DNA of 36,972 bases from Candidatus Finniella inopinata (lineage in GTDB: Bacteria; Pseudomonadota; Alphaproteobacteria; Paracaedibacterales; CAITNM01), in NCBI GenBank assembly GCA_943322985.2, contig CALPGA020000010.1:1-36972 (forward strand). Reading direction: 5' to 3'. Of this stretch, positions 1-36,972 are shown one piece after another; within the stretch, counting starts at the first letter, position 1; each line of letters opens with the position of its first letter. The position numbers were made by a program, and so were the translations under genes. A model generated the notes under the pieces. It was given only the letters and a program-made list of their open reading frames with translations, made no database searches and was not told where the DNA came from.

Positions 1-436
1 TTGCATCAGCTTTCTTTTTTGCATCAGCTTTCTTTTTTGCATCAGCTTTCTTTTTTGCATCAGCTTTCTTTTTTGCATCAGCTTTCTTTTTTGCATCAGC
101 TTTCTTTTTTGCGTCAGCTTTCTTTTTTGCGTCAGCTTTCTTTTTTGCGTCAGCTTTCTTTTGTGATGCATCGTCTCCACCGGCAGCTGCATCATCATTA
201 TTCTCCGGCTCACCTTCTGCTTCTGGTTCTTCGGGTGGGGTATCTTCTTCTGATGCGTCCGCAGCATCATCTACTGGCGCGTCCGAATTATCATCCGACT
301 CGGGAACATCCCCTGATGTATCCGCTTCATCATTTGACTCTACGTCCGCTGAATCATCAGGGTCAGCATCATCTGATGCATAAATATTCCCGCCACATAA
401 TAAAATGCCAAGCAACGTATAATAAATGACTTTCAT
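1..436 (-). CDS. Exported acidic protein with Lys-Ala-Asp repeats (partial, C-terminus beyond window)
   Basis: The start is the ATG at 436-434. The first 20 or so residues (MKVIYYTLLGILLCGGNIYA) form a clean Sec signal peptide. About 70 residues follow that are rich in Asp, Glu, Ser, Ala and Pro. From about residue 91 the protein becomes a run of KKKADA hexapeptides encoded by an 18-bp tandem repeat that continues off the left edge, so the C-terminus is not visible. I do not recognise the family. The Lys/Ala repeats resemble histone-H1-like or AlgP-like tails only in composition, and the signal peptide points to export rather than DNA binding. It heads left from a cluster of three small exported proteins of odd composition. 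Real gene: likely. Function: unknown. Confidence 0.7.
   Translation of the reverse strand, partial: MKVIYYTLLGILLCGGNIYASDDADPDDSADVESNDEADTSGDVPESDDNSDAPVDDAADASEEDTPPEEPEAEGEPENNDDAAAGGDDASQKKADAKKKADAKKKADAKKKADAKKKADAKKKADAKKKADAKKKADAKKKADA
3..164. repeat. 18-bp tandem repeat, nine copies, in-frame coding
   Basis: Nine contiguous 18-bp units (plus-strand unit gcatcagctttctttttt) start at position 3. The first six begin gcatcag, the next three gcgtcag, and the last is altered at its end. Read on the minus strand each unit encodes KKKADA. Each full unit contains an A6 tract on the coding strand. The array is cut by the window edge, so the true copy number is unknown. The 18-bp period keeps the reading frame when units are gained or lost. 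Confidence 0.95.
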
Positions 437-470
437 ACCGACCAACCTTTTTTGCTTTTAATAATCATAT

Positions 471-797
471 TTAACCAAACATTTTTGTAATATTGGCAAC
501 TTCATTTGTTATTTTTTCTTCTGGTTCTGATGTTTTGCTATTTTCTGATTCAGTTAGATTTTTATCTTCTTGTTTACTGCCATCATCTGCTGCATTATCT
601 TCGCTGGTATCAGCTCCATCAACCTCTGGTTCTTCTGAACCATCGTCAGGCGTATCTGTTTCAATTTTTTCAGTATCTGAAACGTCAGCATTAGCCTCAT
701 CACCATCCTCCGCAACAGTTTCTTCTGGCGGATACAAATCCGTTGCGTGCAATACTGTCGCGCAGCACAAAAAACAAATTACATAAAAATAAACCAC
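471..797 (-). CDS. Small exported acidic protein, unknown function
   Basis: A 108-aa protein from a GTG start at 797-795. I see no in-frame ATG near the N-terminus and no clear Shine-Dalgarno, so the start is tentative. Residues 1-19 are hydrophobic with two adjacent Cys and end in HAT, like a Sec signal peptide. The rest is extremely acidic (Asp, Glu, Ser, Thr), low in hydrophobics and probably disordered, with the C-terminus ending in KMFG. It lies 34 bp upstream of the Lys-repeat gene and downstream of the poly-Glu gene on the same strand, so the three may be co-transcribed. No domain is recognised. A regulatory or structural surface role is possible but unsupported. Confidence 0.55.
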   Translation of the reverse strand: MVYFYVICFLCCATVLHATDLYPPEETVAEDGDEANADVSDTEKIETDTPDDGSEEPEVDGADTSEDNAADDGSKQEDKNLTESENSKTSEPEEKITNEVANITKMFG

Positions 798-873
798 TAA
801 TAAATAACTTGATTAATACACACAAATTAATTATACAGTGGCAAATATTAAAAAAGTGTTTATTTCGAGAAAA

Positions 874-1065
<192 letters not shown>

Positions 1066-1272
1066 GTATTGTATTCCCAATAAAATGTTTCTTTATAAAA
1101 AGCTTAAATAGTAAAAAAAAAAAAACAAGAACTTGAAGAAAATATCACGTACAGTTGCCCCTATCCCCTCAAAGAAACATCAAAATTGTATTTTTATTAC
1201 CAAAAAAACACATGGATATATTGCGTTTGAATAATATTTTTCAAAAAAACTTACGAATCTGTGAAAAACCCA

Positions 1273-1301
1273 CTTGTAGAATTGGCAAGACGCGGTACAA
1301 T
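1273..1301 (+). promoter_or_regulatory. Candidate ftsZ promoter
   Basis: cttgta (1273-1278) and tacaat (1296-1301) are separated by 17 bp, ending 30 bp before the ftsZ start. The -10 is good and the -35 weak. The rest of 1066-1331 is AT-rich intergenic DNA with an A-tract near 1113-1125 and no convincing gene. Confidence 0.3.
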
Positions 1302-1331
1302 AAAAGAAGGTAAAAATAAAGTTGATTAGTT

Positions 1332-2801
1332 ATGCCAAAAACAAACTTAATCCATGATGAATTAGAATTACGCCCACGCATTAGCGTTATTGGTGTCGGC
1401 GGAGCTGGTGGAAACGCCGTTAACAATATGATACGCGCAAAGCTTGAAGGCGTTGAATTTTTAATTGCAAATACTGATGCTCAGGCTCTCACTCAGTCGC
1501 TTGTTCCCAAAGAACGACGCATTCAACTTGGATTAACTGTTACTCAAGGTCTTGGAGCAGGTTCAAAGCCAGACGTTGGCCGCGCATCAGCAGAAGAATC
1601 AATTGAAGAAATTCTAGATCTTATTAAAGGTAGTAATATGTTATTTATTACTGCTGGTATGGGTGGTGGAACTGGTAGTGGTGCCGCTCCTGTTATTGCG
1701 CGTGCTGCTCGTGAAATGGGCGTGCTTACAGTTGGTGTTGTAACAAGACCGTTTAATTTTGAAGGGTCTCACCGTTCACGCACAGCTGAAGGCGCTATTG
1801 ATGAACTTCAGCAATACGTAGATACACTAATCATTATTCCAAACCAAAACCTATTTCGTCTTGCTAATGAACGCACAACCTTTGCTGATGCATTCAAAAT
1901 GGCTGACGATGTTCTTTATTCAGGCGTGCGTGGCGTAACAGACCTAATGATTATGCCTGGCCTTATCAACCTAGACTTCGCAGATATTCGCGCTGTAATG
2001 GCTGAAATGGGCAAAGCAATGATGGGAACTGGCGAAGCCGAAGGCGAACGTCGCGCATTAGATGCTGCTGAAGCGGCAATTTCCAACCCACTTCTAGATG
2101 ATGTTTCTATGAAAGGCGCGCGAGGCGTTCTTATTAACATTACTGGTGGCTACGACATGACATTGTATGAAGTAGACGAAGCCGCAAACCGCATTCGTGA
2201 AGATGTTGACTCAGAAGCGAATATTATCTTTGGTTCAACTTTCGATGAGCGTTTGAATGGCAGAATGCGCGTATCTGTTGTGGCAACTGGTATTGGCGAA
2301 TTGGTACCATCTTCTATGCACTCAAATCAACAAGCGCGCCCAACTGTGACTGCACCAACAAATGATGCTTTTTCTGTGACAAGACCAGTAACCAATGGCA
2401 ATGTGTTTTCAGCTTTTTCTGGATTCAACCAAAATGCTACTCAAAGCCCAACACCAACGTATGCCGAATCTGTTCATGATTTAGCGTCCGGTCAAGATCA
2501 CTACCAGCAAACTGAAACCAGCCTTGAAAATTTTGAGGAAGCTTCCGAAATGCCTAGTGCAACTTCAGAAGAGTATGTTCCAGAAGAAATTACTTCAAAG
2601 GGTTTTGCAGACCACATGCAACCAATTGAGCATCAGTCTACAGAGAAAAAAAGAAGCCCTAGTCTTTTTGAGCGTTTTACAGGCGTTAGCCGTAAAACTT
2701 CACAACAGGGGCCTATGATTGAAACAAATTTTGCTCAACAAACCTCTCAGAAAAAGGATGATCTTATCGACATTCCTGCTTTCTTGCGACGTGGTGGCTA
2801 A
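1332..2801 (+). CDS. ftsZ: Cell division protein FtsZ
   Basis: A 489-aa tubulin-like GTPase that polymerises into the Z-ring at midcell. The nucleotide-binding [11 protein letters not shown] lies at residues 21-31 and the tubulin signature [10 protein letters not shown] near 111-120. The T7-loop region ([11 protein letters not shown]) is intact near residue 213. After the globular domain (to about 335) comes a long Gln/Ser/Thr-rich linker. The extreme C-terminus carries IPAFLRR, the conserved peptide that in alphaproteobacteria binds FtsA and other membrane anchors. The gene stands alone here, without ftsA or ftsQ upstream; an exported-protein cluster diverges from it. A strong terminator follows 27 bp after the stop. 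Confidence 0.98.
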
Positions 2802-2827
2802 GTTGCTAATATATTAAATCTCTGCTG

Positions 2828-2851
2828 ACCTGCCTTCGGGCAGGTTTTTTT
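2828..2851 (+). terminator. Rho-independent terminator of ftsZ
   Basis: A 7-bp stem ACCTGCC / GGCAGGT closes a TTCG tetraloop and is followed by a run of T. Confidence 0.9.
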
Positions 2852-2976
2852 ATGTCTACTAAAATAATTAACTAATCCAATCTGTTACGTGTTTACAATA
2901 TTTAGAAAACCCTCGTAGACTTTATATAGATCAGATTTGATCCCTTCTACTAAACCCCTATTGTCTGGAGAGTAAT

Positions 2977-3699
2977 ATGAGTAAATTTTTTACTAAAACA
3001 AGTGCTTTTGTGTTTGTGTGTTCATCACTATTGTTTGGTGCTACTGATAATGCAGCTGTGAGTGTAGCCATTACGTCTGAAGAAGATGGCAAGCCGCCTG
3101 TTGCTGGAGCTGTACTAAATCTAGGTGAAGTTATAACTGATATAAGACATGCTGAACCTGCTGTGCTTCCTTTTCAAAAGTGCGTTTTGAATTTTTCTGA
3201 CCCTAAGCAAACGGCTCGTGGCATTGCCTCTTTTCTGCTTACTGAAAAAATTACTGGAACACTAGATCTTATAGATATAGCATACCTCACTTTTGAAGGA
3301 ATCGCGGCTGCATCTAGAAAAACTCCAGCAGCATTTGGAAAATTAGCCCAGTATTTTGCTGATGAAGACGCTGTCTACCAGAACATTGGGCACGTTATGG
3401 GAAGTCTTAACGTTGCTGGTCAGACACTAGTTATATTAGAAAATCTAACAACATGTAAAAACTTTGTGAACGAAACAATTACAACAGATCTTCCTAAGCT
3501 TCTTACTAGACTGGGGGCTTCTGTTGAAGACCAAGCTGACATTGTGTTGTTGGCAAGGGTATTTGCATCGGACTTTTCAATAGTTCTTAACGGTGCAATT
3601 TTAAGTACAAAGGCATTACAAAAGACTGTTGCAGATTTTGGAAAAACCGTTGAAGGCCGTGTGTCAGCTTGTTCTTGTTTTCCTTGGCTTTGTGATTAA
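2977..3699 (+). CDS. Exported protein of unknown function (240 aa)
   Basis: The start is an ATG six bases after a GGAG ribosome-binding site (2967-2970). Residues 1-22 form a signal peptide ending FGA, with cleavage expected before TDNAA. The mature part is mostly predicted helical, with no repeats and no domain that I recognise. Cysteines occur near residues 68 and 159 and three sit at the C-terminus (ACSCFPWLC), a possible disulfide pair or metal-binding tail. It stands between the ftsZ terminator and anmK, with only 26 bp to anmK, so the two may share a transcript. In size and in having a helical exported layout it resembles the 23122-23883 protein, but I see no clear sequence match. Confidence 0.7.
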   Translation: MSKFFTKTSAFVFVCSSLLFGATDNAAVSVAITSEEDGKPPVAGAVLNLGEVITDIRHAEPAVLPFQKCVLNFSDPKQTARGIASFLLTEKITGTLDLIDIAYLTFEGIAAASRKTPAAFGKLAQYFADEDAVYQNIGHVMGSLNVAGQTLVILENLTTCKNFVNETITTDLPKLLTRLGASVEDQADIVLLARVFASDFSIVLNGAILSTKALQKTVADFGKTVEGRVSACSCFPWLCD

Positions 3700-3725
3700 A
3701 CGCAGCTAAAAAATAAGAAAAATAA

Positions 3726-4808
3726 ATGACAACATATCGCGTCATTGGTTGTATGACTGGCACATCATGTGATGGGCTAGACCTGGCATATATAGAAACC
3801 AATGGCGCAGATACACTAACTTTTGGCCCATCAGAAACTATTCCGTTTCCTACTGAATACAGCAATTTTTTGCGTGAGCGAATAAACCTTAGAGCACCTG
3901 TTCATTTTATGGATAGTGAGCTATCTAAAACCATTGCTAATTTTCACGTACAATACATAGAAGAATTCATGATTAATAATCAACTAACTGTTGATGCTAT
4001 TGGTTTCCATGGGCAAGCAGTTTGGCATGATCCCGCTAACCAGTTAACGGTGCAATTAGGTGATTGTCAGCACCTTGCAAACTCAACTGGCATAAAGGTT
4101 ATCGGGCAAGTTCGTCAAAACGATATTAAAAATGGAGGTCAAGGCGCACCGCTTGTGCCGATATATCATTTGGCATTAGCGTCTAAGCTAGAAAAGCCAA
4201 CGGCATTTTTAAACATTGGTGGTGTTTCAAACATAACATTTATTAATGCTGATGAAACTCTTATCGCTGGAGATACTGGCCCTGGAAATGCGTTGATTGA
4301 TGATTGGGTTATAAAGCACGCAGGAACGCCTCAAGATACGGATGGTCAATATGCAGCGCAAGGCATTGTTAATAATGACCTTCTAAACAAATGGTTGCAG
4401 CATCCATTTTTCGACCTGCCCTACCCTAAATCCTTAGACCGTATGGAATTTCATCAGGTACTAAACGACTGCGGTGAATTATCGCTTGAAGACGGTGCAG
4501 CAACCCTAACCCAATTTACTGTCGAATCTATCATAAAAGGCATAAGCTTACTCCCAGAACAACCAAATCAATTAATTGTGTGTGGAGGTGGTTGCCATAA
4601 CCCAGTGTTGATAAGCTGGTTACAGAAAAAATTTGCAAATGTGAAAAAAGCATCTGAAATCGGCTTGAATCCAGATGCTATTGAAGCTCAATTAATGGGA
4701 TATCTTGCAGCACGATTTTTTGAAAATCTGCCCTCAAGCTTTGAAACTACTACAGGCGTAAAACAACCCACAATTGCCGGAGAGTTATTTCTTCCTGAAT
4801 GTGTCTAA
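3726..4808 (+). CDS. anmK: Anhydro-N-acetylmuramic acid kinase
   Basis: A 360-aa protein that opens and phosphorylates 1,6-anhydro-MurNAc to MurNAc-6-phosphate in cytosolic peptidoglycan recycling. The N-terminal family signature GCMTGTSCDGLD is at residues 8-19. FHGQAVWH lies near 98, IGGVSNITF near 165, and the catalytic Asp sits in AGDTGPGNALID (Asp183). The nucleotide-binding VCGGGCHNP is near 286. The length matches the family (about 360-370). The ribosome-binding site is weak. Its last 24 bases overlap the 3' end of the convergent sspB gene. Confidence 0.97.
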   Translation: MTTYRVIGCMTGTSCDGLDLAYIETNGADTLTFGPSETIPFPTEYSNFLRERINLRAPVHFMDSELSKTIANFHVQYIEEFMINNQLTVDAIGFHGQAVWHDPANQLTVQLGDCQHLANSTGIKVIGQVRQNDIKNGGQGAPLVPIYHLALASKLEKPTAFLNIGGVSNITFINADETLIAGDTGPGNALIDDWVIKHAGTPQDTDGQYAAQGIVNNDLLNKWLQHPFFDLPYPKSLDRMEFHQVLNDCGELSLEDGAATLTQFTVESIIKGISLLPEQPNQLIVCGGGCHNPVLISWLQKKFANVKKASEIGLNPDAIEAQLMGYLAARFFENLPSSFETTTGVKQPTIAGELFLPECV

Positions 4809-5267
4809 AGTTACAACATTTGAGCCATCTTTAGGAATCTCAGCGATTTTATCTTTAGGCGCTTTGTCACCCTTAATTGTTTTGCCAACAACTTCTTCAG
4901 GGGCATCTTCAAAAATTGGACTAAATTGCAGGCCAAATTTAACCGAAGGATCCACAAAGCTTAAAAGCGCAGCGTAAGGCACATAAAGCTTTTCATGGTT
5001 ATCATCAAAGCATAACGTAACAGAAAAGCCATTTTCATCAGCTGCTAAGTCCCAAAATTCATATTGCAAGACAATGGTAACTTCATCACCGTATTGATCA
5101 CGTAAATAGTCAGGAACCTCAACACCAGGGTGCTCAGTAGCAAAAGTTATATAGTAATGGTGATCGCCTGGCAAACCATTTTTTACCGTATAAGACATGG
5201 TTTTATAAACAACTTCACGCAAAGCTATTTGTACCATTGCTTCGTAATCTAATGGGTCTTGTGCCAC
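4785..5267 (-). CDS. sspB: ClpXP adaptor SspB (alphaproteobacterial type)
   Basis: The chosen start is GTG at 5267-5265, giving 160 aa (VAQDPLDYEAMVQ). It is preceded by GGAG at 5280-5277 with a 9-base spacer, and this N-terminus fits the family. A longer in-frame reading from 5333 has no such support. Family features include LPGDHHYYITF, the YLRDQYGDEVTIVLQYEFWD block and VDPSVKFGLQF, which build the substrate-binding beta-sandwich. The C-terminal VVTLDTFRKK resembles the ClpX-docking tail. SspB tethers ssrA-tagged proteins to ClpX. It sits directly downstream of the tmRNA gene on the same strand, and its leader contains two overlapping hairpins. Confidence 0.93.
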   Translation of the reverse strand: MAQDPLDYEAMVQIALREVVYKTMSYTVKNGLPGDHHYYITFATEHPGVEVPDYLRDQYGDEVTIVLQYEFWDLAADENGFSVTLCFDDNHEKLYVPYAALLSFVDPSVKFGLQFSPIFEDAPEEVVGKTIKGDKAPKDKIAEIPKDGSNVVTLDTFRKK

Positions 5268-5286
5268 GGTCGTATTCTCCTTAAGT

Positions 5287-5331
5287 CCACTACTAAATAG
5301 TGGGGGATATTCTGTTGCAAGGCTACCCCCC
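5287..5331 (-). promoter_or_regulatory. Overlapping hairpins in the sspB leader
   Basis: Between the tmRNA and sspB the minus strand can form GGGGG/CCCCC (5327-5331 with 5302-5306, long loop) or CCACTA/TAGTGG (5298-5303 with 5287-5292). The two stems share bases 5302-5303, so they are mutually exclusive. No U-run follows, so this is not an ordinary terminator. It may be a processing signal or leader control of sspB. This is inference only. Confidence 0.3.
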
Positions 5332-5344
5332 AAGCCCCTAAGTA

Positions 5345-5637
5345 GTTACTGCTTCAACAAACAGGGTTTGTTTAGGCAGCGATAGCCACAGCAGCTTGAC
5401 GACGATTGCGGTTAGCAACGTTCAAGTTACGGTTAGCTACTACTCTACGAGTGCGATTCAATCTGCCACTTGTAATGTTTAGTCCGATAACGACGGTACC
5501 ATGCCGAGCGAAAGACCTATCTTTACCACGCGTGTCGATCCTATGTCGCCCCCATAAAAATGGTGGAGGCGCCGGGTACCGCCCCCGGGTCCACTACGCC
5601 TATTCCATAAACCGTTTATCGCTATAGATGCAAGCAT
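5345..5637 (-). ncRNA. ssrA: Two-piece (permuted) tmRNA
   Basis: tmRNA rescues stalled ribosomes and adds a degradation tag. The gene is circularly permuted as in alphaproteobacteria: the acceptor piece comes first (about 5637-5561) and ends in CGCCTCC-A-CCA (CCA at 5563-5561). After a 7-nt spacer the coding piece starts with GGGGGCG at 5553. The two ends pair over 7 bp, including the diagnostic third G-U pair, which fixes both boundaries. GGACCCGGGGGC is the T-arm region and GATCGACA follows the 5' end as in other tmRNAs. The tag reading frame is 5437-5375 with TAA at 5374-5372, then a hairpin AACAAAC/GTTTGTT. The far 3' end near 5345 is approximate. The predicted transcription start from the upstream promoter coincides with the acceptor 5' end. 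Confidence 0.93.
5372..5437 (-). other. tmRNA tag reading frame, 21 codons with duplicated ANRN
   Basis: Resume codon GCT (5437-5435) is preceded by TAGTA, matching the UAGU context upstream of resume codons in other tmRNAs. The tag reads ANRNLNV-ANRNRRQ-AAVAIAA and then stops. The Ala-Ala end and hydrophobic Val-Ala-Ile are standard ClpXP signals. The tag is longer than the roughly 10-16 residues usual in alphaproteobacteria because an ANRN-starting heptad occurs twice, 21 nt apart. Confidence 0.85.
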
Positions 5638-5644
5638 CACTTTA

Positions 5645-5672
5645 AATATAGTAGCTTCTGTAAATATTTCAA
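5645..5672 (-). promoter_or_regulatory. ssrA promoter
   Basis: On the minus strand TTGAAA (5672-5667), a 16-bp spacer and TATATT (5650-5645) predict a start near 5638, exactly at the inferred 5' end of the tmRNA acceptor piece. Confidence 0.6.
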
Positions 5673-5685
5673 GGATTTGATTGAA

Positions 5686-6072
5686 TTACTTCGTAAGGTG
5701 TTGATGTGCAATGACAGAACTTAACAATATGTTTCCGTAATAATGGGGGTATTTCTCACCACCTGCGCGGTTTGCTTCTATTTTTAATGCTTCTGGATTC
5801 AAGCTATAACCATCAATTTCTAACAGATAACATTCATCAGCGTTAAAGAATTTTTGCCAAATGCGATTCCATTGACTTTGAAGACTTAAATGAATAAAGC
5901 CATCTTGTTGATCAAGCTCAGAACCTAAGAAAACTCTTTCACTTTGAAAATTTTGCCATTGAGCAGGCGTTAGAATTTTGAAAAATCTATTTTCCATATA
6001 TGCATCGTTTTTATGGTTAACCTGGCATGCCGCCAATAAAGGGAAGACTATAAGCCAAAAAAATCTTTTCAT
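5686..6072 (-). CDS. DUF952-like protein with lipoprotein signal
   Basis: A 128-aa protein. Residues 1-16 read as a lipoprotein signal, with the lipobox LLAAC placing the lipidated Cys at residue 16. From about residue 29 it matches the DUF952 pattern: FKILTPAQWQNF, then DGFIHLSLQSQ, then an LLEIDGYSL strand, and a C-terminal YPHYYGNILLSSVI segment. DUF952 proteins are usually about 110 aa without a signal peptide and have no settled function. Here the domain appears to be anchored in the envelope. It lies 17 bp downstream of the FliL-like gene and immediately upstream of the ssrA promoter, all on one strand. The ribosome-binding site is weak. Confidence 0.8.
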   Translation of the reverse strand: MKRFFWLIVFPLLAACQVNHKNDAYMENRFFKILTPAQWQNFQSERVFLGSELDQQDGFIHLSLQSQWNRIWQKFFNADECYLLEIDGYSLNPEALKIEANRAGGEKYPHYYGNILLSSVIAHQHLTK

Positions 6073-6089
6073 GCGGTAAGTATAAGATT

Positions 6090-6566
6090 CTAAGCGTTGC
6101 GAATCAATGATAATTGCATAATATGCAGCCTTACATTTTCAACCATTTCTCTTTTATAAAAAGCGTTGATTCTTTTTTTTATGCGATTTTCTAAAATGCT
6201 GGCTGCAGGTGCTTCTGGCCCTAACCATAACCGAGACATTGCAGAATATAAATCGCAGAATATTTCATCTCTTAGTTTAATGGTTTCCACTTGAAGCTCG
6301 CGATAATTATCTATTCCTGTGCTTTTTAGCTCAACCATAATTGTAAGGTGTCCGGCTAAATCACCCTTTTTGATAACCGGCACCACCATAACTGGGATCA
6401 TTAAATAAGGTAAGCGCGAAACGTATCTACGTTGGATTTTTTCTAAATAACTACTACCAGATGACTTTTTCTTGCTATCGCTTATTTTTGCTTCGGCATT
6501 TAACATGCCAAAACTGGCACTTAAAGAAACTAATACGCCGATAAGGTAACGATTTAAAGTATTCAT
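6090..6566 (-). CDS. Exported FliL-like/uncharacterised protein
   Basis: A 158-aa protein with an N-terminal signal peptide or anchor (residues 1-25, ending LNAEA), then a Lys/Ser-rich segment. A compact domain follows with the pattern RYVSRLPYLMIPVMVVPVIK, a central amphipathic stretch (YRELQVETIKLRDEIFCDLY) and a C-terminal helix (KREMVENVRLHIMQLSLIR). The strand-loop-strand opening followed by an R-L/I-x-D-E-xxxDLY segment resembles FliL-like or 'Tat pathway signal' proteins of alphaproteobacteria. I see no motif that proves it. No flagellar gene is nearby. It starts 66 bp from hrcA on the opposite strand, so the two promoters are divergent. Confidence 0.65.
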   Translation of the reverse strand: MNTLNRYLIGVLVSLSASFGMLNAEAKISDSKKKSSGSSYLEKIQRRYVSRLPYLMIPVMVVPVIKKGDLAGHLTIMVELKSTGIDNYRELQVETIKLRDEIFCDLYSAMSRLWLGPEAPAASILENRIKKRINAFYKREMVENVRLHIMQLSLIRNA

Positions 6567-6632
6567 ACAAAATTGGTTTTTTACAGTTCTTTGTGTTACC
6601 TTCTATTTTATATGGTAAATGATTAACAAATT

Positions 6633-7670
6633 ATGTCTGTAGCTGATTTAAGCCTAAGATCTTTAGAAATTTTTCGCGAACTTGTTGATACATATGTAGA
6701 AACGGGTGAGCCTGTTGGTTCTAGAACTTTATCACGTCGCATAAAGACCTCATTATCTCCTGCTACCATTCGCAATGTAATGGCAGATTTAGAAGAAGCC
6801 GGTCTATTATACGCTCCGCACACATCAGCAGGTCGTCTTCCTACTGCCGAAGGGCTAAAGCTTTTTGTGCACGGTGTTCTAGAAGTGGGTGCAATATCAG
6901 AACCAGACCGTTTAAAAATTGAAGACCACTGCAAATCAGCCGGTAAAAGTGTTGAAGACATTTTACAACAAGCAACGGGCATGTTGTCTGGCCTGTCAAA
7001 ATGCGCAGGGCTTGTTATGGCACCAAAATCTCAAGCTGCGCTTCGACACATTGAATTTGTGCATTTAGGTAATCAACGTTCTTTAGTCGTTTTGATAAGC
7101 CAAGATGGAATGGTTGAAAACCGCCTTATTGAACTGCCTGACGGCATTACCCCATCTATGTTAAATCAGGCATCTAATTACATTAATACTCATTTTTATG
7201 GAGCTACTCTACAAGAAGTTTTTCAGCGCATTCATTCTCAAATGAATCAGAATAAGAATGAACTAGACCAGTTGACGCAGCGAGTAATTGAAGCAGGAAT
7301 TGGTGTATGGAGCGGCGATAAAGATAATGGCTCTCTTATCATCAAAGGCCAAAACAACTTATTGCAAAATGTTCAGGAAATGAACGATCTAGAAAAAATC
7401 CGTGGACTTTTTGATGTAATGGATACCCAAGAAAGTTTGCATAAGCTACTGAATGCATCAATTGATGCAGAAGGCGTGCAAATTTTTATAGGTGCTGAGA
7501 ATAATTTGTTTTCTCTGTCAGGCTGCTCCATGGTAGTATCACCCTATACAAATGCTCAACGCCAAGTCGTTGGAGCCATTGGTGTAGTTGGTCCAGCCAG
7601 AATGAATTACGGAAAAATCATTCCCCTGGTAGACTACACAGCAAAATTAGTTAGTCGATTATTAAGTTAA
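6633..7670 (+). CDS. hrcA: Heat-inducible transcription repressor HrcA
   Basis: A 345-aa repressor of heat-shock genes that binds CIRCE operators and is kept active by GroEL. The N-terminal winged helix shows the family pattern: LVDTYVETGEPVGSRTLSRR near residues 16-35, then SPATIRNVMADLEEAGLL and PHTSAGRLPT. The C-terminal part carries the GAF-like and dimer region, with IFIGAENN and GAIGVVGPARMNYGKIIPLV near the end. The length is typical. It starts an operon with grpE, 8 bp downstream. I looked for an inverted repeat of the CIRCE type (TTAGCACTC-N9-GAGTGCTAA) upstream and saw none, so its targets are probably elsewhere. No strong Shine-Dalgarno precedes the ATG. Confidence 0.97.
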   Translation: MSVADLSLRSLEIFRELVDTYVETGEPVGSRTLSRRIKTSLSPATIRNVMADLEEAGLLYAPHTSAGRLPTAEGLKLFVHGVLEVGAISEPDRLKIEDHCKSAGKSVEDILQQATGMLSGLSKCAGLVMAPKSQAALRHIEFVHLGNQRSLVVLISQDGMVENRLIELPDGITPSMLNQASNYINTHFYGATLQEVFQRIHSQMNQNKNELDQLTQRVIEAGIGVWSGDKDNGSLIIKGQNNLLQNVQEMNDLEKIRGLFDVMDTQESLHKLLNASIDAEGVQIFIGAENNLFSLSGCSMVVSPYTNAQRQVVGAIGVVGPARMNYGKIIPLVDYTAKLVSRLLS

Positions 7671-7678
7671 GGTGAAAT

Positions 7679-8212
7679 ATGGATACACAGGACGTGCAAA
7701 CCCAAGAAGAAATAACTGAACCAGTAACTACAGAAACTGAAGTGCTTACAGAAAGCGAACGTGCAATTCTGGAATTAAAAGACCAGCTGCTTCGTGCATT
7801 AGCTGAAAATGAAAACACCCGTAAACGTGGCCAAAAAGACAAGGAAGATGCTTTGAAATTTGGTGTTTCCAATATGGCGCGTGACATGATTGGCGTAGCT
7901 GATAATCTTCGTCGTGCTTTAGAAAACAAATCTGAAAATCCAGCGGACTTTGCTGAGGCTTTATTTTCAGGGGTTGATCTTATTTTAAAAGATCTTGAAG
8001 GCATTTTAGGGCGACATGGCGTTCAACGTATTGATGCTACTGGTCAACAATTTGACCCTCATTTTCATCAAGCGGTATTTGAACTTGAAACTGATGAACA
8101 CACTCCAGGTACTGTTGTGCAAGTCATGCAAGATGGTTACAAAATTCAAGACCGCCTTCTAAGACCAGCTATGGTATCGGTTGCAAAGGCTAAACAACAA
8201 GGCGTAGCTTAA
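7679..8212 (+). CDS. grpE: Nucleotide exchange factor GrpE
   Basis: A 177-aa co-chaperone that releases ADP from DnaK. An acidic, disordered N-terminus (Thr/Glu-rich, residues 1-28) leads into the long dimer helix (residues 30-80). There the signature ALAENENTRKRGQKDKED and the following FGVSNMARDMIGVADNLRRAL are clear. The C-terminal beta domain has the GrpE signature: IDATGQQFDPHFHQAVFELE and GYKIQDRLLRPAMVSVA. It follows hrcA by 8 bp with GGTGA as ribosome-binding site, the usual hrcA-grpE pairing. A Fe-S protein follows 6 bp later. Confidence 0.98.
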   Translation: MDTQDVQTQEEITEPVTTETEVLTESERAILELKDQLLRALAENENTRKRGQKDKEDALKFGVSNMARDMIGVADNLRRALENKSENPADFAEALFSGVDLILKDLEGILGRHGVQRIDATGQQFDPHFHQAVFELETDEHTPGTVVQVMQDGYKIQDRLLRPAMVSVAKAKQQGVA

Positions 8213-8218
8213 TCTTTC

Positions 8219-9559
8219 ATGGCTGAAGGCAGTTTACAAGCACCAATCCGTCACATTATTGATTGGGAAAGTGATGCCTTCTACGATGAATCAGCGCTAG
8301 ATAAAGAGCTGCGTCGAGTTTTTGATATTTGCCACGGATGCCGCCGGTGCTTTAACTTATGCGATAGCTTCCCCACCCTTTTTGATCTAATAGATGCAAC
8401 ACCCTTGGGAGAGTGCGATGAGGTCAAAAGCGAAGATTTTGCTCACGTGGCAGATGCATGCACCCTTTGTGATTTGTGCTTTGTCAATAAATGCCCCTAT
8501 GTGCCTCCGCACCAGTTTGATGTTGATTTCCCCCACCTAATGTTACGTTACCGGGCAACTCAAGCTAAAACTCAAGGCATTAGTTTTGTTGATAAGCAAA
8601 TTAGTAAAACTGACCAAGTAGGTCCAATTTCCGTAAAAATGGCGCCAGTCGTTAACTGGGCAACTGCAACTTCAAACAAGCCCGTACGCAAAGCTTTAGA
8701 GGTGGTCACTGGTATTGGTGCAAAAGCAAATTTACCGACTTATGCCAATAAAACTTTATGCCAACAGGTTGAGCAAACCCCCTGCCCTGTTAATGTTTAC
8801 GGCCCTGCTTACGGCCAAAAAGCTGTTTTGTTTGCCACGTGTTTCGGTAACTATAATAATCCAGCCATTGGCCTTGCAGCCCGAAAAGTATTGGCACACC
8901 AAGGTGTTGATGTTGAAGTTATTTACCCAGGCTGCTGCGGCATGCCTTTACTAGAAAAGGGTGATCTACAAGCGGTCGCTGAGCAAGCGTTGAAAATAAG
9001 CAATACCCTTGCCCCTTATATTGAGCAAAATATTCCAATCATTTCAATTATTCCATCGTGCAGTTTAATGCTGAAATCAGAATGGCCCTTGCTACTGCCT
9101 AAAAATGAGCAGGTGCAACGTTTAAGTAAGCAAGTTATGGATATTAGCGAATTCGTTATTCATTTGCACAAAAAGCATACTTTAACTCAAGGCTTGGAAT
9201 CTCTAGAAAATAAAGCTGTAACGCTGCACCTTGCTTGCCATAGTCGTGCTCAGAACATTGGTGCAAAAGCCGCTGAAATGCTGCGTCTTATTCCAAACCT
9301 AACCGTCCAAATTATTGAACGTTGTTCTGGCCATGGTGGTACCTGGGGCATGATGAAAGCCCATTTTGAAACAGCGCTGAAGGTTGGAAAACCAGCAGCT
9401 AAGCAGGCATTAACTTACGACAACCCACTAGTACTTTCCGAATGTCCTTTGGCAGCCAAACATATTTTGCAGGGCATGAATTTGCAAACAAATGCAAGTC
9501 AAAGTGCCTATTCTACTATGCACCCAATTGAATTACTGGCTAAAAGTTACGATTTTTAG
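8219..9559 (+). CDS. Fe-S oxidoreductase, GlpC/heterodisulfide-reductase-like
   Basis: A 446-aa protein with two ferredoxin-type cysteine sets near the N-terminus: Cys38-x2-Cys41-x2-Cys44-x3-Cys48 and Cys81-x2-Cys84-x2-Cys87-x4-Cys92. Together they could hold two [4Fe-4S] clusters. Two CCG-type half-domains follow: PGCCGMPLLEKG near residues 239-250, and a second (LACHSRAQN ... RCSGHGGTWGM) where the central CCG reads CSG. This layout belongs to the GlpC/HdrD family of quinone- or thiol-linked electron carriers. No partner flavoprotein is next to it, so the substrate is open. It follows grpE by 6 bp with no clear ribosome-binding site of its own and is probably co-transcribed. Confidence 0.85.
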   Translation: MAEGSLQAPIRHIIDWESDAFYDESALDKELRRVFDICHGCRRCFNLCDSFPTLFDLIDATPLGECDEVKSEDFAHVADACTLCDLCFVNKCPYVPPHQFDVDFPHLMLRYRATQAKTQGISFVDKQISKTDQVGPISVKMAPVVNWATATSNKPVRKALEVVTGIGAKANLPTYANKTLCQQVEQTPCPVNVYGPAYGQKAVLFATCFGNYNNPAIGLAARKVLAHQGVDVEVIYPGCCGMPLLEKGDLQAVAEQALKISNTLAPYIEQNIPIISIIPSCSLMLKSEWPLLLPKNEQVQRLSKQVMDISEFVIHLHKKHTLTQGLESLENKAVTLHLACHSRAQNIGAKAAEMLRLIPNLTVQIIERCSGHGGTWGMMKAHFETALKVGKPAAKQALTYDNPLVLSECPLAAKHILQGMNLQTNASQSAYSTMHPIELLAKSYDF

Positions 9560-9620
9560 ATTTGAAATATATATTGTAATATTATTTATTAGCTGCTATA
9601 TGAGTAATATTACTTCAAAT
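9560..9620. promoter_or_regulatory. AT-rich inverted repeat upstream of exported-protein gene
   Basis: Arms ATTTGAA (9560-9566) plus GTAATATTA (9576-9584) are mirrored by TAATATTAC (9605-9613) and TTCAAAT (9614-9620). The right arm is continuous; the left arm is split by nine bases. It starts at the stop of the Fe-S gene and ends 10 bp before the next ATG. It could be an operator or a transcript-end hairpin. There is no T-run in the plus direction. Confidence 0.4.
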
Positions 9621-9630
9621 TAGATTTATT

Positions 9631-10836
9631 ATGAATTTTAAAAACTACCTTTTTCTAGTTTTTTGCTTTTTTAAATTAGAATGTGCCGCAACTTCTTCTG
9701 ATGAAGCTCCAATGACTCTTCAAGAATTAGAGTATACCAGGGACTTTTTATTTAAAAAACTCCCTCCCGCTGCACAACAAGAAGTCGGTAATATTTGCTC
9801 TGAATGTGTGCGTGTTTTCGAAGGAATCAAAAATAGTGTTGCACTGCAAGATTTACCTGATTCACTAGGGTCGCTTGGGATAAGGTTCTCTAACATAATG
9901 AAGAATGACCCCACTTTCAATGGTCTAATTGCTAGTTTTAAAAAACCAGTTAACAAAGGAAACGATTTGTTTGACTTATTAAATGCTACTTTAATTAAAT
10001 CAAATCCTAATGCATCTGGAATTAGAATTGGAGTCTCGGGTAGCACTGGGGATGTTGATTTAACGCTTAGCTACGCAAGAGATACTATTAGCGAAATGAT
10101 TCCTGATTATGTGCATAGATTTTTAAAAAGCAATTCAGGAGCTTGGGATTTAGAGACAGATCTAAATACACAGATAAGAGCCCAAAAATCCAAGAAAAAA
10201 GCAGGAATGGGTAAAGTAGAAATGGCAGTGAAAGGCCCGGTTGCAAGTGACGTAGTGTGCGAAAGCTTAGCTTTCTCAGCTAGTGTTTCCGCTTCAAGCG
10301 AAAGCTTGGTGTGCAAACGACCAGTGTGTTCAAGTGCTTCTATTGTGGGTGGGGGAGAAGAAAAGACAGTCGCAGGAGAAACTGACAAGGCCTATTCTTT
10401 ATCTGCCCTAAAATCTGTAGAAGTTGCAGAAACCCCAGAAACTATGATCTCTGATTCTGAAGAAGTGACTGTTACCATCACCTTATCGCCTTATCACGAA
10501 CAGCTTAGTGCTCTGCAAAAAACACCATTTTTCTCGACCTGGCTTAATAGAAAAGATGTCGCATCAATTAGTGGAATATTTAATACAGTTGGTGAATTAG
10601 TAGCATCTAGTGATATTGCAGGCCTTCTTGAAAGGCTAGTTAGAAAGCAAAACGCACAAAAAATTCCAGCAGAATACAGAGAAGGTAGCAGCAGCCACAA
10701 ACTTGCTGTTTTAATATCAGCTACTGGTAAAAAGGTTTTATTTCCTTTTGCACAGCATAATGGTAGAGAATTAGATCGTCACTCACGTGATCTTGTTATT
10801 GATGGATTTAGAGAGTTGTTTGGATTTTTAGCGTGA
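9631..10836 (+). CDS. Exported protein of unknown function (401 aa)
   Basis: An ATG start and a short signal peptide (MNFKNYLFLVFCFFKLECAA, residues 1-20, cleavage likely before TSSDEA). Residues 25-165 and 285-400 look helical and globular. They are joined by a Ser/Ala/Val/Glu-rich middle segment (about 195-285) that contains a near-repetitive stretch with paired Cys (VVCES, LVCKRPVCSS). Two more Cys sit at ICSEC near residue 55. No enzyme motif or known domain is recognised. It ends in TGA and lies immediately upstream of tRNA-Arg. The low-complexity middle and the signal peptide resemble secreted or surface proteins of intracellular bacteria, but that is a guess. Confidence 0.7.
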   Translation: MNFKNYLFLVFCFFKLECAATSSDEAPMTLQELEYTRDFLFKKLPPAAQQEVGNICSECVRVFEGIKNSVALQDLPDSLGSLGIRFSNIMKNDPTFNGLIASFKKPVNKGNDLFDLLNATLIKSNPNASGIRIGVSGSTGDVDLTLSYARDTISEMIPDYVHRFLKSNSGAWDLETDLNTQIRAQKSKKKAGMGKVEMAVKGPVASDVVCESLAFSASVSASSESLVCKRPVCSSASIVGGGEEKTVAGETDKAYSLSALKSVEVAETPETMISDSEEVTVTITLSPYHEQLSALQKTPFFSTWLNRKDVASISGIFNTVGELVASSDIAGLLERLVRKQNAQKIPAEYREGSSSHKLAVLISATGKKVLFPFAQHNGRELDRHSRDLVIDGFRELFGFLA

Positions 10837-10841
10837 TTCTC

Positions 10842-10870
10842 TTGAATATTTTGTCAATTTTAAGTACCTT
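10842..10870 (+). promoter_or_regulatory. Candidate promoter for tRNA-Arg and kdsB
   Basis: TTGAAT (10842-10847), a 17-bp spacer and TACCTT (10865-10870) end eight bases before the first base of the tRNA. The -10 is imperfect but the placement is right. Confidence 0.4.
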
Positions 10871-10878
10871 AACACAGT

Positions 10879-10955
10879 GCGTCCTTAGCTCAGCTGGATA
10901 GAGCGGCGGCCTTCTAAGCCGTAGGTCAGAGGTTCGAATCCTCTAGGACGCGCCA
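10879..10955 (+). tRNA. tRNA-Arg (anticodon TCT)
   Basis: A 77-nt cloverleaf. The acceptor stem GCGTCCT pairs with AGGACGC, followed by discriminator G and an encoded CCA. The D-arm is present (AGCTCAGCTGGATAGAGC). The anticodon loop CTTCTAA at 10911-10917 has anticodon TCT (10913-10915), and the T-loop reads GGTTCGAATCC. It decodes AGA/AGG. kdsB begins 33 bp downstream. Confidence 0.97.
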
Positions 10956-10987
10956 ATTCTATGGTATCACCTTTGACAAGAGGCCTC

Positions 10988-11719
10988 ATGAAGACTCTGG
11001 TTGTAATCCCAGCTCGCTTAGAATCCACCCGCTTACCACAAAAGGCTTTGGCAGATATTTGCGGCAAACCAATGATTGAATGGGTTTTTAACCAAGCAAA
11101 ACAAAGCGCTGTTGGTGATGTTGTTGTGGCAACCTGTGGGTCTGAAATAGCTAGCGTTGTTGAAAGAGCTGGTGGTCGTGCGATTATAACCGACCCTGCC
11201 CTGCCTTCTGGCACTGATAGAGTATGGGCAGCATACGTTGCCATGGGAAAACCCGCTGTTGATGTTATTATTGGACTGCAAGGTGATTTACCATTGTTAA
11301 ACCCAAATTTGCTTCAAGAAATTTTAAAACCCTTCCAAAACCTAGATGTTGACGTAGTAACCCTTGGTGTTGCAATTACCGACCCTGAAGAAATCACAAA
11401 CCCAAATGTAGTTAAAATTGTGATGGATCAACCAAAAAATAACATCGCAAGGGCAATCTATTTTTCACGAGCTGCAGTTCCTGTTAATGCTTTGGTTTAC
11501 TACCACCACATTGGTATTTATGCATATAGGCCTAAGGTACTAGAGGCTTACGTTAATTACCCCCCATGTTATTTAGAACAAACAGAACGCTTAGAACAGC
11601 TACGCTTTTTACAACACGGCTTTCGCGTTGATGTTGCCGTGGTTGATTCAACTCCCGTATCAGTCGATACATTATCAGATTTAAACCGGGTGCGTGCAGC
11701 TGCGCCCAACCATCAATAA
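10988..11719 (+). CDS. kdsB: 3-deoxy-manno-octulosonate cytidylyltransferase
   Basis: A 243-aa protein. The chosen start is ATG 10988, giving MKTLVVIPARLESTRLPQKA and preceded by AGAGG. An in-frame ATG at 10961 lies only five bases after the tRNA and is less likely. KdsB activates Kdo to CMP-Kdo for lipid A/LPS core synthesis. Family features are the N-terminal IPARLESTRLPQK nucleotide-binding loop, PSGTDRV near residue 78, QGDLPLL near 98 (usually QGDEPLI) and the C-terminal EQTERLEQLRFL. Its presence implies a Kdo-containing LPS. It leads directly into a 44-aa membrane peptide gene 11 bp later and then ccmCDE. Confidence 0.95.
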   Translation: MKTLVVIPARLESTRLPQKALADICGKPMIEWVFNQAKQSAVGDVVVATCGSEIASVVERAGGRAIITDPALPSGTDRVWAAYVAMGKPAVDVIIGLQGDLPLLNPNLLQEILKPFQNLDVDVVTLGVAITDPEEITNPNVVKIVMDQPKNNIARAIYFSRAAVPVNALVYYHHIGIYAYRPKVLEAYVNYPPCYLEQTERLEQLRFLQHGFRVDVAVVDSTPVSVDTLSDLNRVRAAAPNHQ

Positions 11720-11730
11720 GGATATATCAC

Positions 11731-11865
11731 ATGAAAAATACAATTATTTTAGCGCTTGCCTTAGCCTTAATTGGATTTGGTATATTTCTAGGCGTTGGCA
11801 TTCGCACCAAGTCAAACATTATAGAAAAGCCAATCACCCTTTCTATGACGGAAAAACAATCATAG
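11731..11865 (+). CDS. 44-aa single-span membrane peptide
   Basis: An ATG preceded by AAGGA with an 8-base spacer. Residues 4-24 (TIILALALALIGFGIFLGVG) form one hydrophobic segment, followed by a short basic and polar tail (RTKSN ... TEKQS). The TAG stop is two bases before the ccmC ATG, so translation is probably coupled. The position inside a kdsB-ccmCDE run and the good ribosome-binding site argue that it is real. I do not recognise it; it could be an accessory of cytochrome c maturation or simply a small anchor. Confidence 0.55.
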   Translation: MKNTIILALALALIGFGIFLGVGIRTKSNIIEKPITLSMTEKQS

Positions 11866-11867
11866 AA

Positions 11868-12557
11868 ATGATTGCCTTAAATCCTGCTCAATTAAAGCGC
11901 TTGTTCAGCACCATTAAACCAATATCATTGTGGTGCTTTTTCATTTCAGCGCCCATTGCGTTATTTTACGCCCTATACATTTCCCCGCCAGATTATCTGC
12001 ATGGTGATTTAGTTCGTATTTTGTACGTACATGTTCCCGCAGCTTGGCTTGCGGTTGGAATATATACAGTTATGGGGCTCTGTAGTTTTGCAAGCTTAGT
12101 ACTTCGATCATCCTTTTACAGCCTATGCGCCCAAAGCCTTGCTTTGCCAGGATGCGTTTTGACTGTTATCTGCATGCTAACTGGTGCCATATGGGGTAAG
12201 CCTGCTTGGGGCACGTGGTGGGTCTGGGATGCTAGGCTAACATCGGTTGTTGTGCTGTTTTTTCTTTATGTAGGCTATATCAACTTTTGTGATGGTGGGT
12301 TGAACAAAGCAGCTAGTGTTTTGAATGTTGTGGGGCTTATTAATGTCCCCATTATCAAATGGTCCGTTGATTGGTGGTTTACGTTACACCAACCATCCTC
12401 CTTCTTTTTAACGAAGAAACCAGCCATTGCTACTGAAATGCTTGTGCCATTGTTGCTAATGACCGTTGTGTTTGCTAGCTGGGTCTTGGCGGTATTTACA
12501 AGAAGGTTTTTTGTAAACATGGAAGAATTCCAACGGAGGCATAGTGGAATTTTGTAA
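11868..12557 (+). CDS. ccmC: Heme exporter/lyase protein CcmC
   Basis: A 229-aa protein starting MIALNPAQLKRLF at ATG 11868. An in-frame extension upstream overlaps the small peptide gene and has no family support. CcmC places heme onto CcmE in System I cytochrome c maturation. It is a six-span membrane protein. The periplasmic tryptophan-rich WWD motif WGTWWVWDARLTS is near residues 109-121. Two periplasmic heme-axial His candidates are visible: HVPAAW near residue 52 and LHQPSS near 180. The 3' end overlaps ccmD, whose GTG lies 14 bases before the ccmC stop. ccmA, ccmB and ccmF are not in the window. Confidence 0.95.
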   Translation: MIALNPAQLKRLFSTIKPISLWCFFISAPIALFYALYISPPDYLHGDLVRILYVHVPAAWLAVGIYTVMGLCSFASLVLRSSFYSLCAQSLALPGCVLTVICMLTGAIWGKPAWGTWWVWDARLTSVVVLFFLYVGYINFCDGGLNKAASVLNVVGLINVPIIKWSVDWWFTLHQPSSFFLTKKPAIATEMLVPLLLMTVVFASWVLAVFTRRFFVNMEEFQRRHSGIL

Positions 12558-12642
12558 TCCTTTTGTCGCACTTGCTTATGCGGCAACCTTTGCCTTATTA
12601 ACAGGCACTCTCTATGGCCTTTGTAGAACCAAAAAAAAATGA
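12544..12642 (+). CDS. ccmD: CcmD-like heme exporter subunit (32 aa)
   Basis: A GTG start preceded by a strong GGAGG (12535-12539, 4-base spacer) inside the end of ccmC. It encodes VEFCNPFVALAYAATFALLT then a short basic tail (RTKKK). One membrane span with a basic cytoplasmic tail, placed between ccmC and ccmE, fits CcmD, which stabilises the CcmC-CcmE complex. The length is at the short end of the family (often 45-70 aa). The stop TGA overlaps the ccmE start as ATGA, indicating translational coupling. Confidence 0.7.
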   Translation: MEFCNPFVALAYAATFALLTGTLYGLCRTKKK

Positions 12643-13043
12643 GCCCTAAAGCCAAGCAACGTACTATTCGCCTTGTCTTAATTTTAAGTTTTATAGCGGG
12701 TATTTGCCTCTTTCTGGTTGGCGCATTGCGTGAAAATATTGTCTATTTCAAAACACCATCTGAGCTTTTAGTTTTGGCTGATCAACCCAAAAAATTACGC
12801 CTTGGGGGTTTGGTCGTCAAGGGCACGCTACATTCAAAAAATAGCCAACACAGTTTTATCGTAACAGACAAAAAAACCGCTATACACGTTATGTACAGTG
12901 GTCGTTTGCCTGATCTATTTCGGGAAAATCAAGGAATAGTGGCTATTGGAAATTACGATGGCTCTAAAAAAATATTTACTGCTACCCAGCTTTTGGCAAA
13001 GCATGATCAGTATTACAGGCCACCTTTAAAAAAAATGAACTAA
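12639..13043 (+). CDS. ccmE: Cytochrome c maturation heme chaperone CcmE
   Basis: A 134-aa periplasmic heme chaperone tethered by one N-terminal span (residues 10-30). It covalently binds heme through the conserved His in LLAKHDQYYRPP (His122; Tyr126 is the axial ligand in the family). The OB-fold core shows KLRLGGLVVKGTL near residue 52 and YSGRLPDLFRENQGIVA near 86. Its ATG overlaps the ccmD stop. The stop at 13043 abuts a displaced copy of the thyX 3' end. With the cytochrome c at 18063-18596, this shows that the cell makes c-type cytochromes by System I. Confidence 0.96.
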   Translation: MSPKAKQRTIRLVLILSFIAGICLFLVGALRENIVYFKTPSELLVLADQPKKLRLGGLVVKGTLHSKNSQHSFIVTDKKTAIHVMYSGRLPDLFRENQGIVAIGNYDGSKKIFTATQLLAKHDQYYRPPLKKMN

Positions 13044-13157
13044 CTCTAAGGTTTTTTCCATTTCAATCCATTCACGTGCAGTTGGCCGCTGTTTTCTTTA
13101 GTGACCACTTCTCCGCTTAAACGCCTGGGCAATACTGCAAGCATTTTTGCAGAAAAC
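13044..13157 (-). pseudogene. Displaced 3'-end fragment of thyX
   Basis: This stretch repeats the last ~115 bp of thyX (15521-15636). I count six substitutions and one base deletion in about 112 aligned bases, roughly 94% identity. The deletion breaks the reading frame, and there is no start or 5' part, so it cannot encode ThyX. It starts one base after the ccmE stop and diverges just before the stop of the DUF3857 gene. It looks like the old thyX end left behind when new DNA entered between it and the present thyX. Confidence 0.9.
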
Positions 13158-13164
13158 ATTATGT

Positions 13165-15393
13165 TTAGCTTCTAGCCGCAAGCTCTTCTAGCGGATTTCG
13201 ACGCTTTCGGTTTCCTTGCTGATGCAATGGTTTTACTGAAGAAAAACTATACTGAGTGTTTTCATTTTGGTGCGAAAAACTATATTTTCTTTTTTCAGAC
13301 TGCTCTCGATGACTACCGAAATCAATTCCAAAACCGATCTTCAAAAAAATCTTGGCAACTGCACTAAACAAAATATAAACAGACATTCTTTTAAGGAATC
13401 TTATGGCCATATTGGGCTCATCTTTCCCAAAATCATTTAGACGACCAAACCATCCCTGGTTATTTTCTACAGAGTGAGCGCTTGCATTATTATCTAAAGC
13501 ACTTTTGTAAATAATCCAGTTAACATTATTCAAAAGTTCTGCAGTTTTTTCGCTGTACTCTTCTAACTTATCCAAGGATACTTGATCAGTAAGCGCTTCA
13601 TAAGTTCCAGTAAATATTATTTTTTTGCCACTTTCCATAATTTTAGACAAATAATGAAAGTTTTTATTTGCTACAACAGTTTTTCTATGAGAAATATTAT
13701 TTTCTGTATTTGTATCAATTTCAATTGTCTGCTGAATTACATTGGGAAAAGTTAAAGGAAGAGGGTGTGTTCTTGGTAGCTTTGGAATTTCTTGAATGTT
13801 AGCTCTCAGATCAGAAAACATAAAGTTGAAATCATCTCCTATTTTAGAAAAAGATGAATATTCTTCAATTATGTAAGATTCATTAATTGTAAAAACATTA
13901 TTCTCTTGGTCATCTTCTAGAGTTAAGGGAGCTTCCACAGAAGCTTGACCATAACGTTCACAAAAAATATCTAAGAACCTTTCAGAGATTGCTTTTTTCG
14001 AAACTGAAAGATAATTGTCTCTTGCAATGTCAGCCGCAATTCCTTTGAAAATTGATTCCATTCGGTATCTTATCGGTCCGGAAGGGTAATTTGAAAAATC
14101 AAAATATTCTTTAAATATTTTTTCTCTCACTTGTTTTAAAGGTATTTCAGTTAACTCATTCTGCGATGGTTTTAGAACTAAAGCATATCCTCTATTGATA
14201 AAAGATCTTTTTTCAAGAGTTCCGCCTTGATATTCGAATGTGGGATCAATCCAGTATTCTTTCCCTGAGTGTTTCAATAAAACAATGATGTGATCAAATA
14301 TACTTGAGCAAGGAAGAGCACGCTGAGGCTCATAAGGATCTGCTGAATATACCAAAGCTGGGTAAGCCTCCACTCCCAATACGTCTAAAAGCGCAAGCAA
14401 TAATAGAGTTTTATCTTTGCAGTCTCCAAATTTGTTTAAAAGAATATCCTTAATGTTTGATGGTGCTATCGTCAAATCAACCTCAGAAAGACTCAAATAC
14501 CTAATGTTTTTTTGAACGTAATTTACAAGGGCAATAATTTTTTCCTCAAGATTTTTGCTATCCTTACAAATTTCATCAACAAAAGGCCTTACTATATCTA
14601 GTTCAGCTGCTCTTTCGTAATAAGAAATGTAGGTTTTAACAACATCGCTCCATGACTTAAAAGTTGAAATTTGAATATATTGACTTGTTTTGCACCACAG
14701 TGGAATATTTTCATCTTGAATCACTGGTGCATCTGGTTCAAATTCTGCAATAAGCTCATTACATCCTGGAACATGAGAATTGATAAATTTTTCTTCTACA
14801 CCTTCTTTGTCGCTTTTAAAAAAGATTTTTTTTGCTTTGGGGTAGACTACACGAATTCGCTGCAATGCAACTGGGCATCTATAACGTGTTCCCAAAAAAG
14901 TAGAAAAGTTTTTACCTATTTTCGGATCACATCCATTGACTGTGTAACAAATATCTAAGGTATCATCAATTTGAAGATCGTTAAGAATAATGGTTAAGGT
15001 TTTCCAGCCCTGAAATTCTTTTCCATCCTGCTTTCTATCACAGGCAGCGATCTGAAAATGAGCATTATTAAGCTGATCAATTAACTTGCCATTTCTATAC
15101 TGTTTAAGATGATGAATTACTACATGTTGATATATAGCCATGAATTCGATTGGAATTTTTGAAAGAAAATTGACACCACTTTGGCTTGTAATCTGATCTA
15201 TAAAGTGGACACATTTTTTATTACTTCCGTTTCTTAAGTCATACTGATACTCAAGCAGATGTGTAACAACCCCCTCTTCCTTATCAAGATCATTAGTCGA
15301 AAAACTAGTGGCCTCCAGGCTCTCATCAATCCTTACCCAGTCTTCTGGCTTGGCTATGCTATAATGAGGGACTGCCCCCTGAATAGATATCAA
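13165..15393 (-). CDS. DUF3857/transglutaminase-like protein, N-terminus probably frameshifted
   Basis: A 742-aa reading frame from a TTG at 15393. The N-terminal part (about residues 15-240) fits the DUF3857 beta domain. The transglutaminase-like core follows: NIRYLSLSEVDLTIAPSN, then catalytic Cys in FGDCKDKTLL (near residue 321), His in SSIFDHIIVL (near 366) and Asp in YWIDPTFEYQGG (near 382). The triad is intact, so cysteine-protease or transglutaminase-like activity is possible. One membrane segment lies near residues 665-690, followed by a basic tail. An ATG at 15421 in another frame opens MLTKLLWCIF. Removing one T from the run at 15392-15396 would fuse it to ISIQGAVPHYS as a proper signal peptide, so the present sequence has either a frameshift or a read error. 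The gene is flanked by two copies of the thyX 3' end. Confidence 0.8.
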   Translation of the reverse strand: MISIQGAVPHYSIAKPEDWVRIDESLEATSFSTNDLDKEEGVVTHLLEYQYDLRNGSNKKCVHFIDQITSQSGVNFLSKIPIEFMAIYQHVVIHHLKQYRNGKLIDQLNNAHFQIAACDRKQDGKEFQGWKTLTIILNDLQIDDTLDICYTVNGCDPKIGKNFSTFLGTRYRCPVALQRIRVVYPKAKKIFFKSDKEGVEEKFINSHVPGCNELIAEFEPDAPVIQDENIPLWCKTSQYIQISTFKSWSDVVKTYISYYERAAELDIVRPFVDEICKDSKNLEEKIIALVNYVQKNIRYLSLSEVDLTIAPSNIKDILLNKFGDCKDKTLLLLALLDVLGVEAYPALVYSADPYEPQRALPCSSIFDHIIVLLKHSGKEYWIDPTFEYQGGTLEKRSFINRGYALVLKPSQNELTEIPLKQVREKIFKEYFDFSNYPSGPIRYRMESIFKGIAADIARDNYLSVSKKAISERFLDIFCERYGQASVEAPLTLEDDQENNVFTINESYIIEEYSSFSKIGDDFNFMFSDLRANIQEIPKLPRTHPLPLTFPNVIQQTIEIDTNTENNISHRKTVVANKNFHYLSKIMESGKKIIFTGTYEALTDQVSLDKLEEYSEKTAELLNNVNWIIYKSALDNNASAHSVENNQGWFGRLNDFGKDEPNMAIRFLKRMSVYILFSAVAKIFLKIGFGIDFGSHREQSEKRKYSFSHQNENTQYSFSSVKPLHQQGNRKRRNPLEELAARS

Positions 15394-15514
15394 AAATACA
15401 CCACAACAGTTTAGTCAACATTTTAATATAGTTTTCAATCTTTACATTTTCAATGCAAAATTTGACAAGTTTATTGTTTTTATAAAACTATAAGTATTTG
15501 ATTTGAGCTTGCTT

Positions 15515-16444
15515 CTAACCCTCTAAGGTTTTTTCCATTTCAATCCATTCACGGGCAGTTAGGCCACTGTTTTCTTTAGTGACCACTTCTCCGCTTAAAC
15601 GTCTGCGTAATACTGCAAGCATTTTTGCTGAAAATACCGCAGCACCCATGCGATAATCCATGAACGCATCGTAAGCAAAAGGTACCCACTTTTTTAAAAC
15701 ATCAATCATCACATCTGCGTATGCTTGAATTTCATACTGAGCATGCGAATCTGCCCTAAGCCTTAAGAAATGCATAAGGTTATGCAGGTCAATTTTCCAA
15801 TACCACTGGGTATAGTAATTTACTGGCAAATTCATACGCGCTAATTCACGCGCAAGACCAGGACGATCCTCTTCGCCTTTTTCATTTAAAAGGTATTCGT
15901 ACGTATCGTAAGCCTGCATTGCATCGCGTTTTAAAAGATCCAGAACTTTCTGTGCATATTGAGGTTCTAGTACATTACCACGACCTTGGTGATTAATACT
16001 GGACTGCGCTGCCATATTTTCAATGTTTGGCATGTAAAATTCTCTATCGAGAATCGAATACCGTGCTGAATACTCGTTTACATTGGCTGTGCGATGGCGA
16101 ATCCACTGACGCGCAATAAAAATTGGAACCTTTACATGAAATTTGATTTCGCACATTTCAAAAGGCGTAGTGTGCCAATGACGCATAAGGTAATTAATCA
16201 ACCCGCGGTCTTCACTTACTTTTTTGGTGCCTTTGCCGTAGGAAACCCTAGCTGCTTGAACGATTGCTGAATCGTCTCCCATGTAATCAACTACGCGGAT
16301 AAACCCATGATCAAGCACTGGAATGGGCTTATACAGCATCTCTTCCAAAGCTGAAACAGTTGCTCGCCTTGTTTGAAATGACTCAGATGCTTGCTCAGCA
16401 AGTTCTTGGGCGTTTTGAGTGTTTAGGTGAACAACTTTTTCCAT
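15515..16444 (-). CDS. thyX: Flavin-dependent thymidylate synthase ThyX
   Basis: A 309-aa protein that makes dTMP from dUMP using FAD, NADPH and methylene-THF. The ThyX signature is [15 protein letters not shown] (usually RHRxxSxNExSxRY) near residues 119-133. [20 protein letters not shown] lies before it and [20 protein letters not shown] near 211, with the substrate-binding [11 protein letters not shown] near residue 235. The C-terminus ends EMEKTLEG. Only its last ~115 bp are duplicated near ccmE, which shows that this is the complete copy. The upstream region is shared with the divergent DUF2948 gene. Confidence 0.97.
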
Positions 16445-16449
16445 AAATT

Positions 16450-16479
16450 TTGTATTTTCAGTGAGTTACAAGCTATACT
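16450..16479 (+). promoter_or_regulatory. Candidate promoter of the DUF2948 gene
   Basis: TTGTAT (16450-16455), an 18-bp spacer and TATACT (16474-16479) lie in the 72-bp divergent gap between thyX and the DUF2948 gene. The -10 is good, the -35 fair. Confidence 0.3.
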
Positions 16480-16516
16480 AAAAAAGATTCTGTAAAAATC
16501 CAAGGGAAAAGCACCA

Positions 16517-16984
16517 ATGATACCGGCTAATAAGATGATAAAAATGCGTGCCCTAGACACCACTGACCTTAACCACATGGCAGAACAACTGCGTGACGGG
16601 CTTTGTCCTATGGTTACTATGGTGCATGAAAAAAATAGTTTTACACTTTTGGTGAATCGTTTTTGCTGGAATCATGAAGATAAACATGAAGGAATGCCTT
16701 TGCATTACCGTTCCCATGTCGGGCTACTTTTCCGTCATGTCCAAAGCGTACAGCGTAAGGGGTTCGAGCAACATTCAGCGGAAGATAGAATTTTAAACTT
16801 ACTGCATATTCATGCTAAGGAAACCCCAAAGGGCACCTGGGTGCATTTGGTGTTTTCAAAAGGCCATGAAATTCGACTGAAAATTGAAAAGCTGGAGGTC
16901 TACCTTAGTGACCTCCATGACCCATGGCCAACTCGTTCAAAGCCAACGCATTTACATGAACATATAACTGAAATGGTTGCCTAG
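16517..16984 (+). CDS. DUF2948 family protein
   Basis: A 155-aa protein with a ribosome-binding site AAGGGA eight bases before the ATG. It follows the DUF2948 pattern seen in alphaproteobacteria: an opening KMRALDTTDLNHMAEQLRDG, LLVNRFCWNHED near residue 44, a central VGLLFRHVQSVQRKGF strand pair, a short ILNLLHIHA segment and a C-terminal EIRLKIEKLEVYLSDL followed by PWPTRSKPTH. The function of the family is not established. In many alphaproteobacteria it sits near hisD/UPF0262-type genes, but no such neighbours are seen here. Divergent from thyX; an rmlB-like gene follows after 80 bp. Confidence 0.88.
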   Translation: MIPANKMIKMRALDTTDLNHMAEQLRDGLCPMVTMVHEKNSFTLLVNRFCWNHEDKHEGMPLHYRSHVGLLFRHVQSVQRKGFEQHSAEDRILNLLHIHAKETPKGTWVHLVFSKGHEIRLKIEKLEVYLSDLHDPWPTRSKPTHLHEHITEMVA

Positions 16985-17064
16985 CCTACATCAAATAGTT
17001 TTTAACTAATCCTTAACAATATAGGTACTACTATCATAGGTGAAATGTGTAACATGCATAGAAC

Positions 17065-18066
17065 ATGCGCTTATTTACCACTGGTGGCTGCGGCTTTATA
17101 GGGTCAAATTTCATACTGAAATGGATAAATGAAAGACAAAACCCCTTAGTCAATATTGATAGTCTTAACTATGCGGGTCAGCTTGCCAACTTAAACGAAA
17201 TTGAAAACAATCCTTTATACACATTCATGCATGGCAGCATCAATAATCGCTCTTTAGTTGCAAATACTTTTGCATTTCACACACCTGATTGTGTAGTTCA
17301 TTTTGCTGCCGAGTCACGCACGGATGATGCTGCACAAAAAGCAGAACAATTTCTAATCAATAACGTGATAGGTACTTTTAATTTGCTGGAAGAAACCTTA
17401 GCTTACTGGAAAAATTTATCACCAAGTGCTCAAGAAAAATTCAAATTCATTCATATTTCAACTGATGAAGTGTATGGAAATGAAACTTCCTCATACCAAC
17501 CTAATAGTCCTTATGCTGCAAGCAAGGCAAGTGCAGATCATTTTGTAAGGGCCTATCATCACACCTATGGTCTGCCAACCATTACTATTCATTCAGGAAA
17601 TGTTTACGGACCCCGCCAATACACTGAAAAATTAATCCCCAGTATTCTTCAACAAGCTTTGTCAGGTGAGCCACTAGCAGTACATGGAAACGGGGAAAAT
17701 ATGCGTGACTGGCTATATGTTGACGATGCAGTTGCAGCTATTGGTCTGATTGTGGAAAATGGGATGCCTGGTGAAGCCTATCACATTAGTGCTGAACAAG
17801 AACGCTCAAACCTAAACCTCATTAAAACCATGTGCCAAATTTTAGAAAAGAAAATAGAACACCCTGGAATTCCTTCATTTGAATCACTTATTCAGTTAAT
17901 TCAAGATGGAGCAAGCAATGATGCGCATCACACACATGACAACGAAAAAATCTGCAATCAATTAGGCTGGAATCCCAACACCTCATTAAATGAAGGACTT
18001 GATGCCACTATAAACTGGTATCTGCAGCATTGGTCTGCTGAATTACGAGGCAAGCCTTATAATTAA
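17065..18066 (+). CDS. rmlB: dTDP-glucose 4,6-dehydratase-like NAD-dependent epimerase/dehydratase
   Basis: A 333-aa extended short-chain dehydrogenase. The Rossmann NAD loop is GGCGFIGSNF at residues 7-16. The active site fits RmlB: STDEVYG (residues 132-138, with Asp134-Glu135 as in the dehydratase) and YAASKA (Tyr150 and Lys154). The C-terminal NGENMRDWLYVDDA substrate region is present. Departures from typical RmlB are AAESRTDDA in place of AAESHVDRS and HSGNVYGPRQ in place of CSNNYGPYQ, so the exact sugar nucleotide is uncertain. No rmlA, rmlC or rmlD is nearby. The start has no good ribosome-binding site; an ATG at 17054 is in another frame. The 3' end overlaps the cytochrome c gene by four bases. 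Confidence 0.85.
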   Translation: MRLFTTGGCGFIGSNFILKWINERQNPLVNIDSLNYAGQLANLNEIENNPLYTFMHGSINNRSLVANTFAFHTPDCVVHFAAESRTDDAAQKAEQFLINNVIGTFNLLEETLAYWKNLSPSAQEKFKFIHISTDEVYGNETSSYQPNSPYAASKASADHFVRAYHHTYGLPTITIHSGNVYGPRQYTEKLIPSILQQALSGEPLAVHGNGENMRDWLYVDDAVAAIGLIVENGMPGEAYHISAEQERSNLNLIKTMCQILEKKIEHPGIPSFESLIQLIQDGASNDAHHTHDNEKICNQLGWNPNTSLNEGLDATINWYLQHWSAELRGKPYN

Positions 18067-18596
18067 GGTATGGCGGCAGGGCTGTCTGATTGATTGCGTA
18101 AATACGCAATAAGGTCTGCCCGTTCCTGAACGTTTGAAAGTCCTACAAATGACATTTTAGTGCCCTTAATGTATTCTCGGGGCTTGTGTAAATACGCATT
18201 AAGCGCTTCGTAATCCCACTTGCCGCCATGAGACTTCATAGCTTGAGAATAGGCGTAGTCTGCTGCATGAGCAACCATACTCATAACAACGCCCCATAGA
18301 TTAGGCCCCGTTCTGTGGGAAGCACCTTTTTCAAAGGTGTGACACTGTAAACATTTTTTTGCAACTTTTTCACCATTTGCCACATTAGCTGTAGCAAGCA
18401 AAGGGCTTATTGGTTCAAGTGTTTTTTCTGCTTCCTTGGAATTTAAAGAAACTTGTGCACCACCATCAATGCCCAAAATGTTTTTTTCTAAGTACGTTGG
18501 ATGCACCAATCCTTCACCAATTAAATGAAAAACTTGCATGCAAAGTAATGCCACCAAAATGCTTGCAAATATTTTATTGAATTCCAGATTATTCAT
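18063..18596 (-). CDS. Membrane-anchored class I cytochrome c (CycM/c552-like)
   Basis: A 177-aa protein with an uncleaved N-terminal anchor (about residues 9-30). A linker leads to a cytochrome c domain with heme site CLQCH (Cys82, Cys85, His86) and the axial Met in KGTKMSFVG (Met148). The GPNLWGVV and AYLHKPREYIKGTKM segments are standard for this class, which carries electrons from the bc1 complex to the terminal oxidase in the periplasm. Heme attachment would use the ccmCDE genes at 11868-13043. The ATG overlaps the stop of the upstream hydrolase gene by four bases, suggesting coupling. Confidence 0.93.
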   Translation of the reverse strand: MNNLEFNKIFASILVALLCMQVFHLIGEGLVHPTYLEKNILGIDGGAQVSLNSKEAEKTLEPISPLLATANVANGEKVAKKCLQCHTFEKGASHRTGPNLWGVVMSMVAHAADYAYSQAMKSHGGKWDYEALNAYLHKPREYIKGTKMSFVGLSNVQERADLIAYLRNQSDSPAAIP

Positions 18597-19465
18597 GCAT
18601 AAAACTGCTCCATAGCAGTCACTATCTTATTTTCAAAAACCTTTGGCCTAGCGTGCCCCATGCCTTCTATAATGGTAAGCGTAGCATCGTAATGACTAGC
18701 AGTTTTTCTAGCATGAACTACAGGCAACATAGGGTCAGCACTGCCATGGATAACATGAACCGGGCAAGTGGCCTGTACATTGTAATAAGTCATTGGTCCC
18801 TGCGCACATGCCATAACATGATTATGCATAATATTGGGCGGCATATCCTTATTGCGTCTTAAATACGCTTTTTCAAGAACGGGAACCCATTCAGCTTCGT
18901 CAAACTGGCTTTCCTTACCATTAAATAACTTAAGCACCTTAAGGCTTTTGAATAACCAGGAATCAAAATCAGATGGATCAATCGCCCCAATAGTTTTTAA
19001 ACCATCTAGAACTTCTTTTTCAGGAGGCGGTAAATCATTAGCAGCTAAATTACCGAGCATCGCTTTACTCATCGATGAAAAATCAATCGTACTCATAATA
19101 AGCGTTACACTTAATAAACGTTCTGGTTTTTGTTGCATGCAAAGCTGGGCCAAATACCCACCCATTGAGGTGCCAACCAAATGCGCTTTTTGTATGTTGT
19201 AACCATCTAAAATACGTATAACATCATTACTTAAGTCGCGCAGGCCATAGGGTTTCGCCATATAATTAATATGTGATGATTGCCCCACATCACGGTGATC
19301 ATAACGAATAACGAAGAAATGTTTAGAAAGCAGGGTGCAAAAGCTATCACTCCACATGATGCCCTGCCCTGCAACGCCCATAATCAATATAAGCGCTGGG
19401 TTCTTTGCATCACCAAAGTTTTCCGTCCAAAACTCAAGCGAATCTGATTGAACTATTTGCTCCAC
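18593..19465 (-). CDS. Alpha/beta hydrolase (esterase/RdmC-like)
   Basis: A 290-aa single-domain alpha/beta hydrolase. The nucleophile elbow is GTSMGG (Ser100), the oxyanion region is IMGVAGQGIMW near residue 29, and the acid and His are visible in HVIHGSADPMLP and GMGHARP near the C-terminus. The RYDHRDVGQS loop is typical of the EstA/RdmC group of small-ester hydrolases. No signal peptide, so cytosolic. The substrate cannot be read from sequence. It is eight bases downstream of tolB and overlaps the cytochrome c gene, so tolB, hydrolase and cytochrome may be one transcript without an obvious functional link. Confidence 0.85.
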   Translation of the reverse strand: MEQIVQSDSLEFWTENFGDAKNPALILIMGVAGQGIMWSDSFCTLLSKHFFVIRYDHRDVGQSSHINYMAKPYGLRDLSNDVIRILDGYNIQKAHLVGTSMGGYLAQLCMQQKPERLLSVTLIMSTIDFSSMSKAMLGNLAANDLPPPEKEVLDGLKTIGAIDPSDFDSWLFKSLKVLKLFNGKESQFDEAEWVPVLEKAYLRRNKDMPPNIMHNHVMACAQGPMTYYNVQATCPVHVIHGSADPMLPVVHARKTASHYDATLTIIEGMGHARPKVFENKIVTAMEQFYA

Positions 19466-19473
19466 AGGCAGCC

Positions 19474-20793
19474 TTAATCATTTGCCATGATAGATGTCAT
19501 TAAAGGCGACCAAGAGCCATCCGTAGCACCCTTTTGTGTGGGAATACGTCTGCGGTTTCTACCAGTCAAATCAATCATGTCAATTTGGCTTTTATCAAGA
19601 AGACTGCCTTGACGTGAATACATAATGTATCTTCCATTGGGCGACCAAGTCGGGCTTTCAACCATGTACCCTTGAGCAATCAAACGCTCACCGGTGCCAT
19701 CGGGAAACATAACTCCAATGTAGAAAGTGCCTTCTACCTGCTTAGTAAAGGCAATCAAATCACCCCGTGGAGACCATGCTGGCTGGAAGTACCTTGACCC
19801 ACCTTTTCCAAAACTAATACGCCTTACGTTTCCGCCGCTTGTATCCATGACAAATAGCTGAGGTTTTGGTCCGTCTCTATCAGACACGAACACAATCTGG
19901 TTTCCATCTGGAGAATAACAAGGAGATGTATCAATGCAACGATGTTCTGTTAGCTGGTCCTTTTTTCCTGAGGCGACGTCCATTATATAAACCGCACTGG
20001 CACCATCTTTTTCATAGCTCATAACTACTTTGCTGCTATCAGGGGAAAACCTTGGAGCAAGAGTCATGCCTGGAAAATGCCCGAGTTCTTTTGAAGACTT
20101 ATTTTTCAAATCCATAATGTAAACGCGTGGTTGTTGATTGATGTAAGAAAGATACGCGACCTTTTGTGCATCAGGAGAAACACGCGGTGTTAGCACTAAA
20201 TTTTTACCGTCAGTTAAAGCTTGGGGGTTAAATCCGTCCCAATCCATAATCATCATGCGTTTTTTAGGATTTTTACGGTCATTGTTTATATCTTCAATAA
20301 AGACAATTTTAGAATCAAACACACCCGTTTCACCAGTTGTACGACCATAAATGCTATCAGCCATAATATGAGTCATGCGGCGCCAATTCTTTTGTTCACC
20401 GTTATAGGAAAGCCCTTGCATTTGTTGACCTGTTAACACATCAAATAAGCGAAAGCTTATTGTAATTTTATCAGAGCTTAGCTTTTTCACTTCTCCGTAC
20501 ACTAAGAAACGTGCTTTTAAGGGGCGCCAGTTGCTCATATTAGGACCACTTGCCACCAAGGAATCTGCGGTTTGTAAAAATGCCGTTTTTCCTATGGCTA
20601 CAAACAAGCCAGATGCCTCTAAGTCATTAATAAGGACCTTCGCAATATCTTCTCCAAGATTATCAATACTATCGGGGTTATGAAAATCAACCACTGCTAT
20701 AGGGTCTGGCTGAATATCACCCTTGGTGATTTCAATTTTTAAAGCGTGCAGGTTGAAAGTGAAAAGTAAAACGGCAAGACAATAACGGATCAT
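19474..20793 (-). CDS. tolB: Tol-Pal system beta-propeller protein TolB
   Basis: A 439-aa periplasmic protein that links Pal to TolA during outer-membrane constriction. Signal peptide at residues 1-17 (ending LHA), then the N-terminal alpha/beta domain (IAVVDFHNPDSIDNLGEDIA ... VYGEVKKL). The six-bladed propeller shows repeated blocks such as LTPRVSPDAQKVAYLSY, LAPRFSPDSSKVVMSY, TSPCYSPDGNQIVFVSD and ESPTWSPNGRYIMYSR. The last blade ends TDGSWSPL. tolB usually lies with tolQRA and pal; here it is alone between two alpha/beta hydrolases. The intergenic gap upstream contains a perfect palindrome. Confidence 0.97.
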   Translation of the reverse strand: MIRYCLAVLLFTFNLHALKIEITKGDIQPDPIAVVDFHNPDSIDNLGEDIAKVLINDLEASGLFVAIGKTAFLQTADSLVASGPNMSNWRPLKARFLVYGEVKKLSSDKITISFRLFDVLTGQQMQGLSYNGEQKNWRRMTHIMADSIYGRTTGETGVFDSKIVFIEDINNDRKNPKKRMMIMDWDGFNPQALTDGKNLVLTPRVSPDAQKVAYLSYINQQPRVYIMDLKNKSSKELGHFPGMTLAPRFSPDSSKVVMSYEKDGASAVYIMDVASGKKDQLTEHRCIDTSPCYSPDGNQIVFVSDRDGPKPQLFVMDTSGGNVRRISFGKGGSRYFQPAWSPRGDLIAFTKQVEGTFYIGVMFPDGTGERLIAQGYMVESPTWSPNGRYIMYSRQGSLLDKSQIDMIDLTGRNRRRIPTQKGATDGSWSPLMTSIMAND

Positions 20794-20813
20794 ACAATCA
20801 AAATTTATAAGGT

Positions 20814-20828
20814 TATGATTAAATCATA
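20814..20828. promoter_or_regulatory. 15-bp palindrome upstream of tolB
   Basis: TATGATT-A-AATCATA is a perfect 7+1+7 inverted repeat in the 54-bp gap between the upstream hydrolase and tolB, 21 bp before the tolB start. It could be an operator. No terminator-like T-run follows on the minus strand. Confidence 0.3.
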
Positions 20829-20847
20829 GCAAAATTATGTCTCATAC

Positions 20848-21825
20848 TTAAAGGGGGTAATCGTCCTCAATAAAATCAGTAATGGCTTCGAAAAACCGCT
20901 CGGCTCCCTGTTCTAAAATTCCATAATGAGTAGCATCAGCAATATCCAGACGTTGTTTCTGGCAAGTAAGAGTCGCCATTAATCCATCAGCATCAGCGCA
21001 TAGACTGGCCGTGTCGTATTCCCCGCGTAATACTAAAGTTGGACACTGTATTTTTGACGCATCATAAATAGGGTTTTGATTATAGGTTCGCAAAGCGTCG
21101 GCCAACACACCTGTTGGAATACGGATACAACCTTTGTTTTTAGTCTTTTCGGCCCAGTCCACATCTGTGCTTTCAATATGGTCAAGCAGTGCTTTAAATG
21201 TACTTGGGTCACGCCATGAAGCATCCCTGCCCCGTAGCTCTCGATCCCATAAACCACACCAACGTTCACGCGAAGCAATGCGATAGCTTTTAATGCCAGG
21301 GTTAATTTTGGTCGAATCACTAGAATCTGCCAATTCCTGCCAAGCGGGGTTTTTATAACTATAAACCGGCCCCAAAAGCACTAATTTCGAAACCCAATTT
21401 GAATGAGTGGCAATGTAGCCGCCAATGCTGCTACCCCAAGAAAATCCAACTAAAACAATGGGCACACCCGGGTGGCGTTCTTGTATCATCTGAACTACAT
21501 CGTCTACATCAGCTGCAGCATCTGTATGGGTAATAAGCGGAGACCCAGCCACGGAAGGATCATCCATTTCAGTTGGTTTTGACGATAGTCCATACCCCCT
21601 GAAATCTAGCGAGTATGTCGCATAACCTTTTGCTGCCATGTATGACAGCATTGTTGGTTTATCTTGTGCACATGGCAAATCAAAAATAATGCTAGGTAGG
21701 GTCGCCCCATGCAGAATCAACACAATTGTTTTGGCTTGTTTTTCTGGTAATTTTACACGGACTGCAATTTTGCCCGATGCGCAAGCAGTGCTAGGTATGT
21801 ACATAATGGACAAAGGAAAATTCAA
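20848..21825 (-). CDS. Alpha/beta hydrolase (lysophospholipase-like)
   Basis: A 325-aa protein. The start is a TTG at 21825 that overlaps the upstream stop as TTGA; ATG at 21804 is the alternative. The nucleophile elbow is GFSWGS (Ser129), the oxyanion loop LILHGATLPS near residue 36, DFRGYGLSS near 74, the acid in LRGEYDTAS and the His in DATHYGIL near the C-terminus. A lid region rich in Trp and Arg (residues 175-240) follows the core. It belongs to the broad hydrolase/lysophospholipase group; the substrate is unknown. No signal peptide. It is translationally coupled to a small exported protein gene and lies upstream of tolB on the same strand. Confidence 0.8.
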   Translation of the reverse strand: MNFPLSIMYIPSTACASGKIAVRVKLPEKQAKTIVLILHGATLPSIIFDLPCAQDKPTMLSYMAAKGYATYSLDFRGYGLSSKPTEMDDPSVAGSPLITHTDAAADVDDVVQMIQERHPGVPIVLVGFSWGSSIGGYIATHSNWVSKLVLLGPVYSYKNPAWQELADSSDSTKINPGIKSYRIASRERWCGLWDRELRGRDASWRDPSTFKALLDHIESTDVDWAEKTKNKGCIRIPTGVLADALRTYNQNPIYDASKIQCPTLVLRGEYDTASLCADADGLMATLTCQKQRLDIADATHYGILEQGAERFFEAITDFIEDDYPL

Positions 21826-22247
21826 CTTTCTTCGTTAAGTTTCGCCTTAAGTAGCTTCTTCTCGGCATTATATGCGTTTTTGTAATATTTATAAGCAGAA
21901 ACTGACTCTAGTTGTGTATTCATACTTTGCAGTGTTAGCGAAAACGTATCTCCTAATGTAAGGTGCATTTCTTCAAATTTTTCTCGCAACAATTTATTTT
22001 GATTGGAGACTTCTGCAGCAACTTCAGCAGCGTCTTCAATATTATATGCATCATACGTAGCACGGGCAGTTTCCCAAAAAATTTTAAAATACTGAAGCTT
22101 TGTAGCGGGTGTTGCTGCAGATATTTGTGATGTCGTTAAGCCTTGCCTTGCATCATCTTCCTCTAAAGAGGAGTCACTGACTTCTGTAGCAGCACAAAAA
22201 ACATTTCCAGTAATAATCAGTCCCATTAATGTAAACATCTTAAACAT
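21822..22247 (-). CDS. Exported helical protein, unknown (141 aa)
   Basis: A 141-aa protein with a signal peptide at residues 1-20 (MFKMFTLMGLIITGNVFCAA) and a mature N-terminus that is Ser/Glu/Asp-rich. The rest is helical: ATKLQYFKIFWETARATYDA near 47-66, then EVSNQNKLLREKFEEMHL, ending in a Lys-rich amphipathic helix (NAEKKLLKAKLNEES). No domain recognised. The stop TGA overlaps the TTG start of the downstream hydrolase. It is the last of four consecutive exported proteins (21822-25020) that run toward the hydrolase-tolB genes. Confidence 0.65.
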   Translation of the reverse strand: MFKMFTLMGLIITGNVFCAATEVSDSSLEEDDARQGLTTSQISAATPATKLQYFKIFWETARATYDAYNIEDAAEVAAEVSNQNKLLREKFEEMHLTLGDTFSLTLQSMNTQLESVSAYKYYKNAYNAEKKLLKAKLNEES

Positions 22248-22304
22248 AATTTCCCTATATGGGTGGTAAAACTTATAAACCTGCCCTATTCACAGATTAT
22301 CAAG

Positions 22305-23060
22305 CTACTCGTTAATAACAAGTGAATTATGTGGATGTTCAATGATTTTAGGAATATCACCGGCTTCTGCTGGTGGCAAAATATGTGCCTCTGCAGCTGT
22401 GAATAAAAAAATGCTCGGTGAAGCTATATCAAGCTTTTCGGCTAATTTTGTTTTGAAAAAAACATCTTCATACACATGTTTAGTGCCTTTATCAAAGGAA
22501 AGCTTTTTGGTGTCTAGCTTTAATTTTTTAGCTTCTACCATAGTGTTATTTTTAGAACCTTCAACCGTGTTATACGTAAGTGCTAGCTGAAAAGCCTTTT
22601 TAGGGCTTTGAAGAGATGCCGCCCATATCAATTCAGCTTGTTCACCTGACTTTTTGCCAAACATTGATATTGGCACAATAAACACAGAGCAATTCATTTT
22701 TGGCAATGCTTTTTGAACATTCTGCAAATACATAAGGCTGCCAGCATCGGTCATATCAGCAAACACAACAAGTTCATTTCCAGAATGATGCTTAATGCAA
22801 AAACCTGCCTTTATAATTTTTTCTTTATTTTGAAAGATGTTTTTTTCTAAAGTTTTCTCAGTGCTTTTAAGGTTATCGTTAGCTGACTTGTTGATAAGCG
22901 ATACAAAAAAACGTGGGTCCTTCTCAGCCAATGCTTCAAGAGAACCCTCTAGGGTACTTAAATCACGACTATCTTTTGTACAAACATACAAGCCAATACC
23001 AGCTGTTGCTATAAGATTTAAAACAGTCAAAATAGAAAGAAGCTTGGGATTTATAAACAT
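22305..23060 (-). CDS. DsbC-like thioredoxin-fold protein lacking the CxxC
   Basis: A 251-aa protein with an N-terminal anchor or signal (residues 8-28). Residues 97-155 align by eye with DsbC/DsbG: ELVVFADMTDAGSLMYLQNV stands where DsbC has a strand ending in T-CGYC-H. A later AELIWAASLQSPKKAFQLAL matches DsbC's IWCAKDKNKAF region. Near the C-terminus DIASPSIFLFT fits the cis-Pro strand (SGTPAVVL in DsbC). The two active-site cysteines are replaced by Asp and Ser (TDAGS), so it cannot be a disulfide isomerase. It may act as a chaperone-like or binding protein. It lies in a run of exported proteins of unknown function. Confidence 0.65.
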   Translation of the reverse strand: MFINPKLLSILTVLNLIATAGIGLYVCTKDSRDLSTLEGSLEALAEKDPRFFVSLINKSANDNLKSTEKTLEKNIFQNKEKIIKAGFCIKHHSGNELVVFADMTDAGSLMYLQNVQKALPKMNCSVFIVPISMFGKKSGEQAELIWAASLQSPKKAFQLALTYNTVEGSKNNTMVEAKKLKLDTKKLSFDKGTKHVYEDVFFKTKLAEKLDIASPSIFLFTAAEAHILPPAEAGDIPKIIEHPHNSLVINE

Positions 23061-23121
23061 ATAATGGCGGGTAAAATTTCACAGATTTAGTCTAATTCAT
23101 AGGTTAATATTCAAGCAATGG

Positions 23122-23883
23122 CTAATCTTCACTTTTAATGGCATCAATTTTCTTTTGCGTTAACCCCAAAGCATGAGAAATCTGATCTCCGCTGCAATCC
23201 CCTTTGTCTAAAAGGCTTAAATAAGTGACTCGTAGATCTTCTGTGATTACGCATAATGAATTTATCATCATGATAATTTTAAATGATAGCTGATGGTGCA
23301 TACCTTCAAGAATTTTTCCGTATCCATCAATTTCTTTATAAGCTAGAGAAAGGTACGATAGCAGTTGAAACTTTTCCTGCAGCTCTAATGCGCCACGTTG
23401 AATAAGATCAACCGTATGAATTAAATCTATAACATCTAATTTAAGACCCATATTTAGCATGCCGTGCAAAATGCTAACGTACCCTGCAATGTGTGATTCA
23501 AGATGAGCCAATGTATATAAAAAATTCTCAAACCCTGTATTCTTGTCTTTCAACATTACAGCAATTGTGTTTTTATCTTCACCGCTAAATTTTGCTGAAA
23601 TATTCTTTTTTTTAAGCAATTCATCAATATCTAGCGCACTTAAGTGCTCTGCCAATTGTTTGCAATTTTTTGAAAATGATCCGGTTATTATCTCATATAG
23701 AGCTTTGGTAATTTTACCTGCCTTTGGTAAATTTGTAATAGCCTCATGAATAGGTTCCTGCATGGTTGCTGGCACACAACGCGCAATTTCTTCAATGCTT
23801 GGGTTGATGCGCTCAGGACCTGTTAGGGGCTTGCCGAACCCAAAGCTGATATTTAGTAGAAATAATAAAAAAAGTACTCGCAT
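23122..23883 (-). CDS. Exported helical protein, unknown (253 aa)
   Basis: A 253-aa protein with signal peptide MRVLFLLFLLNISFGFGKPL (residues 1-17, cleavage near FG-KP). The mature protein is almost all predicted helix, with long amphipathic segments (KITKALYEIITGSFSKNCKQ near 55-74, HLESHIAGYVSILHGML near 128-144, LQEKFQLLSYLSLAYKEID near 168-186). Four Cys are present in the mature part. No known motif. It resembles the 2977-3699 protein in size and layout but not clearly in sequence. Real gene by signal peptide and length; function unknown. Confidence 0.65.
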   Translation of the reverse strand: MRVLFLLFLLNISFGFGKPLTGPERINPSIEEIARCVPATMQEPIHEAITNLPKAGKITKALYEIITGSFSKNCKQLAEHLSALDIDELLKKKNISAKFSGEDKNTIAVMLKDKNTGFENFLYTLAHLESHIAGYVSILHGMLNMGLKLDVIDLIHTVDLIQRGALELQEKFQLLSYLSLAYKEIDGYGKILEGMHHQLSFKIIMMINSLCVITEDLRVTYLSLLDKGDCSGDQISHALGLTQKKIDAIKSED

Positions 23884-23949
23884 TTAACTTGAGTGTATAA
23901 TTACGTCCATTGTAACTATTCACCTGTTTGCCTTAAAATCAGGTTAATT

Positions 23950-25020
23950 TTAGAACCCTATTCTTTTAGTGCCGTAAAATTTTATCCAGCTTAAAGGATT
24001 AAACAGATTAAAGGTCGGCCTTGGTTTAGTAGTAATTTCGTTTTGCGGTATTTCTTCCTCATTCACTTTTTGCTGATCTTCCATGATCCTTTTATTCGCT
24101 TCTTGTTGTGCTTTCAGTACTCGCTTATGTTCCTCATGTTTCTCATTCCACATCTTTTTTAAAATTTCTTTTTCCTTTCTTTTTTTGTCTTCTGCCTTTT
24201 GCATTTCAATTTCTGCTGTTTTAAGAGCGCTATATTTTTCATGCCATACAGGTTTTCCGAAGTCACCATAATAATAGTAAGTAAAACGCCCATTTGGCAT
24301 TCCTTGTATTGTATACGGAGGATACGATTGAAACATAACATGTCCACAATCAAACAGTGTTTTAGTAAATTCAATACATGATAATTCTACGCTCAAGCAA
24401 ACAGATCTGCCATTTTTTTTGTGCACTAAAAATAATTCTTTCGTGCTGTATGTGTGGCTGGAATATTGTATATGACCGTATTGGTTAGTATAAGACCTTG
24501 AAAGATTTATGGAATAACCACCTTGTGATTTAAAACGTATTCCATCTGGTTTGTGCCAGACAGTGCGACATTCAACACCATTTATGGTTAGGTTCACCAC
24601 TGAAATTTCAGCTTCCCAATTGCTATTATCTGCCAAAATTTTTCCGTCTAGTTTTGTTTTTTGATAAAGCTCTGATTCACACAATCTGCACAAAAAATCT
24701 GCTCGACTTAGTGGCATTCTCAAATCTATAGCGTGATACTCATTACCATTTCTTTTTTCTATAAGGAATTCCTGTGTTAGTGATTGAACAACGATCCCAT
24801 CTCTTTCAAGGTTTGTTCCGTCTTCAGTGCGCCTAATAACGGAGCCGTCCTCTAATACAAAATCACCTGCCCATTTGTCGATGTTTTCCCAATGTTCTCT
24901 GGCAAAAGCTCTGGCCTCATTTTCAGGGAGCAATCTATCGCATACTGCAGAATCAACAGGCAGCATCAGCAAAAAACTACCAACAACAAATTTTATAAAA
25001 AAAGCAAAATAACGTTTCAT
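23950..25020 (-). CDS. Exported protein with C-terminal coiled coil, unknown (356 aa)
   Basis: An ATG start at 25020 and a signal peptide at residues 1-26 (MKRYFAFFIKFVVGSFLLML, cleavage near DSA). Residues 30-260 look beta-rich, with many Tyr, Trp and Gly (for example GGYSINLSRSYTNQYGHIQY and RFTYYYYGDFGKPVWHEKY). Residues 262-325 are a charged Lys/Glu/Gln coiled coil, followed by a short NLFNPLSWIKFYG tail. Two Cys occur in FLCRLCE. I recognise no family. The layout of secreted beta domain plus coiled coil fits an envelope or secreted interaction protein. It begins 146 bp from proS on the opposite strand. Confidence 0.7.
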   Translation of the reverse strand: MKRYFAFFIKFVVGSFLLMLPVDSAVCDRLLPENEARAFAREHWENIDKWAGDFVLEDGSVIRRTEDGTNLERDGIVVQSLTQEFLIEKRNGNEYHAIDLRMPLSRADFLCRLCESELYQKTKLDGKILADNSNWEAEISVVNLTINGVECRTVWHKPDGIRFKSQGGYSINLSRSYTNQYGHIQYSSHTYSTKELFLVHKKNGRSVCLSVELSCIEFTKTLFDCGHVMFQSYPPYTIQGMPNGRFTYYYYGDFGKPVWHEKYSALKTAEIEMQKAEDKKRKEKEILKKMWNEKHEEHKRVLKAQQEANKRIMEDQQKVNEEEIPQNEITTKPRPTFNLFNPLSWIKFYGTKRIGF

Positions 25021-25166
25021 TATATCTTATTTGTAAATATTCAAAGTAGTCTTTGTACTTTAATTTCTTACAAAAATCAATTGGGTTTTAAGACAGGTAT
25101 AAAAATTACAATCTCGACAAACCATAGAAAAATGCCCTAAAACGTAAGGGTACAAGGAGAATTTTT

Positions 25167-26450
25167 ATGCGTTTAAGTCAATATTTCTTACCTACCCTGA
25201 AAGAGAATCCAGCAGAGGCTCAGATAACATCACATCGCCTAATGCTGCGTGCCGGTTTCATCAATCAAACAACTTCAGGCATTTACACATGGTTGCCCAT
25301 GGGGGAACGTGTACTTAAACGTATTGATCAAATTGTTGCTGAAGAACAAGACCGTATTGGCTGTCACCGCATTACCATGCCAACTGTTCAGCCAGCACAC
25401 CTATGGCAAGAAAGCGGTCGTTATGAAGATTACGGCAAAGAAATGCTGCGTATTAAAGACAGACATGACCGTGAAATGCTTTACGGCCCAACCCATGAAG
25501 AAGTCGTCACAGACTTAGTACGTCAGTATGTAAATAGCTATCGCCAGCTTCCCTTATGCTTATATCAAATTCATTGGAAATTCCGCGATGAAATTCGCCC
25601 ACGTTTCGGTGTAATGCGCGGACGTGAATTCTACATGAAAGACGCATATTCATTTGACATTGATATGGATAGCGCACGCACAGCTTATGAAAAAATGTAC
25701 AATGCATACCTTCGTACATTTGCTCGAATGGGACTTAAAGCAGTGCCAATGCGTGCTGACAGCGGTGCCATTGGTGGCGACCTCAGTCATGAATTTCATG
25801 TAGTAGCCGATACTGGTGAAAGCGCTATCTATTACGACAAAGCTTTTGAAAACCTTACAGAGGCAGACTATTCCATGGAAAAACTTGGAAAGCTTTATGC
25901 AGTAAGTGACGAAAAACATGACCCTGCCACCTGCCCTATAAGCGATGATCAATTAGTTTCTCGCCGAGGCATTGAAGTCGGTCATATTTTTTACTTTGGT
26001 ACTAAGTATTCAAAGTCAATGAATCTGAAAGTAGCAGGCCCTGATGGTAAACCAATTTACCCTGAAATGGGGTCATACGGTATTGGCGTATCAAGGCTTG
26101 TAGCGGCCATTATAGAATCAAGCCATGATGAACACGGCATCATCTGGCCAGAAGAAGTCGCACCGTTCCGTATTGGTCTTATTGATGCTAAAAACGATGC
26201 GCAAACACAAGCCATTAGCGAACAACTTCACGAACGCTTAACGAATGCTTGCATTAGCGTTTTGTACGATGACAGAAGTGAACGCGCAGGCGTTAAATTT
26301 TCTGATATGGATTTGATAGGTTTGCCTTGGCACGTTATTGTTGGTGGAAAAACACTTACAGCGGGAACTGTTGAAGTAAAAAATCGCCGCACAGGTGCAC
26401 GAGAAGATTTAACTATTGATGCACTAATAAATAAGTTTTTGGGGGACTAG
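25167..26450 (+). CDS. proS: Prolyl-tRNA synthetase (short type)
   Basis: A 427-aa class II synthetase charging tRNA-Pro. The start is fixed by GGAG at 25156-25159, seven bases before the ATG. Motifs seen: [18 protein letters not shown] near residue 36, [12 protein letters not shown] near 111, motif 2 in [19 protein letters not shown] near 150, and motif 3 in [14 protein letters not shown] near 306. The anticodon domain follows, with [20 protein letters not shown]. The ~180-residue editing insertion between motifs 2 and 3 is absent, typical of the alphaproteobacterial short form that leaves Ala-tRNA-Pro editing to free-standing proteins. ftsH follows after 100 bp. Confidence 0.98.
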
Positions 26451-26550
26451 CCTCAAGAACTTAAGCTCTTTTTTCTTGTTCTATCCGTAGCGCTAGTTGA
26501 TTCTTTGTGCTAGATTATGCACATGTGCGTGTAGACAGTCTGAGGAAATT

Positions 26551-28386
26551 TTGCAGAATAATTTTAAGAATTTTGGTGTTTTTGCAATCATATTTGCGTC
26601 CATTTTTATATTCGCGCAAATGTTTAATGGCAGCCAATCGTCACATCATTCTACGCAAATCCCCTTTTCTGATTTTTTGAATTCAGTTAAGGCAGATAAA
26701 ATCAGTGATGTAACCATCAATGGTAACGATATCAAATTAAAAGCGAAAGATGGCAACGTCTACACTACCTATGCGCCCGATGGCACATCTCTTGTACCAA
26801 TTCTTAGCGATAAAAACATAACCTTTAAAGCTGCGCCACCTGAGTCTCCACATTGGTTGATGCAGGCCCTGTTTTCTTGGTTCCCATTTCTATTGTTCAT
26901 TGTTTACATGTTGTACGCCGTAAAAAATATGCAAGGCGGCGGAAAAGCCATGGGGTTTGGGCGCTCTAAAGCAAAATTAATGAACGAACAACAAAGCAAA
27001 ATAACTTTTGCCGACGTTGCAGGCATTGATGAAGCAAAGGCAGAGCTGGAAGAAATTGTTGACTATTTAAAGGAACCTCAAAAATTTCAAAAGCTTGGGG
27101 GCAAGCTGCCCAAAGGTGTTTTGTTAGTGGGCCCTCCTGGAACGGGTAAAACTCTATTAGCAAAAGCAATTGCTGGCGAAGCTGGTGTTCCATTCTTTTC
27201 CATATCTGGTTCAGACTTTGTGGAAATGTTCGTGGGCGTGGGCGCAAGCCGCGTTCGCGATATGTTCGAACAAGCTAAGAAAAACTCACCATGCATTGTG
27301 TTTATTGATGAAATAGATGCAGTGGGGCGTCATCGCGGCGCTGGCCTTGGTGGTGGAAACGACGAACGCGAACAAACCCTAAACCAATTACTTGTTGAAA
27401 TGGATGGTTTTGAAGAAAACCAAAGCGTAATTATTGTAGCTGCTACAAATCGCCCAGACATATTAGACCCTGCTCTTTTGCGTCCAGGTCGTTTTGATCG
27501 TCGTGTAGATGTATCAAACCCTGACCTTAAGGGTAGAGAGCAAATTTTATTGGTACACATTAAAAAAGTACCTCTAGCTAGCGATGTTGACATAAAAGTT
27601 ATTGCCCGTGGCACGCCTGGGTTTTCGGGTGCTGACTTAGCTAATTTAGTCAATGAATCAGCGTTAATGGCTGCACGCCATAATAAACTTGCTGTCGGCA
27701 TGAATGAATTTGAACAAGCCAAAGACAAAATTCTAATGGGCACTGAACGTAAATCATTAGCAATGAGCAAAGATGAAGTAAAAACAACAGCCTATCACGA
27801 AGCTGGTCACGCTCTTATCTCTCATTTTTCAGATGTAGCTGACCCTATTCACAAGGCAACTATTATCCCCCGTGGACGTTCCCTAGGTCTAGTAATGAGT
27901 TTGCCTGAACGTGACACTGTGTCTCAATCAAGAGAAAAGCTGATAAGTCATCTTAAAATGAGCATGGGTGGACGCATAGCAGAAGAACTTATTTTTGGCG
28001 AAGATAAAGTAACAACAGGTGCGTCATCCGACATTCAAGCAGCTACAAGCATTGCAAGGCGCATGATTGTAGAATGGGGATTCAGTGATAAGCTTGGGTT
28101 TCAAAATTTCTCTTCCTCAAATGACAGGGAATTCACCAAACCGTATTCAGAAAAAACTGAAGAACTTATTGATTCTGAGGTCAAAATACTGCTTGAGACT
28201 TGTTATAAGGAAAGCCAGGCATTGCTTAAGAAGCACATTAAGAAGTTACACTTATTGGCAGAAGCATTGCTTGAACATGAAACCCTAACTGGTGATGAAA
28301 TTAAAGCATTGCTTGATGGTGGTGTAATAGATATACAAGCACGCACCAAAAAGGCACGCATTCGTTCAACGGTACCATCGGTATAA
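26551..28386 (+). CDS. ftsH: ATP-dependent zinc metalloprotease FtsH
   Basis: 611 aa from a TTG at 26551, chosen because GAGG (26542-26545) precedes it and the N-terminus [20 protein letters not shown] matches the family. A longer in-frame TTG at 26497 gives an implausible Cys-rich leader. Order: first membrane span (residues 8-25), periplasmic domain, second span near 105-125, AAA+ module with GPPGTGKT (near 194), Walker [31 protein letters not shown], then the zinc-protease HEAGH (His near 416). It degrades membrane proteins and, in other bacteria, controls LpxC. The dnaG ATG begins at the base after its stop. Confidence 0.97.
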
Positions 28387-30105
28387 ATGGCTAACCATGA
28401 ACTTACTCCCTTTCTTGATGAGATCCGAAACCGCATAAAGCTATCGGATCTTATTGGTCGTACTACGAAAATTTTCAAAAAAGGCAGAACTGTTAAGGCC
28501 TTGTGCCCTTTTCACAATGAAAAAACCCCGTCTTTTAGCATTGATGATGATCGCGGTCTTTACCATTGCTTTGGCTGTGGTGTTAGCGGAGATCATTTTA
28601 ATTTCATTCAAGAAAATCAAAACTTAAATTTCATTGAAAGCATTCAACTTTTAGCGGATGAACTTGGCATTAAGCTTCCGGAAAAAGCGCACATTCAAGC
28701 AGCCCCTAAAAACGATGACCTGTTTGGTGTTCTAGAAGCTGCTTGCGCCTGGTACCAAGAGCAACTGCAGCGCAACTTAGGCGAAAGTGCACGAACTTAC
28801 TTAAGTAACAGGCAAGTCACTCAAGCAAGCATTGAATTGTTTCGTCTAGGCTATGCCCCAAACCAAGGGTTGTTAGCCTATTTAAAAAGCAAAGGCTTTA
28901 GTCCTGTAAGCATTAATTCTGCTGGGCTCTCCTTAAAAGCAGATGATGGTCGTTTTTACGATCGTTTTCGCAATCGATTGATTTTTCCAATTATCAACAC
29001 TAGGAATCAGGTTATTGCTTTCGGTGGACGTATTCTAGACAAAGGCGAACCAAAGTACCTTAACTCCCCTGAAACGCCAGTTTTTCAAAAACGCTATGTA
29101 TTATATGGTTTGCCCCAAGCAAGGAAACACCTGCGCGGTAAAGCTATAGTGGTTGAAGGCTACATGGACGTTATCCGCCTGCACCAAGAAGGGTTACCTT
29201 TTGCTGTTGCGCCACTAGGAACTGCTTTGGGAGTAGAGCATTTGCAGCAATTATGGCGCCACACCCCCTGCCCGATTATTGCTTTCGATGGTGACACCGC
29301 TGGTGAAAAAGCTGCGTTTAGCACAATTGATAAAATTCTACCGTTTTTAAATGCAACCCAAAGCCTTAAGTTTTTGTTTTTGCCAAAAGGCGAAGATCCT
29401 GATTCATATGTTAAAAATTCAGGACGTGCTGCTTTTGAAAGGCTATTCAATTCTACTCAGCCAATCTACGCACTTCTGTGGCACAACATTACAAAGAATT
29501 TTTCTTTGACAAACTTAACGCCAGAGGAATTCTTACAGATTAAGAGTCTTTTGAAAGACTATTTAAAGCGCCTTGAAAACACAGAACTACGCAAAGCCTA
29601 CCTTAGACAGTTTGATATACTGCTTCATGGCATTGAAAGTCAAAAAGCCACATCATATAAAAGGAAGCAAATTACCCTGCCGCAACAAACAAATATCACA
29701 TTTGAAAAAATTTTACTGGTAACTCTGGTTAATCATCCCTATCTATGGGAAGAAGTAGGCGAATTATTAATGGGTATAAACTTTAAAGACCCTGAATTAG
29801 AAACGCATAGACAACACTTGATTGAATATTTTGCACGAGACTTCCATAATAAAGATATTCAAGAAAAGTTACCGGTTGAATTAGTGCATTTGCAGAATTT
29901 TGACGATGAACGTTTCTATAGTCGTGTACCCTTTGCAAAAATCGGCTATGATCAAAAAATGACAAAAAGCGGATGGGTTGAGGCATACAATAAATTGCAC
30001 AACCAACAGTTTTTAAAAAATGACCAAATACAAAGTGCAGAACACTTAAAGAATGATTTTAATATAGAAAATTGGCAGCGCTTAAAAGCGACAAAAGAAC
30101 AATAA
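28387..30105 (+). CDS. dnaG: DNA primase DnaG
   Basis: A 572-aa primase that lays RNA primers at the replication fork. The CHC2 zinc finger ligands are Cys40, His43, Cys61 and Cys64. The catalytic core shows [11 protein letters not shown] and [20 protein letters not shown] near residues 195-235, the TOPRIM block [11 protein letters not shown] (near 254) and the metal-binding [12 protein letters not shown] (near 299). The C-terminal helicase-binding domain is short (ending RLKATKEQ). The start directly abuts ftsH, and rpoD begins 23 bp downstream, so dnaG-rpoD keep their classic order with ftsH in front. Confidence 0.97.
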
Positions 30106-30128
30106 GTAGACAAGGAATTAGGGAAAAA

Positions 30129-32015
30129 ATGGCAAAAGCATTAAAAAAAGAAATCTCTGCGGATATCGATCAAGACGGAGAAATTCCACTTATTGAATTA
30201 GGAAAAACAAACCCCTCCCTTAGAAAATTAATTCACCGAGGCAAGGAACGTGGTTACATTACTTATGATGAGCTGAACGAAGCTCTTCCTCAGGCTCAGT
30301 TAAGCTCTGAGCAAATTGATGAAGCCATGACAACCTTAGCGGACATGGGCATAAGCGTTGTTGATTCTGATGAAGTTGAAGAGGCTCCTCTTTCAGGCGA
30401 ATTACAACATGACCTTTCTGCTTTTAAATTTGATGAACAGGCCGAAGAAGAAGAAGAAGATATTTCAGGCCGAACAGACGATCCAGTACGTATGTACCTT
30501 CGTGAAATGGGTAACGTTGAATTATTATCACGTGAAGGCGAAATTGCCATTGCTCAGCGGATTGAAAGCGGAAAAATTACTCTAATTGGTAGTTTATGCG
30601 AAAGCCCAATTACCTATAACACAATCGCTAGCTGGCAAGAAAAACTTGCAAACGCGCAAATGTTAGTACGCGATATTATTACATTTGATAGTAACGCAGC
30701 ATATGAAGACACTCTTGAAGACTTTGAAGAAGAAGTTGAAGGTGAAGAACCAGAGGTTAAGGTTCCTGAAGGTGAAGAACCAGAGGTTAAGGTTCCTGAA
30801 GTTGACGACGCAACAAGAACGCGACTTTTAGAGCAATTGAAAAACTTTTTGATTTCTCAAGACCTCTACATTAAAGCTTTGGCTAAAAAAGAAAAAGCAA
30901 AAGACTTAGCAGATATTCGTGAAAAGCTTATTTTAGCTTTTGAAGATATTCGCATGAACCCAGCACGAGTAGAAGACCTTCTTATTCTACATGCTAATAC
31001 CATTCGTCCAATAAATGTACTAGAACGCGATATTATCGGTTTTGCTGAAGCATCTGGCGTTAAACGCGAAGAATATCTAAAGGAATACAATGGTGCAGTC
31101 ATTAATGCTGACTGGATTGCCAAAATTTCTAAGAATACCAAAAAGGGTTGGAAAGAATTCTGCGAAAATCATATTGGCAAAATTGAATCTCTTATTAAAT
31201 TAATGACCGATACTGAAAAAACCGCTAGTCTTCCTTACGCTTGCTTTAAGGAAATTGTAAGCTGCATTCAAAAAGGTGAACGTGAAACAACCCGTGCAAA
31301 AAAAGAAATGATCGAAGCAAACTTACGTTTGGTTATCTCTATTGCTAAAAAATACACCAACCGTGGATTACAGTTCTTAGACCTGATTCAAGAAGGTAAC
31401 ATTGGCCTAATGAAAGCGGTTGATAAGTTCGAATACCGCCGTGGCTACAAATTTTCAACTTATGCTACATGGTGGATTCGTCAGGCAATCACTCGTTCTA
31501 TTGCAGATCAGGCAAGAACAATTCGTATTCCTGTGCACATGATTGAAACCATCAATAAATTGGTTAGAACTTCTCGTCAGATGATGCACGAAATTGGTCG
31601 TGAGCCCACCCCTGAAGAGCTTGCAGCCAAACTAATGATGCCTCTTGATAAAGTTCGCAAAGTCATGAAAATTGCCAAAGAGCCAATTTCCCTAGAAACA
31701 CCAATCGGTGACGAGGAAGATTCACACTTAGGTGACTTCATTGAAGACAAAAATGCAATGCAGCCAATTGATTCTGCTATTAACGCAAATTTGAAGGAAA
31801 CAACCACGCGAATTTTGGCATCTCTAACACCACGTGAAGAACGCGTTCTACGTATGCGTTTTGGTATAGGAATGAACAGCGACCACACCTTAGAAGAAGT
31901 TGGCCAGCAGTTTGCCGTAACCCGTGAGCGTATTCGCCAAATTGAAGCAAAAGCATTGCGTAAGCTAAAACATCCAAGCCGTTCACGTAAATTGCGTAGC
32001 TTCTTAGATACGTAA
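30129..32015 (+). CDS. rpoD: RNA polymerase primary sigma factor RpoD
   Basis: 628 aa from ATG 30129 ([17 protein letters not shown]), preceded by AGGG. Upstream in-frame codons run back into dnaG and are not used. Region 1.1 at residues 1-75, region 1.2 [20 protein letters not shown] near 118, a non-conserved acidic region (about 155-375) and region 2 with the -10-binding [20 protein letters not shown] and [13 protein letters not shown]. Region 3 and region 4 follow, with the helix-turn-helix [20 protein letters not shown]. The acidic region contains an exact tandem duplication of ten codons (30738-30797). A strong terminator follows 26 bp after the stop. Confidence 0.98.
30738..30797 (+). 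repeat. Exact 30-bp tandem duplication inside rpoD
   Basis: Two identical contiguous 30-bp units (30738-30767 and 30768-30797) each encode [10 protein letters not shown]. They lie in the non-conserved acidic region of the sigma factor, and the frame is preserved. Perfect identity suggests a recent slip. Confidence 0.95.
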
Positions 32016-32040
32016 AAATAACGACATGGTTTTTATTATC

Positions 32041-32073
32041 AATGCCCCGCTAATAAGTAGCGGGGCATTTTTT
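32041..32073 (+). terminator. Rho-independent terminator of rpoD
   Basis: An 11-bp perfect stem AATGCCCCGCT / AGCGGGGCATT with a 7-base loop and a trailing T-run. Confidence 0.95.
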
Positions 32074-32122
32074 AATAAGTTATGGTTCTTATCCCGTATT
32101 GAGAAAATCTTTTTGTGATCTA

Positions 32123-32153
32123 AAATAAAAAAGAGAGGCCTAAGCCTCTCTTT
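32123..32153 (-). terminator. Terminator of rpsU (works on the minus strand)
   Basis: A 10-bp perfect stem AAAGAGAGGC / GCCTCTCTTT. On the minus strand the stem is followed by a U-rich tail (revcomp of the A-run at 32123-32132). On the plus strand a T-rich stretch also follows, so it may stop transcripts from both sides. Confidence 0.85.
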
Positions 32154-32176
32154 AAATTTTTTAGTAACGCAAGTGC

Positions 32177-32380
32177 TTAATAGCCATCACGGTCCATACG
32201 CTTTCGCATTAATTTGCGGTAGCGTCGCATAGCTTCGGACTGCTCGCGTACACGACGTTCTGAAGGTTTTTCAAAATGCCTACGCATCTTCATTTCACGA
32301 TACACGCCTTCGCGTTGCATCTTCTTCTTTAACGCCCGCAGCGCTTGTTCAATATTGTTATCGCGGACTTGGACTTCCAT
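32177..32380 (-). CDS. rpsU: 30S ribosomal protein S21
   Basis: A 67-aa, strongly basic protein with the bS21 pattern: opening [20 protein letters not shown], then a [20 protein letters not shown] segment and a basic helix with [12 protein letters not shown]. It binds near the anti-Shine-Dalgarno end of 16S rRNA. Ribosome-binding site AGGTGA. In enterobacteria rpsU heads the rpsU-dnaG-rpoD operon; here it is separated, facing rpoD from downstream with two terminators between them. Confidence 0.97.
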
Positions 32381-32444
32381 GATTTAATCACCTGCCTCTC
32401 GAACTATAATTAATATCATGGTTTTAAAGGGATTTCAATACCCA

Positions 32445-32476
32445 TAAAAAAAGCTGCCCTTAATTAAAAGGACAGC
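32445..32476 (-). terminator. Terminator of cspA-like gene
   Basis: On the minus strand GCTGTCCTT and AAGGGCAGC form a 9-bp stem (one G-U pair) with a 6-base loop, followed by a T-run (revcomp of the A-run at 32446-32452). Confidence 0.9.
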
Positions 32477-32508
32477 CAAAGTCTTTAACTAAACTATTGT
32501 GAAATAGC

Positions 32509-32712
32509 TTATAGAGGCTTTATGTTAACTGCAGATGTTTTGCCCTTGTTTGTAGCAAGTTCATAGCTAACTCTTTGACCTTCATTTAAAGTCGCAAGTC
32601 CTGCGCGTTCTAGTGCACTAATGTGAACAAACACATCGCTGCCACCATTTTCAGGTTGAATGAATCCAAAGCCTTTAGTTGCGTTAAACCATTTCACTGT
32701 ACCTGTTGCCAT
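32509..32712 (-). CDS. Cold-shock protein (CspA family)
   Basis: A 67-aa single cold-shock domain protein. RNP1 is KGFGFIQ (residues 13-19) and RNP2 is VFVHIS (residues 27-32). It ends [10 protein letters not shown]. It acts as a single-stranded RNA/DNA chaperone in the cytosol. Start fixed by AAGGAG upstream. The predicted promoter lies about 205 bases before the start codon, leaving a long leader of the kind that controls cspA mRNA stability and translation in other bacteria. Which csp paralogue this is cannot be told. Confidence 0.96.
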
Positions 32713-32950
32713 TTTAGTCTCCTTAATTAGTTTCGTGTTTGGTCATTTTAACTATTAAAACAACCGTTAAGAGTTTATGTCCCTAACTTTCCAGTTAAGT
32801 CACCCTTTGTCAACACTGTCTGGATGTATCTGGAGAATATTGTTTTATGTGTACACAAAATTATGTTCAATAGCATTATGGCAGACTTGAGTATCTTAAG
32901 AGTAGTAGTAAACATCTTCTTTATTGTACATTAATTTAGGTGGTTGTCAA
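32713..32950 (-). promoter_or_regulatory. Promoter and long 5' leader of the cold-shock gene
   Basis: On the minus strand TTGACA (32950-32945), a 16-bp spacer and TACAAT (32928-32923) form a near-consensus promoter with a start near 32916, about 204 bases upstream of the ATG. The 289-bp gap between the cold-shock gene and the transferase holds this promoter and leader. A second TTGTCAACA copy occurs at 32807-32815 but has no good -10. No gene is seen in the gap. Confidence 0.6.
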
Positions 32951-33001
32951 CATTCTTGTAATTTAGTTTTTATTGGATCACCCAAAGTTCAGAAAAGATT
33001 T

Positions 33002-34627
33002 CTATTTAGCTGTCACGCCAATTTTTTCTGTTTTTAAAAATTCGGCCTTTCCGTTGGTTTTTTTCCAGGGCATGTATTCATAATTCGTATGCAATTCGGT
33101 GCCATGCACAAATTGCAGAGTGGGATCTTCATTAGGGTTAGCAATCTCTGCCCCGAAAAGCATGCCTATTTGCTTACCTAAATCATAATGACTGCATATC
33201 TTTTGACTTTTTAAGTAGTGATTTAGGCTTTGGTCAGTGTTGATTGCATAAGCCCAAACCGGCACATCCACAACCTCTGAACGCATAAGATTATGGCCAA
33301 ATAGGCCATCTTCACCAACTAACTGACCATGATCACTTGTAAAAACAACGACGGTATCGCTGGGTAGAATTTTTTTAATACAGGTAATGCACTCTTTTAC
33401 CCAATGATCATGATAGGCAATAGCATGAGAATATTCATTTTTAGTTTGTTGTTTCCGCGAATTTATGGATTTTTTTGTTTGCATGTGGGGGAAATATTTT
33501 TCCCAATTGCTATAAGGCTCGTGTATGTGTCGCAGGTGAATCACAATAAAGTTTTTATCACCAAACTCTTGCCCCGTTAAAACATCAAATAAGGCTTCGT
33601 CGCCTTTCTCTTTTAAAGATTTTAGGGTGTCTTTTTTAAAGCTATAAATGTCAATAAATTGTGTGCCAATTTCATGGAACAACCCCTCCCCTTGAGCAGA
33701 AATTAAAAATGTTTTGTACCCCTGATGACGTGCCAAACGAAATAAATTCGCAGCTTTACTATTGATTAAATCAGTGAAGCCTGGGTTATGACCAATATTA
33801 AAAAATAATTGCAAGCCAGTCAGCGTATCTACACTGCTTGAAATCCCTTTTACGTATGCAAAATTTGCGTCACCTTTTAACTTTTCCAAAAATGGCGTAT
33901 TTGCATTTTTGTAGCCATAAAGCTGCATGTAGCGGCTACTCACGCTCTCTCCCATTATGAAAACAACGTTTTTAACTTTGGGCTTACCATAGGTAATAAC
34001 ATAAGGCTTGTAATGAAAATCATGCAATTTCACTTGCTTGTTAACTAACCAATCTGAAAAAGCCCTTAGGGTGTTATGGAAGGTACTTGAAATAGGTTTA
34101 GTGTGAAACAGCTGGTGCCCCTTTAGATATGACAACATGGGGTTAACCGCTAACGCTAATAAAACCACACCCCACATAAACGGTGTATGCCTGCATTTCT
34201 TCGTATACACCACCGCCGCAACAAAAAAGGCTAATGATAAAGCTTGTGCCAACCACACAGGCCATAAGCTACCAAGCATTGACGCACCAGCTTCAAAAAT
34301 CTCATCAAATTCAACAAATGCTTTAGTAATGTCTTGGCTATTAATAGGTGCACCAAAATAAGCCCAATGATTAAGTTGCACAGCTTGAGCAATGGTAATA
34401 ATCCCTACAATAGTAAAAAGAAATCTGCGACTTTTAACCATACTTAATACCAAAGATAAGGCCAGCACGCTTATGACTGTAGTAAGGGGAATCGTGCAAC
34501 TAAGCATTTTTGTGACATGCCCCAAATACAAATCAGGCAACAAAAACCCAAAGGAAAATAAGGCCGCACAAACAATATTTTGTCTTGAAATCATATACAG
34601 TATATTTCCCAAAATTAAAGTTTTCAT
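33002..34627 (-). CDS. Phosphoethanolamine transferase-like membrane sulfatase-fold protein
   Basis: A 541-aa protein with about five membrane spans in residues 10-180 and a periplasmic alkaline-phosphatase/sulfatase-fold domain from about residue 220. Family features are metal-binding Glu in FIMGESVSSRYMQLYGY, a nucleophile candidate in SSVDTLTGL, HLRHIHEPYSNW and the metal site TSDHG followed by FGHN. This is the layout of EptA/CptA-type enzymes that move phosphoethanolamine from phosphatidylethanolamine to lipid A or core sugars. The LPS target is inferred, consistent with kdsB in the window. The start is ATG 34627; an alternative is the Met at residue 12. It diverges from the broken efflux operon. 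Confidence 0.85.
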   Translation of the reverse strand: MKTLILGNILYMISRQNIVCAALFSFGFLLPDLYLGHVTKMLSCTIPLTTVISVLALSLVLSMVKSRRFLFTIVGIITIAQAVQLNHWAYFGAPINSQDITKAFVEFDEIFEAGASMLGSLWPVWLAQALSLAFFVAAVVYTKKCRHTPFMWGVVLLALAVNPMLSYLKGHQLFHTKPISSTFHNTLRAFSDWLVNKQVKLHDFHYKPYVITYGKPKVKNVVFIMGESVSSRYMQLYGYKNANTPFLEKLKGDANFAYVKGISSSVDTLTGLQLFFNIGHNPGFTDLINSKAANLFRLARHQGYKTFLISAQGEGLFHEIGTQFIDIYSFKKDTLKSLKEKGDEALFDVLTGQEFGDKNFIVIHLRHIHEPYSNWEKYFPHMQTKKSINSRKQQTKNEYSHAIAYHDHWVKECITCIKKILPSDTVVVFTSDHGQLVGEDGLFGHNLMRSEVVDVPVWAYAINTDQSLNHYLKSQKICSHYDLGKQIGMLFGAEIANPNEDPTLQFVHGTELHTNYEYMPWKKTNGKAEFLKTEKIGVTAK

Positions 34628-34742
34628 GATGAATATTTCTTCTGACAGAGATGTTGGGCAATGTCAATATTTCAGGAAAAGCACATATTGAACCGCATTA
34701 AAAAGTCTTCTACTGTCAACATAAGTCAGAGAGATTTATATC

Positions 34743-35720
34743 ATGCGGTTTTTATTCCTTTTTGTTTTTCTATTTTTTGCTGGGTGAGGCAAAACACCCG
34801 AAGAAAAAGGAAAATTGGCCCAAGCAATTTATGTGCAACCACAAAAATATGTGGAAAAATCTATTTTTTACGGGACTGTTCAAGCGCGACAAAGCAGCCC
34901 CCTAGTTGTGCAGACTGATGGTGTTATAGATTGGCTGACCAAACCAGGAGATGAGGTTCTAGCACCAAAAGCAATTGCTAAAATTGATAATCCAGAAATT
35001 GAAAAAACACATGAACTTGCAACTAGTGCTGAAGCCATTGCAAAACAGCAGTACAATAGAAGTGCAGCACTTGCAAAAAGTAACACAACATCTCATCAAC
35101 AATTGCAAGAACGCGAACAAGCCTGGATAACTGCTCAGCAAAACCTTGCAAAAGCAGAAACAGACCGTAAAAAAGCGCTATTCATTGCTCCTTTTGATGG
35201 CATTGTTGGCCCTCAGCTTATTCACGAAGGCACTCATGTTAAAACGGGTGATGTTATCGGTCACTTTTTTAATCCTTCTGATTTGGTAGTTGAAGTGCAA
35301 ATTCCAGTTTCATTCAAGGAATCATTAAAAGAAAATCAAACCGCTATGGTTGAAGGTAAGCCATACTCCCTACCCCATGTGCCTAAAATGCTAAATCCCA
35401 CCACAGATATGATGGTTATCCACATTCCAATTAAGCATTCAACACTGTTAGTTGGTGAAATTGTTGATGTGGAAATTTACTTGAATGAGTCAAACCAAGT
35501 GATTGCACTCCCGTTGGGAAGCATCAAGTTTGAAGATGGTGAAACGTCAGTTTTAGTCTCAAATAAAGGAAAACTTGAAAAACGCGAGATAACTTTGGGG
35601 ACAAAAGACGCAAAGCAAACCGTTGTATTAAATGGCATTCAAGCAGGTGATACTGTTTGCTTAGATCCTCATCATCACTTCGAAGGGGAAAGTATTACAC
35701 CTCAATACCCTGAGCTGTAA
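34743..35720 (+). pseudogene. HlyD-family efflux adaptor, TGA at the lipobox cysteine
   Basis: From ATG 34743 the frame reads MRFLFLFVFLFFAG, then TGA (34785-34787), then GKTPEEKGKLAQAIYV and onward without a break for 310 more codons. The stop falls exactly where the lipoprotein Cys is expected. The body is an RND adaptor: QSSPLVVQTDGVIDWL near the start of the lipoyl part, a short helical hairpin, FIAPFDGIVGPQLIHEGTHV, and a C-terminal beta-barrel ending near LDPHHHFEG. A TTG at 34815 with AAGG before it could restart translation (301 aa) but without export signal. The RND gene follows by 4 bp. Most likely a recent nonsense mutation; UGA ends other genes here, so it is a stop. Confidence 0.85.
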
Positions 35721-35724
35721 GATA

Positions 35725-36834
35725 ATGGTTAGCTTCTTTTTAAAACACCCCATAATTGCCATTGTTTTGAACGCCATGCTGCTGGTCATAGGCTGGCTCA
35801 GCCTTCAACACTTGCCCTTGTGCGAATACCCTCAAGTAAAAATTCCTGAATTTACCGTTCACACCCATTACCATAATGGAGATGCTTCCTACATGGAAGA
35901 AATCGTAACCAATGCTATTGAAGACAAGGTCATGAGCCTTCCTGCAATAGAAAAAATTCAATCCGAAACAAGCCAAGGAAGCAGTTCTGTTTACGTAACA
36001 TTTAAAGTAGGAACAAACATTGATACGGCACAAATGGGGTTACGTGAAGCTGTTTCTCAAGCGAACCTGCCAAAGGAAGTTCCGCAACCAAACATTGTAA
36101 GGCGTGGGTCGAAAGACAATAACCTTCCTTTTTTCTTAATTCTAGTGGAATCAAAGAGCAGCACTCCAGAAGACTTAACCCATTACACCAACTGTATACT
36201 ACGCCATTCATTTAGAGGCATAGACGGAGTTGCCGAGGTTGAAGTGCTCGGCTCACCCTACCAAATGGATATTGCCCTCTCGGGAAAAAAAATGCGTCAA
36301 TTTGGCATTAACGCTAATACCGTTTTTACAGAAATTGAAACATCTTTGAAAAACCAGCCCTTAGGTAAACTTTACGATATTTACCCCTTACGCCTTGATC
36401 AACCGTTGAACAAACCAGAAGATTTTAAAAAAATCATGATCCCCATGCAAAAAAAACCAGCAGTTATGTTGGGGGACTTTAGCGCAGTAACGTTAAAGAA
36501 AAATAATGGTGATTTTCGCTTCCACGTAAATGGCAAACCTGGCGTTGCCATTCAAATAAAAGAAACCAGCACTGCCAATCCATTAGAAGTGTCTGATGAA
36601 TTGCATGAAAAAATTAATGGTTTAAAAAAGGCGCTGCCCAAAGGAACAGCTTTAAAAGTAATTGTCGATCAGGCTGAATTTATTAGAAGCAGCCTTAACC
36701 AAGTCCGCAATAGCCTGATCGAAGCTATTATTTGCGTAATGATAGTAGTTGGCTTGTTCCTGGGCTCTGCGCGCCTTAGTTTGGTACCACTGATCACTAT
36801 ACCCTTATCATTGGTAGGATCATTAGCTGTGCTA
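35725..36834 (+). pseudogene. RND efflux pump permease, truncated by an IS element
   Basis: The first 370 codons of an inner-membrane RND transporter (family about 1030 aa). Visible: first span FFLKHPIIAIVLNAMLLVIG, QHLPLCEYPQVKIPEFTVHT, the porter-domain GASYMEE-like block, ATNPLE-like substrate segments, and the second and third spans beginning SLIEAIICVMIVVGLFLG and LVPLITIPLSLVGSLAVL. After the Leu codon at 36832-36834 the homology stops and eight unrelated residues lead to a TAG at 36856. The break coincides with the end of an IS5-type element. The pump cannot work as a whole protein. It follows the broken adaptor, so the operon is inactivated twice. Confidence 0.9.
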
Positions 36835-36972
36835 GATAGTGTAGTCACGAGATATTAGCCCAAAGAGCGATGCACCGAATATGAATTGCAGCAAGAAAGG
36901 ATTTTGTGTTTTTCGCATATCTTGTTGCAATGCCGCGCCAGCGTTTAAGGTCAAGAAAAGCATTTTCAACAA
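36835..36972 (-). mobile_element. IS5-family insertion sequence, right part beyond window
   Basis: DNA beyond the RND break codes on the minus strand for the C-terminal end of an IS5-type transposase. The element starts directly after the TA of the interrupted Leu codon (36833-36834), in line with a TA target site, but the terminal inverted repeat and the other end are outside the window. The exact boundary is therefore tentative. Confidence 0.8.
36845..36972 (-). CDS. IS5-family transposase, C-terminal fragment (5' end beyond window)
   Basis: The last ~42 codons read ENAFLDLKRWRGIATRY then AKNTKSFLAAIHIRCIALWA and end at TGA (36847-36845). The Glu of the DDE triad is in the first of these blocks, and the R-x-x-ATRY-x-K spacing is the family hallmark. 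Whether the full transposase is intact cannot be seen. It is the only mobile-element gene in the window. Confidence 0.88.
   Translation of the reverse strand, partial: VENAFLDLKRWRGIATRYAKNTKSFLAAIHIRCIALWANIS

Follow-up and report, generated by a model that had tools for sequence, protein, structure and literature searches.

A long, usually repeat-bearing tmRNA tag across an order of host-associated Alphaproteobacteria, with an order-specific substitution in its SspB adaptor

Introduction

The closest described system to the locus analyzed here is that of other Alphaproteobacteria, in which a canonical tmRNA tag of 10 to 13 amino acids (aa) (ANDNxxxxxLAA) goes with the adaptor SspB-alpha. 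Mollicute tags are long (27 aa in Mesoplasma florum); they are read by Lon, and are not known to involve SspB or to have repeated AN-N units. In a 2025 tmRNA database paper the modal tag length is 10 aa, with extremes of 2 aa (PMC11915505); parts of that paper contain no discussion of long or repeated tags.

In Escherichia coli, the resume codon lies 12 nucleotides (nt) from pseudoknot 1, and A86, the equivalent of an A at position −4 relative to that codon, is essential (PMC2481249). E. coli ssrA degrons have also been engineered (DAS+4, AANDENYSENYALAA, and AANDENYAANDENY) so that the SspB motif lies apart from, or is doubled before, the ClpX-binding end. In DAS+4 tags, four inserted residues separate the SspB site from the ClpX site (PMC8138137). 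The tandem tag AANDENYAANDENY bound E. coli SspB with no significant change in KD, and a longer sequence before ALAA improved degradation by ClpXP without SspB (PMC8512704).

Here we describe the tmRNA gene in a stretch of 36,972 nt (the window) from Candidatus Finniella inopinata (contig CALPGA020000010.1), which GTDB assigns to the Paracaedibacterales (the order). The tmRNAs of the order have in common with the canonical system the permuted gene, the resume context, the AN-N motif, the C-terminal AA, and the adjacent sspB, but their tags have 18 to 59 aa and usually carry repeated AN(S/R/N)N-R units without Asp. In placing the SspB motif apart from, or doubled before, the ClpX-binding end they resemble the engineered E. 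coli degrons; those, however, are laboratory designs, whereas the tags of the order are natural, variable, and clade-wide. With the M. florum tag they share a natural origin and a length well over 20 residues. Our literature search found no paper on Holosporales tags; the genes may already sit in tmRNA databases, including that of PMC11915505.

Results

The window matched the Rfam family alpha_tmRNA (RF01849) at positions 5299 to 5676 with 206.3 bits (gathering threshold, 50). The match covered the full model (1 to 355) and the tRNA-like halves are permuted, which places the gene in this family; the tmRNA_permuted model (RF04321) also matched, with 127.5 bits. The genome (1.4 Mb, 47 contigs, 99.5% complete) encodes both SmpB and ClpX. 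Table 1 gives the parts of the locus. The intervening segment is just 7 nt long, whereas that of the Rfam consensus has about 28 nt.

TABLE 1 Features of the ssrA-sspB locus in the window
Feature	Positions	Strand	Basis
ssrA, permuted (two-piece) alphaproteobacterial tmRNA	5281..5653	−	ARAGORN tmRNA call and Rfam
3′ side of tRNA-like domain with CCA end, encoded first; ends ...GGCGCCTCCACCA	5561..5623	−	RF04321 alignment, sequence
Intervening segment TTTTTAT, between CCA and 5′ acceptor strand GGGGGCG	5554..5560	−	Sequence; boundaries inferred from acceptor-stem pairing
CGTTATCGG, taken as 3′ strand of pseudoknot 1, anchor for resume codon	5484..5492	−	Class-wide conservation
Upstream context of resume codon, tacaagt (A at −4, T at −1)	5468..5474	−	Comparative
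Tag frame with stop, GRLNRTRRVVANRNLNVANRNRRQAAVAIAA-stop; probable resume codon GGC at 5467-5465	5372..5467	−	ARAGORN and comparative anchoring
GRLN, possible degenerate third unit at tag N terminus	5456..5467	−	Inference from relatives
First ANRN heptad, ANRNLNV	5417..5437	−	Sequence; homologous position in relatives
Second ANRN heptad, ANRNRRQ	5396..5416	−	Sequence
C-terminal end AAVAIAA, ClpX-type degron	5375..5395	−	C-terminal AA conservation
sspB (SspB-alpha adaptor), GTG start, ClpX-docking-like tail NVVTLDTFRKK	4785..5267	−	PF04386, 2qaz, alignment
Codon of SspB Glu70	5058..5060	−	Order-specific Glu

At one end of the window (positions 1 to 162) an 18-bp repeat, TTGCATCAGCTTTCTTTT, occurs nine times. 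Its minus strand codes for KKKADA-type repeats, and the array adjoins DNA that encodes an acidic stretch.

An earlier note, made from the letters of the window, had described the tag as a duplicated ANRN heptad. This part stood: inside the tmRNA gene the minus strand from 5437 to 5372 reads ANRNLNV-ANRNRRQ-AAVAIAA-stop, the two GCT codons (5437-5435 and 5416-5414) are 21 nt apart, and Arg takes the place of a usually acidic residue (D in 45 of 46 canonical short AN tags). The start and the length given in the note were not confirmed, and the note had missed that the gene is permuted, that the tag is longer, and that the pattern is order-wide.

To locate the resume codon, we aligned the tmRNAs of relatives on the conserved CGTTATCGG motif. 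The set consisted of 89 tmRNAs, 38 from the order and 51 from elsewhere; six sites were corrected by hand, and class sequences that could not be anchored were excluded. In all 89 the resume codon is 14 to 17 nt past the motif, and an A is at −4 in 85 (38/38 in the order and 47/51 in the others). The window has tacaagt-GGC at the expected alpha_tmRNA position, 16 nt behind the motif and with the A at −4. At the equivalent site a relative with a short tag (L020) has tacaagt-GCC AAC GAC AAC, and in several families of the order the resume codon is GTC or GGC. From these comparisons, translation in the window probably resumes at GGC 5467-5465, not at GCT 5437. The tag would then have 31 residues, GRLNRTRRVV-ANRNLNV-ANRNRRQ-AAVAIAA, about 2.5 times the alphaproteobacterial norm; ARAGORN calls the identical tag.

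The note had taken GCT 5437 as the resume codon on the strength of the UAGUA before it. Resumption there would yield a tag of 21 residues and leave the preceding 30 nt as an untranslated insert. GTAGTA-GCT does resemble the E. coli UAGUC-GCA, and it has an A at −4. However, this GCT is 46 nt from the CGTTATCGG motif, an A at −4 precedes just 24 of 52 internal units, the window's tacaagt-GGC matches the canonical tacaagt-GCC, and no premature stop interrupts the frame that begins at the conserved site in any of the 38 tags of the order. We consider a start at GCT 5437 highly unlikely. That both ANxN copies are translated, as the note proposed, is supported by relatives whose first ANxN is at the conserved resume site, e.g., Candidatus Odyssella thessalonicensis L13 (ANRNFAFANSNSQVAVAA). 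A sequencing error in the tag, which the note had raised against itself, is unlikely because a congener (G008) has exactly the same first 25 nt of the tag.

The tag of the window thus differs from the canonical one in having 31 residues, in starting with GRLN, and in having no ANDN, but it ends in AIAA, and a C-terminal AA is present in 86 of the 89 tags (36/38 in the order and 50/51 in the others). In three relatives (L053, L071, and L061) the place of GRLN is held by ANLN, ANNM, and GNVN, respectively. The second ANRN heptad starts 14 residues before the C terminus. This is also the median for the last unit in the order and is close to the whole length of a canonical tag, so the long tag looks like a tag of canonical length with an N-terminal extension.

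Among 42 genomes of the order, 38 had a match; one cut-off match was excluded, and one genome (G020) was counted with two genes. All 38 tags have 18 to 59 aa (median, 34.5), and none is back at 10 to 13 aa. Outside the order 47 of 51 tags have 10 to 13 residues and the other four have 25 to 40. The tags of the order are two to five times longer than those of related bacteria. Frame 0 has no stop in 1,284 codons, versus 66 stops in frame +1 and 130 in frame +2, and with shuffled bases only 7.5 of the 38 tags would be expected to be open. ANxN occurs 56 times, versus 5.8 expected in shuffled tags (maximum of 14 in 2,000 shuffles), and is written with mixed synonymous codons (GCT/GCA/GCC/GCG and AAC/AAT). 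At least two NxN units are present in 27 of the 38 tags, spaced mostly 7 to 16 residues apart; units occur in seven of the eight families, although counts within the order are not independent because the genomes are related. The remaining family (f4) has no ANxN; its tags of 52 and 59 aa (L050 in G013 and L057 in G020) are the longest here, and the second tmRNA gene of G020 (L056) has a 34-aa tag.

The motif has also changed in composition. Where ANDN has Asp, D is found in 0 of 66 motifs of the order, S, R, and N being its most frequent replacements, and the following residue is R in 37 of 66. Net charge ranges from 0 to +11 in the order versus −3 to +1 in canonical tags. In alignments blind to frame, and therefore noisy, substitutions at the three codon positions were 209:256:320, a bias that is small but in the right direction and that suggests modest selection on the residues; internal gap lengths in these alignments were not informative. 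That the extra sequence is RNA structure instead of coding is scarcely credible: the tag regions fold slightly better than shuffled ones, but the z-scores (−1.0 to −1.6) are weak, all 38 are open in frame 0 and not in +1 or +2, and ANxN is enriched at the protein level.

A genome search based on SspB placed the order in the Holosporales. Long tags are encoded by Odyssella L13 and by Candidatus Paracaedibacter symbiosus PRA9 (ANSNKGKAINSNRHFGAVAAAA), and metagenome-assembled genomes (MAGs) labeled Finniella and Paracaedibacteraceae also fall within the order. Because the L13 and PRA9 records are not labeled as MAGs, the long tags are not binning artifacts. MAGs of Caedibacter sp. likewise have long tags (29 and 28 aa), as do three further Holosporales (30 to 35 aa, read by eye from the sequence). 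In the SspB tree, of which we made only a quick version, the long-tag lineages cluster, and long tags may have had a single origin. One relative, G088 (L074/L142), combines a 12-aa tag of the canonical type, ANDNARVVAQAA, with an unusually long open frame for SspB (307 aa).

The note had suggested SspB as a reader of the tag, which gains plausibility from the sspB gene directly downstream of ssrA. Its product belongs to the SspB-alpha family (PF04386, 124.8 bits; Caulobacter SspB structure 2qaz, E = 1.6e-30), and its C-terminal tail is conserved and is a candidate ClpX-docking segment. sspB adjoins ssrA in loci of the order; this same-strand arrangement is widespread in the Alphaproteobacteria and is no special trait of the order.

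At position 70 of SspB, Glu is found in 36/36 members of the order and Gln in 46/54 other alphaproteobacterial SspBs; in other Holosporales both Glu/Asp70 and Gln70 are present. From work on other SspB proteins, we take this residue to be near the tag groove. A profile comparison to map it onto the E. coli groove gave a weak match (probability, 31%), and the AlphaFold model of the protein has a mean pLDDT of 72.9. Among bacteria with short tags, all three with Glu70 carry an Arg in the tag, at residue 5 or 6, and column 70 was the best of 44 SspB columns when compared with these tag residues (P = 0.009 uncorrected; not significant when corrected). The link between residue 70 and the tag, which rests largely on one clade, is only suggestive; the change from Gln70 to Glu probably accompanied the shift of the motif away from Asp and toward Arg. 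Tag charge was not correlated with overall SspB charge (rho = −0.21, P = 0.20).

The tags diverge rapidly between close relatives. In two congeners (G006 and G007; L043 and L044) the SspB residues are 96% identical, the sspB genes 95%, and the tmRNAs upstream of the tag 98%, but the tags are 37% identical. The window and G003 (L040) have SspBs that are 96% identical and tags that are 45% identical. Upstream of the tag their tmRNAs are 98% identical, and their sspB genes are 87% identical; the tag has been largely replaced. Where two SspBs are 70 to 80% identical, the corresponding tags have a median identity of 56% in the order (25 pairs), versus 100% identity in short-tag bacteria (5 pairs). 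Two types of tag in the window's genus cut across the SspB tree. Because most of the genomes are MAGs, mosaic assembly at the conserved flanks may lie behind some of these differences. A search elsewhere in the genus for spare tag copies that could be donors gave no matches beyond chance level. No phage or plasmid record covered 80% of the tmRNA query; the plasmid matches were partial and came from other alphaproteobacteria.

Discussion

Judged from the sequences, the order has a long, basic, usually repeat-bearing, and fast-evolving tmRNA tag, together with an order-specific substitution in the adaptor. The gene form, the resume position, and the open frame are conserved, repeated modules occur order-wide, and SspB is retained with its Glu70. 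We lean toward a reading in which SspB docks on ANxN modules and the C terminus that follows them is an ordinary ClpX-type end. Stalled ribosomes would resume at GGC 5467 and extend the unfinished protein by a basic tail, presumably unstructured. In the window this tail would run from a variable N-terminal part through two intact ANRN modules to the ordinary ...AIAA degron. SspB would bind far ahead of the C terminus, on one of the ANxN modules, while ClpX engages the C-terminal AA, so that adaptor and unfoldase could hold the tail simultaneously. Extra length and copies would provide reach and several docking registers and need not bind both SspB subunits.

The main rival is neutral growth, by which tags in small host-associated genomes under relaxed selection lengthened by in-frame duplication and slippage, with the repeats as duplication remnants and only the open frame and C-terminal AA kept. 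The hypervariability of the tags, the variable spacing of units, the f4 tags without ANxN, and the modest third-position bias are all as expected from drift. However, ANxN is about 10-fold above chance and is written with mixed synonymous codons, no tag of the order has shrunk to canonical length, and the window's genome retains intact SspB, SmpB, and ClpX. Neutral growth is possible but, in our view, unlikely.

Diversifying selection or frequent exchange might also keep the hypervariable tag changing, as a swappable degron cassette within an otherwise conserved RNA gene, in a conflict with, e.g., phage or host factors able to read or mimic it; the two tag types that cut across the SspB tree would fit, but we consider this quite unlikely.

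The note had proposed that doubling raises affinity for SspB or lets one tag bind both SspB subunits. Most tags have two or more units, and SspB is dimeric (PMC8138137), but simple doubling of affinity is disfavored because E. coli SspB did not bind the engineered tandem tag more tightly (PMC8512704) and because the spacing between units is variable. We regard a bivalent or avidity tag as very doubtful. Reach with multiple registers is preferred over bivalency because of the better degradation with longer sequences before ALAA (PMC8512704) and the insert in DAS+4 (PMC8138137).

tmRNA tags are usually treated as short and conserved, and here a whole order departs from that picture. Its members are host-associated bacteria, symbionts of amoebae included, and their natural tags amount to many repeats of the tandem and extended degron experiment that was designed in E. 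coli. Odyssella and Paracaedibacter make the effects of extra SspB sites or of reach on delivery to ClpXP testable. The tags and SspBs of the order may also furnish an orthogonal SspB/degron pair for engineering, and they bear on the coevolution of adaptor and tag and on what permits a degron to change rapidly.
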